Program-made: the position numbers and the translations under genes
Shown here: positions 1-53,436 of the stretch, piece by piece
Layout of the letters: every line of letters begins with the position of its first letter
Numbering within the stretch: position 1 is the stretch's first letter
The notes under the pieces: generated by a model
Database searches by the model: none
What the model was told of the DNA's origin: nothing
Seen by the model: the letters and a program-made list of their open reading frames with translations, nothing else
Origin: Candidatus Polarisedimenticolia bacterium
Lineage (GTDB): Bacteria; Acidobacteriota; Polarisedimenticolia; Gp22-AA2; AA152
NCBI GenBank assembly: GCA_035764505.1
Contig: DASTZC010000174.1
Coordinates: 1-53,436, forward strand
DNA length: 53,436 nt
Direction of reading: 5' to 3'

Positions 1-438
1 TCCAGGACCCTGCTGCATCTGGACCATGGCATCGAGGGAGACGTGATCTCGCGCGGCTGGATCGGCGAAGGGAAGGCACTCCTGGCGCTGCACGCCTCGA
101 TCAATCCCGACTGGAGCGAGCGTCTCGAGGTGCTGCGCATCGACACGCTGGGAAATGCCTCGAAGCTGGGGATGATGGATCAGGCATGGGGCGGGACGGC
201 GCGCCTGGACCCGACGGGCGAGCGGATGATCCTGATCGGCATCGATGCGCAGTCGGGCGCCGACAATGTCTACGAATTCCGGCTTTCGGACGGCCGGGTA
301 ACGCCGCTGACCGACAACAAGTCGCTGCGCGCCAGCTTCTCGGGCATCGAATTCCTGGCCGACGGCCGGGTGATCTACTCCGGGCAGGAGAGGGACTCGG
401 AGTTTCGCGTGATTCGCTATCCCAAGCCGCCCCCTTAA
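1..438 (+). CDS. C-terminal end of a TolB/PD40-like beta-propeller protein (5' partial)
   Basis: The frame is open from the first base and ends at TAA 436-438, giving 145 residues of a longer protein. Blade-like repeats are visible: an ARLDPTGERMILIG strand pair, a YEFRLSDGRVTPLTDN turn and an IEFLADGRVIYSG strand near the end. This resembles PD40/TolB-type propellers, often fused to serine/threonine kinases or peptidases in GC-rich soil bacteria. The catalytic or anchoring part, if any, is outside the window, so no function can be given beyond a likely protein-binding propeller. Confidence 0.6.
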   Translation, partial: SRTLLHLDHGIEGDVISRGWIGEGKALLALHASINPDWSERLEVLRIDTLGNASKLGMMDQAWGGTARLDPTGERMILIGIDAQSGADNVYEFRLSDGRVTPLTDNKSLRASFSGIEFLADGRVIYSGQERDSEFRVIRYPKPPP

Positions 439-467
439 TGAGTCCCACTTCAACGCAAGGAGGTTCC

Positions 468-830
468 ATGGCCGTTCCTCACGTACACGATCCGATCGAC
501 ATTCTCGAGCTCGAGATCACCTGCACGACTCTGCAGAATGAGGTGCTGATGCGCTATGTCACCTCGCCGGACGCGAACCTGCCGCGGATCCGGCGAATCC
601 TCAAGCGCGCGTTCGACGATCTCGCGGGTCTCGCTGTCGCAAAGGACATGGTCCGCTGCCCGGACGGCTGGGTTCACGCCATGTGCCGATGCGTAGTCCC
701 CACGTTGAAGGATCTCAGCTACAAATCCAATGGCAAGGGGATGCAAACAAGCAAGCGGCGGACGGTATTGCCCATCGCCACCAGCTCGCCCTCCGGGTCG
801 AGCGGACCGCGGGCCCCGAAGGGGAATTGA
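468..830 (+). CDS. Small hypothetical protein, 120 aa
   Basis: Start chosen because ATG 468 is preceded by AAGGAGG at 459-465, one of the best Shine-Dalgarno sequences in the window. Residues 1-75 look like a real soluble protein (MAVPHVHDPIDILELEITC, mixed charge, Cys and Trp present). The C-terminal third is Ser/Pro/Lys-rich and low in hydrophobics, so the original stop may have been lost. I do not recognise a family. A frame of 98 codons on the opposite strand covers the same bases but has no RBS. It follows the propeller gene by 29 bases and may share its transcript. Confidence 0.45.
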   Translation: MAVPHVHDPIDILELEITCTTLQNEVLMRYVTSPDANLPRIRRILKRAFDDLAGLAVAKDMVRCPDGWVHAMCRCVVPTLKDLSYKSNGKGMQTSKRRTVLPIATSSPSGSSGPRAPKGN

Positions 831-867
831 GCCCGGACAGCAGGGAAGCCAGTGGAAATACCGGTGC

Positions 868-898
868 TTCCACAGGGAGGCCGCCTTTCGGCTAGGAT
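868..898 (+). promoter_or_regulatory. Putative promoter giving a leaderless mRNA
   Basis: TAGGAT at 893-898 is a good -10 hexamer. TTCCAC at 868-873 could be a weak -35 (19-bp spacer). The GTG start at 905 lies only six bases after the -10, about where transcription should begin, and no Shine-Dalgarno sequence precedes it. Confidence 0.4.
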
Positions 899-904
899 CC
901 GCGG

Positions 905-1840
905 GTGGACAACGTCACCCACACCCTGTCCGGGGTCGTCCTCGCGCACGCCTGCTATCGGAGGCGTCTCGGCCCGCGCGCCGTGCCAATCCTGGCGGTC
1001 GCGGCGAACCTTCCCGATCTGGACGCCGTGGTCATGCTGTCGGGAGACCCGCGGGCGGTTCTGCTGAGACGCACCTTCGGGCACTCGCTCCTGCTGCTGC
1101 CGTTCTGGATTCTGCTGGGTGTTCCGCTCCTGCGGAGGCTCGCGCCGAAGCTGGGTTTCCGGGAGGTCCTGGCGCTGGTGGCGGCCGGGGTCGGGCTGCA
1201 TCTGTTGCTGGACCTGGTCAACTCTTTCGGCGTCGTGCTCCTCTGGCCGCTCAGCGACTGGCGGCCGGAGCTGGCCAGCGTCTTCATCCTGGATTTCATC
1301 CTGACGGGGTTGCTGGCCCTGCCACTGCTGATCTGCCTGCCGCGGAGCCGGCGGGAGAAGCTGGAAGGGGCCGCGCGCGCGTCGCTCGCGTTGGTGGCGG
1401 TCTACCTGCTCTTCTGCAGCCTGAGCCGGGGGCTCGCGGGGAGTATCCTGGCCCGCGAGGCGGCATCGATCCACCCGCCGCCCGAGTTCTCCTACGTCTT
1501 CCCGGAGCCTCTGGGGCCGCACCGCTGGCGCGGCGTCCTGCGCCAGGGCAACACTTATCGACTCTACCTGATTCACTCTCTCTCCGGCAGGATCGAGCCG
1601 CGCCGCGAGCTGACCACCCAGCTCGGGGACCTTCAAGTGGAAGCGGCACGCGCCAGCCCGCCGGGACGTCGCGTGGAGAGCTTCTTCAAGGCGCCGGTGT
1701 GGGAGGTGGAGGCGCGCGGAAACCCGAGCGACATCCAGGTCAGCGACCTGCGCTTCGGCTCGCTCCTGCTGGACCGGGAGCCGGTCTTCGTCTTCGACTT
1801 CGAGGTCTATCCGGACCTCAGGGTGGAGGAAGCTCGTTGA
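905..1840 (+). CDS. YdjM/DUF457-type membrane-bound metal-dependent hydrolase
   Basis: A 311-residue polytopic membrane protein. The N-terminus (MDNVTHTLSGVVLAHA) and following NLPDLDAV and FGHSLLLLPF segments match the YdjM family (PF04307), whose conserved His and Asp residues are thought to bind metal; E. coli YdjM is a LexA-controlled inner-membrane protein. About five hydrophobic helices occupy residues 55-185, followed by a roughly 120-residue soluble domain (DLQVEAARAS, VFVFDFEVYPDLR). The conserved N-terminus fixes the GTG start. The gene stands alone, convergent with the next one. Substrate unknown. Confidence 0.75.
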   Translation: MDNVTHTLSGVVLAHACYRRRLGPRAVPILAVAANLPDLDAVVMLSGDPRAVLLRRTFGHSLLLLPFWILLGVPLLRRLAPKLGFREVLALVAAGVGLHLLLDLVNSFGVVLLWPLSDWRPELASVFILDFILTGLLALPLLICLPRSRREKLEGAARASLALVAVYLLFCSLSRGLAGSILAREAASIHPPPEFSYVFPEPLGPHRWRGVLRQGNTYRLYLIHSLSGRIEPRRELTTQLGDLQVEAARASPPGRRVESFFKAPVWEVEARGNPSDIQVSDLRFGSLLLDREPVFVFDFEVYPDLRVEEAR

Positions 1841-1854
1841 AGCTTGTCGAGCTT
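1830..1854. terminator. Possible bidirectional terminator between convergent genes
   Basis: AAGCTCG (1830-1836) and CGAGCTT (1848-1854) form a 7-bp stem with an 11-base loop. It overlaps the 3' ends of both convergent genes. There is no clear U tract, so this is tentative. Confidence 0.3.
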
Positions 1855-2521
1855 ATTTCCAGGCCACGAGATCGTCCGTGTATTCGTGCTGCGTCGTCTT
1901 GTGGAACCGCTTGACGCCCATACCTTGATCGTCGTACCACCATGTCGTGTAAACACCCTGCGTTCCAACGGGATCTTCGCGAACGCGATGCACCTTGACC
2001 TTGCGGCCGGCCAACGTCATCTCTTCGTCGCCCTCATAGGTGTATCGAATCTGCGAGGTCTCGATCACGTTCTGAGCCAGATAAGTGACGACGACGCTCT
2101 CGTTCACCTTGGGACGGGTGCGCCAGAACCAGAGAACGGTGGGGTCCCTGAAGGTGCGATTCGGCAGGGTCGTCTTGTTGATCTTCTCGTTGATGTGCTG
2201 TTCGGCGCCTTTGCTGCCGTAGCGCGTCTCAAAGCGGTTCCAACGGTTGGACCAGGCCCCTTCCTGCCACGATGAGACCGGCGTCCCATCCATCTTGTAT
2301 TCACGCTGGCTGAAAAAGACGGAGCCGTCTGGCTGAATCGTGCGACTCATGAGAATGATCTTCCCTTCGGCGACGGTTCGCTGATTGAGAATCAGATGGA
2401 CCCCCTTTTCCTCGGGCGCGACAGGAGCGAGCGTCCGGGTCTCGATGGAGATACTCGGACCGGTGGCGAGCGAGGCGAGCAGCGCCAGGGAGGCGAGCTT
2501 CAAGTCAGACCACATGGCCAT
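1853..2521 (-). CDS. Secreted hypothetical protein, 222 aa
   Basis: An N-terminal hydrophobic stretch (SLALLASLATG) suggests a signal peptide, so the product is probably periplasmic. The mature part is rich in beta-strand-like segments with many Trp and Tyr residues (SSWQEGAWSNRWNRFETRYG, VYTTWWYDDQGMGVKRF), which fits a lipocalin- or DUF1579-like beta sandwich, but I do not recognise the family. The start overlaps the end of the NDH-2 gene by 17 bases, so the two are probably co-transcribed and translationally coupled. MWSDLK at 2515 is an alternative start. Confidence 0.6.
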   Translation of the reverse strand: MAMWSDLKLASLALLASLATGPSISIETRTLAPVAPEEKGVHLILNQRTVAEGKIILMSRTIQPDGSVFFSQREYKMDGTPVSSWQEGAWSNRWNRFETRYGSKGAEQHINEKINKTTLPNRTFRDPTVLWFWRTRPKVNESVVVTYLAQNVIETSQIRYTYEGDEEMTLAGRKVKVHRVREDPVGTQGVYTTWWYDDQGMGVKRFHKTTQHEYTDDLVAWK

Positions 2522-3800
2522 CTTGTTCTTCCCGGGTCCGCCGGTGGATTCCGAGCTGGACGATGTCGCGCTTGAAGAAGAGATCGGCGGTCCAGTCGAA
2601 GGCGAGACGGAGCTTGCGCGACCAGCCGGGCATCATCATCCAGTAGTAGGTGCGCCACAGGAAATAGGCGAGGAATCCCGAGATCTTGAAGCCGAAGACC
2701 TCCGCGACCGCCGATCGGCACCCCAGCGGCACCAGCGATCCCTTCGACGTATAGCGGAAAGGCCGCGGCGTCCCACCCGAAAGGACCCGCTTCAGGTTTG
2801 CCGCCACATGTTTCCCTTCGCGCAGCGCGTGCTGCGCGGTGGGCGGGTAGACGCCGCCATCGGGGTTGGGAATGGAGGCGCCGTCTCCCACCGCCCAGAT
2901 GTTGTCGTGCTCCCGCACCCGCAGGAATCCGTCGCATTGCAGGTATCCCTGGGGTGTCGTGGGAAGTCCCATGCCCGCGATGAGCGGGTGCGGCCGGATG
3001 CCGGCGCACCAGATCACCGTGAGGCAGGGGAGCTTCTCGCCGCCGGAGAGCGTCGCTTCTTCGGGGTCGATCCGCGCCACCGAGCTCTTCAGCCGGATCC
3101 CGATGCCGCGGCGCCGCATCTTCTCGGCCGCGTAGCTCGCCAGCGAGGCGTCGAGCGCCGGCAGGATCCGGTCGGCCATCTCCACCAGCGTCACGTCGAT
3201 GTCCGCGACGGCGACGTTGGGGTAGCGCCGCAGCGCCTGCTGCAGGAAGACTTGCAGCTCCGCCGCCACCTCCACGCCGGTGAAGTTGGCCCCCACCACG
3301 AGGAAGCGCAGCAGCGCCCGCCGCCTGGCCTCGTCCGGCGCGGCGTCGGCGCGCTCCAGCATCTGGATGGCGCGGTCGCGAATCAGCACGGCGTCGGGGA
3401 GGCTCTTCATCTCGAAGCCGTACTGTCGCAGGCCTGGCACATCGGGCAGGCGCGTGACGCTTCCGAGCGCCAGGACCAGGTGGTCGTAGGGGATCTCGGA
3501 GGAAGAAGGCTCGCCCGGGACGCGCGCCGTGACGATCCGGCGGGCGAGGTCGACGGAGGTGGTCTCGGCCATCCGGAAGCGGACCTTTCGCAGGAAGGAC
3601 CTCAGCGGTACGACCGCGTGGCGCGGCTCGAGGCTGCCGGTCCCGGCCTCGATAAGAAGGGGATAGAAGACGAAGTAGTTGTTGCGGTCGATCAGCAGGA
3701 CGTCGGCCTGGATGCCATCCAGGCCACGCTGCAACGCCTGGGCGCAGTAAGCCCCGGCAAAGCCGCCACCCAGGATCACGATTCGCGTCACGCGCGTCAC
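2505..3800 (-). CDS. ndh: Type II NADH dehydrogenase (NDH-2)
   Basis: A 431-residue FAD enzyme that oxidises NADH and passes electrons to quinone at the membrane without pumping protons. The FAD-binding Rossmann motif is at the N-terminus (VILGGGFAGAYCAQAL). The second, NADH-binding motif near residue 170 reads VVGANFTGVEVAAEL, where the third base-contact glycine of GGGxTG is replaced by Asn. The FAD C-terminal motif is WAVGDGA, and the last 60 residues contain the amphipathic membrane-anchoring region (FLWRTYYWMMMPGWSRKLRLAFDW). Length is normal. Start is GTG at 3800; the divergent hydrolase gene begins 58 bases away. Confidence 0.9.
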   Translation of the reverse strand: MTRVTRIVILGGGFAGAYCAQALQRGLDGIQADVLLIDRNNYFVFYPLLIEAGTGSLEPRHAVVPLRSFLRKVRFRMAETTSVDLARRIVTARVPGEPSSSEIPYDHLVLALGSVTRLPDVPGLRQYGFEMKSLPDAVLIRDRAIQMLERADAAPDEARRRALLRFLVVGANFTGVEVAAELQVFLQQALRRYPNVAVADIDVTLVEMADRILPALDASLASYAAEKMRRRGIGIRLKSSVARIDPEEATLSGGEKLPCLTVIWCAGIRPHPLIAGMGLPTTPQGYLQCDGFLRVREHDNIWAVGDGASIPNPDGGVYPPTAQHALREGKHVAANLKRVLSGGTPRPFRYTSKGSLVPLGCRSAVAEVFGFKISGFLAYFLWRTYYWMMMPGWSRKLRLAFDWTADLFFKRDIVQLGIHRRTREEQDGHVV

Positions 3801-3858
3801 CGTATTCGGATAAAGTTCCCGCGGGAGCGTATCAGACCTTCCCCGGAGGCGCGACAGG

Positions 3859-5373
3859 ATGCTGCCGATCGTTCTGATCCATGGCTACAGCGCCGAGAGC
3901 CGCGATACGAGCATGTCGTCGATTGCCGCGATCTACGGGACCCTGCCGCAGGCGCTGCGCCGGGCCTTCCCCGGCAGCGTGGTGGAGATCGACCTGGGCC
4001 GCTACCTGACGCTGGAGGACGGCGTGCGTCTGGACGACATCTCGCGCGCGCTGGATCGGGCGCTGCGCGAGGATTATCCCCACCTGATGAAGCGCGGCTT
4101 CCATGCCGTGACCCACAGCACCGGCTCCCTGGTCCTGCGCAACTGGCTGCGTCGTTTCTCGCCGCGGCCGGCGCCGCTGCAGAACTTCGTCCATCTGGCC
4201 GGAGCCAATTTCGGCAGCGGCTGGGCCCACCTCGGGGAGGGGCAGCTGGCGAAGTGGGCGCGGCGTGTCTTTCAGGGAGGCGCCGAGCGCGGCATGCAGG
4301 TCCTGCAGGCACTCGAGCTGGGCTCCGAATGGAGCCTCGACCTGCACCTCCACTTCCTGGAGGCGGGCAACGGCATGCTCGAGAAGCTCGGAGTGCGCGA
4401 GCATGTCGTGGTGGGCTCGCAGGCCGACGTCGATTGGTTCTCCTTTCCAATCCGCTATGCCAAGGAGGACGGCTCCGACGGCGTCATCCGGGTCGCCTCC
4501 GCCAACCTGAACTACCAGTACTTGAAGTTGGCGCCGACCGAAGACGCCCTGCAGCTCAGCTGGACGAAGGCCGCTTCGCAGGCGGACCTGCACCTGGAGA
4601 GGCGCGGCAGCCGCCAGGGGTATTACGAAATCACCTCCGCCTCGCGCCCCGGGGTTGGCGGGCGGGCGGAGGTGCCGCTCGCCATTCCGTACGCCTGCGC
4701 CCATTCAGGGGAGAAGATGGGGATCGTGACGGGAGAAGAGCCGCGTGAGCAGGTCCTCCGTCTCCTGAAGCTGGGGCTGACAACCCAGGGCGGGCGGAGC
4801 AGCGAGAAGGGAAAGCGTGCGAGGAAAGCCGGACTGCAGGATCGGGTCGAGGCGTTCCGCCGGGAAACCGAGGAGACCTACCGCCGTGTGCGGCAAGAGA
4901 AGCCGCCCTCCTGGTGGCTCAAGTGGCTGGACAATCCCAAAGGCCAGTACGACCGCCATGCCCAGGTGATCTTCCGGGTGCGCGACCAGGACGGCCATCC
5001 CGTGACCGGCTTCGACATCTACTTCGACTCTGTCAAGGGCCGCAGGGATCCTTCCCGCGCCTTCAAGGACCTGATAGAGGACAAGCACGTCAATTGCGCT
5101 TCCCCCAACATCATGAACTTCTACCTGCGCACCGATGCCTACTCGAAAGAGGCGGACGAGTGGATCTCCCGGGTCCCGGAGGTTGAAGGCTGCTTCCTCG
5201 AGATCTCGGCGGTCGACCCTCAGACACGGGAGATTCTCTACCTTCCCTTGAGGTTCGAGTTTTTGAGTCAGGAGCTGGACGCTTGGATCTGCGGCAACCG
5301 CACCACGATCGTCGACGTTGAGCTGTTGCGTCTGCCATCCCCCGCGGTTTTCGCCCTCAAGAAACTCCCCTGA
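3859..5373 (+). CDS. Alpha/beta hydrolase (lipase/esterase-like) with extra C-terminal domain
   Basis: A 504-residue protein without a signal peptide. The N-terminal 270 residues have the alpha/beta hydrolase pattern: oxyanion HG at residues 8-9 (IVLIHGYS) and a nucleophile elbow THSTGS with Ser87, where the usual first Gly of GxSxG is Thr. Candidate acid and His residues follow in the DVDWF and VIRVASANL area. A basic linker (SSEKGKRARK) leads to a 130-residue domain beginning DRHAQVIFRVRDQDGHPVTGFDIYF that reads as a beta sandwich of unknown role. GGAGG at 3844-3848 precedes ATG 3859. Lipid substrate is likely but unproven. Confidence 0.65.
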   Translation: MLPIVLIHGYSAESRDTSMSSIAAIYGTLPQALRRAFPGSVVEIDLGRYLTLEDGVRLDDISRALDRALREDYPHLMKRGFHAVTHSTGSLVLRNWLRRFSPRPAPLQNFVHLAGANFGSGWAHLGEGQLAKWARRVFQGGAERGMQVLQALELGSEWSLDLHLHFLEAGNGMLEKLGVREHVVVGSQADVDWFSFPIRYAKEDGSDGVIRVASANLNYQYLKLAPTEDALQLSWTKAASQADLHLERRGSRQGYYEITSASRPGVGGRAEVPLAIPYACAHSGEKMGIVTGEEPREQVLRLLKLGLTTQGGRSSEKGKRARKAGLQDRVEAFRRETEETYRRVRQEKPPSWWLKWLDNPKGQYDRHAQVIFRVRDQDGHPVTGFDIYFDSVKGRRDPSRAFKDLIEDKHVNCASPNIMNFYLRTDAYSKEADEWISRVPEVEGCFLEISAVDPQTREILYLPLRFEFLSQELDAWICGNRTTIVDVELLRLPSPAVFALKKLP

Positions 5374-5377
5374 TCCA

Positions 5378-5520
5378 AGCCCGGGCAGGGGACACTCTTA
5401 TAGGCGGCGGCTGGAAAGCGGCCGCGCCTGAACGGCCGGCATTTGAACGGTGACGGCGGGGGAGAGGGATGTACTCTCGCGCGAATTCGAAGTTCGTGCG
5501 CTAGTGTTCGTACGTTTATT
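5378..5520 (+). repeat. Left arm of the palindrome, with REP-like hairpin
   Basis: Outer 143 bases of the inverted duplication. The section 5403-5440 (GGCGGC, GGAAA, GCGGCCGCGC, TGAACGGCC) is a diverged copy of the REP-like motif seen cleanly at 6691-6815. Confidence 0.65.
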
Positions 5521-5685
5521 GCTCTAGCGGTATTTCATCTCAGCCGCTGGTCAACTCCCAATCTCTCACCTCTAGCCATGGGGAAGCCTCTAACTGAATC
5601 TGTTCAAGCGAGACAAGTGTGTTGACCTGCCTGCGTACTGAGCAGCCCTGATCCGAATGAAGAATCCTCTTGTGGTCTCAGCAGG

Positions 5686-5714
5686 AGTCCATCGTTCGTA
5701 ACGAGCGATGGACT
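5686..5714. repeat. Central hairpin of the palindrome
   Basis: AGTCCATCG and CGATGGACT pair as nine perfect base pairs, extended inward by a U/G wobble and UCG/CGA pairs around a tiny loop. The hairpin centre (5700) coincides with the midpoint of the two arms (5703). Confidence 0.65.
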
Positions 5715-5888
5715 TCGCATTTTGAAGCTTGGCACCACATGTGGTCTTTTTGAACATTACTGGGGCTGAGTCGATTGCCAGGAGTTCTCTGCACTTCTCG
5801 GATCTTCTGTTTCACAACAGGAGGTTCCCAGAGGTCGAGAAGGAACAGTCTGGAAGCCGTCCTTGGAAGGTCGAAATGCTTCCAAGAG

Positions 5889-6028
5889 AATAAACAGACG
5901 AACACCAGCGCATTTACTTCGAAATCGCGCGAGAGACACCCCTCTCTCCCGCCGTCACAATTCAAATCACGGCCTTTGACGCGCGGTCGCTTTGTGCCGT
6001 CGCGTCCAAGGGTGCGCCTGCCCGGGCT
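5889..6028 (-). repeat. Right arm of the palindrome, with REP-like hairpin
   Basis: Outer 140 bases of the inverted duplication, read on the minus strand. Bases 5969-6018 carry a REP-like copy including GCACCCTTGGACGCG, which matches GCACCCTTGCACGCG at the start of the copy near 6690. The arm stops exactly at the HAD gene stop codon. Confidence 0.65.
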
Positions 6029-6687
6029 CAAGTGGCGAGATGTTCGGCGAGGGCGGTGAGATCGGGGAAAAGGAGGTCGGGAGAGACGCCGCCCGGCGGC
6101 AAGCTTTGGCGGCGACGATTGATCCAGGCGACAGGTATTCTCAAAGACCGGCAGGGAGTTACATCGTGAAAATAGCTCTGCGCCGCGTGCAGCCACCGCT
6201 GTCCCTGAAGACGCTCGCCTGCCGCGAGGAAATGGGGAGGGGCCGGCTTGTAGGAGCTGAGCTGCTGTGCGGTGATGATGATATCGAAGCGGACCGAGAA
6301 ATGGCGGCAGGTGGCGGCGAGGAGATCGTCGTCGACGTTCGACAGGATCCCGAGGCGGTACCCGGCCTTCGAGAGACGGAGCAGAGCGGCATTCGTGTCG
6401 TCGAAGGGCTTCCAGCCGGGAAGGCTCTCCGGCAGGAAGTCCTCGCGCCCGGCCGGAGGCTTTTCTCCGAGCGTTTCCAGCACCCGGTGTGAAGCTTCCT
6501 TCAAAACCTGGCGATAGGGTAGGTATCCCTGCGACTCGATGGCGGCCTCGACGCGGCCGTATTCCTCCAGCAGCGCTCCGGCGGGAGCCGCGCAGCCGAC
6601 AGAAGCGAAGGCGCCGGTAATCCCGGCCTCCCAATCGATCAGCGTGCCGTAGCAATCGAAGGTTACGACATCGAATGGTTTGATCAT
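6028..6687 (-). CDS. HAD-superfamily hydrolase, haloacid dehalogenase type II-like
   Basis: A 219-residue cytosolic protein with the HAD motifs: nucleophile Asp11 in TFDCYGTLID, motif II SNVDDDL, motif III lysine in SSYKPAPPHF, and a motif IV region QSYFHDVTPCRSLRIPVAWINR. The last resembles the type II 2-haloacid dehalogenase signature (QSxxHD...WInR) more than phosphatases. Dehalogenase or phosphatase activity cannot be separated by eye. ATG 6687 is preferred over an upstream TTG because AAGGG lies seven bases before it; that Shine-Dalgarno sequence falls inside a REP-like repeat. The gene is bracketed by repeat copies on both sides. Confidence 0.8.
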   Translation of the reverse strand: MIKPFDVVTFDCYGTLIDWEAGITGAFASVGCAAPAGALLEEYGRVEAAIESQGYLPYRQVLKEASHRVLETLGEKPPAGREDFLPESLPGWKPFDDTNAALLRLSKAGYRLGILSNVDDDLLAATCRHFSVRFDIIITAQQLSSYKPAPPHFLAAGERLQGQRWLHAAQSYFHDVTPCRSLRIPVAWINRRRQSLPPGGVSPDLLFPDLTALAEHLAT

Positions 6688-6689
6688 GG

Positions 6690-6737
6690 GCACCCTTGCA
6701 CGCGGCGGCAAAGGGCGGCCGCGCGTGAAGGGCCGCC
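6690..6737 (+). repeat. REP-like repeat, copy A
   Basis: Contains GGCGGCC (6714-6720) and GGCCGCC (6731-6737), a 7-bp stem around GCGCGTGAAG, preceded by GCACCCTTG and CGGCGGCAAA. It is nearly identical to copy B 78 bases downstream and similar to both palindrome ends. It overlaps the translation start region of the HAD gene. Confidence 0.7.
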
Positions 6738-6775
6738 GCTTGATCGGAGAAGCAGATCTGACAAGTGCACTGTTA

Positions 6776-6815
6776 CACTCGACGGCAAAAGGGCGGCCGC
6801 GCGTGAAGGGCCGCC
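6776..6815 (+). repeat. REP-like repeat, copy B
   Basis: Same orientation as copy A. Shares CGGCAAA, GGGCGGCCGCGCGTGAAGGG and CCGCC, with stem halves at 6792-6798 and 6809-6815. Confidence 0.7.
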
Positions 6816-6817
6816 TT

Positions 6818-6853
6818 CAAAGCAAACGGGCAGGCCGTTGGCCGGCCTGCCCG
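6818..6853 (-). terminator. Rho-independent-type terminator of the DUF1579 gene
   Basis: On the minus strand a perfect 10-bp stem (CGGGCAGGCC with GGCCTGCCCG, 6827-6853, 7-base loop) is followed by TTTGCTTTG, a weak U-rich tract. It starts 23 bases after the stop of the upstream gene. Confidence 0.55.
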
Positions 6854-6875
6854 CCTGCGAGGTCAGCCTCCGGAG

Positions 6876-7514
6876 CTATTTCATCCGGGTGTAGGTAATC
6901 TCCATCGTCTTTACTTCCTGCCCGTCGTGGTTCTCGAACATCTCGAAGCGGTGCGAGTTGGCGTCCACGAAGGTGGTCACCATTTTCACCGGGGCCTTCG
7001 TTCCGGTGGTGGGATCCTCCATGTCGGCGGTCATCGTCAGCACCTTGCCCGACGCGTCCATCGAGCCATGTGAAACTATCGCTCCCGTGCCCATGGTGTC
7101 GAACCAGACGCCGACGTATTCCTTGTGCTGGTTGTCATAACCGGTGAAGCCCATCCCTTCGAAGGGCTTGTTCATGAAGGTACCCTTGAACTGGTCCATC
7201 AGGAACCGGCCGCCCAGGGTCGGCTTGCTGACGGTAGTCCCCTCGCTCATCATCGGATCACCGGGGCCCATCCACATCTTTGAGACGGTCTTCCACTGGC
7301 CGGCCTGCTTCATCAGCTCCGCATGCTGCGGGCCCGGGGCGCCCATCTTCTCCATCATGTCCATCATCTGCTGCATCTCGGGCGGCACGGCGGGGGCCGC
7401 AGACTTGGTGCTGGCCGGCTTTTCCGCCGCCAGCGCCATCGCGGAAAGAACCATGGCCGCCGCCAGCATCCCGGCGAAGATCATCCGCCGTCCACCTTCA
7501 CGGGTCCATCTCAT
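6876..7514 (-). CDS. DUF1579 family secreted protein
   Basis: A 212-residue protein with a signal peptide (MIFAGMLAAAMVLSAMALAA), a Met-rich linker (MQQMMDMMEKMGAPGPQH) and a DUF1579 beta-barrel domain: QAGQWKTVSKMWMGPGDP, GGRFLMDQFKGTF, FEGMGFTGYDNQHKEYVGVWFDTMGT and MEITYTR. The family is of unknown function and common in Acidobacteriota and Planctomycetes. The Met-rich stretch could bind metal such as copper, but this is only inference. GGAGG nine bases before ATG 7514 supports the start. It is a single gene with its own terminator. Confidence 0.8.
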   Translation of the reverse strand: MRWTREGGRRMIFAGMLAAAMVLSAMALAAEKPASTKSAAPAVPPEMQQMMDMMEKMGAPGPQHAELMKQAGQWKTVSKMWMGPGDPMMSEGTTVSKPTLGGRFLMDQFKGTFMNKPFEGMGFTGYDNQHKEYVGVWFDTMGTGAIVSHGSMDASGKVLTMTADMEDPTTGTKAPVKMVTTFVDANSHRFEMFENHDGQEVKTMEITYTRMK

Positions 7515-7578
7515 CTTCGGGCACCTCCAGAGTAAGGGGAGTAAGGGGGTCGTGTCTCGGCGAATACCGCGCGGCGGC

Positions 7579-8922
7579 TCAGCCTCGCGCCCAGCGGAGA
7601 ATCTCTGGAACCGTGGGACGCTTGCCGTACATCAGGACGCCGATGCGGAACACCCGCGCCACGCCGCGGAAGAAGAAGTAGATCGTGACCAGGAGGATCA
7701 GAATCGACAGGGCAATCTGCCACAAGGGAGGCGTCAGGATCGTGATCCGCATGAACATGACCATCGGTGCGAAGATCGGAATCAGCGAGGCAACGACCGC
7801 CGCCGGCGAGTCGGGATTCTGCACGAAGAAGAAGGTCATCACCATCGGCACGACCAGGCACATGACCAGCGGGCTCTGGAGATTCTGGGCCTCCTGCTCC
7901 GAGTTGCAAACCGCCCCCACGGCGGCGAACATCGAGGTGTAGAGAAAATAGCCGAGCAGGAAGAAGACGCAGAAATAGCCCAGGTTGGCCGGCGAGACGG
8001 CATCCAGCGCTCCGGTCCAGCCGGTCTGCAGGGAAGCGAGGCCCACGTACACGCGCAGGAAAGTGGCCGTGGCGACATAGATGGCCAGCTGCGTGAGGCC
8101 CACCAGGCCGATCCCCACGATCTTGCCGGTCATCAGCTGGTCGGTCGACACGGAGCCCAGCAGGACCTCCATCACCCGGTTCGATTTCTCCTCCAGGATC
8201 CCGCGCATCACCGCGATGCCGTACAGCAGAAGCGACATATAGAGGATCAGCACGAAGGCGAAGGTGCCCATGTAGGCTTCCATGAAGCCGCGCTTCTTCG
8301 CCTCCCCCTGGGCCTTGATCTCGAAACTGTCGATCTCGACCGGCTTCAGAATCTTCAGGCGCAGATCCGGGGACAGGCTCACGTTGCTCTGTTCCAGCCG
8401 GAACGCCACGACCGCCTGCCGCAGCGCGCTGCGCAGGGTCCTCAGGGCGTCGATGTTCCCCACGCTGCGCGTGTAGAAGCGGAAGTTCGAGTCGGAATCG
8501 AGGTCGGTGCCGGCCGTCAGGACGCCAAAAAGATTGCCGGACAGCACCCGGGGCTCGGCCCGCTTGCGCGTCTGCTCGAGGTCTCCCTCTAACGGCAGTA
8601 TCTCCAGCAGGATGGTCGGCTTTTCCTCCCGGCCCGTTTTTTCGTTGCCGGCTTCATCGCCCTTGCCCTGCCGCTTCGTCTGCGGTCCGGCGGCTTCAGC
8701 CTCTTCCCTGGTGAGAGCGGCTTGCAGCTCCGGACCCAGCTTGCCGGTAGCATCCGCGAAGCCCACCTTGAGCTCTTTGGCGGTTTCCACGTCCGCCAAG
8801 ACGATCTGCAGGACCACCAGCCCCAGCATGAGCAGCGGGAACAGCAAGGTCCCCAGCCAGAACGAGCGGGTGCGGATGCGTTCCAGGTACTCGCGGCGGA
8901 TCACCATGAGCAGCTTATGCAT
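7579..8922 (-). CDS. ABC-2 type exporter permease (NatB-like)
   Basis: A 447-residue membrane component of an ABC exporter. The start MHKLLMVIRREYLERIRTRSFWLGTLLFPLLM is typical of ABC-2/NatB permeases: cytosolic basic helix, then TM1. A large extracytoplasmic domain (about residues 45-215, charged, with an EDE/KRQGKG-rich insertion) is followed by five or six TM helices; EEKSNRVMEVLLGSVSTDQLMTGKIVG is the conserved coupling region. It overlaps the ATPase gene by eight bases. Substrate unknown; NatAB relatives export sodium and others export antibiotics or peptides. Confidence 0.8.
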   Translation of the reverse strand: MHKLLMVIRREYLERIRTRSFWLGTLLFPLLMLGLVVLQIVLADVETAKELKVGFADATGKLGPELQAALTREEAEAAGPQTKRQGKGDEAGNEKTGREEKPTILLEILPLEGDLEQTRKRAEPRVLSGNLFGVLTAGTDLDSDSNFRFYTRSVGNIDALRTLRSALRQAVVAFRLEQSNVSLSPDLRLKILKPVEIDSFEIKAQGEAKKRGFMEAYMGTFAFVLILYMSLLLYGIAVMRGILEEKSNRVMEVLLGSVSTDQLMTGKIVGIGLVGLTQLAIYVATATFLRVYVGLASLQTGWTGALDAVSPANLGYFCVFFLLGYFLYTSMFAAVGAVCNSEQEAQNLQSPLVMCLVVPMVMTFFFVQNPDSPAAVVASLIPIFAPMVMFMRITILTPPLWQIALSILILLVTIYFFFRGVARVFRIGVLMYGKRPTVPEILRWARG

Positions 8923-9826
8923 CGGCGGTCCTGCCTCCCACCTGCTCGAGGAAGATGTTGTGCAGGGTCGGCTCGACGATCTCGAAGCGGCGCAGCGTGA
9001 CGCGCCCGACGGCGGCGCGCAGGAGCGACTGCGGATCGGCGCCGTCGGTCAGGCGAATCTCCTGGTAGCGGCCGTAGTCGTCGACGCGGGCGACGCCCGG
9101 CAGCCCCGTCAGGAAAGTCCCGTCGCCGTCGAACTCGACCAGGACCGAGTTCTTGCCGAAGCGCGCCTTCACCTGCCCCAGCGGACCCTGCAGGACGAGC
9201 CGGCCACGGTTGATCAGGGCAATCTCCTTGCAAAGCTTCTCGGCGGTCTCCATCTGGTGGGTGGAGAAGATGATCGTCGCCCCGCCGCGGTTCAGATCCA
9301 GCATCAGATCCTTGAACATGTCCTGATTGACCGGGTCGAGGCCGGAGAAGGGCTCGTCCAGGATGAGCAGCTCCGGCTTGCGCAGGATCGCCCCAATGAG
9401 CTGGATCTTCTGCTGCATCCCCTTGGAGAGGTCCTCCACCTTGTGCGTCTTCCAGTCGGCGAGCTGCATCCGGTCGAGCCAGCCGGAGGCTTCCTGGCGC
9501 GCCTCGGAAGGGGAGCCGCCGCGCAGCGCGCCCAGGTATTCCAGCATGTCGAGGACCTTCGTCTTGCGATAGAGCCCGCGCTCCTCGGGGAGGTAGCCGA
9601 TGCGATCGTTCGCCTTGTCGCCGGCCGGCTGGCCCATGATCCGGACCTCCCCGGAATCGGGCCTCAAAATGTCGAGGATCATACGGATGGTGGTGGTCTT
9701 GCCGGCCCCGTTGGGGCCGATCAGCCCGAAGATGATCCCCTTCGGGATGTCCAGGCTGACGCCGTCGACCGCCCGGTGGGTCCCGAAGGTCTTGACGAGG
9801 TTCTGGAGGGAGACCGCAACGTCCAT
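8915..9826 (-). CDS. ABC transporter ATP-binding protein (NatA-like)
   Basis: A 303-residue ATPase that should power the adjacent ABC-2 permease. Walker A is GPNGAGKTTTIRM (about residue 37), the signature is LSKGMQQKIQLIGAIL, Walker B is ELLILDEPFSGLDPV and the switch His is in IIFSTHQME. The signature has K in place of the usual second G of LSGGQ, a known variant in this subfamily. The C-terminal 85 residues form the usual DUF4162-like regulatory tail. AGGAAG precedes ATG 9826. A clear promoter lies just upstream, so the pair is its own operon. Confidence 0.85.
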   Translation of the reverse strand: MDVAVSLQNLVKTFGTHRAVDGVSLDIPKGIIFGLIGPNGAGKTTTIRMILDILRPDSGEVRIMGQPAGDKANDRIGYLPEERGLYRKTKVLDMLEYLGALRGGSPSEARQEASGWLDRMQLADWKTHKVEDLSKGMQQKIQLIGAILRKPELLILDEPFSGLDPVNQDMFKDLMLDLNRGGATIIFSTHQMETAEKLCKEIALINRGRLVLQGPLGQVKARFGKNSVLVEFDGDGTFLTGLPGVARVDDYGRYQEIRLTDGADPQSLLRAAVGRVTLRRFEIVEPTLHNIFLEQVGGRTADA

Positions 9827-9868
9827 GGCTCTTCCTAATCGGGGCTGTTCCTGGAAACGAGGAGCGGG

Positions 9869-9899
9869 ATTATACCGGAATGTCAGTACGGATTTTCAA
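9869..9899 (-). promoter_or_regulatory. Promoter of the ABC-2 exporter operon
   Basis: Minus-strand TATAAT (9869-9874) is a perfect -10, with TTGAAA (9894-9899) as a good -35; the 19-bp spacer is long. The -10 overlaps the stop codon of the FkbM gene. Confidence 0.55.
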
Positions 9900-10709
9900 G
9901 CGCGGGGTTTCACGGAAGGCGAACACCTCCACCTGCACGTCATTACCCATGTTGATCTTGCGGCCCTGGAAGGGTTGCGGCGAATCATTGCCGGCGTGCA
10001 GCGCCCAGCGGAAGCCGGCCCCCGAGAGCAAAGCAAGCAAACGTGGTAGCTCCTGGGGGTCCGAGGCGGCCCCATGGTGCTCGACGAACAGACGATCCAC
10101 GTTTCCCAGCCTCCCCACGCAATCCTCCAGGAGGCGCGTTTCCCCCTGCTCGATGTCGAGCTTGAGAAAGTCGACGCGGCGATCCAGGTAATCGCTCAGC
10201 CGCACGGTGGAGACCGGATTGCCGGCGGGGTCGCCCGGCCGCGCGATCCGGCCGGCGTCGCTGCCTTCGGCATAGAAGGGGAGCGTCGCGGCCTCGATCC
10301 AGAGCGCTTTGGGGACCAGCTCCACGTTGCTCAAGCCCCAGCGGCGGACGTTGCGCTCCAGCACGGCGAAGATCGCCGGGTCGGGCTCGAAGGCCACGAC
10401 GCGGGCGAGCGGGTAGGCCTGCTTGAAGAAGACAACGCTCAGTCCCACGTTGGCGCCGCCGTCCAGGACCAGCGGGTCGGGACGCTCCGCCGGAAAGCGG
10501 TAGATCTGCTGCTCCCAGATCGAGCCGTACATCTCGAGGAAGGTGAGGGCGTCGACGATCTCGAAGGGTTTTCCCAGGAGGCTCGTAACGGTGGGGGTGT
10601 AGCGGGGGAGCCGCTCCAGCCGCCGGATCTCGAGGCGGTGGCGCAGGAAGGCCGGCTCCTTCGCCAGGCGGGCCCAGTGTCCGAGATGTCCTTTCAGCGT
10701 GAGTCTCAA
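9870..10709 (-). CDS. FkbM family SAM-dependent methyltransferase
   Basis: A 279-residue class I methyltransferase. SAM-binding motif I is LVLDGGANVGLSVVFFKQ (about residue 90), followed by VVAFEPDPAIFAVLERNV, and the FkbM hallmark DFLKLDIEQGETRLLEDC comes later. The family O-methylates sugars or polyketides, often in glycan pathways, but the substrate cannot be read from sequence. The start ATG overlaps the stop of the DUF3179 gene by four bases, so translation is coupled to it. Confidence 0.85.
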   Translation of the reverse strand: MRLTLKGHLGHWARLAKEPAFLRHRLEIRRLERLPRYTPTVTSLLGKPFEIVDALTFLEMYGSIWEQQIYRFPAERPDPLVLDGGANVGLSVVFFKQAYPLARVVAFEPDPAIFAVLERNVRRWGLSNVELVPKALWIEAATLPFYAEGSDAGRIARPGDPAGNPVSTVRLSDYLDRRVDFLKLDIEQGETRLLEDCVGRLGNVDRLFVEHHGAASDPQELPRLLALLSGAGFRWALHAGNDSPQPFQGRKINMGNDVQVEVFAFRETPRLKIRTDIPV

Positions 10710-11929
10710 CGGTTGAGGCCTGCCCGATAGACGTCGGTGTCGGGATGATAGGTGTGCCAGTCGAACCAGTAGTCGACCAGTCCCGTTCGGCGCGTCAGGA
10801 GCTTGCCGGCCAGGGGGCCGGAAATCCCGCGGCCCGTCTCGTCCCAGATCGTGCCGGTGGCGGAATCCACCAGCTTGCCTTCCTCCTCCCCGGTGCCTGC
10901 GAAGAACTCCAGGACTTTCCCCTCCACCTCGCGGTCGAAGAGGCGGATCGACTTCGCTCCTTCGAAGGGCACGATCAGGATCGACCGGCCGCCGAAATCA
11001 TCGTTCAACGGCACCCGGTCCGCAAACAGCGCGAAGGGATAGGCGCGGGAGGAGCCGTCGGGTCCCACCACCCCATAGATCAGATCGCGGCTCTGCAGCG
11101 GCTCCGAAGGGGAATGGGGCGTGACCACCGGGAAGCGGGCGACCTCCTCCTCCCAGTTGGCGGGCTCGTAGTGTGGCGCGAATTCGGGATTGGGAGCCAG
11201 GACACGTGTTTCCGGATGCTCGCGCTTCCAGGCGGCGAAGGTGACTTCATCGTGCAGGACGCCGGCGAGCTGTGTCCCTTTCATCGGTCCCTGGATCGCC
11301 TTGCCCGAGACCTGCTGCCACCAGGAGCCGGTGCGCTCGTCCTTCATCAGGAAGTTCTGGTTGTTGATCCCGGAGAGATGGAAATGCAGCGGCTTCCCGT
11401 CCAGTTTGCTCTCCCACACCAGACCGGTGTGGCAGAGCGTTCAATAGGTCACGACCAGGTCGACGCCGCCGACCCGATCGTGCACCAGGTGATGGTAGGC
11501 CATCTGGCGTACCGGATAGGCCGCCGCCTCGCCGTTGAGCGCCACGCCCAGAACGCGGTCGGCCCCGTCGAGGAACCGGGCCTGTTCGGCGGGGACGAAT
11601 CCGGGCCGCGCCAGCGGGTGGAACATCGCCTCGAAATGATTCTGGCGCGCCGCCCAGGCGCCGAGCACCGGCACGATCACGGCCAGGACGATGAGTCCCC
11701 GGCGAAAGATTCCGCGCTTGCGGTTCCAGAGGGCGGCCGCGCCGCCCAGCGCCAGGGCCGCGAGCAGCAGGGTCAGCCAAGGGGACCAGGAGCGCAGCAG
11801 GTAGGAGATCTCGAGATCGCGCGGGCTTTGCCGCCGGAAGGGCTGGATCAGCCAGGCGGGGACGATCACCAGGATCGCGGCCAGCACGGCCGGGAGGAAC
11901 AGCGCGGGCAGCCCAAGGCGACGTGTCAC
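10706..11929 (-). CDS. DUF3179 membrane protein, candidate selenoprotein (in-frame TGA at residue 163)
   Basis: Reading through TGA 11441-11443 gives one 407-residue protein in a single frame. Residues 1-95 contain three TM helices; the rest is a DUF3179 domain (PF11376): DRVLGVALNGEAAAYPVRQM, YHHLVHDRVGGVDLVVTY, then the TGA, then TLCHTGLVWESK, LHFHLSGINNQNFLMKDE and SWWQQVSGKAIQG. The family consensus at the TGA is TYCPLC, so the TGA replaces the first Cys of CxxC and yields U-T-L-C. A SECIS-type hairpin follows at once. The domain should face the periplasm and act in thiol/selenol redox chemistry, function otherwise unknown. A simple nonsense mutation or sequencing error is the alternative. 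Confidence 0.85.
11408..11438 (-). promoter_or_regulatory. Bacterial SECIS element
   Basis: Starting three bases after the UGA, the RNA folds as a lower stem GCUCU/AGAGC, one G/G mismatch, an upper stem CCACACC/GGUGUGG and a GGUCU loop. The loop guanines are at +16 and +17 from the UGA. The E. coli fdhF SECIS has loop AGGUCU at about +18 to +23, which SelB recognises. Every stem base is paired except the single mismatch. Confidence 0.85.
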
Positions 11930-12104
11930 CAGATTTTCCTATCCAGCGAAAGGGTCCAATGTGGCCGGGGTTGGCAGGAAATCCACTCTCCGATCGCGGA
12001 GAATGCTCATGGCCCGGGCCCGGGACAATCCCGGCGCCGCGCGGAGGCCGCGCGGGCGGGGCTTATTCTATAACGGCAATCGGCAGGATTCGGTGGAGAC
12101 GAAG

Positions 12105-12989
12105 GTGCGGCGATCGATTGCGGTCGCGATCCTGGCGGGCCTGGCTTTCGCCTTCGCCCCGGCCCAGGCGCAGGAATGGCTCGAGACGCGTCGCGGTCCG
12201 ATCCGAATTCTCTACCGTCAAGGGAACGGCGCCGAAGCCGCGTCGCTGGCGCGCGGCATCCCGCCGGTGCTCTCCGATATTGAAAAGGATCTGGGGCTGC
12301 CGCTGCCGGGTGAGATCGTGGTGCGCATCCTGCCGCCCGGGGACCCGGGCTCCGAAGCGCCGCACTGGGCCGTGGGCTACGTGCGCGGCGGCTCGCGCGA
12401 GATCGTCTTGCGGGGCGATTTGATCCGCACCTACCCCTTCGGCGATCTCCTGTCGCTGTTCGGCCACGAGATGACCCACGTCCTGCTCAATACCCTGCCG
12501 GCGGCCGGCACGATCCCACGCTGGTTCCAGGAGGGGGTGGCGGTATGGGAATCGCGCCGCTGGAGCCTGAGCGACGCCTTCGCGCTCGGCTCTTTGGTGA
12601 TCATCGGCCATCCGGCGCCGCTCCACTCTCTAACCCACTCATTTCCAGATGACGCGAGCGCCGCCCGTGCGGCCTATGCCGAATCCTTCCACTTCGTCGG
12701 GTCGCTGGAGAGCGAGCTGGGCCCCGGAGCGCTCCGCCGCATCGTGGCGGAGATGCAAGCCGGGACTCCGTTTCCGGAGGCGTTCCGCCGGGCCCTCGGC
12801 CGCTCGCTGCAGCAGCAGGAATCCGCCTGGCTCCGCCAGGTGAATTTCGCCTACCGCTGGATCCCGGCGCTGACCAGCACGGGTGCGCTCTGGCTCTTGA
12901 TCACGGCGATGGTCCTGCTCGGCCGCCTGGCCCGCCGCCGCCGCGACCGGAATCTCCTGGAGCGCTGGAAGCAGCAAGGCCTCGAGTAA
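12105..12989 (+). CDS. Secreted/anchored gluzincin-type metalloprotease (HExxH)
   Basis: A 294-residue protein with a signal peptide (AVAILAGLAFAFAPAQAQ), a peptidase-MA-like catalytic domain and a C-terminal TM helix (TGALWLLITAMVLLGRLARRRR) with a basic cytosolic tail. The zinc motif is FGHEMTHVLLN and the third ligand Glu lies in WFQEGVAVWES. A small domain (GALRRIVAEMQAG) separates it from the anchor. GTG 12105 is chosen because GGTGGAG ends six bases before it; GTG 12093 is an alternative. A TATAAC-like -10 is at 12069-12074. The protease should act in the periplasm, tethered to the inner membrane. Target unknown. Confidence 0.7.
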   Translation: MRRSIAVAILAGLAFAFAPAQAQEWLETRRGPIRILYRQGNGAEAASLARGIPPVLSDIEKDLGLPLPGEIVVRILPPGDPGSEAPHWAVGYVRGGSREIVLRGDLIRTYPFGDLLSLFGHEMTHVLLNTLPAAGTIPRWFQEGVAVWESRRWSLSDAFALGSLVIIGHPAPLHSLTHSFPDDASAARAAYAESFHFVGSLESELGPGALRRIVAEMQAGTPFPEAFRRALGRSLQQQESAWLRQVNFAYRWIPALTSTGALWLLITAMVLLGRLARRRRDRNLLERWKQQGLE

Positions 12990-13004
12990 GCCGCCAGACA
13001 CTCA

Positions 13005-16000
13005 TCAGAAGTTCATACGCATGCCGAACTGGAAGCGCCTGCCGAATTGCCGCTGCTCGACCGACTGCAGGCTGACGGACTGATCGTCGATCTCGAAGAC
13101 GCGCAGGTCGTCGGTGTTCAGCAGGTTGAAGATCTCGAAGAAGGCGCCGGCCGACATCTTGCCCAGGACCAGCTGCTTCTCGGTGCGCACGTCGATCGTG
13201 TAGGCCGCCGGGTTCCGGTGGGCGTTGCGGTCCTCCTCGAAGAACAGTCCCGAGTTGACCTGGTGCGCTCCGTAAACCCGGCGCGTCTGCGGGAAATCGA
13301 CGTTGTCCGCGGAAGTGAACCGGTTCACCTGGGAGTAGGGGAGTCCCGAGGACCAGGTCACCCCGCCGCCCAGCCGCCAGTCCCCGGGCAGGAAGGCGGT
13401 GGCGAAGAACTTCGCCACATGGGTCTGATCGAAGTTCAAGTATCCGTTGCGCAGCTCCGTCAGCGCCGGATCGTCCCCGCTCTCCGCGTTGAAGCCTTCG
13501 GCCTGGCCCGTGGCCCGCGAATAGACGTAGCTGGCGTCCATCTGCCACTTGCGGCTGAGCCGGCGGACGAGATGCAGCTGGTAGCCGGTGTAGTCCTGGG
13601 TGTTGAGGTTCCCAAGCCGGAAGATCTGGTTGAAATTGTAGTTGTTGATGTAGAGATCGGGATGCCCGTCGGGCACCCGCTCGTCCGGTCCGTTGCCCGC
13701 CTCCCCGCCGTTGCCCTGGGGTGGTCGGACCAGGTTGAGCCCGAACTCGTCGCAGTATCCTGAAGGGGTCAGGTTGCCGCAGGCGAAGAACTCCGACGGC
13801 CGGCGCGTGGAGTGGTTCACGTCGACGTCTTGCAGCTGGTCGCGGAACTTGCGCCGGATGTAAGTGAACGACACCGTCACCTCCGGGGCAATCTCGCGCT
13901 CGTAACCGAGGGTCAGCTCGTCGCTGTAGGGGGTGCGCAGTCCACGGTCCACCTGGTTCGCCGAGGGGGGCGCCTGCGAGATGACGCGGCCCACCTGGTT
14001 GTCGGGAAAGCCGAACGGGTTGATGCCGTCGGAGTCGTAGCCGTAGTAAGGAGTGAGGAAATCGGGTCCTTCCTCTCCGATGACCGTCTGCAGGAAGAGC
14101 CGGTCGTAGAAGCGTCCCCAGCTGACGGTGGCTTTGCTCTTGCCGTCGGCGGCAGGGTCCCAGGACAGGCTCAGGCGCGGGGACAGGTTGTTGTTCGTTA
14201 GAGTGAGATCCTCCGGCTGACGGGGCCGGCCGGCGCGCAGCAGCCCAGGGTCGGCGATCCCCTGGCCACCGAGCTGCGTGCTCAGGATGTCGCTCACGAA
14301 GTTGTGGCGCGTCAATCGGCCGGCCGCCGCGACGCTCAGATGGGAGTTGAGGACCGGGACGCGCAGCGGGTCGGCCGGCGTGGTCACGATCGAGCCGTAC
14401 AGTGGGTCGGCATCGAGGCTGCGGGTCAGCATGCCGTCGGCGTTGAGGTCCCCGCTGCTCTCGATTCCGGTGAGATTCGCGAGCGTGTCGAACTCCCGCC
14501 TCTGGCCGGCCGGATCGAAGAACTCATAGCCGTGCGAGGAGACCGCTTCACGGTCGAAGCGGATACCCACGTTCAGGGTGAGATTGGAAAGAGGCTTGAA
14601 AGTGTCGTTGAGATAGATCCCGAAGTTCTCGCTGCTGGCCGAGTTGGCGGCCTCCTGCCGGGTGGGGAGGAAGGCATTGATGGTCCCGCCGATCTGGCCC
14701 GTGGTCGGGTTGAGGGCGCCCAGCCGGACCTGCCAGATCGGCCGCGCGCTGAACTCGGCGTCATAGCCTTCCCGCTCCACCGCGAAGCCGGCCCGCAGCT
14801 CGTGCGTCCCTCCGAGATCGCTCAGGAAGTAAGACAGGTCTTCCTTCCAGCTGTCCCGCGTGCGCGAATCGGAATAGGTGCGGAAATACGGCCCGCTGGT
14901 GCGGTTGGTGTTGGTATTGATGGTGTAGCGCCCGTCCCCGGATGCCGGCGCGGTGAACTCGCCCCGCTCGGGGATGCCGTTCCCGTTGGCGTCCATCCAA
15001 TTGGGAAAAGGAGTGTCGTCGAGAATGTGGTTGGCGTTGTGGTCTTCCGTGTCGAACCGGCCGTTGCCGGCGGTGGACCTCCCGGACGAATCGGGCATCA
15101 TGCCGTCGTGGCACAGCGCGGGATTGCTGCACTGAATGCCGATATCTTCCTCGGGATCGAGGATGCCGTCCTCGTCGAGATCGGCCTCGAAGTCGAGCTT
15201 GCCGTTGCAGTTGAAGTCTTCGCGGTTCTGCCCCTCGCAGCCGAAGACGCCGGTCAGCCGGCCGTCCCGGTCGCGGTCCTCGGCGCAGGTCCTGGCCCCG
15301 GTGATCTCATCCACGGTGCAGCCGTCCAGCGTGCCGTTGTGGTTGGCGTCCTCGAAGACATCCCATCTCCCGTCGTCGTCCCAGTCGGACCCGGGATCCC
15401 CTTCCTTGAGATTCACGAAGCCGTTCTGGTTCCCGCCGAGATCGGGACGGTCGTCCACCGTGAGGATGCCGTTGCCGTTGGTGTCGGGATCGATGGTGGG
15501 GATCTGGCGGAAAGTCTGATCGAAGCGCGCCAGCGTCGTTTCCAGCGAGACCGTGGGTGAGAAGACCGCCGAGTCCTGCAGCGTGAGGGTCGGGCCGCCG
15601 CGCTGGAAGGAGAACCCCGATTCCAGCGCGACGTTCGAGGCGACCCCCTGGTGGTTGACGTCCTGGCCGTCGTACAGGCCCGTCAGCGAGAGCTTGTTGG
15701 TCGCGGTGACCTGCCAGGTCAGCTTGGCGGTGACACGCGTATCGGTGAGGCGCTGGACGTAGGCCTGCGTGCCGGCGTTGATCGGCGTCTCCTCCTGGAT
15801 GAACTCCGGGGCGAAGTAGTACCAGGCGCGGTCGTGCACGATGGGCCCCGACACCGACAGGAAGGGATAGAGATTGGTGAACTTGGTGTCGCTCAACGAG
15901 TCGGTCTGTCCGAGGCCGCCGCGGATCTCGGCCGGGTCGATGCCGGCGCCGTCGCCGTCCAGGAGGTAGGAGCGCATCGTGAAAGTGAAGGTGCCGCGGA

Positions 16001-16730
16001 ACTCGTTGCCTCCCGATTTCGTCACGATGCTGATGAATCCCGCCTGCGCGCGGCTGAACTGGGCTCCGGCCCCGGCGCTGATGATCTCGATCTCCCCGAT
16101 CGACTCGGCGTTGAGGTTCTGGCCGAAGTGGCCGTCGAACGGATCGGTGGTGCTGGCTCCGTCCACCAGGGTCATGACGTCGGTGTCCCGTCCCCCGTTG
16201 ATGTTCGGGTTGCCGGTCCCGTTGCTGTCCTGGACCCCGGGGGCCGCCGTCAGGATGTCCTGGTAGTCGGTGCCCAACAAGGGCAGGTTGTCGATGAATT
16301 CCGCGCTCAGCTTCGTCACGGTCGCGGGCTTGTCAATCTCGACGGCCGGCGTCGTGTCGATGACCTTGACGATCTCGGTGATGGCCTGAAGCAGCGTGAC
16401 GTTCTGGCGGATGGTCTTTCCAGCCGGGATCTCGAGGGTGAACTGGAGGACCTGAGAACCGGGCATCCGGACGCCCAGCAGATACCCCTTGCCGGCGGGG
16501 ATTCCAGAAATGCGGAATTCTCCCTGGGCGCCGGTGACGAAGCCGACTTGCTTGAAGCCGAGCTGCGGATTTTCCAGGGTAATCGTCACTCCGGGCAGGA
16601 CCTCCCCGTTCTTGTCGACCACGGTGCCGACGAGGGTGCCTAACGTGGATTGAGCGTGAAGCACGGCGGGAGAGACGAACAGCAGGATGGCCAGCAGAAT
16701 GCACGAACGGCGCGCGCGGGCTCCAGGCAT
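13005..16730 (-). CDS. TonB-dependent receptor with carboxypeptidase-regulatory-like domain and Ca2+-type repeats
   Basis: A 1241-residue outer-membrane receptor. In order: signal peptide (ILLAILLFVSPAVLHAQS), a carboxypeptidase-regulatory-like beta sandwich (VGTVVDKNGEVLPGVTITLENP), a plug domain (IDNLPLLGTDYQDILTAAPGVQ, NINGGRDTDVMTLVDG) and a 22-strand-type barrel ending in MRMNF with the terminal Phe needed for BAM insertion. Residues about 410-600 are an unusual acidic insertion of around ten DxDxDG-like loops with six Cys. AGGAGG lies five bases before ATG 16730. Such receptors import large ligands such as glycans, peptides or siderophores; no neighbouring gene indicates which. Confidence 0.85.
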   Translation of the reverse strand: MPGARARRSCILLAILLFVSPAVLHAQSTLGTLVGTVVDKNGEVLPGVTITLENPQLGFKQVGFVTGAQGEFRISGIPAGKGYLLGVRMPGSQVLQFTLEIPAGKTIRQNVTLLQAITEIVKVIDTTPAVEIDKPATVTKLSAEFIDNLPLLGTDYQDILTAAPGVQDSNGTGNPNINGGRDTDVMTLVDGASTTDPFDGHFGQNLNAESIGEIEIISAGAGAQFSRAQAGFISIVTKSGGNEFRGTFTFTMRSYLLDGDGAGIDPAEIRGGLGQTDSLSDTKFTNLYPFLSVSGPIVHDRAWYYFAPEFIQEETPINAGTQAYVQRLTDTRVTAKLTWQVTATNKLSLTGLYDGQDVNHQGVASNVALESGFSFQRGGPTLTLQDSAVFSPTVSLETTLARFDQTFRQIPTIDPDTNGNGILTVDDRPDLGGNQNGFVNLKEGDPGSDWDDDGRWDVFEDANHNGTLDGCTVDEITGARTCAEDRDRDGRLTGVFGCEGQNREDFNCNGKLDFEADLDEDGILDPEEDIGIQCSNPALCHDGMMPDSSGRSTAGNGRFDTEDHNANHILDDTPFPNWMDANGNGIPERGEFTAPASGDGRYTINTNTNRTSGPYFRTYSDSRTRDSWKEDLSYFLSDLGGTHELRAGFAVEREGYDAEFSARPIWQVRLGALNPTTGQIGGTINAFLPTRQEAANSASSENFGIYLNDTFKPLSNLTLNVGIRFDREAVSSHGYEFFDPAGQRREFDTLANLTGIESSGDLNADGMLTRSLDADPLYGSIVTTPADPLRVPVLNSHLSVAAAGRLTRHNFVSDILSTQLGGQGIADPGLLRAGRPRQPEDLTLTNNNLSPRLSLSWDPAADGKSKATVSWGRFYDRLFLQTVIGEEGPDFLTPYYGYDSDGINPFGFPDNQVGRVISQAPPSANQVDRGLRTPYSDELTLGYEREIAPEVTVSFTYIRRKFRDQLQDVDVNHSTRRPSEFFACGNLTPSGYCDEFGLNLVRPPQGNGGEAGNGPDERVPDGHPDLYINNYNFNQIFRLGNLNTQDYTGYQLHLVRRLSRKWQMDASYVYSRATGQAEGFNAESGDDPALTELRNGYLNFDQTHVAKFFATAFLPGDWRLGGGVTWSSGLPYSQVNRFTSADNVDFPQTRRVYGAHQVNSGLFFEEDRNAHRNPAAYTIDVRTEKQLVLGKMSAGAFFEIFNLLNTDDLRVFEIDDQSVSLQSVEQRQFGRRFQFGMRMNF

Positions 16731-16882
16731 CGGAACCTCCTCATGGCCCCGAAGGGCGGAGCGGATGGGAGGGACAGGAGAGGTCCGCCCCCCGGCGGAT
16801 CACCCCGGTCGTTCGATCTGGACTCGGTGTTGGATGGGAGCCGTCCCACGGCTGCGGCCGCGGCCGCGGGATGACGACGATG

Positions 16883-16929
16883 GAGGACTTCCCCCCGGAA
16901 GTCTTCGACAAGCTACTCCCGTTCGGGAG
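16883..16929 (-). terminator. Tandem hairpins downstream of the small Cys-rich gene
   Basis: The 317-base gap between 16731 and 17047 holds no gene. It contains a 10-bp stem (GAGGACTTCC with GGAAGTCTTC, loop CCCC, 16883-16906) and a second hairpin (CTCCC/GGGAG, 16916-16929). They may end transcription of the gene at 17048-17320. No U tract is present. A GC-only run (GCGGCCGCGGCCGCGG) lies near 16855. Confidence 0.3.
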
Positions 16930-17047
16930 AATGTCAATTCAGGGAATTGTCTCGGTGCGGAGCGAGCGCAGCAACCGGCGCGGCATGCGGGAGCGGATCC
17001 GGAGAAAAGCGTACGAAAGACGACCAGCGCCGGTGCCGCGCCCGCTC

Positions 17048-17320
17048 TCAGCCGCGCCGATCGGTGCCGACACGGTCCTCCAGGTTACGGACGCCGTGCT
17101 GGCCGGCGCAGTGGGCGCAGCAGAAGAAGGCGTTCGCCGTCTCCATGCCGTGGCCCACGATGCGGCAGCCGCAATGGGCGCAGGTCGGGGCGAGCGCGTG
17201 GATGGCGCATTCGAAGCTGTCGAAGACGTGCCGCTCGGCTCCCTTGTGGATCTCGAAGCACTTGTCATAGTCGTTCCCGCACACTTCGCAGGTGCCGTGC
17301 ATCGCCTGGCTGGAATTCAT
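17048..17320 (-). CDS. Small Cys/His-rich zinc-ribbon-like protein, 90 aa
   Basis: Metal-binding pattern over most of its length: CEVCGNDYDKCFEI, HVFDSFECAIHAL, CAHCGCRIVGHGME and FFCCAHCAGQHG. This gives at least five Cys pairs or clusters with His, so two or more zinc sites are likely. The family is recurrent in soil bacteria, where I recall it being labelled metallothionein-like, but its role is not known to me. GAGGG six bases before ATG 17320 supports the start. It stands alone between the receptor and the efflux operon. Confidence 0.7.
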   Translation of the reverse strand: MNSSQAMHGTCEVCGNDYDKCFEIHKGAERHVFDSFECAIHALAPTCAHCGCRIVGHGMETANAFFCCAHCAGQHGVRNLEDRVGTDRRG

Positions 17321-17493
17321 GGCAATCCCTCGTTCCGGGAGATGGGGTTCCTCAGAAGCTCGAGCGCGACACGCGCCGCGCGGCTTCCCGCCTCAGGGCC
17401 GGCCTGCCACAAAAGGGGACGGTCGGCGCCCTTGCCTGCGAGTCTAAACCCGGGGGCGGCATCGAGAAAGAAACGGGCGGAAAAGGGGAGGGA

Positions 17494-18723
17494 TTACTCG
17501 TAACGCAGCGCTTCAATCGGATCCAGCAGGGAGGCTTTGCGCGCCGGGTACAATCCGAAGGCGATTCCCACCAGCGAGCTGAAGCCGACTGAAATCAGGA
17601 TGATGTCGGGCCGCACCAGCATCGGCCAGTCGAACTGGGTGGCGAGGCGGTTGGCGACGAAGAGGCCCAGCCCGACGCCGAACAGTCCCCCGGCGGTCGA
17701 CAGGGCCAGCGCCTCCGCCAGAAACTGCGCCAGGATGTCCTTGGGCTTCGCGCCGACCGCCATACGAAGCCCGATCTCGCGCGTCCGCTCCGTGACGCTG
17801 ACCAGCATGATGTTCATGATGCCGATGCCGCCCACCAGCAGCGACACGGCGGCGATGCTCGACAGCAGCAGCGTCAGCGTGCGCGTCCCTTCCTGCTGGG
17901 CGCTGGCGATTTCGGTCAGGTTGCGGATGGAGAAATCGTCATCGGTCCCGGGCTGAATCCGGTGGCGGTCGCGCAGCAGCGCCGTCACCTCGCTCTCGGC
18001 GCGGGCGGTCTCGCCCGGGGAGACGGCGCCCACGAAGATCGCCCCGTTGATGAACTTCTGCAGCCCTCCCTGGATCTTGGTCTGGAAGGTGGAGGCCGGG
18101 ACGAGCACGGCGTCGTCGTAGTCCTGACCCTGGGGCGACTGCCCCTTGCGCTGCATGACGCCGACCACCTGGAACGGGATGTTGCGGATGCGGACGATCT
18201 GTCCGACGGCGTCGTTGCCCGGCCCGAAAAGGCGGTCCGAGACCGTCTGTCCGAGGACCGCCACCTTGGTCGCGCCATCCACGTCGGAAGAGGTGAACGC
18301 GGCCCCGCGCTGCATCCCCCAGGAGCGGATGTCGAAGTACTCGGGGGTCGTCCCGGTGATCGTGGTGGTCCAGTTCTGATCCTCGCTGAGGACCTGCGAG
18401 ACGGAGCGCAGCGAGGGGACGGCGAGCCGCACGCTCGGCACCTCCGTCTGGATGGCGCGCAGATCGTCCCAGGTGAGCGTCGGCATCGATCCGAAGCCGC
18501 CGCGCGCCCCTCCCGAGGTGGTCGTCCCCGACATGACGATCAGCATGCTCGTCCCCATGGCGGCGAACGACTGCTCGACGCGCGCCTTGGCCCCCTCGCC
18601 GATCGCCACCATGGCGATCACCGCCGCCACGCCGATGATCACCCCCAGGGTGGTGAGGAAAGAGCGCATCCGGTTGCGCAGCAGCGCCTTCCAGGCGACG
18701 CGCAGGATTGAAAACGGGCTCAT
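17494..18723 (-). CDS. MacB-like ABC transporter permease (FtsX-type)
   Basis: A 409-residue permease with the MacB/FtsX layout: TM1 near the N-terminus (SFLTTLGVIIGVAAVIAMVAIGEGAKARVEQSF), a periplasmic domain of about 220 residues, and three C-terminal TMs (LLVGGIGIMNIMLVSVTERTREIGLRMAVGA and the rest). In E. coli MacB the ATPase is fused in front; here it is a separate gene overlapping by four bases. Mechanotransmission type VII ABC proteins do not carry substrates across the inner membrane but drive periplasm-to-outside export through TolC. It is the last gene of the efflux operon. Confidence 0.85.
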   Translation of the reverse strand: MSPFSILRVAWKALLRNRMRSFLTTLGVIIGVAAVIAMVAIGEGAKARVEQSFAAMGTSMLIVMSGTTTSGGARGGFGSMPTLTWDDLRAIQTEVPSVRLAVPSLRSVSQVLSEDQNWTTTITGTTPEYFDIRSWGMQRGAAFTSSDVDGATKVAVLGQTVSDRLFGPGNDAVGQIVRIRNIPFQVVGVMQRKGQSPQGQDYDDAVLVPASTFQTKIQGGLQKFINGAIFVGAVSPGETARAESEVTALLRDRHRIQPGTDDDFSIRNLTEIASAQQEGTRTLTLLLSSIAAVSLLVGGIGIMNIMLVSVTERTREIGLRMAVGAKPKDILAQFLAEALALSTAGGLFGVGLGLFVANRLATQFDWPMLVRPDIILISVGFSSLVGIAFGLYPARKASLLDPIEALRYE

Positions 18724-19463
18724 GCAACGTCTCCCTCTTCCGGCGCCTCCTCGGGGCGCGCCACCATCGGCGTCTGTCGCCGGTCGGAGCGCACCTGCCC
18801 GTCGCGCATCACCACGACGCGCGAGGCGTAGGAGGCGATGTCCGATTCGTGGGTCACCAGGACGATGGTGATGCCGTCGCGCCCCAGCTCCTGCATCAGC
18901 GCCATGACCTCGACGCCGGTCTTGGAATCGAGGTTGCCGGTCGGCTCGTCCGCCAGGATCACCTTGGGACGCGTGACCAGGGCGCGCGCGATGGCGACGC
19001 GCTGCTGCTGGCCGCCGGAGAGCTGGCCGGGGGAGTGGTCGAGCCGCCCGGCGAGGCCGACTCGCCCCAGGGCTTCCTCGGCGCGGCGGGCGCGCTCGCG
19101 GGTGCCGACGCCGGCGTACAGCAGGGGCAGCTCGACGTTCTCCAGCGCGCTGGTGCGCGGCAGGAGATTGAAGCTCTGGAAGACGAAGCCCAAGGTGGCG
19201 TTGCGCACCTCCGCCAGCTCCTCGCGGGTGAGCCTCGAGACTTCACGTCCTTCCAGGAGGTAGCGGCCCGAAGTGGGGCGATCGAGACAGCCGACGGTGT
19301 TCATGAGCGTCGTCTTGCCGGAGCCCGAGGCCCCCATGATCGCGACGAATTCCCCCTGCTCGATGGAGAGATTGACGCCGCGCAGCGCGGGCACCTCGAC
19401 GTCCCCCATGCGGTAGACGCGGGTGACGTCCTCCAGGAGGATGAGCGGCGTCGCGGACGCCAT
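18720..19463 (-). CDS. MacB/LolD-type ABC ATPase
   Basis: A 247-residue ATPase: Walker [13 protein letters not shown], signature [16 protein letters not shown], Walker [17 protein letters not shown], switch His in VTHESD. The NLDSKTG and [17 protein letters not shown] segments are typical of the MacB/LolD group. Its partner is the permease that overlaps its stop codon. It is separated from the adaptor gene by a single base, so all three are co-translated. The C-terminus carries a short charged tail absent in LolD. Confidence 0.88.
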
Positions 19464-19464
19464 G

Positions 19465-20823
19465 TCAGAAGATCCTGCGGAACGAGCCGGGACCGCCCCC
19501 TCCGGCGCCCGCGGGATTGGAGGAGCCTCCGGAGGCGCCGATGATCACGCGATCGCCTTCGCGCAGCTCTCCTTCCACCACCTCGGTGAGGCTGCCGTCA
19601 CTGACGCCGGCCCGGATCGACACGGGCGTGGGCTTGTCGCCGCGCATCACCCAGACACTCTTGCGGTCGGGAGTCTCCCCGCCTGCGCCGCCCGGGCCTC
19701 CTGCTCCTCCGGCCCCGCCGCCACGCCACGCGCCTCGTCCGCCGGAGCGGCCTCCTCCGCCGCGCGCAGCGCCGCCAGCGGCCTCACCGCCTGAGGCGCC
19801 ACCGGCTGCGGCAGCGCCACCCCCCTTTCCACCGCCCAGCATCTCGGGCGGCGGCCGGAAACGCAGCGCCGCGTTGGGGACGCGCAGCACTCCCTCGCGC
19901 TCGGCGACCAGGAACGTGACGTTGGCCGTCATCCCCGGCTTGAGCTTCAGGTCGGGATTGTCGACGTCGAGCACGGCGTCATAGGTGACCACGTTCTGCA
20001 CCGTCTGCGGGGCGTTGCGAATCTGGCGGACCCTCCCCTTGAAGCGCTCGCTCGGGAAGGCGTCGACGAAGAAAGAGGCCTCCATGCCCGCTTGCAGCTT
20101 GCCGACGTCGGCCTCGGCCACGCTGGTGTCGACCTGCATCTTGCGCAGATCCTCGGCGATGGTGAACAGCGTCGGGGCCGACAGCGAGGCGGCCACCGTC
20201 TGGCCGACGTCGACGCTGCGCGAGATGACGGTGCCGTCGGTGGGGGAGACGATGGTGGTGTAGGCCAGGTTGATCTGCGCCTGGTGCAGGGAGGCGCGCG
20301 CCTGCTCGACCTCGCTCCTGGACGCGACCACCGAGGCGTTGGCGGAATCGGCGGTGGCCCGCGCCGTCTCCAGATCCGACTCGGAGATCAGCTTCTGGAT
20401 CTCACTCGTCTTGGCGCGCTCGTACTTCAGCCGCGCGTCCTCCGCGAGTGCCTGGCTGCGGGCCAGGTTCGCCTCCGCCGCGCTCAGGTTGGCCGAGCTC
20501 TGGCGCACCGCCGCTTCGAACAGCTGCGGATCGAGCCGGGCGATCACCTCACCTTTCTTGACGGTGGAGTTGAAATCCGCGAAGAGCGCCTGGATGCGGC
20601 CGGAGACCTGGCTGCCGACCTGCACCTGCACGAGCGGCGACAGCGTGCCGGTGGCCGTGACCCGGGCGGCGATCCGCCCGCGGTCGACCGCTCCGGTGTC
20701 GAATTTCAGGTCGCTCTTCTTCTCGGAGCGGCCGAACCCCAAAACGGCGAGGACCAGGATGGCTGCCGCCAAGGCGAGAAGCCAGAAAGCTCGGCGTGAG
20801 CGCTTTCGGTTCGGCTCCGGCAT
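19465..20823 (-). CDS. Periplasmic adaptor of MacA/HlyD type with Gly-rich insertion
   Basis: A 452-residue membrane fusion protein: TM anchor (RRAFWLLALAAAILVLAVLGF), lipoyl halves (VQVQVGSQVSGRIQAL and TTIVSPTDGTVISRSVDVGQTV), an alpha-helical hairpin between them, a beta barrel and a membrane-proximal domain. Between barrel and membrane-proximal domain (about residues 330-385) lies a Gly/Ala/Arg low-complexity stretch (GGGKGGGAAAAGG onward) that is not part of the normal fold. The ABC genes directly after it mark it as the MacA partner, bridging to TolC. Confidence 0.85.
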   Translation of the reverse strand: MPEPNRKRSRRAFWLLALAAAILVLAVLGFGRSEKKSDLKFDTGAVDRGRIAARVTATGTLSPLVQVQVGSQVSGRIQALFADFNSTVKKGEVIARLDPQLFEAAVRQSSANLSAAEANLARSQALAEDARLKYERAKTSEIQKLISESDLETARATADSANASVVASRSEVEQARASLHQAQINLAYTTIVSPTDGTVISRSVDVGQTVAASLSAPTLFTIAEDLRKMQVDTSVAEADVGKLQAGMEASFFVDAFPSERFKGRVRQIRNAPQTVQNVVTYDAVLDVDNPDLKLKPGMTANVTFLVAEREGVLRVPNAALRFRPPPEMLGGGKGGGAAAAGGASGGEAAGGAARGGGGRSGGRGAWRGGGAGGAGGPGGAGGETPDRKSVWVMRGDKPTPVSIRAGVSDGSLTEVVEGELREGDRVIIGASGGSSNPAGAGGGGPGSFRRIF

Positions 20824-20839
20824 CGATCTGTCTCCCGGC

Positions 20840-23800
20840 TCAGGGGCCGTGCTCGAGCGGCGCGGGGGTGGCCACCCCGGTGGCGGCCACGGCGTCGGCG
20901 TAAGACCTCTCGAACGCTTCGCGGCGCGTGCCCATCCAGGCGTCGAAGAGGTGGTAGGCGGCGGGGACGGCGAACAGCGTCAACAGGGTAGACACCAGCA
21001 CTCCGCCGATCACCGCCAGGGCCATCGGCTGGCGCAGCTCGGCGCCCGGACCGAGCGAGATGGCGGCGGGCAGGGCGCCGGCGATGGTGGCGAGCGAGGT
21101 CATCACGATCGGCCGCAGGCGCACCGGGCAGGCCTCCAGCAGCGCCTCCTCCCGGCTGCGGCCGGCGCGCCGCAGCTGGTTGGTGTAGTCCACCAGGATG
21201 ATCGAGTTCTTCTTGACGAGTCCCATCAGCAGGATGATGCCGATCATCGAGTAGATGTTCAAGGACTTGCCGGTCAGGAACAGCGCCAATACCGCGCCGG
21301 TGAACGAGAAGGGGAGCGCCATCAGGACGGTGATCGGATGGATGAAGGAGTTGAACTGCGAAGCGAGGACCATATAGGAGACGATGACTCCGAGGATCAG
21401 GGCGAAGATCAGGCTCTGGATCGACTCCTGGAAGGTCTGGGCGCTGCCGGAGAGGACCACCTCGTAGCCTTCGGGCAGGACCCCTTTGGCGATCTTCTGG
21501 ACCTGCTGCAGCGCTTCGGCCTGCGACTCGCCGGCGGCCACGTTGGCGAAGATGCCGATGGCGCGCGCCTTGTTCTTGCGCGTGATCGACAGGAGCGAGG
21601 GTTTCACCTGCACCTCGACCAGGTCGGTGAGGCGCACCAGCTGGCCATTTCTGGCGCGCACGAAGAGGGGGGCGATGTCCTCGGGGCGCAGCCGCTGATC
21701 GGCCAGCAGCCGCACCCGCACGTCGTAGCGCTTCCCCTTGTCCTTGAACTTGACGGCGCGCACGCCGCCGATGAGGGCGTTGAGGGTGTCGCCGATCTCC
21801 TGCATGGACACCCCCAGGTCGGCCGCCAGCTTGCGGTTCGGCATGATCTGCACCTCGGGCATGCCGAGCTGGTAGTCGGTGTCGACGTCCACGAACAGGG
21901 GCGAGGCCTTCATGCCGCTCATGATCTTGGCGGCGCTGTCGGCGAGGACGCCCCAGTCGCCGCCACGCACCGTGAACTCGACGGGGAAGCCGCGCTGGGC
22001 GGTGAAACCCGCCTGCGAAAGGTCCTGGATGGTCACGCGCAGCGACGGAATGGTGTTGAGCGTCTTGCGCATGTCGGCCATGAACTGGGCCTGGGTCACC
22101 GTGCGCTCGCTGCGTGGCTTGAGGGTGACGAACAGGATGGCGTTGTTGACCTCGCCGCTGCTGCCGCCCCCGCTGCTCCCCACCGCCACGAAGTAGCGCT
22201 CGACTTCCGGCCGCGTCACGACCCACTGCTCGCACTTCTTGACCATCTCGTCGGTGTAGTCGATGGACGAGCCGACCGGAGTCTGGATGCGCGCCAGGAC
22301 ACGCCCGATGTCCTGCGACGGGACGAACTCGCGGTTGACTCCAAAGAGCAGCAGCAGCGATAAGGCGAACACGGCCAGGGTGCCGCCGAGGACCAGGAAG
22401 CGGTGGCGCAGCGTGGGGCCCAGGACGCGGCCATAGAGCCTGGCCAGCGCGGCAAAGGCGGCTTCCGCCGCCTGGCCGATGCGGGTGGTGCGCTCGCCCA
22501 CCGACAGGAACTGCGAGCAGCGCGACGGGGTCAGCGTAATCGCCTCCAGCAGCGAGAAAGCGACCGCCACCGACACGGTCACGCCGAACTGGAAGAAGAA
22601 CCGGCCGATGATCCCCTTCATGAACGCGACGGGCAGGAAGATGGCGATGATCGCCGCGGTGGCGGCCATCGCCGCGAAAGTGATCTCGCGCGCCCCGTCG
22701 ATGGATGCCTTCAGCCTGGAGGCGCCGTGCTCGGCGTGGCGGTAGATGTTCTCCAGGACCATGATGGCGTCGTCCACGACGATGCCGACGGCCAGCGACA
22801 GCCCCAGCAGCGTGAAGGTGTTGAGGGTGAAGCCGCAGAAGTACATGACGGCGAAGGTGCCGATGATGGAGGTCGGAATCGACAGCAGGACGTTGAACGT
22901 CGACGAGAAGGACCCCAGGAACAGCCAGCAGACCATCCCGGTCAGCAGGACCGACAGGATCAAGGTGAACTCGATCTCGTGAATCGCCTCCTCCACCGGC
23001 TTGGTGCCGTCGAAGACGATGTCGAGGCTCAGGTCGGAGGGAAGGCGCTTGCGGATGTCCGCCATCTTCGCCTTGACCGCCTGGCCGACCTCCACGGCGT
23101 TGGAGCCGCGCTGCTTGACGACCCCCATCCCCTGGGCCGTCACCCCCATCGTCCGGCTGATGCGGCGCTTGTCCTCCAGCCCGTCCTGCACCACCGCCAC
23201 GTCGTTCAGAAGAATCTGCGACCCGTTGTGCTCCGCGACCACGATGCCGCCGAACTCCTCCACCGTCGGCGCCTCGCCCTCGGCACGCACGTTCATCTCG
23301 CGCTCCGCCGATTCGATCCGGCCGGCGGGAATCTCCACGTGCTGGCGGCGCAGCGCGTCCAGGACGTCGCTGACCGACAATCCGTAGGCTTCCAGGCGGC
23401 GCGCGTCGAGCCAGACACGCACACTGCGCTCGCGATAGCCGCCCAGGAAGATGTTGCCGACCCCGGGCACCGTCTGGAAGTCGTCCTTGAGCTTGTTCTT
23501 GACCAGATCCGCCAGCTCCTGCGGCGGCCGGTTCCCGGATAGGGCCACCCACATGATCGGCTGGTCCTCGGGGTTCACCTTGGTCACGATCGGCGGGTCG
23601 ATCTCGCGCGGCAGGTTGCGCTGCGCCTGGGCGATCTTGCTCTGCACGTCCTGCAGCGCCGCGTCGATGTCGCGCCCCAGCTCGAACTCGATGGTGATGT
23701 TGGTCGTCCCCTGGCGGCTGTTGGAGGAGACCTCGCGGATCCCCTCCACCGTGCTGACCGCCTCCTCGATCACGTCGGCGATGTCGCTCTCCATGATCTC

Positions 23801-23968
23801 GGGGGCCGCGCCTTCCATGCTGACGCTCACGTTGACCACCGGGAAGTCGACGTCGGGCATCTGGCTGACGCCCAGCCTTGCGAAGGAGATGCCGCCGAAG
23901 ATGATGAGGGCGGCCATCAACATCCAGGCGAAGACAGGATTGCGGATCGAGAGGTCGGAAAGAGTCAT
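20840..23968 (-). CDS. RND efflux pump, inner-membrane permease (HAE1/AcrB family)
   Basis: A 1042-residue proton-driven exporter of normal length for AcrB relatives. The N-terminus SIRNPVFAWMLMAALIIFGGISF is the family TM1. The proton-relay Asp pair is in VGIVVDDAIMVLENI (about residue 405), and the second half repeats the fold (LILVDYTNQLRRAGRSREEAL, GGVLVSTLLTLFAVPAAYHLF). It works as a trimer with the adaptor whose gene overlaps it upstream by four bases and with the TolC protein. Drug, bile-like or metabolite substrates are possible; heavy-metal (CzcA) hallmarks are absent. Confidence 0.9.
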   Translation of the reverse strand: MTLSDLSIRNPVFAWMLMAALIIFGGISFARLGVSQMPDVDFPVVNVSVSMEGAAPEIMESDIADVIEEAVSTVEGIREVSSNSRQGTTNITIEFELGRDIDAALQDVQSKIAQAQRNLPREIDPPIVTKVNPEDQPIMWVALSGNRPPQELADLVKNKLKDDFQTVPGVGNIFLGGYRERSVRVWLDARRLEAYGLSVSDVLDALRRQHVEIPAGRIESAEREMNVRAEGEAPTVEEFGGIVVAEHNGSQILLNDVAVVQDGLEDKRRISRTMGVTAQGMGVVKQRGSNAVEVGQAVKAKMADIRKRLPSDLSLDIVFDGTKPVEEAIHEIEFTLILSVLLTGMVCWLFLGSFSSTFNVLLSIPTSIIGTFAVMYFCGFTLNTFTLLGLSLAVGIVVDDAIMVLENIYRHAEHGASRLKASIDGAREITFAAMAATAAIIAIFLPVAFMKGIIGRFFFQFGVTVSVAVAFSLLEAITLTPSRCSQFLSVGERTTRIGQAAEAAFAALARLYGRVLGPTLRHRFLVLGGTLAVFALSLLLLFGVNREFVPSQDIGRVLARIQTPVGSSIDYTDEMVKKCEQWVVTRPEVERYFVAVGSSGGGSSGEVNNAILFVTLKPRSERTVTQAQFMADMRKTLNTIPSLRVTIQDLSQAGFTAQRGFPVEFTVRGGDWGVLADSAAKIMSGMKASPLFVDVDTDYQLGMPEVQIMPNRKLAADLGVSMQEIGDTLNALIGGVRAVKFKDKGKRYDVRVRLLADQRLRPEDIAPLFVRARNGQLVRLTDLVEVQVKPSLLSITRKNKARAIGIFANVAAGESQAEALQQVQKIAKGVLPEGYEVVLSGSAQTFQESIQSLIFALILGVIVSYMVLASQFNSFIHPITVLMALPFSFTGAVLALFLTGKSLNIYSMIGIILLMGLVKKNSIILVDYTNQLRRAGRSREEALLEACPVRLRPIVMTSLATIAGALPAAISLGPGAELRQPMALAVIGGVLVSTLLTLFAVPAAYHLFDAWMGTRREAFERSYADAVAATGVATPAPLEHGP

Positions 23969-25125
23969 GGCGTCTTCTCGGGAGCGGTCGGCTTGACGAC
24001 GGAATCCTCGGTGAGAATGCTGGCGCCCCGGGTGATGACCCTGTCCCCGAGGCTCAGTCCCTCCAGGACCTCCACGTCGCCTTCCTTGGTGAACAGCCCC
24101 AGCTTGAGCAGGCGCCGCTCGACGCGGTCGTCGCCCTTCAGGACGTAGCCGACGAAGCCGCGGTCGGTGGGGAGGACGGCGGTCTGCGGGACCACCACCG
24201 ACGCCTTGCGGTCCTCCAGGTGGATGGCGACATCGGCGAAGGAGCCGGGGCGCAGCTCGCCCGTCTCATTCTCCGCCCAGGCGAGGCACTGGACCATGCG
24301 CGTGCCCGGATCGGCCGTCTGCCCGAGGTGGTAGAGCTTCGCCGGGAACTCGCGTCCCGGCAATCCGCGGATCTTGAAGGACACCTTCGAGTCGGGAGTC
24401 AGGCGCTGCGCCTCCGATTCGGAGACCCGGAAGGAGAGCTTCAGCTTGCGCGCGTCCACCATCGTCGCCACGGGTGTGCCCGCGGTCAGGTATTGCCCCG
24501 TGTCCGCCAGCTTGTCGTCGATGTAGCCGGCCGTCTCGGCGCGCACCTCCGAGTCGCGCGCGTCTTTGCGCGCCAGGTCCCACTGCGCCTTGGCGGAGGC
24601 CACGGCGGCCTGGGCTCGGTCGAGCTGAGCCTGGAAGTTCGACAGCTCCTCGGCGGTCACCCATCCGGCATCCTTCTCGCGCAAGGCGTGCCGCTTGTCG
24701 AGCGCCGCCTGCGCCTCGCGCGCCTGGGCCTCGGCCTGCTGGTACTCCGCCTCGGCGCGCTGCGCCGCCAGCCGGTAGTGCTCCGGATCGATGCGGGCCA
24801 GGACCTTCTGGGGCGTGACCTTCTCGCCTTCCTGGAAATTCAAGCTCTCGATGACGCCGGCGACGCGGGCGGGAATGCGCACGATCTCGCGCGCTTCGAG
24901 CGAGCCGACCGCCGACAGCGAGTAGTCGACGTCGCGGCGCTGCACCGTCTGCACCTCGACCGGAACGGGCGGCGGCGCGAAGCCGGAGCCGCCGGCCTGC
25001 GCCGCCGGCTTGCCGGCCGGAGAGGCGGCGGCGGTGGCCGCCTTGTCCCGGGCGCAGCCGGCCGCCGTCAGCAGAACAAGCGCCGCGACAGAGCCGCGCA
25101 GCAGGCGATCGAGGGCTCGGTTCAT
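23965..25125 (-). CDS. Periplasmic adaptor (membrane fusion lipoprotein) for the RND pump
   Basis: A 386-residue protein. The N-terminus ends in LLTAAGCARDK, a lipobox (TAAGC), so it is probably a lipoprotein anchored in the inner membrane like AcrA. Lipoyl domains are visible (AVGSLEAREIVRIPARVAGVI, VRAETAGYIDDKLADTGQYL), with a helical hairpin rich in Ala/Gln between them, then a barrel and the C-terminal TRGASILTEDSVVKP. It overlaps the TolC gene and the RND gene by four bases each. Confidence 0.88.
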   Translation of the reverse strand: MNRALDRLLRGSVAALVLLTAAGCARDKAATAAASPAGKPAAQAGGSGFAPPPVPVEVQTVQRRDVDYSLSAVGSLEAREIVRIPARVAGVIESLNFQEGEKVTPQKVLARIDPEHYRLAAQRAEAEYQQAEAQAREAQAALDKRHALREKDAGWVTAEELSNFQAQLDRAQAAVASAKAQWDLARKDARDSEVRAETAGYIDDKLADTGQYLTAGTPVATMVDARKLKLSFRVSESEAQRLTPDSKVSFKIRGLPGREFPAKLYHLGQTADPGTRMVQCLAWAENETGELRPGSFADVAIHLEDRKASVVVPQTAVLPTDRGFVGYVLKGDDRVERRLLKLGLFTKEGDVEVLEGLSLGDRVITRGASILTEDSVVKPTAPEKTP

Positions 25126-26531
25126 GGTTCCCCTTTCTGGGAGGAGTCGGGAGCCGGCCCGATCCAGGGATCGGGCTGCGCCCCTTCGGGGACGAGCCCC
25201 TGGACCAGCTTCAGGAGGACGTAGTCGAGGCGGACCTGGTATTTCTGGTGCTCCTGGTTGAGGCGCGCCGAGAGGAGCTGGTTGCCGCCGGTCACCACCT
25301 CCAGATTGGTGGCCAGGCCGCGGCGATACTCTTCATTCACCAGGTTGTTGTTCTCCTCCGCCGCCGTGACGCTGGCCTGCAGCGTCCCAAGCGTCGCCAG
25401 GTCGGATTGCAGCGTGAGGTAGGCGTTCTGGACGTCGAGCTCCACCTGCCGCAGCAGCTCGTCGCGCTGCAGGCTCGCCTGGCGCATCTGCGACTTGGCG
25501 GTGAGGACATTGGCGCGAATCCGCCCGCCGTCGAACAGGGGAACCGTGAAGAAGATCTGGGCGGACCAGTCGGTCTCCTCCGCGAAGGTGGAGTAGTTCT
25601 TGCGGCTGAGGTAGTAGTTTCCCTCGAAGTCGATGGCGGGGAAGAACTCGCCGCGGGCGGTCGAGACCTGGTACTCGGCGGCCTCCACCGCCTTGTCGGC
25701 GGCGCGCAGGTCGCTGCGGTTGGCGCGGGCGACCGCCATCATGGCGCCGAGCATTTCCTCCTGGCCTGCCGTCCCGGGGGGAGGCACGGGGACATCGGGG
25801 AGGAAGAGATCGTCCTCCAGGGGAAGCTCGACCGGCGCCGTGGTCCAGAAGGCGAGCTGGAAGCGTGTTCCCTGCAGCTGGTTCGTGGCGCGGATCAGGT
25901 TCGACTCGTCCTGCTCCAGCTCCGATTTCACCAGCAGCACCTCGGTGCGCCGGGCCAGCCCTGCCTCGTGGCGCGCCTCCACCTCGCGCAGGCGCTCGCG
26001 CTCCAGCTCGACGGTGTCCTGCAAGGCGCGCATCTGCCCCTGCACCTGCAGCGCGCCGTAGAAGGACTCGGCGACGGCCCCGTAGATCAGACGCCGCGCC
26101 TCCTCCACCCGGTAGCGGTTCGACTCGAGGTTGCTCTCGGAATACTTCAGGAAGCTGCGGTCGCGCAGGCCGTGGAAGATCGGCTGGGTGAGGGTCACAC
26201 GCGTCTCGTTGCGCCATTCCGCCACCGAGAAGACGTTGCCGGCATCCGTGATGTTCACGGGATTCTGGCGGTAGTAATCGTCGTTGAGCGTGAGGTCAGG
26301 GAGGACCTCGGCGATGGCGCTCTTGCGCAGCAGGCGCGCCTGGTCGAGATCCTCGCGCACCCGTTCGACCCGCTCGTTATAGGCGGCGGCGAGGACAAAC
26401 GAGTCCATCAGGGTCAAAGAGCCGCGCTCGCGCGCCTTGGCCAGGGCCGGTGAGGACTGCGCCCCCGAGGGCACCGGCGGCGCGGCGGCCGCGAGCAAGG
26501 TGAGCGCCAGGATGCCGGCGGCGCAGATCAA
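25122..26531 (-). CDS. TolC family outer-membrane efflux protein
   Basis: A 469-residue protein with a signal peptide (AAGILALTLLAAAAPPVPSGAQS) and the two-fold repeated helical hairpin structure of TolC. Typical segments are VRLTLTQPIFHGLRD-like (TRVTLTQPIFHGL), AVAESFYGALQVQGQM, AARANRSDLRAADKAVEAA and FTVPLFDGGRIRANVL. It is the only outer-membrane channel gene in the operon and so probably serves both the RND pump and the MacAB-like transporter. Start overlaps the TetR stop by four bases. Confidence 0.88.
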   Translation of the reverse strand: MICAAGILALTLLAAAAPPVPSGAQSSPALAKARERGSLTLMDSFVLAAAYNERVERVREDLDQARLLRKSAIAEVLPDLTLNDDYYRQNPVNITDAGNVFSVAEWRNETRVTLTQPIFHGLRDRSFLKYSESNLESNRYRVEEARRLIYGAVAESFYGALQVQGQMRALQDTVELERERLREVEARHEAGLARRTEVLLVKSELEQDESNLIRATNQLQGTRFQLAFWTTAPVELPLEDDLFLPDVPVPPPGTAGQEEMLGAMMAVARANRSDLRAADKAVEAAEYQVSTARGEFFPAIDFEGNYYLSRKNYSTFAEETDWSAQIFFTVPLFDGGRIRANVLTAKSQMRQASLQRDELLRQVELDVQNAYLTLQSDLATLGTLQASVTAAEENNNLVNEEYRRGLATNLEVVTGGNQLLSARLNQEHQKYQVRLDYVLLKLVQGLVPEGAQPDPWIGPAPDSSQKGEP

Positions 26532-27151
26532 GATCGCCTCCCCGGTGCGCCGGTGCCTTGCAGGAATACGCGCACCACCGCCCGGGCCAGCGGATCGATG
26601 GGCGTGCGCATGATGACCTCGTCGTTGAAGAACCGGCGCTGCATCATCGAAGAGAGAATCATCCCGTTGAAGAGCCGGGCTGCGAGGGCGGGGTTGAGCC
26701 CATCGCGGATGCCCAGCCTACGATAGCGATCCTTCAGGCGCCGCGCTATCCGGGTCAGGAGCCGGCCGGCGCGCGCATGGTGGAACTGGAGCGCCAGCTC
26801 GTGGCCGTCCAGCGCGCTGCGGATCATCAGACGGCAGAAGGCGTCGTCGGCATCGACCCGGCGCATGATATGGGTGGCAATCTTGAGGAAGAACTCCTCG
26901 TCCTCCAGGCGATCGAGCGTCTCGTCGAGGGGCAGGGCGCTCTCGGCCTCACGGATTTTCGACTCCAGGATGGCCCGGTACAGCGCCTGCTTGTTGGGGA
27001 AGTGCTTGAAGAGCAGCGCCTCGCTCACCCCCGCGGCGCGCGCCAGCTGGCGGGTGGTGGTGCCGTCGAACCCCTCCCGCGCGAACAATCCGAGGGCCGA
27101 CTGGACGATGGCCTGGGATCGCGCTTCGCCCGCCAGCCTGCGACCCGACAT
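26528..27151 (-). CDS. TetR/AcrR family transcriptional regulator
   Basis: A 207-residue repressor-type protein. The N-terminal HTH is clear: AIVQSALGLFAREGFDGTTTRQLARAAGVSEALLFKHFPNKQALYRAIL. The C-terminal ligand-binding region is helical and unassigned. ATG 27151 (MSGRRLAG) is chosen because GGAGG lies four bases before it; an upstream TTG at 27166 would lie inside the operator. It is the first gene of the seven-gene efflux operon and likely represses its own promoter until a pump substrate binds. Confidence 0.85.
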   Translation of the reverse strand: MSGRRLAGEARSQAIVQSALGLFAREGFDGTTTRQLARAAGVSEALLFKHFPNKQALYRAILESKIREAESALPLDETLDRLEDEEFFLKIATHIMRRVDADDAFCRLMIRSALDGHELALQFHHARAGRLLTRIARRLKDRYRRLGIRDGLNPALAARLFNGMILSSMMQRRFFNDEVIMRTPIDPLARAVVRVFLQGTGAPGRRS

Positions 27152-27166
27152 CCCGCCTCCGAACAA

Positions 27167-27212
27167 GTGAGTAAGTGCTGACTATCCTATTCACCCAGGG
27201 GGTGGAGGTCAA
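27167..27212 (-). promoter_or_regulatory. Efflux operon promoter and candidate TetR operator
   Basis: On the minus strand TTGACC (27207-27212) and TAGGAT (27184-27189) are 17 bp apart. An imperfect inverted repeat GTGAATA-N14-TACTCAC (27167-27194) overlaps the -10 and the start region, an ideal place for autorepression. Confidence 0.6.
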
Positions 27213-27243
27213 GCGCAAAGAAACGGAGATGGCGGCGGTCGGG

Positions 27244-28947
27244 TCAAAGATCGGCGGAGCGGGGGGCGGTGTCGCCGCCTTTCCAGGCCGTCTGGAGCTG
27301 GCGGGAGACCCAGGCCGCGTCAGCCTCCTTGTGTTGTGCCTTCAGACTTTCCAGCAGACCCGACAGGGTTCGGGGATTGCGCGGATGGTCCTCGAGATCC
27401 TCGCGGAAAACCTTCTCCGCCTCCTGGGCTCTGCCGGCACGCAGCAGCTCGCCGCCGAGCGATTCGCGCACCGGGTAGAACCAGGGGGGAGGCTCGTCAT
27501 AGGTCAGCTTGTCCTGGGCCTCCACCGCCGCGGTCCAGGCCTCGATGGCCGCGTCGTGGTCCGTGCGCGCCCCGGCGATGCGCGCATCCAGAGCGTGGCG
27601 CGCCACTTCGAGAACCATCTTTGCCGTGGTAATCAGCGTGCCGCTGTAGGGAGTGTCGTCCGCGACCTGCTCCGCCAGCTTCTCGAAATCTTTGCGCTCC
27701 GCTTCGGCGCGATGCAGCTTCCCGGTGGCGGCGAAGGCCGACCCCCGGGCGTAATGCCACAGCGCGCGCGTCGTCAGCGCCTTCTCGGAAGGCTCCTTGG
27801 CCGCCAGCACGGCGTCCCAGCGGCTGAAGCGCAGATCCACCAGGAAGGAGGTGGGGAGCATGAACTCGAGCTCCTTGATTTCCTTGTAGCCCGGCGTTGT
27901 GATTGCCTGCAGGTCGGTCGCGGCTTTCTTTGCCACGTCGTAGCGCCCTTCCATGGCCGCCGAGTAGGCGAGGAAATGCAGATTGTGGGCGCTGTACATG
28001 TAGCGATACATCCCTGTGGTCCCGGTCAGGCGGGTATAGGCTTCGTCCGATTTGGCCGCGTCGGCGTTGCTCTGGGAGGCGGCGGAATAATCGCCCGTCC
28101 GGGCATAGATATGCGCCGGCATGTGGACCAGATGTCCGGCGCCCGGGACCAGGTTCTGCAGCCGCTGCGCCGAGGGGAGCGCCCTCTCCGGCTGGTTCGA
28201 GGCCTCTACGGCGTGAATGTAGTAGTGGTTCGCCCCGACATGGTCGGGCTGCCGCCGCAGGACCGACTCCAGGACTGACACGATATTCTCCGTGCCGGGG
28301 GCCGGCTTGCCTTCCTGGTCGTAGAGCCTCCAGGGGCGGAGATCCATCAAGGCTTCAGCATAGAGCGTCGCGGCGTCGAGATCGTCGGGGTACTGCTTGC
28401 TCAGATCGCCCATGGCCTTGGCGAAGGCTTCGTCCAGCTTGGCACGGTCGGTCCCCGCCCCTGCCGAGTAGCGCCTGGTGAGCGCTTCGACATAGGCGCG
28501 CTCGTTGTCGGGCGCCTTCCCGGCCAGCGCCATCGCCTTCTCGGTCGTCGCCACCGCCTTCTTGTTGGCTTCTTCGTCCATCCCCATGTTGATGTTCGGC
28601 CCCAGGGCGTAGGCGATCCCCCACAGCGGCATCACCGCGTTGTGGTCGAGCGCCGCCGCCTTCTCGAAAGAGCGGATCGCCTCGACATGGTTGAAGCCGT
28701 AGATCAGGGTGAGGCCCTGGTCGAAGTAGCGCTGCGCGTCGCGGCTCGTGGTGGCGATCGGGTGGTGCAGCGATCCCATGCCCGGCAGGAACGAGGTGTT
28801 CTTGTCCGGGGCCGGCTTGCGCGGCGCGGTTTTTCCTGGAGCGGGCTTGGCCGGGGCGGAAGCAGGCGGGTGCTGGTGGGTCTCCGGAGCGGCGTCAATC
28901 AATGAGAGGGTGAGCGGGAGCGACAACAGAAGCGCGAAACGTCGCAT
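27244..28947 (-). CDS. Secreted TPR protein, 567 aa
   Basis: Signal peptide (FALLLSLPLTLSLIDA), a Pro/Lys/Ala-rich linker, then TPR-type helices through most of the chain (DAQRYFDQGLTLIYGFNHVEAIRSFEKAAALD, RLQNLVPGAGHLVHMPAHIYARTGDYSAA, ELLRAGRAQEAEKVFREDLEDHPRNPRTLSGLLESL). The HMPAHIYxRTGxY motif is characteristic of a conserved secreted family seen in Acidobacteriota and Bacteroidota whose function I do not know. AGGGG seven bases before ATG 28947 supports the start. It follows the GT39 gene by 21 bases and may be in its transcript. Confidence 0.75.
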   Translation of the reverse strand: MRRFALLLSLPLTLSLIDAAPETHQHPPASAPAKPAPGKTAPRKPAPDKNTSFLPGMGSLHHPIATTSRDAQRYFDQGLTLIYGFNHVEAIRSFEKAAALDHNAVMPLWGIAYALGPNINMGMDEEANKKAVATTEKAMALAGKAPDNERAYVEALTRRYSAGAGTDRAKLDEAFAKAMGDLSKQYPDDLDAATLYAEALMDLRPWRLYDQEGKPAPGTENIVSVLESVLRRQPDHVGANHYYIHAVEASNQPERALPSAQRLQNLVPGAGHLVHMPAHIYARTGDYSAASQSNADAAKSDEAYTRLTGTTGMYRYMYSAHNLHFLAYSAAMEGRYDVAKKAATDLQAITTPGYKEIKELEFMLPTSFLVDLRFSRWDAVLAAKEPSEKALTTRALWHYARGSAFAATGKLHRAEAERKDFEKLAEQVADDTPYSGTLITTAKMVLEVARHALDARIAGARTDHDAAIEAWTAAVEAQDKLTYDEPPPWFYPVRESLGGELLRAGRAQEAEKVFREDLEDHPRNPRTLSGLLESLKAQHKEADAAWVSRQLQTAWKGGDTAPRSADL

Positions 28948-28968
28948 GATAATCCCCTGGGAGCCGCC

Positions 28969-30639
28969 CTAGAAGGGCGGTCCGTCGTGGTTCGTCAGCA
29001 ATGCGGTGGTCTTGTGCCCGATGTCCTGGCGCAGGACCAGGCGGGAGGGCGCCTTGAGGGACGAGAGGAAGCGGTCCATCTCGCTGCTCTCCACCAGGAG
29101 GAAGACGCGCCGCTCCTGGGAGAGATAAGCCTCGACTTCGTCGGGCGAATGCAGCACCGGCATCAGCCTTCCGGTATAAAAGATGTAGGCGGCGTCCCAG
29201 CGCCAGAGGCCATAGGAGCGGATCTCCTCCTCCGGCGGGACCACGGCCAGGACCTGGCGCGAGAAGGGGGCGGGCGATTTGAAGCGGTCCGCCAGCGGAA
29301 ACAGGAACAATCCCGCGTAGAGGTAGACCGCGGACATCGTCAGCCCCACCGCGACCGCCGCTTCCGGCAGCCGGTGGGCGCGCAGCGCACGCCACAGCAT
29401 GATGCCGCCGGTCAGGACGATCGCTCCCGCCGGGACCAGCCAGATCGCTTCGCGACCGTAGCTCCCGGAGCGCAGCCCATAAAGCATGCCGCCGAAGCAG
29501 GCGAGCGTCATGATTCCCAGGCAGATTCCCAGGAAGCCCAGCCCGTATCGCGCCCACTTCTTCATCCACCCCGCGGCCCGGTCGGCGAAGACATCGTCCC
29601 AGAACTTTCCCATCACCAGGGCCGCGGCCGGATATAGCGGCAGCAGGTAGACGCCCCGCTTGGATCCCACCGAGGAGAATGCCACGAGAACGACTCCGAG
29701 CCAAAGCCTGATGAAAAGCCTGCCGCGGCGCTCCATCTCATTGCGAACGGGGACGAACAAGGCGGCCGCCAGGAAGATCGACCAGGGGAACAGATCGGAG
29801 AGCAGGCGGGGCCCGTAATACCAGAAAGGCTGCCGGTGGTTGAAGGGATCGGTGGCGCGCTCGAAATTGTGGCGGATGAAGAAATCCTCCAGCACCTCCC
29901 GATGTCCGGTCAGCGCCAGAGAGGCGAACCAGGGAACGGCGAACAGCAGGAAGAGCGCCCCCATCCAGACCATCTCGCGCCGGAAGAGCCAGCGGAGCTC
30001 TCCGGCCAGGAGCAGGTACAGACCCATGATTGCGGCGGGGAGCACCAGTCCGACCGGTCCTTTCGTGAGAAAGGCCAGTCCCATGCAGGCCCCCGAGGCG
30101 GCCCACAGCAGCGGGCGACGCGGGCTGGCCGTCTCCTTTCCCTCGAAGAAAGCGTACAGCGCGGCGAGCATCAGGAAGGAGAGGAGCTGATCCATCTGGA
30201 TGTACTGCGAGTGCCACCAGAACATGATCGTGGTGGCCAGGCATGCGCCGGCGAGGAAGCCGGCGCGGATCCCGAAGATCCTGCGCCCGAGGCGGTAGAC
30301 CAGCAGCACCGACAGGACCCCGGACACCAGCGAGGGTATCCGCAACCCCGCTTCCGACATTCCTCCGGTGAACAGGCACCCGGCCAGCATCGTCCAGAAA
30401 TAGAAGATCGGCTTGTCGGAGTAAATGACGCCGTTGACGTAGGGGAGGAAGTAGCTGCCGCGCAGCATCATCTCACGCGCCCCTTCGGCATAGACCGGCT
30501 CGTTCGGGTTCCACAAGGAGCGCATGCCGATGCCCGCGCCGAACAGGAGCAGGCTTCCGATGAAAAGAAAAAGGATGCGGGATCGCTCCCGTGAAGGGGC
30601 GAAGTGGTCGGCGCGGGGGGTCGCGGCGGATGAAGGCAT
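28969..30639 (-). CDS. GT39/ArnT-like membrane glycosyltransferase 1
   Basis: A 556-residue polytopic protein of the PMT/ArnT superfamily, which transfers sugars from polyprenyl-phosphate carriers to lipids or proteins on the outer face of the inner membrane. TM1 (ILFLFIGSLLLFGAGIGM) leads into the first periplasmic loop SLWNPNEPVYAEGAREMMLRG and SDKPIFYFWTML. The usual DE pair of this loop is NE. About 11 more TMs follow, then a soluble C-terminal domain (YGLWRWDAAYIFYTGRLMPVL). ATG 30639 is used rather than the upstream TTG. The divergent GT4 gene starts only 31 bases away. Confidence 0.75.
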   Translation of the reverse strand: MPSSAATPRADHFAPSRERSRILFLFIGSLLLFGAGIGMRSLWNPNEPVYAEGAREMMLRGSYFLPYVNGVIYSDKPIFYFWTMLAGCLFTGGMSEAGLRIPSLVSGVLSVLLVYRLGRRIFGIRAGFLAGACLATTIMFWWHSQYIQMDQLLSFLMLAALYAFFEGKETASPRRPLLWAASGACMGLAFLTKGPVGLVLPAAIMGLYLLLAGELRWLFRREMVWMGALFLLFAVPWFASLALTGHREVLEDFFIRHNFERATDPFNHRQPFWYYGPRLLSDLFPWSIFLAAALFVPVRNEMERRGRLFIRLWLGVVLVAFSSVGSKRGVYLLPLYPAAALVMGKFWDDVFADRAAGWMKKWARYGLGFLGICLGIMTLACFGGMLYGLRSGSYGREAIWLVPAGAIVLTGGIMLWRALRAHRLPEAAVAVGLTMSAVYLYAGLFLFPLADRFKSPAPFSRQVLAVVPPEEEIRSYGLWRWDAAYIFYTGRLMPVLHSPDEVEAYLSQERRVFLLVESSEMDRFLSSLKAPSRLVLRQDIGHKTTALLTNHDGPPF

Positions 30640-30670
30640 GGTCAAAGGCGATTGATCTTAGGGAGGGCGA

Positions 30671-31858
30671 ATGCTACTGTCAACGACCCCGATGGTCGTC
30701 CTTCACCTTATCAGCCGCTATCGCTGGACCGGCAGCGCCGAGCCCGCCGTGACGCTGTGCGCCACGCTGGCCAAAGCGGGCGTCGACGCGCGCTTGTGCT
30801 GCATTCCGGGGGAAAGCCTGGAGCGCGAAGCCGCCGCTCGCGGCGTGTCCAACTTCCCGTACGCCCGGCTGGATCGGAACTACACTCCCTGGGGAATCCT
30901 CTCCACGGCCCGCGGCCTGGCGCGCGCCGTGGAGCGCGAGTCGATCGACCTGATCCATGCGCACACCCAGCACGATCACTGGCTGGCGGCGCTGGCGCTG
31001 TCGTACTTCGCACGGCGTTCCTGCAAGCTGGTCCGCAGCCACCACGAGATACGTCACATCCGCGCCGGCCGGGTCTGGCGGCGGATCTTCAACCGAGACA
31101 CGGCCATGAACCTCACGCCGTCCCGCGCCGCGCGCGAGCACTTCATCGCCAGCGGCGCGATGCTTCCCGACAAGGTGCGCACCATCTATGGCGGTCTCGA
31201 TCTGTCCCGCTTCCGCGTCTCGGGGGCCACATCCGCCGTGCGCCAGGCCTGGGGAGTGCCGCCCGAGGCGCCGCTCATCGCCCACCTGTCGCACGTCGGG
31301 CCGGATCGCCGGCAATCCGAGATGCTGGAAGCCTTCGCGCTGCTCTCCGACGAGCTGCCGCAGGCCCGCCTGGTCTTCCTGGGGCAGGGGAACAAGAGCA
31401 CCGTCGGGGAGCTGAAGGAGGTCGTCGTCCGGCGCGGCCTCGAGGCGCGCGTCGGTTTCAGCAAGGACCATGCTTCTCTCCATCTCCCATGGCCCGATCA
31501 GGTGGCGGCCGCCGATCGGGTGGTGGTGCTGGCGGTGGGCTCGGAAGGATCGAGCCGCGGCGTCATGGAGGCGATGGCGATGGGCAGGATGGTGATCGGG
31601 GCGCGTGTCGGGGTGCTGCCCGAGCTGATCGAGGAGGGCCGGACGGGGATGCTGGTGGAGCCCGAGCCGCTGTCGATCGCCGGCGCGCTGCGCGCGTCTT
31701 TCGCCGATGCGGCCGGCGCCGCCGCCATGGGGAGCGCCGCGGCGGCGGTGATCAGGACCCGTTTCCGCTGTGAGCGCCAGGCGGAGGAAGTCCAAGCGCT
31801 GTACCGGGAGCTCCTGGGACGGGAGACTCCCGCGGCTCGGACGGCCGGTTCGAGATGA
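30671..31858 (+). CDS. GT4-type glycosyltransferase
   Basis: A 395-residue cytosolic GT-B enzyme. The N-terminal half starts MVVLHLISRYRWTGSAEPAVTLCATLAKAG, a donor-family GT4 beginning, and contains DLIHAHTQHDHWLA. The C-terminal nucleotide-sugar site shows an EX7E motif (SEGSSRGVMEAMAMG, then GVLPELIEEGRTGMLVEP). It probably adds a sugar from a nucleotide donor to a lipid or glycan; substrate unknown. GGGAGG four bases before ATG 30671 supports the start. Its last 107 bases overlap, antisense, the 3' end of the next GT39 gene. Confidence 0.8.
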   Translation: MLLSTTPMVVLHLISRYRWTGSAEPAVTLCATLAKAGVDARLCCIPGESLEREAAARGVSNFPYARLDRNYTPWGILSTARGLARAVERESIDLIHAHTQHDHWLAALALSYFARRSCKLVRSHHEIRHIRAGRVWRRIFNRDTAMNLTPSRAAREHFIASGAMLPDKVRTIYGGLDLSRFRVSGATSAVRQAWGVPPEAPLIAHLSHVGPDRRQSEMLEAFALLSDELPQARLVFLGQGNKSTVGELKEVVVRRGLEARVGFSKDHASLHLPWPDQVAAADRVVVLAVGSEGSSRGVMEAMAMGRMVIGARVGVLPELIEEGRTGMLVEPEPLSIAGALRASFADAAGAAAMGSAAAAVIRTRFRCERQAEEVQALYRELLGRETPAARTAGSR

Positions 31859-33440
31859 GGACGTCGCGGCGTCGCCCGGCCCCGCCGCGCGCCAGGACGT
31901 GCGCCGGCCCCTTCAACGCAGACTCCAGGCTGTCGTAATCCTCCGACGGCAGGACGCAGAACACCCTCTCCGGACGACCCAGGAAATCGCGCAGGGCCGG
32001 AACATCCGCCAGCCTCGGCATCGGCCGGCCCGTATAGAAGATGTAGCCGCAGCGGAAGCGATACAGGCCGTAGGTCATCAGCGGAGCGCCGATGGGGACC
32101 TGGCGCAGAATCTCCTGCGCGAAAGGGCGGGGCGAGTTGATCGGGTTGGTTGCGGGCAGCAATCCAACCACCGCCACCAGCCAGACGGCGAACAGGCTCG
32201 CGAGCAGCGCCGCGAAAGCCCCCGAGAAACTGCCGCGGCGCAGGCGTCCCAGCCCGGCGGCGGCGCCGGCCACCGCGAGCAGGGCGGCGATTCCCGCCGG
32301 GGCGAGCAGCGACGGGGCGCGGCGCCAGGCCAGAAGGGGGGCGCCGATCCCGGCCAGCGCCAGCGCGCCCAGGGCCAGAGCGATCCCGGCAAAAGCACAC
32401 CGCCGCGCCGCCTTGCCGGCCGTGCCGCGTGCCATGGCATCGATGAGCGAGCCGCACAGCAGCGCGATGGGAGGCAGTGCCGGGAGCATGTAGACCGGAC
32501 GCTTGCTGGCGGAAAGGGAGAAGAAGACCAGCGGCACCAGGATCCAGATCCAGCAGCGCCGGTGCAGCCGCCGCCGCGCCGGATCGGCGGGCGACAGGAA
32601 AGCGGCCGCCGGCAGCAGGAGGGTCCCGGGCAGCAGGTCCACCGGGAAGTGGGCCAGGAAATACCACCAGGGCTGCTCGTGGTCGAAGCCGGCCACGAAG
32701 CGATCCATGTTGTGGCGGAACAGGAAGGTCTCCAGGATCTCCCAGCCGCCGCGGCGCGCCAGCGCGAGGTAGTAGAGGAGCACCGGCACCATTCCCAGCG
32801 CCGCGGCGGCCGCCATCCTTCCGGAGCCTTCGAAGAGGCGGCGCTCGGCGATTGCGGTCCCGGCCAGGACCAGGGCCGGAAGCGCCAGGCCGATCGGCCC
32901 TTTGTCGAGCACTCCGACGGACAGACCGGCGGCCGCCAGCAGGATCCAGCGCCCGCGCGGCTCCTCCCCGTCCTTCAGGCGGAAAAGCGCCAGGATCGAG
33001 AGGGTGACTCCCAGGCAGAGAAGCATATCGTGCTGCACGTAGCGCGCCTGCTCGACGAAGAAGTTGCTCACGGCCAGCGTGGCCGCGGCGAAGGCCGCCC
33101 CGCGGCTTCCCAGCTCCCGGCGCGTCATGAAATAGAGAGCCAGCACGGCGAGCGTCGCGGCGCAGGCGGAAGGGAGGCGCGCGCCGATTTCGTTGACCTC
33201 TCCAAAAGGGGCAGAGGCCAGGGCGATCGCCCAGAAGAGCAGCGGCGGCTTGTCGGGATAGGGCTCGCGGTTGACCGTCGGGAAGATCCAGTCGCGCCGC
33301 TCCACCATCTCGCGGGCCGCCTGGGCCGAGGTCGGCTCGTTGGGCTCCTTCAGATCGGTGCCCCCGAGATGGGTGAAATAGAGGGCGGCGCACAATCCGA
33401 GCAGGAGGACCGGGTGCAGGCGCGCCGGCAGTCCCTTCAT
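31752..33440 (-). CDS. GT39/ArnT-like membrane glycosyltransferase 2
   Basis: A 562-residue paralogue of the genes at 28969 and 37662. The first loop reads DLKEPNEPTSAQAAREMVERRDWIFPTV followed by PDKPPLLFW, again NE instead of DE. The soluble end has the FRCGYIFYTGRPMPRLADV segment shared with its paralogue. The family signature ends around VLISNR; the last 30 residues (Pro/Gly-rich) run antisense into the GT4 gene and may be a late extension after loss of the original stop. Confidence 0.72.
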   Translation of the reverse strand: MKGLPARLHPVLLLGLCAALYFTHLGGTDLKEPNEPTSAQAAREMVERRDWIFPTVNREPYPDKPPLLFWAIALASAPFGEVNEIGARLPSACAATLAVLALYFMTRRELGSRGAAFAAATLAVSNFFVEQARYVQHDMLLCLGVTLSILALFRLKDGEEPRGRWILLAAAGLSVGVLDKGPIGLALPALVLAGTAIAERRLFEGSGRMAAAAALGMVPVLLYYLALARRGGWEILETFLFRHNMDRFVAGFDHEQPWWYFLAHFPVDLLPGTLLLPAAAFLSPADPARRRLHRRCWIWILVPLVFFSLSASKRPVYMLPALPPIALLCGSLIDAMARGTAGKAARRCAFAGIALALGALALAGIGAPLLAWRRAPSLLAPAGIAALLAVAGAAAGLGRLRRGSFSGAFAALLASLFAVWLVAVVGLLPATNPINSPRPFAQEILRQVPIGAPLMTYGLYRFRCGYIFYTGRPMPRLADVPALRDFLGRPERVFCVLPSEDYDSLESALKGPAHVLARGGAGRRRDVLISNRPSEPRESPVPGAPGTALGLPPPGAHSGNGS

Positions 33441-33584
33441 CGGCGCGGGCGTGGCGCGAGATCGGCTGTTCGCGGAGTCACCGCGTGATTATGGGCGAAA
33501 GCGCGCGGGGTTCTCAAGCTTTCACGCGGGAAACGCGCCGGAGGGAATCTCGTCTCGAAACGGATCCGAATCCGTCTTGAAGTG

Positions 33585-33614
33585 TTGAATATGGAGCGTT
33601 GCATCCCGTAGCAT
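33585..33614 (+). promoter_or_regulatory. ftsEX promoter (leaderless)
   Basis: TTGAAT (33585-33590) and TAGCAT (33609-33614) are 18 bp apart. The ATG of ftsE at 33623 is eight bases after the -10 and no Shine-Dalgarno sequence is present. Confidence 0.45.
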
Positions 33615-33622
33615 AGCGCCCC

Positions 33623-34279
33623 ATGATCGAGCTGTACCACGTCAACAAGGACTACGGACGTGCGCACCACGCCCTGGTGGACGTCAGCCTGGCGGTCGAG
33701 AAGGGGGAGTTCGTCTTTCTCACCGGGTCCAGCGGCGCCGGCAAGACGACGCTGCTGCGCCTGCTGTTCCGCGAGGAAATCGCCACCTCGGGGAAAATCC
33801 TGGTCGACGGCATCAATGTGTCCACGCTGCCGGCGTCCAAGGTTCCAGGCCTGCGGCGTCGGCTGGGGATCGTCTTCCAGGACTTCAAGCTTCTTCCCAG
33901 GCGCACCGTGTTCGAGAACGTCGCCCTGGTGATGGAGATCACCGGTGCGTCGCGCAAGGTGCAGCGCTCGCGGACCTACGCCGTCCTCGAGATGCTGGGG
34001 CTGAACCACAAGGTGCGCGCGCACCCGCTGGAGCTGTCGGGCGGCGAGCAGCAGCGCGTCGCCATCGCCCGCGCCCTGGTGAGCGAGCCCGTGCTGCTCC
34101 TGGCGGACGAGCCCACCGGCAATCTGGACCCCGATCTCTCCTGGGAGATCATGACGCTGTTCAAATCGATCAACATCCGCGGCACCACGGTCCTGGTCGC
34201 CACGCACGATCGCGATCTGATCGCGCGCATGGGCAAGCGCGTCATCGCTCTGGACGCCGGCCGGCTGGCAAGCGCCTGA
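33623..34279 (+). CDS. ftsE: Cell division ATP-binding protein FtsE
   Basis: A 218-residue ATPase, the normal FtsE length. It starts with the conserved MIELYHVNKDYG. Walker A is GSSGAGKTTLLRL, the signature is [16 protein letters not shown] and Walker B is [16 protein letters not shown]. With FtsX it forms a type VII ABC complex at the septum that activates peptidoglycan hydrolases. The stop overlaps the ftsX ATG by one base (TGATG). Confidence 0.92.
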   Translation: MIELYHVNKDYGRAHHALVDVSLAVEKGEFVFLTGSSGAGKTTLLRLLFREEIATSGKILVDGINVSTLPASKVPGLRRRLGIVFQDFKLLPRRTVFENVALVMEITGASRKVQRSRTYAVLEMLGLNHKVRAHPLELSGGEQQRVAIARALVSEPVLLLADEPTGNLDPDLSWEIMTLFKSINIRGTTVLVATHDRDLIARMGKRVIALDAGRLASA

Positions 34280-35163
34280 TGCTGCGGCATATCCTGAGCG
34301 AGAGCCTGCTCAACCTGTGGCGCAACCGCTTCATGAACCTGGTGGCCGCCTTCGCCATCGCGGTGTCGCTGCTGGTGCTGGGGCTGTTTCTTCTGCTGGC
34401 GCACAATCTCGCGCGCGTCGTTGAGGCGGCCGGGAGCCAGGTGACCGTCAGCGTCTATTTGCGCGCCGACGCCGGCGAGGCGCAGCGCGACGCGCTGGTC
34501 GAGCGGCTGCGCGGCCGGCCGGAAGTGGCCGCGGTGGAGTACCTGTCGCCCGAGGCGGCCCTGGACAAGTTCCGGCGCCTCTTTCCGGCGATGCGCGAGG
34601 TGGCCGGATCCTTGGAGGAGAACCCGCTCCCCGCCTCGCTGGAGGTGGCGATCGCCGAGGGCCATCGCCATCCGGAGGCGCTGCAGGCCTTCGCGGCGGA
34701 GATGAAAGCGCAGCCCGGCGTCGAGGACGCCGCCTACGACCTCCCCTGGGTCACGAAGCTGCGCGACCTGGTCCGGATGGTGCGCGCCGCCGGCATCTCC
34801 CTGGGGGGGATCGTGGGCCTGGCGGCGGTGCTGACGATCGCCAGCGTGATCCGCATGAGCATCTACGCCCGCCAGCAGGAGATCGAGATCCTGCGTCTGG
34901 TGGGTGCGACGCGCGCCTACATCGCGGCCCCGTTCCTGCTGGAGTCCTCTTTCCTGGGGTTCCTGGGAGGGGGGATCTCGCTGGCGCTTCTCTACGGGCT
35001 GCACCGCCGGCTCGCGGGCGGCTGGGGCCAGCCGGTGCCGCTGCTGCGCGACCTGATGAGCGGATCGTTTCTCCCCGGCTCGTCCTGGGCGCTCCTGCTG
35101 GGGCTGGGACTGGTGGCGGGGGCGGTGGGCGGCCTGCTCTCCCTGAGACGAATCTCCCTTTGA
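34279..35163 (+). CDS. ftsX: Cell division protein FtsX
   Basis: A 294-residue membrane protein: TM1 (LVAAFAIAVSLLVLGLFLLL), a periplasmic lobe of about 120 residues (VTVSVYLRADAGEAQRDALVERL and VAAVEYLSPEAALDKFR, the FtsX extracellular signature), then three TMs (GIVGLAAVLTIASVIRMSIYARQQEIEILRLVGATR onward). The periplasmic part normally contacts amidase activators or hydrolases. Convergent with the ArsC-like gene, four bases apart. Confidence 0.9.
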   Translation: MLRHILSESLLNLWRNRFMNLVAAFAIAVSLLVLGLFLLLAHNLARVVEAAGSQVTVSVYLRADAGEAQRDALVERLRGRPEVAAVEYLSPEAALDKFRRLFPAMREVAGSLEENPLPASLEVAIAEGHRHPEALQAFAAEMKAQPGVEDAAYDLPWVTKLRDLVRMVRAAGISLGGIVGLAAVLTIASVIRMSIYARQQEIEILRLVGATRAYIAAPFLLESSFLGFLGGGISLALLYGLHRRLAGGWGQPVPLLRDLMSGSFLPGSSWALLLGLGLVAGAVGGLLSLRRISL

Positions 35164-35167
35164 GCCC

Positions 35168-35515
35168 TCAGCCGAGCAGGCGGCGGTAAGTCGGCTCGTC
35201 GAATCCCACCAAAAGCGTGCGACCGACCCGAAGCGTCGGGGCCCGCAGGTTGCCGGTCGGTCCGAGGATCAGGCTCTGAAGCGTCGCATCGTCCGGCGTC
35301 TCGCGCTTCAGATCGATGCGCACCACCCGCTTGCCGCGCGCGACCACGATCTCGTCGGCCTCGCGCGCCAGCCGCAAGGCTTCTTGCGGACCAATCACTT
35401 CCTGCTTCGCGTTCGTCGTCTGCAGCGATTCGATCTTGCGCTTCGCAAGAAACTCCTGCGCCTTGCTGCAGCTCATTCAGCCGGGGCGATGGTACCGCCA
35501 GCTCACCTGAGCCAT
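35168..35515 (-). CDS. ArsC-family small redox protein, candidate selenoprotein (TGA at residue 13)
   Basis: A 115-residue protein if TGA 35477-35479 is read as Sec. GAGGAG lies eight bases before ATG 35515. The N-terminus reads VSWRYHRPG-U-MSCSKAQEFLAKRKIE, which is the first strand, active-site loop and helix of the ArsC/Spx thioredoxin fold; relatives have RPxC-MTCxKAxxFL, so Sec replaces the first active-site Cys. The end LRAPTLRVGRTLLVGFDEPTYRRLLG also matches the family. Without read-through the protein would begin at ATG 35476 and lack strand 1 and the catalytic residue. As far as I recall, ArsC-family selenoproteins are a recognised group. Last gene of the DUF1028-dam operon. Confidence 0.82.
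35445..35466 (-). promoter_or_regulatory. Candidate SECIS element
   Basis: Beginning 11 bases after the UGA: stem GCAAGG/UCUUGC (one G/U pair), a C/U mismatch, GC/GU pairs and the loop AGGA, with guanines at +21 and +22. Distance and loop fit the bacterial SECIS pattern but the stem is weaker than in the DUF3179 gene. An alternative hairpin (CUUGCG/CGCAAG) lies further downstream. Confidence 0.5.
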
Positions 35516-36435
35516 GAGGCCGTCTCCTCATGAGAATCGGGAACCCCTCGCGTCCGGCGCGGCGGGCTCGCAGGAGCCGCATCGGGTGGACGATAGCTGA
35601 GCACCACCACCTCCGGCACCGGACCGCGGCGCGCCGCGTTGGAGTTGATGCTGCGCCGCACTTTCACCGGCCGGATATCGAAGGCGCCGTAGAGCCGGCG
35701 GATGAGGGCGGTGTCGCTGTTGCTGAGCATGACGCGACAGCCGCGATCGGTCAGCACCCGGTAGACCTCGGCCAGCTCCTCCTGGTCGCGCTCACGGAAG
35801 GCGCCGTTCATGTAGCTGGTGAACGACGAGGTCGCGGAGAGCGGATCGTAGGGAGGATCGAAGTAGATGAAATCGTCGGGCCGGGCGTCGTCGAGCGTCT
35901 CGCGGAAATGCGCCCCTTTGAGCCGGACGCCGCACAGCGCCCGCGCGACGCGGCGCAGGTTCCCGGCGTCCAGGATCGGCGGATCGTCGTAGCGTCCCAT
36001 CGGAACATTGAAGATGCCGGCCGCGTTGACGCGGTAGAGACCATTGAAGCAGGTCTTGTTGAGATAGATTAGGCGGGCAGCTCTCTCGGCCGGGGAGAGC
36101 GACTCCGGCGATCGCGCTCGGACGCGGTAGTAGTGCTCCCGGCCGTGCCGGCGCCGGTGCCGCTCCAGGAGCGCGATCACCCCTTCCACGTCTTTCTGGA
36201 TGGAACGCCAGGCGAGGACCAGCTCCTCGTTGCCGTCCGACAGGAGAACGGTCCGCGGGGAGCAATTCGACTGCACCCTGAAGAAGACCGCGCCGCTGCC
36301 GAGAAAAGGCTCGAGGTAGCGATCGAAGCTCCCGGCCTCGGGAAACAGCGCCTCGAGGCGCGACAGCAGCTGTGTCTTGCCGCCGGCCCACTTCAGGAAG
36401 GGGCGCGGCGTCTCAAGGCTTCTTGCCGGCGGCAT
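35503..36435 (-). CDS. D12-class (Dam-like) DNA adenine N6-methyltransferase
   Basis: A 310-residue enzyme. Motif X/I is FLKWAGGKTQLLSRLEALFP and YLEPFLGSGAVFF; the catalytic motif IV is FIYFDPPYDPLS. Other Dam features are NDGNEELVLAW-like (SDGNEELVLAW), YLNKTCFNGLYRVN and FNVPMGRYD. Dam/DpnM relatives methylate GATC. No restriction enzyme is nearby, so it is probably an orphan housekeeping or regulatory methylase. It overlaps the DUF1028 gene by 23 bases and the ArsC-like gene by 13. Confidence 0.88.
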   Translation of the reverse strand: MPPARSLETPRPFLKWAGGKTQLLSRLEALFPEAGSFDRYLEPFLGSGAVFFRVQSNCSPRTVLLSDGNEELVLAWRSIQKDVEGVIALLERHRRRHGREHYYRVRARSPESLSPAERAARLIYLNKTCFNGLYRVNAAGIFNVPMGRYDDPPILDAGNLRRVARALCGVRLKGAHFRETLDDARPDDFIYFDPPYDPLSATSSFTSYMNGAFRERDQEELAEVYRVLTDRGCRVMLSNSDTALIRRLYGAFDIRPVKVRRSINSNAARRGPVPEVVVLSYRPPDAAPASPPRRTRGVPDSHEETASWLR

Positions 36436-37438
36436 CCTTCACCAGGTCGCGATAGCGGGGATCGGAGCGCAGCACGTCGAGGTCGGTGTCGTTCAGGGAG
36501 AAGGCTTTCAGGGACGGGTTGAGAGGAAAGGCGCGTGTCAGATTCTCCAGCGCCTTGTCCGCGAGGCCCGCCAGCGAGTAGAAGCAGGCGAGATCGTAGT
36601 AGGCGTCGCCGCGGTCGGAGTCCTTGGCGGCGTCGTGCAGCCGCCGGCGCGTGGCGTCCTCCATGATCTTGACGGCTCGGTCGCGCTCGGAGCGCTCCAG
36701 GTAGAAGCGGGCGTCGGCATAGGCGTTGGTGGTGTGGTGCATCTCGAGCAGGCGCGCCAGCTCCTCGATCGGCCGCGGATGGTCGTCGACGCGCAGGTCG
36801 ATGTAACGATCATTGAATCCCGCGTAGCCCCCCTTGGCTCGGACCACCAGGAGCGCCGCCGACTGCTGGCCGCGCGAGTCGCCGCCGGCGGTCTGCCCCG
36901 CGGCGAGCGCCTTCACCAGCCGGTCGGCCAGGGGAAGACCCGCCGTGTCTTCGAAAGTCGCGGCCATCGCGGCGACCACCTCCTTGCCGGTCAGGATGTT
37001 CCCCTGCGCCGCGTAGTTCTTGCCGGTCTTGCCTCCCGCCCAGGGATTGCACTTGTCGCCGGTGAAAGTGGCCGGCGTGCCGTGCGCATCGACGATCCCT
37101 GCCTGGCGCTGCGATGAGTTCGGGTCATCTTTGAGGAGCATCTGGAGGGCCTCGGGCGCCGGCTTGCCCGACTCGAGCAGCTCCAGACCCTTCGGACCGA
37201 AAGTGGTGTTGGCGAAAGACTGGGTGGCGACGGCGCCCACGCCCGCTTTGGCCCAGGGGACGACCGCGCCGACGGCGAAGAAGCGCGACTCCACCGCGAT
37301 ACCGAGATCGCCGGTGGCGGGATCGAAGCCGACGATGCTGAAGGTGGCCACCGGCTTGCTCTTTCGCGCCGGGAGCGCCGACATCAGAAGCGGCGTAATC
37401 AGCAGGAGGGCGAGCGAGAGACCCCAACGCGCGGGCAT
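36413..37438 (-). CDS. Secreted DUF1028 (Ntn-hydrolase-like) protein with TPR end
   Basis: A 341-residue protein: signal peptide (LSLALLLITPLLMSALPA), a DUF1028 domain starting VATFSIVGFDPATGDLGIAVESRFFAVGAVVPWA and including GKNYAAQGNILTG and TAGGDSRGQQSAALLVVRA, then TPR-like helices (AYYDLACFYSLAGLADKALENLTRAF). DUF1028 is related to Ntn hydrolases; substrate unknown. ATG 37438 is chosen because GGAGG lies six bases before it; the longer frame upstream covers the promoter. Confidence 0.82.
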   Translation of the reverse strand: MPARWGLSLALLLITPLLMSALPARKSKPVATFSIVGFDPATGDLGIAVESRFFAVGAVVPWAKAGVGAVATQSFANTTFGPKGLELLESGKPAPEALQMLLKDDPNSSQRQAGIVDAHGTPATFTGDKCNPWAGGKTGKNYAAQGNILTGKEVVAAMAATFEDTAGLPLADRLVKALAAGQTAGGDSRGQQSAALLVVRAKGGYAGFNDRYIDLRVDDHPRPIEELARLLEMHHTTNAYADARFYLERSERDRAVKIMEDATRRRLHDAAKDSDRGDAYYDLACFYSLAGLADKALENLTRAFPLNPSLKAFSLNDTDLDVLRSDPRYRDLVKDAAGKKP

Positions 37439-37469
37439 GAGTGTCCTCCGGAGCGTTTTTTCCGGCGAC

Positions 37470-37475
37470 ATTATA
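37470..37475 (-). promoter_or_regulatory. -10 element for the DUF1028-dam-arsC operon
   Basis: Minus-strand TATAAT, a perfect -10, lies 32 bases before ATG 37438. No convincing -35 is visible at 16-18 bp. Confidence 0.4.
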
Positions 37476-37603
37476 GGGCGTTCGCCCCTGACGCTGCGTG
37501 AAAAAGTCGTCGCGGAGTGTCGGGTATCGGAATCACATTGATAGGGAGCCGTCGAGCCCTCGGATTGCAAGGCGCCGCGGCCGTGGGTCGCTCCACCGGC
37601 GAC

Positions 37604-37628
37604 GCGCCGCGAACTCATCTCGCGGCGC
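37604..37628. repeat. Hairpin after the third GT39 gene
   Basis: GCGCCGCGA and TCGCGGCGC form a perfect 9-bp stem with a 7-base loop. It lies 34 bases after the stop of the gene at 37662 and could stall polymerase, but there is no U tract. The rest of 37439-37661 holds no gene that I can see. Confidence 0.35.
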
Positions 37629-37661
37629 GAGCCAGGCACAACGCCGCAAGCCGGGATGGGC

Positions 37662-39329
37662 CTAGCGCGCGGCGTCCGCGGCAGGGGAGCGATTGCTCAC
37701 CACCACCACTCCACCGCTGCGCGACAGCAGGAAGAGAGGCGGGAAAGGGCGGCGGGTGCGCATCTGCTCGAAGAGATCGCGCTCCATCAGGCAGAAGGCA
37801 CGCTGCGGCAGCGCCAGAATCCGCTGCAGCGCTTCCTCGCCGCTGACGCGCTCCGGGATGCGGTCGAGGTAGTAGGCGAACCCGGGGGGAAAGCGCCGGT
37901 ACACGACGACCCGGTCTCCCGGGCCGATCATCGGCTTGACGGCATAGGCCGCCGGCCGGCTGCTCCTCCAGGGCTCGAGCGTCGGAAAGCCGTAGGCCAG
38001 CAGCGTGAAATCCAGGATGGCGCAGCCGCCGGCAAGGAGCAGGAACGCGAGCCGGGGGCGTCGCAGCAGCAGGGAGCTCAAGGTGAACAGCGAGCCGAGC
38101 AGCCCGGCGAAGCAGATCGGCAGCAGGGCCGCCTTGAAGGAGAAAGGAATCGCCCCGAAGTTGTCGCGCGAGGTCGAGAAGAAGACCATGCCTCCCATCA
38201 GAATCACCAGGAGGAGCAGCGCTCCCATGCCTTTCAAGCGCCGCTCCCCCGCGCCCTGCTCCAGCCAGCTCGAGATCGGCTCGGCCGCCAGGATGGCCGC
38301 CGCCGGCAGGGCCGGGAGAATCGAGGAGGAGAAGCGGCCCGCCGCCAGCGTGAACAAGGCCAGCATCGCCAGCAGCCAGATCGCCGGCACGACTCGCAGC
38401 CGGGCATCCGGAAGGCCCTGTGGGAACCGGGCCGCCGACCGCGCCAGGGCGCCCGGCAGGAAGAGGGACCAGGGAAGAAAGCCGACCAGCAGCATCGAGC
38501 CGAAGGCGAACGGCGAAGCCGGCGCGGCGCCGGCGCCGTAGCGCGCCGCATCCAGCACCCTCCCCGGAGCCAGCCAGCGCGAGGCCAGGGACGGATCCCG
38601 GGCGGCGACCGTCACGTACCAGGGCAGCACCACCGCCAGGAAGGTCGCGCAGGAGAGCAGCGGGCGCAGTGACGTGACCCGGCCGCGCGCGACCAGGAGG
38701 ACGCAGGGCACCGCGACGGCGGCGACCAGCACGAAACCGGCGGTACCCAAAAACAGGACCGAGACTCCGAGCAGCGCCGCTCCCGCCGGCCCCCAGGCCC
38801 CGCGTGCGGGTCGCCGCAGCGCCTCGAGCAGGCAAACGATCCCAGCCGTGAAGCAGAGGGTGAAAGGGACGTCGGGATCGGCCGAGCGGCCGATGAGAAC
38901 GAACTGCAGGGATGAAGCGAGGATTACCGCGGCGGTCCAGCCGCCCAGCCGACCCGCTCCGAGGCGCAGGGCGAGCCTCCAGACGACGGCGAGCAAGGCC
39001 AGCGCCGCCAGCACCGAGGGGATGCGCGCCGCCATCTCGCTCTCGCCGAACAGCGCGAAGGAGCCGGCGACCACCCAGCACATGACCGGGGGACGCTCCG
39101 CCGCGGGCTCGCCGTAGAGGGTGGGGACGAGCCAGTCGCCGCGCTCGCGCATCTCGCGCGCCGACTGCGCGAGCGACGACTCACCCGGATCGCTGAGTCC
39201 CTGTCTCCCCAGCAGCGGGACGAGCAGCGCCCCCGCCAGGCCGAAGAGCAGAAGGAGCGGGGCCCATCGCTCGGACCGGCGTCGGCCCGGCGATCCGGAT
39301 GCTGCGCCGGCGCTAGAAGGAGCGGCCAA
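37662..39329 (-). CDS. GT39/ArnT-like membrane glycosyltransferase 3
   Basis: A 555-residue polytopic protein, third paralogue in 11 kb. TM1 is LLLLFGLAGALLVPLLG; the first loop is GLSDPGESSLAQSAREMRERGDWLVPTLYG and ERPPVMCWVV, where the DE pair reads GE and the Lys of EKPP is Arg, so this copy is the most diverged at the proposed active site. The C-terminal soluble part ends GGVVVVSNRS like the others. TTG 39329 is the only start before TM1; it overlaps the upstream gene by 17 bases, suggesting coupling. Confidence 0.68.
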   Translation of the reverse strand: MAAPSSAGAASGSPGRRRSERWAPLLLLFGLAGALLVPLLGRQGLSDPGESSLAQSAREMRERGDWLVPTLYGEPAAERPPVMCWVVAGSFALFGESEMAARIPSVLAALALLAVVWRLALRLGAGRLGGWTAAVILASSLQFVLIGRSADPDVPFTLCFTAGIVCLLEALRRPARGAWGPAGAALLGVSVLFLGTAGFVLVAAVAVPCVLLVARGRVTSLRPLLSCATFLAVVLPWYVTVAARDPSLASRWLAPGRVLDAARYGAGAAPASPFAFGSMLLVGFLPWSLFLPGALARSAARFPQGLPDARLRVVPAIWLLAMLALFTLAAGRFSSSILPALPAAAILAAEPISSWLEQGAGERRLKGMGALLLLVILMGGMVFFSTSRDNFGAIPFSFKAALLPICFAGLLGSLFTLSSLLLRRPRLAFLLLAGGCAILDFTLLAYGFPTLEPWRSSRPAAYAVKPMIGPGDRVVVYRRFPPGFAYYLDRIPERVSGEEALQRILALPQRAFCLMERDLFEQMRTRRPFPPLFLLSRSGGVVVVSNRSPAADAAR

Positions 39330-42300
39330 TGTAGAAGGAAGTCTGCAAAGAGCTGTCGAAGGTGGGGTCCTTCTGCCATTCGTACTCGTTGGCGATCAGC
39401 GGACTTCCTCCGGTATCGATAGGGATCAAGGCGCTGTTCTCGAAACGCTTCGCCCAGACCCAGGTCAGCTCGAAAGGCCCAAGGTACCAGGCGAATCCCA
39501 GCCCCCAGGCGGCCCGGCAGTCGCCCAGCCGGTCGTTCTTCTCGTCCCAGCAGTTGAACTCACGCGGGATGGCTGTGACCGTCCCGTCTGGTCTCTCGAG
39601 CAGCAGGTCGACGCCCTGGTAGTTGACGTCGCGGCCGGTGTTGGGATCGAAGTAGCGCGGCCCCTGGAACCAGCCGGCGCCGACGTCCAGGAAGATGAAG
39701 CCGCGCAGCGCGTGAATCCCTCCGAACGGAAAGCGCAGCTCGTCCACCAGGGGAAAGCGCAGCTCCAGGTTCGAATAGGCGATGCGGTTGCCGAAGAACT
39801 CCCGGAATTCATAGCCGCGCAGCGTGTTGTAGCCGCCGAAGGAATAGATGGTGCTGCCGTCCTGGCCCAAGAAGCCGGTGCTGTTGCTGATGGCGGTCGC
39901 GAAGCGCCAGGCGAACAGCGAGCGGCTCGTGAGCTTGCCGTAAGCGCGGTAGTCGACGTAGTACTCCGCGAACGGGCTGCCGTCCCCCACCACGAAAGGT
40001 GCGTAGGCGATGGTGAAGCCGAAGCGCTTGCCGTGGTACGGACCGAAATCCTTGTAGCGGGTGGTGTCGCCGGAGAAGGTGGTGGTCAGGAACGCCAGGT
40101 TGTCCTTGAAAGTCTCGAAGCTGACCGTCTGGACCGTGATCCCGTTGATGTCTTCGAGCTCGCTCACCGGCCGGGACAGCGACCTCTGATAGGCACCGAT
40201 CGACGCCTCGATCCGATAGTAGACCGACAAGGGGTAGGAAACCTGTGTCGAGATTCCGGTGGTGCGGGTGGCCTGTTGGCGCTGCACGCCGCCGCTGGAG
40301 GTTCCCAGCAGGTAGTAGTCGCGGAAATCCATCGCCCGGTAGCCGTACTGCCAGCGGTGCTTCAAATTCCAGTATTGCAGGTCGATGTTCGAGTAGGTGG
40401 ACACCGACTGGAAGTTCATGAAGACGCGGTGATCGCCCAGCAGGTCCGAGAGCACCAGCTGCGCATTGGTGAGGATGGTGCCGTCATTGGCGACCCCGAT
40501 CAGCACGCTCGGGCTGCTCTCGACGTGCCATTTGAGCTTGTCGTAGCGCCCCTTCTCCTTCTCGTCCAGCGTCAGCTTCAGGGGGGGCTCGAAAGGCTCG
40601 ATTTCGGGCGGCTCCTGCGTCTGCTCGCTGGGCTTGATGACCGCCACCGGCTCGTTGAGCTCCATGCGGTAAAGGTGAAAGCGTCCCTTGTCGTATCCGG
40701 TGAAGGCCAGCGTCGCCTTTCCGTCCTGCGAGTCGATCTCCAGGGGGTTGAAGCCGCTGCCGATCAGATCGGTGTACTGGCGGATCTCGCCGTCCACCAG
40801 GCTGAGCGAATAGAGGTTGTAGATCTGGTGTCCCGCCAGATCGGAGGAGTAGTAGAGCGTCTTGCCGTCCTTGGAGAAAGAGGGCTGGATGTCGGAGGAT
40901 TCGCCGAAGGTCAGCTGCGTGAGCTTGCCCGGATCCGATGCGTCGACCATGAAAATCTTCACGTAGCGGTCGATGCGCCGGTTGAAGACGATCGTCTTGC
41001 CGTCGGGCGACCAGGCGGGGTTGGCGTCGTAGTATTCGTCGTCGGTGACCTTCGACACCTTCTTGGTGTCGAAGTCGTAGCGGAAGATGTCCACCACCCC
41101 CGCGACGTTGCCCGAGAAGATGACCGATTTCCCGTCGGGCGAGAAAGCCGGGGATTCCTCCACTTCGACGCCCGGGATGACCACCTCCTGCAGGAGCTTT
41201 CCCTTCAGCGCGTCGTAGACGAACAGGTTCCGCTCGTCCTCGCGCCGCGCGAAGAAGGCGATCCGGTCCCCCTCGGGCGACCAGGTGAGGTCGTTCTTTC
41301 CGTCGAAGGCGCCGGTCACGATGTACTGGTACTTGTTGGTGAACCCCTTGGTGATGTTGCGCAGGTTCGTCCCGTCCTTGGTCGAGAAGACCACCACGTC
41401 CAGATCCTCGTAGCGCGTGGTGAGGGAGGCCACCAGGTCGCCGCTCGGGGACAGGGTGGGGGAGAAGGTGTAGATCCCCTCGTTCTTGAAGCCGATCTCG
41501 TGGCCGTAGTCCTCGGGCTCCTTCTTGTCCAGGTAGAGCGGCAGGTACTTGTGCTCCAGGTAGCGCCGAAACTGCCGGTCGAACTCGTCCGGTTCCACCC
41601 CGAACGCCTCGCGGATCGGCTTGTCCAGGTTATTGCTCAACAGGACCTTGCGGTACTCCCACAGGAAGTTGCGGATGCCCTCGAGGCCGTACTTCTCGCC
41701 GATGTAGTCGAAGGCCGCCTGGCCGAAGCGGTAGGTCAGGAAGTTCACCACGTTGACGCGGTGGATGGGCGGGATGATGTTGTGCACCACCGCGTCGCGG
41801 ATCACCATCTCGTTGAGCGGGCTGCTGGCGTTGGCCAGATGCTCCGCCAGCCCTTCCATCAGCCAGGGAGGCGTATTGGATCGCAGCGCGCGGCCGATCG
41901 ACCCCTCGTAGAAGATGGAGAACTCGAAGATGTGCACCAGCTCGTGGGTGATCAGCTCGTACAGCAGGTCGGGGGGCCGGTCCACCGGCAGCACCATGCG
42001 GTTCTCGAAGGGCTCGGCGAAGGCCGCCACGTACTCGGGGATGAAGTCGAGCTGCACGTTGGTCTGCTCGAACTCCCCATGGGTCTTGTAGAAGATGAGC
42101 GGAATGCGGATCTTGACCTCATGATCCAGGTCCTGCGACAGCTTGACGTAGGCGCTTTCGGCGAAGGAGACCACCTGCTCGAGGCGGCCTTCTTCCTCCG
42201 GATAGTAGTAGACGTCGAAATGCGGGGACTTGTAGATGTGCCAGTCGAAGTTGTCGTAGTTGATCTTGTTCTTGCCGAAGGGAAATGCTGCGCCCGGGAC

Positions 42301-42360
42301 CAGGGCCAGGAGGAGGCCCACCAGGGAGCGAGCGGCAAGGCGCCGGGGGCTCAGCGGCAC
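39313..42360 (-). CDS. Metalloprotease / TolB propeller / outer-membrane barrel fusion, 1015 aa
   Basis: In order: signal peptide (SLVGLLLALVPGAAFPFG), a gluzincin domain to about residue 280 with zinc motif LITHELVHIFEF and third-ligand region WLMEGLAEHLA, a PD40/TolB beta-propeller (repeats such as PAFSPDGKSVIFSGN, PAWSPDGKTIVFNR, PSFSKDGKTLYYSS), then about 400 residues of BamA/D15-like barrel with Tyr-rich strands ending in SFYIGRSF. The terminal Phe fits BAM-dependent insertion. It probably exposes or retains a protease-propeller at the outer membrane. First in line are two small secreted partners upstream. Confidence 0.75.
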   Translation of the reverse strand: MPLSPRRLAARSLVGLLLALVPGAAFPFGKNKINYDNFDWHIYKSPHFDVYYYPEEEGRLEQVVSFAESAYVKLSQDLDHEVKIRIPLIFYKTHGEFEQTNVQLDFIPEYVAAFAEPFENRMVLPVDRPPDLLYELITHELVHIFEFSIFYEGSIGRALRSNTPPWLMEGLAEHLANASSPLNEMVIRDAVVHNIIPPIHRVNVVNFLTYRFGQAAFDYIGEKYGLEGIRNFLWEYRKVLLSNNLDKPIREAFGVEPDEFDRQFRRYLEHKYLPLYLDKKEPEDYGHEIGFKNEGIYTFSPTLSPSGDLVASLTTRYEDLDVVVFSTKDGTNLRNITKGFTNKYQYIVTGAFDGKNDLTWSPEGDRIAFFARREDERNLFVYDALKGKLLQEVVIPGVEVEESPAFSPDGKSVIFSGNVAGVVDIFRYDFDTKKVSKVTDDEYYDANPAWSPDGKTIVFNRRIDRYVKIFMVDASDPGKLTQLTFGESSDIQPSFSKDGKTLYYSSDLAGHQIYNLYSLSLVDGEIRQYTDLIGSGFNPLEIDSQDGKATLAFTGYDKGRFHLYRMELNEPVAVIKPSEQTQEPPEIEPFEPPLKLTLDEKEKGRYDKLKWHVESSPSVLIGVANDGTILTNAQLVLSDLLGDHRVFMNFQSVSTYSNIDLQYWNLKHRWQYGYRAMDFRDYYLLGTSSGGVQRQQATRTTGISTQVSYPLSVYYRIEASIGAYQRSLSRPVSELEDINGITVQTVSFETFKDNLAFLTTTFSGDTTRYKDFGPYHGKRFGFTIAYAPFVVGDGSPFAEYYVDYRAYGKLTSRSLFAWRFATAISNSTGFLGQDGSTIYSFGGYNTLRGYEFREFFGNRIAYSNLELRFPLVDELRFPFGGIHALRGFIFLDVGAGWFQGPRYFDPNTGRDVNYQGVDLLLERPDGTVTAIPREFNCWDEKNDRLGDCRAAWGLGFAWYLGPFELTWVWAKRFENSALIPIDTGGSPLIANEYEWQKDPTFDSSLQTSFYIGRSF

Positions 42361-42373
42361 GGGAGCGATCCCT

Positions 42374-43054
42374 TCAGTCGGTGAACAACGTTCGGGTCTC
42401 GACTTTCTGCTTGGTCGCGATGATGCCGAACATGTCCGATTCGATGTGCTCGAACATCGTGAACAGGACCGTCAGCGGATCGTTCCCCTTGCCGTCCACC
42501 GTGGTGTCCTCGGAGAACTCGTCGTCGTACAGGAGCACACCGTCGCGGCCCCTCAGGAAATAGACGTGGAACACCACCTGGAATCCTTCGCGGTCGGCGA
42601 AGCGGGTACGACGAATCCTCTGGCCGGTCACCGGGCTGATGATGTCCTCGGTGACGAAGCTGGAGCGGTCGGTGATCTCGTACTTGAGGCTGCCGGTCAG
42701 GACCATGTCGGCGCCATACTTCGCCGCCAGATCCTTCCAGAACTCAGGGTTGCGCGCCAGCTCGTCGAGCGGCTGCTCGGGCAGCGGCGGTGCCTCCACG
42801 TCGAGGACGTGCAGCCGGGTCCGCTTGCGCAGCTCCCGACGCAACAACCCGACCGTCTCCTTGTTCATATCCACCTTGGGGTTGTCGTTGAGCAGGACGG
42901 CGCGCGTAACCAGGATCGAATCGATGCCGGTCATGTCGACCCGCTCGGGGACCGGAAGGCTCACCTGGACCTGCACCGTGCCGGCCGTCAGCGCCCCGAA
43001 GGGAAGACCCAGCAGGAGAACGCACGCCAGGAGCTCAGCGGGGCGGCGGCGCAT
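42374..43054 (-). CDS. Secreted hypothetical protein, CsgG/TolB-N-like
   Basis: A 226-residue protein with a signal peptide (LLACVLLLGLPFGALTAG). The KDLAAKYGADMVLTGSLKYEITD segment resembles the nucleotide-binding-like fold of CsgG and TolB N-terminal domains, which sense or assemble outer-membrane machinery. The rest (HVYFLRGRDGVLLYDDEFSEDTTVDG) is not specific. It sits 13 bases before the protease-propeller-barrel gene and overlaps the TPR gene by 20 bases, so the three probably form one outer-membrane module. Confidence 0.65.
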   Translation of the reverse strand: MRRRPAELLACVLLLGLPFGALTAGTVQVQVSLPVPERVDMTGIDSILVTRAVLLNDNPKVDMNKETVGLLRRELRKRTRLHVLDVEAPPLPEQPLDELARNPEFWKDLAAKYGADMVLTGSLKYEITDRSSFVTEDIISPVTGQRIRRTRFADREGFQVVFHVYFLRGRDGVLLYDDEFSEDTTVDGKGNDPLTVLFTMFEHIESDMFGIIATKQKVETRTLFTD

Positions 43055-43487
43055 CGTCTTCGAGAGGAGGCTCTTCCTCCTCCCCGGGGGGGGGATTCAC
43101 CGCCGCGCCTGCGCCGGGATCCCCGGCCCGCTCCTTGCGGGCGAGGACCTGCTTGAAGTAATTGGTGAAGAGATCGAAGTTCTGCTTGATGTCACGGTTC
43201 GAGGGATCGGCCTCCAGCGCCCGGCGGTATGTGGCGTCCGCCTTCTCGAAATCTCCGGCGGTCTCGTAGGCCACCGCCAGGTTGTTCAGCAGGCGCGGGT
43301 TGTCGGGCTGCAGCTTGACGGCTTTCTCCCAGCGGAACAGCGCCTCCTTCCACAGCCCTTTCTTCGCGGCCTTGACGCCGAAGTCCATCTGCTCATGCAC
43401 CGATTCGCCCGACGGCGCCGCCGCTAGGGTGGTCAAGGCGGCCATCAGAATCAGAAGAGGAAGGCGCGGCATCCGCAGAGGAGTCAT
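43035..43487 (-). CDS. Small secreted TPR protein, 150 aa
   Basis: Signal peptide (LPLLILMAALTTLAAA), then two or three TPRs (GLWKEALFRWEKAVKLQPDNPRLLNNLAVAYETAGDFEKADATYRRALEADP) and a tail of Pro, Glu and Asp residues. ATG 43487 is used because the upstream extension covers the promoter region. It is the first gene of the module with the CsgG-like protein and the protease fusion; likely a protein-protein adaptor in the periplasm. Confidence 0.75.
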   Translation of the reverse strand: MTPLRMPRLPLLILMAALTTLAAAPSGESVHEQMDFGVKAAKKGLWKEALFRWEKAVKLQPDNPRLLNNLAVAYETAGDFEKADATYRRALEADPSNRDIKQNFDLFTNYFKQVLARKERAGDPGAGAAVNPPPGEEEEPPLEDDAPPPR

Positions 43488-43558
43488 GAGGCGGAAAGGG
43501 GTTCCCAGATTCGGTTTCCGCTGCAAGCAGGTCGAGGATGGGTCGCAGCAACGCGGCA

Positions 43559-43587
43559 ACTATAGCCCACGGGGTCAGGCATTTCAA
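43559..43587 (-). promoter_or_regulatory. Strong promoter of the 43.5-37.7 kb operon
   Basis: Minus-strand TTGAAA (43582-43587) and TATAGT (43559-43564) with a 17-bp spacer, close to the sigma-70 consensus. It lies between the VWA gene stop and the TPR gene. Confidence 0.65.
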
Positions 43588-43605
43588 CGCGGCTCCGGCG
43601 CGCCG

Positions 43606-44988
43606 TCAGCGGATAGCGGGAGGGATCGTGTCGTCTTCGGGAGGAGAAACGTCTTCCAGCTCAGCCGGAGCCGGCGGCGGCGCCGGCGGCTTTGCCGGGC
43701 GGGCGGCGGGGAGCGGCGCGGGAGTCTCTTCCGGTGGCGGCGGTATCGGCCCGGCCAGGTAGCCGGGACGGGAGCGCACGATCGCCCCCGGGACCCGGAC
43801 ATGGATCGAGACGCTGCGCCAGCCCCCTTCGGAGATCGGTCGGGTCGGGTAGTAGCTCAGCGTGTACTGGTGCTCGAGGCTCTGTGAAATGCGCGCGAAG
43901 ATCCCCGGCAGCGCCGCGGGATCGGAGGAGTCGAACGACTCGCCGCCGGTCTCCTCCGCGATTCGGCGCAGCACTTCCTTGTCCGCCCTGGGGCCGAAGG
44001 CGACGGTGTAGAAGGTGACGCCCGATTCCCGGGCGGCACGCAAGGCCTCCGACAGCCGATCGCGCGCCTTGACCGGATCGGCAATCTGCGTCTCCCCGCC
44101 ATCCGAAAAGACGACCGCCACGCGGCGATCCGGACGCGAGGCGAGCTGCTCGCCGGCGGTCCCCAGTGCATCGTACAGGGCCGTGTTGCCCGCCGGCTTC
44201 ATCGAGCTGACGGCGAAGGCCAGGGAGCGCCGGTCGAAGGTGAACTCCTTGGCCACGCGGGCGGCATCGGAGAAGCCGATCAGGCAGACCTTGTCGTAAG
44301 GCGGGAGAGTGGCGACGAACTCGTTGGCGGCCTTCTGGGCGCTCCAGAAGGAGCCTTGCATGCTGTCGCTGCTGTCCAGGGCCACCACCACCGAGGCGGG
44401 AGTCGGGTCGCGGTCGAAGTGCACCAGCGTCTGCTCCACCTCTTCCTCATCCAGGGTGAAATCGCTCAGATCCAGCCGGCTGACGAACCTGCCGTCCGCA
44501 CCGATCACGGCCACCGGCATGGTCACGAGCGAGACCTCGACCCTCGAGTCGACGTGGGCCGGCCGGGAGATGCGCGACAGCCGGGCGGCCCGTCCCGCGC
44601 CGGTCTGCGCGATTACCACCAGCGAATGGCTCACGATCTCCTCGCCGAAGTCGGCCTGGATGCGGTAAGGCGGCTCGGCCAGCGTCTTCATGAGGCCGCC
44701 ATCCACGAAGAAATCGATCGTCTTGATCCGGTCGCCGGAAGGAAGCTGCACCTGAACGGCGATTTCCTGCCGGCCGAACCAGAAGGATCCGCGCGGCGCT
44801 TCAAGCGTCAAGGCCAGGGCGCCATCCTCCGAGCGGGCCGACACGACGTCCTCCGCTTCGCTTGGAGTCGTGCCGGCGGGCGCCGACAGGCTGGCGGAGC
44901 GTGCCGTCTTCTCCATGAAGAGGAAGGCGAGGGTCGACAGGAGGCTCACGGCGATGACAATGAGGAAATAGCGCTGGCGGTTGGGCAT
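43606..44988 (-). CDS. VWFA-domain secreted/anchored protein
   Basis: A 460-residue protein: N-terminal TM (FLIVIAVSLLSTLAFLFME), an Ig-like beta domain, then a von Willebrand A domain with MIDAS residues in VVVALDSSDSMQGS and VVFSDGGETQI. It matches the VWFA-related domain family common in Acidobacteriota (VSLVTMPVAVIGADGRFVSRLDLSDFTLDEEEVEQ start). The C-terminus is Pro/Ala-rich (PPPPEETPAP). The promoter at 45022-45051 shows that ATG 44988 rather than the longer frame is the start. Function: metal-dependent adhesion, partner unknown. Confidence 0.8.
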   Translation of the reverse strand: MPNRQRYFLIVIAVSLLSTLAFLFMEKTARSASLSAPAGTTPSEAEDVVSARSEDGALALTLEAPRGSFWFGRQEIAVQVQLPSGDRIKTIDFFVDGGLMKTLAEPPYRIQADFGEEIVSHSLVVIAQTGAGRAARLSRISRPAHVDSRVEVSLVTMPVAVIGADGRFVSRLDLSDFTLDEEEVEQTLVHFDRDPTPASVVVALDSSDSMQGSFWSAQKAANEFVATLPPYDKVCLIGFSDAARVAKEFTFDRRSLAFAVSSMKPAGNTALYDALGTAGEQLASRPDRRVAVVFSDGGETQIADPVKARDRLSEALRAARESGVTFYTVAFGPRADKEVLRRIAEETGGESFDSSDPAALPGIFARISQSLEHQYTLSYYPTRPISEGGWRSVSIHVRVPGAIVRSRPGYLAGPIPPPPEETPAPLPAARPAKPPAPPPAPAELEDVSPPEDDTIPPAIR

Positions 44989-45021
44989 CGAGGATCCACC
45001 GAAAGGCACGGGTCTGGGGCG

Positions 45022-45051
45022 AATATAGGTTCGGACCCGGCAGCACGGCAA
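45022..45051 (-). promoter_or_regulatory. Promoter of the VWA gene
   Basis: Minus-strand TTGCCG (45046-45051) and TATATT (45022-45027), 18-bp spacer. About 30 bases of leader before ATG 44988. Confidence 0.5.
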
Positions 45052-45067
45052 GGCTGGAAAACCGGCG

Positions 45068-45097
45068 TTGATCGCTTCTCGGCCCCTCTGCTAGGGT
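45068..45097 (+). promoter_or_regulatory. aroA promoter (leaderless)
   Basis: TTGATC (45068-45073) and TAGGGT (45092-45097), 18-bp spacer. ATG 45107 follows the -10 by nine bases, with no Shine-Dalgarno sequence. Divergent from the VWA promoter. Confidence 0.45.
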
Positions 45098-45106
45098 GTC
45101 ACCGCC

Positions 45107-46378
45107 ATGTTCAATGAAGCCCGCGCCATCCAGGCCGGGGGGGCCGTCGACGCGGATCTGGTCGCCCCTCCCTCGAAGAGTGTCACGCAGCGCCTGCTGA
45201 TCCTTGGGGCTCTCGCCTCCGGCGTCTCCCGCATCGTGCAGCCGCTGGATGCCGATGACACGCGCGTGATGGCGGAGGCCCTGCGGGCGGTCGGGATCGG
45301 GATCGGGCAGGGCGCACGGGCCTGGGAAATCCGCGGCGGGGGAGGCCGTCTCCCGAGCCCCGGCGCCTCGGTCGACGCGGGCAGCGCCGGCACGGCGGCC
45401 CGGTTCCTGACGGCGTTGCTCTGCCTCGGGCGGGGCCGCTACCTCCTCGATGGATCGCCGCGCATGCGCGAGCGTCCGATCCAGCCCCTGGTCGACGCCC
45501 TGCGGGAGCTGGGCGCACGCATCCGCTACCTGGGGACGCGCGGATCTCCTCCTCTGGAGATCCTGGCGGAGGGGCTCCGAGGCGGCCGCGTCAGCATCCG
45601 CGCCGGGATGAGCAGCCAGTATCTTTCAGCTCTTCTGTTGGTCGCGCCGCGGGCCGCCGGAGCGCTGCGCATTGCACCGGAGGGGGAAATCGCCTCGGCA
45701 CCCTACCTGCGTCTCACCGCCCAGGTGATGGTCCGCTTCGGAATCGAGCTGCAGGAGCCGGCGCCTCTGAGCTTTTCGGTCGAGCCGCAGGACTTCGCAG
45801 GCCGCGAGCTGCGCGTCGAAGGCGATTACTCGAGCGCCGGCTACTTCTTCGCGGCGGCGGCGATTACCGGCGGGCAGGTCCGGGTGAGCAACCTCCAACC
45901 CGATTCCGCCCAGGCGGATCGGGGCATTCTCGAGGTGCTGGAGAAGATGGGCTGCAAGGTGATCGCGCAGGGCGAAGGAGTTGCGCTGTCGGGCGGGGAG
46001 CTGGAGGCGGCCGATTGCAATCTCTCGGGAATGCCGGATGCCGCGCCGACGCTCGCCGTTACCGCGCTGTTCGCCCGCGGCCGAAGCCGCTTCACCGGGT
46101 TGTCCACGCTCCGCGTGAAGGAGACCGATCGGGTCGCCGCGCTGGCGCGCGAGCTCGCGCGCCTGGGCGCCGAGATCCGGGAAGGCCCCGATTTCCTCGA
46201 GATCCAGCCGCGTCCCCTGCAGGGGGCGTCGATCGAGACCTACGAAGACCACCGCATGGCGATGAGCTTCGCCCTCGCCGGCTTACGCATCCCGGGGGTG
46301 ATCATTCGCGACCCCGGCTGCGTGTCGAAGAGCTTTCCGGAGTTCTGGGAGGCTTTCGCGAAGCTGGAGAGCGCGTGA
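45107..46378 (+). CDS. aroA: 3-phosphoshikimate 1-carboxyvinyltransferase (EPSP synthase)
   Basis: A 423-residue shikimate-pathway enzyme joining PEP and shikimate-3-phosphate. Conserved blocks: PPSKSVTQRLLILGALASG (the usual SKSxTNR has Q for N), DAGSAGTAARFLTALL, GSPRMRERPIQPLVDAL, SSQYLSALLL, EGDYSSAGYFFAAAAITGG, DAAPTLAV, LRVKETDRVAALA and YEDHRMAMSFALAGL. Length is normal. It stands alone on the plus strand, convergent with the CRTAC1 gene, 28 bases away. Confidence 0.93.
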   Translation: MFNEARAIQAGGAVDADLVAPPSKSVTQRLLILGALASGVSRIVQPLDADDTRVMAEALRAVGIGIGQGARAWEIRGGGGRLPSPGASVDAGSAGTAARFLTALLCLGRGRYLLDGSPRMRERPIQPLVDALRELGARIRYLGTRGSPPLEILAEGLRGGRVSIRAGMSSQYLSALLLVAPRAAGALRIAPEGEIASAPYLRLTAQVMVRFGIELQEPAPLSFSVEPQDFAGRELRVEGDYSSAGYFFAAAAITGGQVRVSNLQPDSAQADRGILEVLEKMGCKVIAQGEGVALSGGELEAADCNLSGMPDAAPTLAVTALFARGRSRFTGLSTLRVKETDRVAALARELARLGAEIREGPDFLEIQPRPLQGASIETYEDHRMAMSFALAGLRIPGVIIRDPGCVSKSFPEFWEAFAKLESA

Positions 46379-46406
46379 TGAGGGCGGCCACGGGTCGTCC
46401 CGTCCG

Positions 46407-49082
46407 CTAGGGCCGCGCGGCACGGACGTAGAGATCGAGGGGCCGGTAGGCTGCATCGAGATCGATCGCCTTATCCTCGGCGGCGGGGCCGTGCTTAACC
46501 TGGGTGGAGAAAGAACCCAGGAGAGTCTTCCCCATCGGGTCCGCCAGCGGGGGAGCCGGCTGCCTTCCCGTTCCTTTGCGGTCTCCTTCACTGAGAACTC
46601 CCTTCGGGGGCGCCTCAGTCCGGGCCGCGTCGGCCGCCTTGCGAAAGTAGGAGGCGGCCCGTGTCCTGTCACCCGATCTCCACGCCAGGTATCCAGCCAG
46701 GAACGGCGCATCGACGCACTTCGGGTTGGTGCGCGTGGCGGAGAGCAGCCAGCGATTCGCCTCCTCCAGCCGGCCCTGCATGATGAGCACCTCTCCGAGT
46801 CGGAGCATGGGGCCGGTCTCCTCCGCATTGATCCCATGGGCGCGGCTCAGGTGCTCCTCGGCCCGGGCGAGATCGCGCGGGGCCCTGGGATCGGGCGAGG
46901 CCAGCAGTGCGCCGAGCGCGAGATGTCCGCGGGCGCTTTGCGGGTTGACCTCGACCAGCTTCTCCCAGGCGGCGTTCGCCGCATTGAAGTCCCCGGTCTC
47001 GAGCAGGCTCTGTCCAAGGTAGTAGAGGCAGTCCTCGTGATGGGGGTCCAGCTCCAGCGCCTGGCGATAGAGCGACGCGGCCGAGGCGAAGTCCCGCTTC
47101 GTGCGCATCCCGGTCGCGTCCCGGTACAGGCTCCAGAAGCGCAGCACCTTCTGCGAATCGGCGGTCTTGCCGTTCTCCGCGGGCCGCGCGGGAGGGGTGT
47201 CGGGCGCCTCGGATGACACCGTGAGAACAGCGAGAGGAGCAATCTCGCCTCCTTCCCTCACGAGGAGGACGGACCGGGCCGGCACATCGTGGAACGACTG
47301 AGTCTTGCCGTCCGGCCAGCGAATCTCCAGATTATCGATCCGCTCCGCCGATCCGAGGCCGAACCAGACCTCTCCGGGAGGCGACTGACTGAGATAGGAG
47401 GAGCTGCCTCCCAGCTCGCGCAGCTGGGTCCGCCCTGAAGCTGTCAGGCGCACGCGGGCGCCGTTGGCGAAGGTGCTGGTGGCCAGCCCGCGGACCGCGC
47501 CGCGGCGGCCCTGCGGCCCGCGCAGGAGCAGCCGCAGCCAGCTCTGGCGATTGCCTCCCTCGTTGCGCAGCAGGCGCACATCGCCTCCGTGGACGACCAC
47601 CGCGATGTCCTGATCGCCGTCGCCGTCGAAGTCGGCTATGGCGGCGCCGCGACCGACGTTCTCGACGCCGAAGGCGGGCCCGCTCGCCGCGCCGACCTCG
47701 AAGAAGCCGCGCGAGCCGCCCCCGTTCCAGAACAGCTGGTTCTTCATCGGGACCAGATGGGAGGGATCGGACTCGCTCTGGAAGGTGCTGCCGTTGGCCG
47801 CGAAGAGATCCAGCCGGCCGTCATTGTCGTAGTCCAGAAAATCGGTGCCCCAGCCGATGAAATCCAGCGAGATCTGCCCCAGCCCCATCTGGTCGGCATC
47901 GTCCACGAAGTGGAGCGGCTCGCCGGCCGTCGCGGCAATGACGCCGCGCTGGTTGACGTACAGGGCGTTCTCCTGCGCCAGCCAATGCGTGATGAAGAGA
48001 TCGAGATCCTGGTCGTTGTCCCAGTCCCCCACCGCCAGTCCCATGGCGCCGCGGTAGTCGGCGACCCAGGCGGGGTGGCTGATGTCCTCGAACCGGCCGT
48101 TCCCGAGGTTGTGGAACAGGGCGTTGTCGGAGATGTCGTTGGCGACGTAGAGATCGGGGAGCCCGTCGGCATCGAAATCGGCCCAGCTCGCCGACAGGGA
48201 TCGGCCGGTCGGATTGTCGACTCCGGAGGCCTTGCCCACTTCCCGGAAGACGCCGCCTTCGTTGCGATACAGCAGATTCCTCTCCGGGGGATAGCTGGAA
48301 GGGTTGAGGGTGTAGGGGACCTCGGTGTCGTATTGCCGCGTGACGTGGGCGCCGCCCTCCGCCTCGCCGGCATAGCGCACGTAACCGCAGATGTAGAGAT
48401 CGAGATCGCCGTCCCGGTCGTAGTCGGACCAGGAAACTCCGGTCCAGAACCCTGGCGGCCCGGCGAGTCCGGTCTCGCCCGCCACCTCGCGGAACGTCCC
48501 GTCTCCCTGGTTGCGGAACAGCAGGTTGGTCCCGTAGCGCGTGACCGCCAGGTCGAGATCGCCGTCGCCATCGTAATCGCCCCAGGCCGCTCCCATTCCC
48601 AGCCCAGGCACGGCGATTCCCGCGCGGTCGGTGACGTCGGTGAAGCGGCCGCCCCCATCATTGCGGAACAGCTGCGTCCTCGCACCGGACGAGGCGGCTT
48701 CCTGCTCTCCGGCGGTGAGAGGGCCGGTCTCGTTCACCAGGAGCAGGTCGGGATCGGAGTCGCCGTCGTAATCACCCCAGGCCGCGCCGGATCCCATGTC
48801 CTCCGGCAGCTGGGTCGAGCGCACCCCCTGGAAGTGGCGGAAGCGGATCCCGGCTGCCTGCGCGGCGTCGACGAACGCGATGCGCGGGACCTCGGCGGGC
48901 AGGTCGCGCCGGAGCGACCGGGTGATCTCGTCGCTGCGCTCAGCTTCCTCCCCGGGCACGTAGGCTTCCGATCCTCTGCCGAGCAGGAGCAGGGCCGCGA
49001 AAACGACGGCGACGAAGACCGACCCCACGATGAGCAGGAATCGCGACTTCCGGCGCCAGGAGGTTGTCGACGCCGCCCTCAT
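46407..49082 (-). CDS. CRTAC1-type protein: FG-GAP/VCBS repeats, ASPIC/UnbV and TPR domains
   Basis: An 891-residue protein with an N-terminal TM or signal anchor (RFLLIVGSVFVAVVFAALLLL). FG-GAP repeats form a propeller (GAAWGDYDGDGDLDLAVTRY, DYDRDGDLDLYICGYV, DWDNDQDLDLFITHW; Ca2+-binding DxDxDxD loops). The ASPIC/UnbV domain follows (FANGARVRLTASG, WFGLGSAERIDNLEIRWPDG). About 250 residues of TPR end the chain (AASLYRQALELDPHHEDCLYYLGQ). It overlaps the cytochrome gene by four bases, so the two products probably work together in the periplasm. Confidence 0.82.
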   Translation of the reverse strand: MRAASTTSWRRKSRFLLIVGSVFVAVVFAALLLLGRGSEAYVPGEEAERSDEITRSLRRDLPAEVPRIAFVDAAQAAGIRFRHFQGVRSTQLPEDMGSGAAWGDYDGDSDPDLLLVNETGPLTAGEQEAASSGARTQLFRNDGGGRFTDVTDRAGIAVPGLGMGAAWGDYDGDGDLDLAVTRYGTNLLFRNQGDGTFREVAGETGLAGPPGFWTGVSWSDYDRDGDLDLYICGYVRYAGEAEGGAHVTRQYDTEVPYTLNPSSYPPERNLLYRNEGGVFREVGKASGVDNPTGRSLSASWADFDADGLPDLYVANDISDNALFHNLGNGRFEDISHPAWVADYRGAMGLAVGDWDNDQDLDLFITHWLAQENALYVNQRGVIAATAGEPLHFVDDADQMGLGQISLDFIGWGTDFLDYDNDGRLDLFAANGSTFQSESDPSHLVPMKNQLFWNGGGSRGFFEVGAASGPAFGVENVGRGAAIADFDGDGDQDIAVVVHGGDVRLLRNEGGNRQSWLRLLLRGPQGRRGAVRGLATSTFANGARVRLTASGRTQLRELGGSSSYLSQSPPGEVWFGLGSAERIDNLEIRWPDGKTQSFHDVPARSVLLVREGGEIAPLAVLTVSSEAPDTPPARPAENGKTADSQKVLRFWSLYRDATGMRTKRDFASAASLYRQALELDPHHEDCLYYLGQSLLETGDFNAANAAWEKLVEVNPQSARGHLALGALLASPDPRAPRDLARAEEHLSRAHGINAEETGPMLRLGEVLIMQGRLEEANRWLLSATRTNPKCVDAPFLAGYLAWRSGDRTRAASYFRKAADAARTEAPPKGVLSEGDRKGTGRQPAPPLADPMGKTLLGSFSTQVKHGPAAEDKAIDLDAAYRPLDLYVRAARP

Positions 49083-51244
49083 GGAGCCGATCCGAGCGGC
49101 GGCCCGGCCTTGGGGGCCGCCGCCTCTCCCACCCTCACCGGAGTCGAGCCGGCGGGGCGGCCAGCCGGCAGGACGCGGATCACGCCCTCGGCGCTCGCCA
49201 GGGAGGTGATCGGCGCCGTCAGGCCGGCGTTCTCCCCGAACATGAAGTTGAGCAGGTACTGGTCGATCTTCCGGTACAACAGACGGGCGGAGACGTGCAG
49301 CGATCGGCCATCCCCCGGGACCTTGAAGGAATAGGCGTCCTCGGAAGCCGTCTTGCCGCCGCCGGAGGCCCCGGGGCAGCGGAAGGAGAATTCGGCGACA
49401 TCCGAGAAGCCCGGGAAGAGCGATCGGCGGAAGCGCACGCCGACCATCTCCCAGAGGTTGTGCCGATCGATCAGGTTGCCGTACTGATCCACGGGCTCCG
49501 CCTTGAAGATGAACGAGCCGGGCTGGATGAAGCGCTTCTCATTCACCCCGCCGGTGGCATAGACGGGGCGGCCCGCGTCGTCCGTGACGTTCAGCTCGAT
49601 CCAGGACTGGATGATGTCGAGCGGCCCGGTCGGGAAGTCGTGTCCGACCTTGTTGGAGGTGACCACCGCACGCAGGCTCACGAGAGAGCCCGCCGCGGCG
49701 CTCTCCGGCAGATCCAGCTCCAGGGCCACCGCGGGCCCCTTCCTCCACTTGTCGGCGATTTCCGGAACCTCGATCTGGCCCCTCAGCCATTGCTCGGTGA
49801 GCGCCACCTGCTCGGCCGCACCGGGCAGCTTCAGCACGGTCGGCATGAACTGGTTGGCTCCCAGGAAGCGGTGGCTGCGCACCCGTCCGTCCGAGGCGGA
49901 GCGGTTGTAGTCGCTCCCGTCTCCGGCCGCGGGGTCCCGGGAAGGGACGAGCGGCATGTGACACTCGCGGCACTCGATCGTCTTGCGGGGGTCGCCGGGA
50001 TGGTTCCAGCGGCTCTTGCGCCAGTTGTCGTACTGGTTCTGCAGCTGCACCCAGCCGACATTGTTCACCTCCTGGTCGATGAACTGCTTGTGGCAGGCGG
50101 CGCAGTACTCCGGCGTCTTGAACACTCTCTTGGAGAGGTCCTCGACATGACGGCGGGGATAGGCGCGGATCAGGAAGTCGCGCGCCGCGCGCGCCGTCGT
50201 GCCGTCCCGCAGCTCGAAGAGATAACGGGTCGGCTGCGCGACGATGTAGTTGGCGTTGCCCGCGACGTCGGTCTTGCGGACCGAGTGGCATGCGAGACAG
50301 GAGACCCCTTCCTGGTATCCCGACAGGCCGGTGAGCTTGGGAGTGAACAGGTTCTTGGTTCCCGAGAACAGAGAGATCGGATCGTGGCACCCGCCGCAGT
50401 AGCGCGTCGATTCGGCGCCGTTCTGGCGCGCCATCTCCTCCTGGATTCTCTGGAAGCCGGCGTCCATCGCGGCCCAGCGGTGGGCGCTCACCCGCCACTG
50501 GGCGGTGATCTCCTCGTGGCAGCCCGCGGTTCCGCACGATTCCGATCCGGAGAGGGAGCGGGCATCGTAGGCGCCGCCCGAGGCGGTACGGGCCAGGCTC
50601 GGCGCGAACGGCCGGTCCTTGCCGAGGGAATAGGAATAGTCAGCCGGGAACCGGTTGTTCCACGATTCCCCCGGGTAGCTGGCCCAGAGGGCCGCGACGA
50701 GGGCCGTGCAGCCGAGAGCGACCGCCGTCGTGCGTACCAGAGTAAGGCGCTGCGAGGCGCCCAGGGCCGACCCTGGAAGCGACCGGTCCCGGAAGAGGAT
50801 CACGAGGACGTGCGGCAGGACGAAGGCCACCAGGGCGAAGGTCGACAGGATGTGGATCTGATCCCACAGGTACGAAATCCTGGGGCCCAGCAGAGCCTCC
50901 CAGGTCAGCACCAGTCCCGAGATCAGGACGACCACCGTCGCCAGGCTCCCCAGGTAACCCATGAGCTTGATCGCGTTGAGAGGGCGGTTCCAGTGGACTT
51001 TCAGATGGCGCACCTGATACGCGAGCGCGGGGACGAGGAACACCATCCCGACCAGGGTGTGCACGATCACGATCCACTGGTTCGGGACGGAGAACGGCAG
51101 GAGGTAGATGGACAGCCCGGTCAGCGTCTCGAACGCCAGCCATCCGAGGGTCCATCCCAGGAGCTTCTTCGACCATTCACGCTGCCGCGCGGCGAGTCCC
51201 GGTCGTGCCGCCGCCGCAGGGCGTACCGAATCGTTGCCGATCAC
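49079..51244 (-). CDS. Cytochrome b-like / multihaem cytochrome c fusion
   Basis: A 721-residue protein. Residues 25-190 carry four TM helices with His residues near the membrane (IVIVHTLVGMVFLVPALAYQVRHLKVHW, DQIHILSTFALVAFVLPHVLVILF), like di-haem cytochrome b subunits; a fifth TM follows near residue 175-195. The periplasmic part has five haem-c sites: CGTAGCH (CX4CH, about 238), CGGCH (281), CLACH (315), CAACH (380) and CRECH (425). The last 250 residues are a beta-rich domain. It should move electrons between the quinone pool and a periplasmic partner. GTG 51244 with GGAGG five bases ahead. Confidence 0.78.
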   Translation of the reverse strand: MIGNDSVRPAAAARPGLAARQREWSKKLLGWTLGWLAFETLTGLSIYLLPFSVPNQWIVIVHTLVGMVFLVPALAYQVRHLKVHWNRPLNAIKLMGYLGSLATVVVLISGLVLTWEALLGPRISYLWDQIHILSTFALVAFVLPHVLVILFRDRSLPGSALGASQRLTLVRTTAVALGCTALVAALWASYPGESWNNRFPADYSYSLGKDRPFAPSLARTASGGAYDARSLSGSESCGTAGCHEEITAQWRVSAHRWAAMDAGFQRIQEEMARQNGAESTRYCGGCHDPISLFSGTKNLFTPKLTGLSGYQEGVSCLACHSVRKTDVAGNANYIVAQPTRYLFELRDGTTARAARDFLIRAYPRRHVEDLSKRVFKTPEYCAACHKQFIDQEVNNVGWVQLQNQYDNWRKSRWNHPGDPRKTIECRECHMPLVPSRDPAAGDGSDYNRSASDGRVRSHRFLGANQFMPTVLKLPGAAEQVALTEQWLRGQIEVPEIADKWRKGPAVALELDLPESAAAGSLVSLRAVVTSNKVGHDFPTGPLDIIQSWIELNVTDDAGRPVYATGGVNEKRFIQPGSFIFKAEPVDQYGNLIDRHNLWEMVGVRFRRSLFPGFSDVAEFSFRCPGASGGGKTASEDAYSFKVPGDGRSLHVSARLLYRKIDQYLLNFMFGENAGLTAPITSLASAEGVIRVLPAGRPAGSTPVRVGEAAAPKAGPPLGSAP

Positions 51245-51349
51245 GTTGCCCTCCGCGATGCGGCCCGCGCATCGCCGTGGGCGCGGGACGTTGGATGGAA
51301 AGATGGCTCGAATATCCGAGCAATGCGCAGGGGCGACAATGACCCGAAT

Positions 51350-51379
51350 GGGGGAGTTTCCTCCCCTATTTGGGGGAGG
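51350..51379. promoter_or_regulatory. Three-part GC repeat, candidate LuxR-type operator
   Basis: GGGGGAG (51350-51356), CCTCCCC (51360-51366) and GGGGGAGG (51372-51379): the middle element can pair with either flank. The two G-rich copies are 22 bp apart, two helical turns. It lies 106-135 bases before the cytochrome start and just after the regulator gene. The 147-base gap 51245-51391 holds no gene. Confidence 0.45.
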
Positions 51380-51391
51380 GTGGGGCGGTTC

Positions 51392-52027
51392 TCACCGGCG
51401 GGAGGTCATGCCGTGCGATAGGGCATAGGCCACCGCTTGAGAGCGGTTGCGGGCTCCGAGCTTGGCATAGAGGCGCTTGAGGTGGGAGGCGACGGTGTTG
51501 GGAGCCACCTTGAGCCGCCGCGCGATGGCGGTGTTGGTCATGCCGCCGGCGAGGAGCTCGAGGACCTCGCGCTCGCGCCGGGTGAGCAGGAGAGAGGGAT
51601 CGGGGCCGGGAGCGCCGGCTATGTCGACGAGCCGGCGCGCCACCTCCACGGGCAGGTCGACCTGGATGCGCTTCTCACGCGTGATGTCCCGGAGCAGCAG
51701 AGCGCGTCCGATGAGCCCGCCGGCATGCGAATAGCAGCAGGCGATGGTCGCCCGCGTGAGGCTCCCGGCCGACAGGACGATCTCGGTGGAAGCCGACTCC
51801 CGTCGTCGCGAGGCGGAATTCCAGAAGCGGGCCACCGACGCCGCGGCCACTGTCGAGCGAAACGGCTTGCCTACGGCGGTGGCATCGATCCGGAGCAGCT
51901 CCTGGGCCCGGCGGTTGATGTGGAAGATCCGGCCTTCGGGATCCACCAGCACCAGACCATCTTCCAGTCCCTGGATGGCGCCGAACAGCAGGCACTCACC
52001 GCAACGGCTTCCCAGATCCAGCTGCAT
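51392..52027 (-). CDS. PAS-domain LuxR/FixJ-type transcriptional regulator
   Basis: A 211-residue regulator. A CxxC (SRCGEC) near the N-terminus precedes a PAS domain (GLEDGLVLVDPEGRIFHINRRAQELLRID ... GRALLLRDITREK). The C-terminal LuxR HTH is LLTRREREVLELLAGGMTNTAIARRLKVAPNTVASHLKRLYAKLGARNRSQAVAYAL. ATG 52027 is preferred since AGGGAG lies eight bases ahead; ATG 52060 is an alternative. It probably senses redox state or a small ligand through Cys/PAS and controls the adjacent cytochrome operon or the porin. Confidence 0.78.
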   Translation of the reverse strand: MQLDLGSRCGECLLFGAIQGLEDGLVLVDPEGRIFHINRRAQELLRIDATAVGKPFRSTVAAASVARFWNSASRRRESASTEIVLSAGSLTRATIACCYSHAGGLIGRALLLRDITREKRIQVDLPVEVARRLVDIAGAPGPDPSLLLTRREREVLELLAGGMTNTAIARRLKVAPNTVASHLKRLYAKLGARNRSQAVAYALSHGMTSRR

Positions 52028-52123
52028 TCCCCCGGCTCCCTGATGCGCCAAATCCGCCATCGGCGGCGGACGGAGGGCACGGTAGCACGTGGCGCGACAA
52101 CGCAGCAAGGGCGCCGGAGACGC

Positions 52124-52154
52124 AAAAAAAGGGCGGGGACGAATCCCCGCCCTT
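52124..52154 (-). terminator. Rho-independent terminator of the porin gene
   Basis: On the minus strand AAGGGCGGGGA pairs with TCCCCGCCCTT (11 bp, 4-base loop) followed by seven Ts. It lies 20 bases after the porin stop codon. The clearest terminator in the window. Confidence 0.9.
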
Positions 52155-52174
52155 GAACGCTCGATGCTAGCCGG

Positions 52175-53436
52175 TTACCAGCGGAGCCGGACCTGCGTCA
52201 GCAGGCGGATGCCGGTGTCGCCATCGGAAGGCGCGAGCAGCGCGTCGACCTCATCGCCGGGCATGAAGTAGGCCGCCCCGACCATGATCTGGGTGTTGGG
52301 GTTGTACTGCAGCTTCCACCAGCCGTCGACCTCCTGGCCGAGCTGGTCCTCGCCCGTGACGTCGTCCTCCTCGGTCATCGCCTGGTTGAAGTAATCGACG
52401 CCCCAGGTCTGCGTGTCGTTAATCGAGGCGCTGAAGCCGACTCCGAAGACCGTCAGATTGGAGAATACGAAGCGGTCGGTGAAGCCGTAGCGGTAGTGAG
52501 AATCCTGGAACAGGGGATCAAAGGTCTGCGCGTCGGTGTCGGTCGGGTCGTCGTCGCCCGAGGCCATGTCGTACCAGCCGCGGACTCGGAAGTTGTGGTC
52601 CCCGCCGAACTGGAAGCCGAGCATCCCTTCGAAGCCCATGGCCTTGATGTCGCCGGTGTCGCCGAGGCCCGGCCCGATGTTGTACTCGCCGGTCTGCAGC
52701 GCCGCCTCGGCGTTGAAGAAGAAGCCGCTCTTGCCGCCCTCGACGTCGCGATCGACGCGGCCGCCATAGGTCCAGAAGTCGCGCCGAATCTCATCCGCCG
52801 AATTGTTTCCGGCCTGGTAATAGAGAGCGTAGGCTGCCCATCCAATCCCGTTGTCATATCGATCCCAATTGAGGTAAGCACCGTAGAAATTGACGCTGTC
52901 GTGATTGGGAACGACTGGCGGAAACGTTCCGTCGATAACAGCGTCGGGACGCTGCAGGGGACGGGTCCAGAAGATGTCCAAGCTGAAGTGCTCGGCATTC
53001 CAGCTGCCCATCAGGGCGTCGTGCGAGATGCCGTCGTAGAAGTCGTTATCGCCCAGGAGGAACTCGGTGCCCCGCACGATCTCCTGCCGCCCGATCTTCA
53101 CGTCCCACTTGCTCCCGCCGATCTCCGAGAGGTTTATGTACGCCTGGTACAGCTCGATGTCGTTGCTGAACTGCTGACCGGTGTTGGTCTCAGCGTTGAT
53201 GTTGGCAGGAAACGGGGTGATGGGCACGAACGGCGAGTCCTGATTCTCGCCTCCGACGGGACCGAACGTGAAGTCCTTGATCGGGGGGACGTCGCCCCAG
53301 AAGCCGAAGCCCTGCATCTCGATGTAGCCGATCACGCCCTTGCCGAAATGCCCCTCGGCCGCGATCCGCGCCCGGTAAGGGAAAAAGAGGAACGAATCGC
53401 TGGTGTCGTCGGTGCCATCGACCAGGTTGTCGTTGT
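52175..53436 (-). CDS. Alginate-export-type outer-membrane porin (5' partial)
   Basis: The frame is open to the window edge, giving about 420 C-terminal residues. Barrel-like strands and the family motif WDVKIGRQEIVRGTEFLLGDNDFYDGISHDAL, followed by LDIFWTRPLQ, match the alginate export domain (PF13372). The C-terminus IRLLTQVRLRW ends in the aromatic residue expected for BAM insertion. The signal peptide is outside. Such porins transport polysaccharides or, in many phyla, other anions; no glycan genes are adjacent. Terminated by the hairpin at 52124-52154. Confidence 0.75.
   Translation of the reverse strand, partial: NDNLVDGTDDTSDSFLFFPYRARIAAEGHFGKGVIGYIEMQGFGFWGDVPPIKDFTFGPVGGENQDSPFVPITPFPANINAETNTGQQFSNDIELYQAYINLSEIGGSKWDVKIGRQEIVRGTEFLLGDNDFYDGISHDALMGSWNAEHFSLDIFWTRPLQRPDAVIDGTFPPVVPNHDSVNFYGAYLNWDRYDNGIGWAAYALYYQAGNNSADEIRRDFWTYGGRVDRDVEGGKSGFFFNAEAALQTGEYNIGPGLGDTGDIKAMGFEGMLGFQFGGDHNFRVRGWYDMASGDDDPTDTDAQTFDPLFQDSHYRYGFTDRFVFSNLTVFGVGFSASINDTQTWGVDYFNQAMTEEDDVTGEDQLGQEVDGWWKLQYNPNTQIMVGAAYFMPGDEVDALLAPSDGDTGIRLLTQVRLRW

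Follow-up and report, generated by a model that had tools for sequence, protein, structure and literature searches.

A candidate DUF3179 selenoprotein with a predicted in-gene SECIS element in Acidobacteriota

The window analysed here is a 53,436-nucleotide stretch of DNA from Candidatus Polarisedimenticolia bacterium (contig DASTZC010000174.1), and the window coordinates given below refer to its minus strand. A gene of the DUF3179 family (PF11376) occupies positions 10706-11929, where it begins with a GTG codon and ends with a TGA stop codon at 10706-10708. Open reading frame calling splits this gene into an upstream frame of 162 amino acids (11441-11929) and a downstream frame of 237 amino acids (10706-11419). 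Translation through the intervening codon confirmed the proposal of an earlier note on this DNA that the two frames share one phase and are parted only by the TGA at 11441-11443. Read with this codon as a residue, the gene encodes a protein of 407 residues that has full-length homologues, and in which the single internal TGA is codon 163 in the context TYUTLCHTG. The corresponding residue is hereafter called Sec163.

The two halves of the gene belong to one protein domain family. Specifically, the PF11376 profile is matched from position 8 to 64 upstream of the TGA and from position 66 to 292 downstream of it, and thus the recoded residue alone is absent between the halves. The joined protein matches profile positions 8-292 of 292 with an E value of 2e-60 (205.1 bits, compared with a cut-off of 27). 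The gapless match on either side of the TGA noticed earlier was therefore borne out, and no further lesion was seen in the gene. The next gene downstream encodes an FkbM methyltransferase. A four-base overlap with this gene had also been proposed; the sequence TTGA is indeed present at 10706-10709, and the overlap holds only if the methyltransferase gene starts at its putative TTG codon at 10709.

In a selenoprotein gene, the in-frame TGA is expected to be shared between species and to align with Cys in homologues. A set of 60 relatives includes eight full-length homologues at 40-60% identity. Every one of them has a single TGA, and it falls in the same column as that of the window gene, TYU[TSV]LCHTG. 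A sample of 396 genomes from the phylum yielded a close homologue in 31, and the codon in this column is TGA in 21 of them (including the genome of the window) and TGC in the other ten. A separate scan of named genomes added two acidobacterial relatives, an Acidobacteria gp4 MAG and a Pyrinomonadaceae MAG, both with TGA in this column, as well as one distant relative and no more. In total, therefore, 23 genes with TGA and ten with TGC were collected, and the 22 TGA genes other than that of the window share 40-60% identity and all come from Acidobacteriota genomes. The TGA thus sits on the first Cys of a CxxC motif, as had been claimed, and the aligned column holds either TGA or Cys, with a conserved TGA rather than random disruptions in close relatives. 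The TGC orthologues are single uninterrupted ORFs, one of which comes from a one-contig genome. One candidate was rejected in this survey: the only TGA in the gene of genome G369 is not a Sec codon, since this gene has TGC in the Sec column.

On these comparative grounds, coincidence is excluded as the source of the TGA in this column, and comparison of the homologues shows that selection acts on the encoded protein both before and after the UGA. A premature stop caused by sequencing error or by decay of a pseudogene, which the split gene calls and the fragmented draft genome (288 contigs) might suggest, has a negligible probability and is already refuted by the conservation of TGA at this codon in 22 further genes, by the lack of any other lesion, and by the TGC found there where genomes lack selenocysteine machinery.

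The distribution of TGA and TGC follows that of the machinery for selenocysteine insertion. The genome of the window (4.46 Mb) carries the complete set that the earlier note had proposed to look for, with matches to selA (542.9 bits), selB (336.3 bits), selD (366.3 bits) and tRNA-Sec (73.8 bits). ARAGORN also identifies the latter as tRNA-SeC, with anticodon UCA, discriminator base G73 and an encoded CCA end. The selD gene (L044, G000:C274:16176-17102) has an in-frame TGA of its own, in the sequence SGGU near the N terminus, and is itself probably a selenoprotein gene judging from this motif. Of the 31 genomes, all 21 with TGA score above the cut-off for selA, compared with none of the ten with TGC. 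A tRNA-Sec was detected in 20 of the 21 TGA genomes and, again, in none of the ten TGC genomes. The TGA genome in which tRNA-Sec was not detected (G009) is a draft of 470 contigs with a completeness of 88%. Both named TGA genomes likewise contain selA.

A Fisher test of this concordance between codon and machinery gives p = 2e-8, a value that ignores relatedness and is not to be taken at face value. In a tree of the proteins, all ten Cys genes fall into a single clade (support 100/99) nested among the Sec genes, which indicates that Cys took the place of Sec upon loss of the machinery. Because there is a single Cys clade, the data reflect one replacement event and not ten, and the division of 21:0 versus 0:10 does not amount to 31 independent events.

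The same data bear on the idea that UGA is read as cysteine, or is reassigned throughout the genome. Opal-anticodon tRNA-Cys genes of the selC* type exist in some Deltaproteobacteria (PMC7609411), and Cys is the natural alternative residue in this column. However, the tRNA of the window's genome has the serine/Sec discriminator G73 and not U73, and both selA and selD are present. Furthermore, TGA terminates the DUF3179 gene and most long ORFs of the window, and the selA and selB genes are free of internal TGA codons. We consider decoding as cysteine or general reassignment very improbable.

Selenocysteine insertion in bacteria is guided by a SECIS hairpin, and the RNA that follows the UGA is predicted to form one. 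The candidate element (11408-11438) has a lower stem GCUCU/AGAGC and a 7-bp upper stem CCACACC/GGUGUGG, which is closed by the 5-nt apical loop GGUCU (11421-11425). The 50 nt that begin with the TGA have a predicted folding energy of -23.9 kcal/mol (z = -4.08), and none of 200 shuffled sequences was equally stable. A published model of bacterial SECIS elements calls for an apical loop of 3-9 nt, an upper stem of 4-16 bp, a G within the first two loop positions and a minimum free energy of -7.5 kcal/mol or lower (PMC13188914), and the predicted hairpin agrees with this model on all four counts. Most bacterial elements have a distance of 16-37 nt between the UGA and the apical loop (PMC13188914). 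The spacing here is 15 nt by our count, one short of this range, which was published without its counting convention; that of the Escherichia coli fdhF element is 18 nt when counted in the same way.

The fdhF element is otherwise a close parallel. Like the candidate described here, it is an intragenic hairpin located right after the UGA with an apical GGUCU pentamer in the same frame (GGU CUG), and we confirmed it in 5368 E. coli genomes. The genome of the window also resembles the E. coli fdhF/SelB/tRNA-Sec system in having SelA, SelB, SelD and tRNA-Sec. In contrast to the shared loop, the stem sequences of the two elements are unrelated, and the fdhF loop lies 3 nt farther from its UGA. In one family, the loops of three Sec genes are altered (AGGCAUC, GGGCGUA and UGGAAUU), with the G at loop position 2 retained.

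Covariation in the stem is weak, with one clear compensatory change in the upper stem (C-G to U-A, in one of the three genes with altered loops), because the stem sequence hardly varies. For this reason, constraint on synonymous sites was used in its place. In the segment CHTGLVW of 22 Sec genes, His is encoded by CAC in 21, Thr by ACC in 19, Gly by GGT in 19 and Val by GTG in 21. The same four amino acids are encoded by mixed codons elsewhere in the Sec genes, as is the CHTGLVW segment in genes with TGC. When synonymous codons were shuffled, the Sec genes proved to fold more stably than expected (mean z of -1.98, with p < 0.05 in 11 of 22), whereas the Cys genes did not (mean z of +0.50, with p < 0.05 in one of ten). 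The comparison thus shows that synonymous sites of the predicted SECIS element are held constant in genes with TGA and vary freely in those with TGC.

In the encoded protein, three putative membrane-spanning helices (residues 7-27, 36-68 and 74-94; 11648-11911) precede two copies of a beta domain. The first copy (residues 108-245; 11195-11608) bears Sec163, and the second (residues 283-400; 10730-11083) has no Sec/Cys motif. Alignment of the two repeats with hhalign (E = 8e-30) identifies DUF3179 as an internal duplication in which only the first copy carries the motif. The three N-terminal helices and the two beta domains are those of an AlphaFold2 model (pLDDT 93, pTM 0.90), which forms a single compact fold across the Sec site and places Sec163 in a beta-hairpin of the first beta domain. 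A positively charged sequence (NRKRGIFRRG) lies between helices 2 and 3, and by the positive-inside rule the DUF3179 domains are likely to face the periplasm.

Bacterial selenocysteine insertion competes with termination. The UGA could accordingly be viewed as a regulated stop whose main product is a 162-residue membrane stub, with the second half made by read-through or by restarting at the GTG codon at 11419, shortly 3′ of the stop. This arrangement has very little probability given that the halves evolve as one domain family, that the Cys orthologues are uninterrupted single ORFs, and that the model predicts one compact fold across the site. Selenocysteine insertion at UGA 11441-11443 is, by comparison of these genes and genomes, almost certain, and the reading that best explains the data overall is that the DUF3179 gene encodes a selenoprotein (probability roughly 0.93).

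A search by sequence found no solved relative of the protein. When the first repeat alone (pLDDT 96) was compared with known structures using Foldseek, the top matches were almost all of the Rieske fold, with a best E value of 0.03 and no match at E ≤ 0.001. These included the naphthalene dioxygenase ferredoxin (probability 1.00, target TM score 0.61) and PetC3 (2.7 Å over 86 columns, target TM score about 0.6). The predicted fold of a single DUF3179 repeat most resembles that of Rieske (ISP) proteins such as PetC3 (5cxm) and the dioxygenase ferredoxins (2qpz, 5bok). Unlike these proteins, DUF3179 contains the domain twice in tandem and has no cluster motif. The Rieske motif C-x-H...C-x-x-H is absent from the alignment, no match to the Pfam Rieske family (PF00355) was obtained at E values up to 10, and matching profiles of the DUF3179 repeats to those of 20 Rieske domains gave no significant similarity. 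At most, the model would place DUF3179 on a Rieske-like scaffold, and membership of the Rieske proteins is not claimed. Separately, a giant-virus protein with no assigned function (BFVD A0A1V0SD44, Indivirus ILV1) matches the DUF3179 model in structure (E = 1.3e-7).

Several conserved residues accompany Sec163. Cys166 (11432-11434), which may serve as resolving Cys in the U-x-L-C motif, is conserved throughout the subfamily, as is H167, and H146 is near-invariant. The U-x-L-C motif, the conserved His and Thr-Gly that follow it, and an exported domain together fit a selenol-based oxidoreductase. In the reading that we favour, UGA 11441-11443 is decoded as Sec by tRNA-Sec and SelB under the guidance of the predicted SECIS hairpin, which starts shortly 3′ of it and lies inside the gene. 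The three N-terminal helices would anchor the protein, with both DUF3179 beta domains in the periplasm. Sec163 may then act as the attacking selenol in a redox reaction of the thiol/disulfide or peroxide type, and Cys166 may resolve a selenenyl-sulfide intermediate.

Alternatively, Sec and Cys might be ligands of a metal or metalloid, or take part in sulfur or selenium transfer, on the Rieske-like scaffold without redox catalysis. In favour of this view, Rieske iron-sulfur domains are the closest folds among solved structures, and the conserved residues H146 and H167 accompany U163 and C166. However, the Rieske cluster motif is missing, the similarity to Rieske profiles is not significant, and the second Cys is missing in related TWUPLA/V proteins. 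We regard this alternative as unlikely. A redox role for the selenoprotein is probable from its motif and predicted location, on indirect evidence: sequence searches gave no solved relative, shared gene neighbours stop at genus and family level, and the resolving Cys is often missing from a second Sec-containing DUF3179 group. The most likely identity of the protein is a selenol oxidoreductase that is anchored in the membrane and faces the periplasm. We know of no Rieske-like scaffold that uses selenocysteine. The fuller proposal, in which a membrane-anchored periplasmic selenoenzyme has a tandem Rieske-like fold with no Fe-S cluster and a selenol/thiol site in a beta-hairpin loop, is possible but rather doubtful. 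Neighbours of the gene shared within the genus encode an FkbM methyltransferase and ABC-transporter components, and a divergent peptidase gene is shared within the family; a search of the gene neighbourhoods for a functional partner found no neighbour conserved across the subfamily.

The phylum also contains a second, distant group of DUF3179 proteins, in which the TGA of the same column lies in the sequence TWUPL[A/V/C] and the second Cys is often lacking. In eight loci of this group (L020, L022, L023, L024, L025, L030, L032 and L033), the hairpin after the TGA is differently placed. At four other loci (L028, L031, L037 and L038), Asn or Ser replaces the first Cys, as in TYNPLS and TYSPLS, so that each of the two motif positions is occupied by Asn or Ser. 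CxxC is thus not a defining feature of PF11376. Together with the frequent loss of the second Cys, these members indicate that DUF3179 holds different chemistries or non-catalytic members.

DUF3179 with a UxxC/T motif is already catalogued as a predicted prokaryotic selenoprotein in reviews (PMC9312934, PMC13188914), which credit it to the work of Zhang and Gladyshev (2007) on an Olavius algarvensis symbiont. The motif of the window protein (U-T-L-C) and that of its subfamily (U-[TSV]-L-C) fit the known one, and the two sets share the Pfam family, Sec as the first residue of U-x-x-C, and the existence of Cys homologues. Compared with the family as listed in those reviews, the acidobacterial group differs in its phylum, its three N-terminal membrane helices and its TYU[TSV]LCHTG sequence. 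An incomplete literature search found no report of the acidobacterial subfamily, its SECIS or the Rieske-like fold, and NCBIfam has no model for the protein. What is new here is the acidobacterial subfamily with three N-terminal helices, its SECIS, the concordance of Sec or Cys with the machinery, and a confident structural model (pLDDT 93). Novelty is limited by the earlier prediction of selenoprotein status, for which the comparative evidence from these genes is much stronger.

Throughout this group, automated annotation splits the gene or calls it a pseudogene, and reading the Sec codon would restore one full-length membrane protein in many genomes. The nested exchange of Sec for Cys, accompanied by the disappearance of the machinery and by relaxed constraint on the SECIS element, provides a clean natural experiment. 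Furthermore, the Cys orthologues, as single ORFs, may serve as an easily expressed surrogate for work on DUF3179 function.
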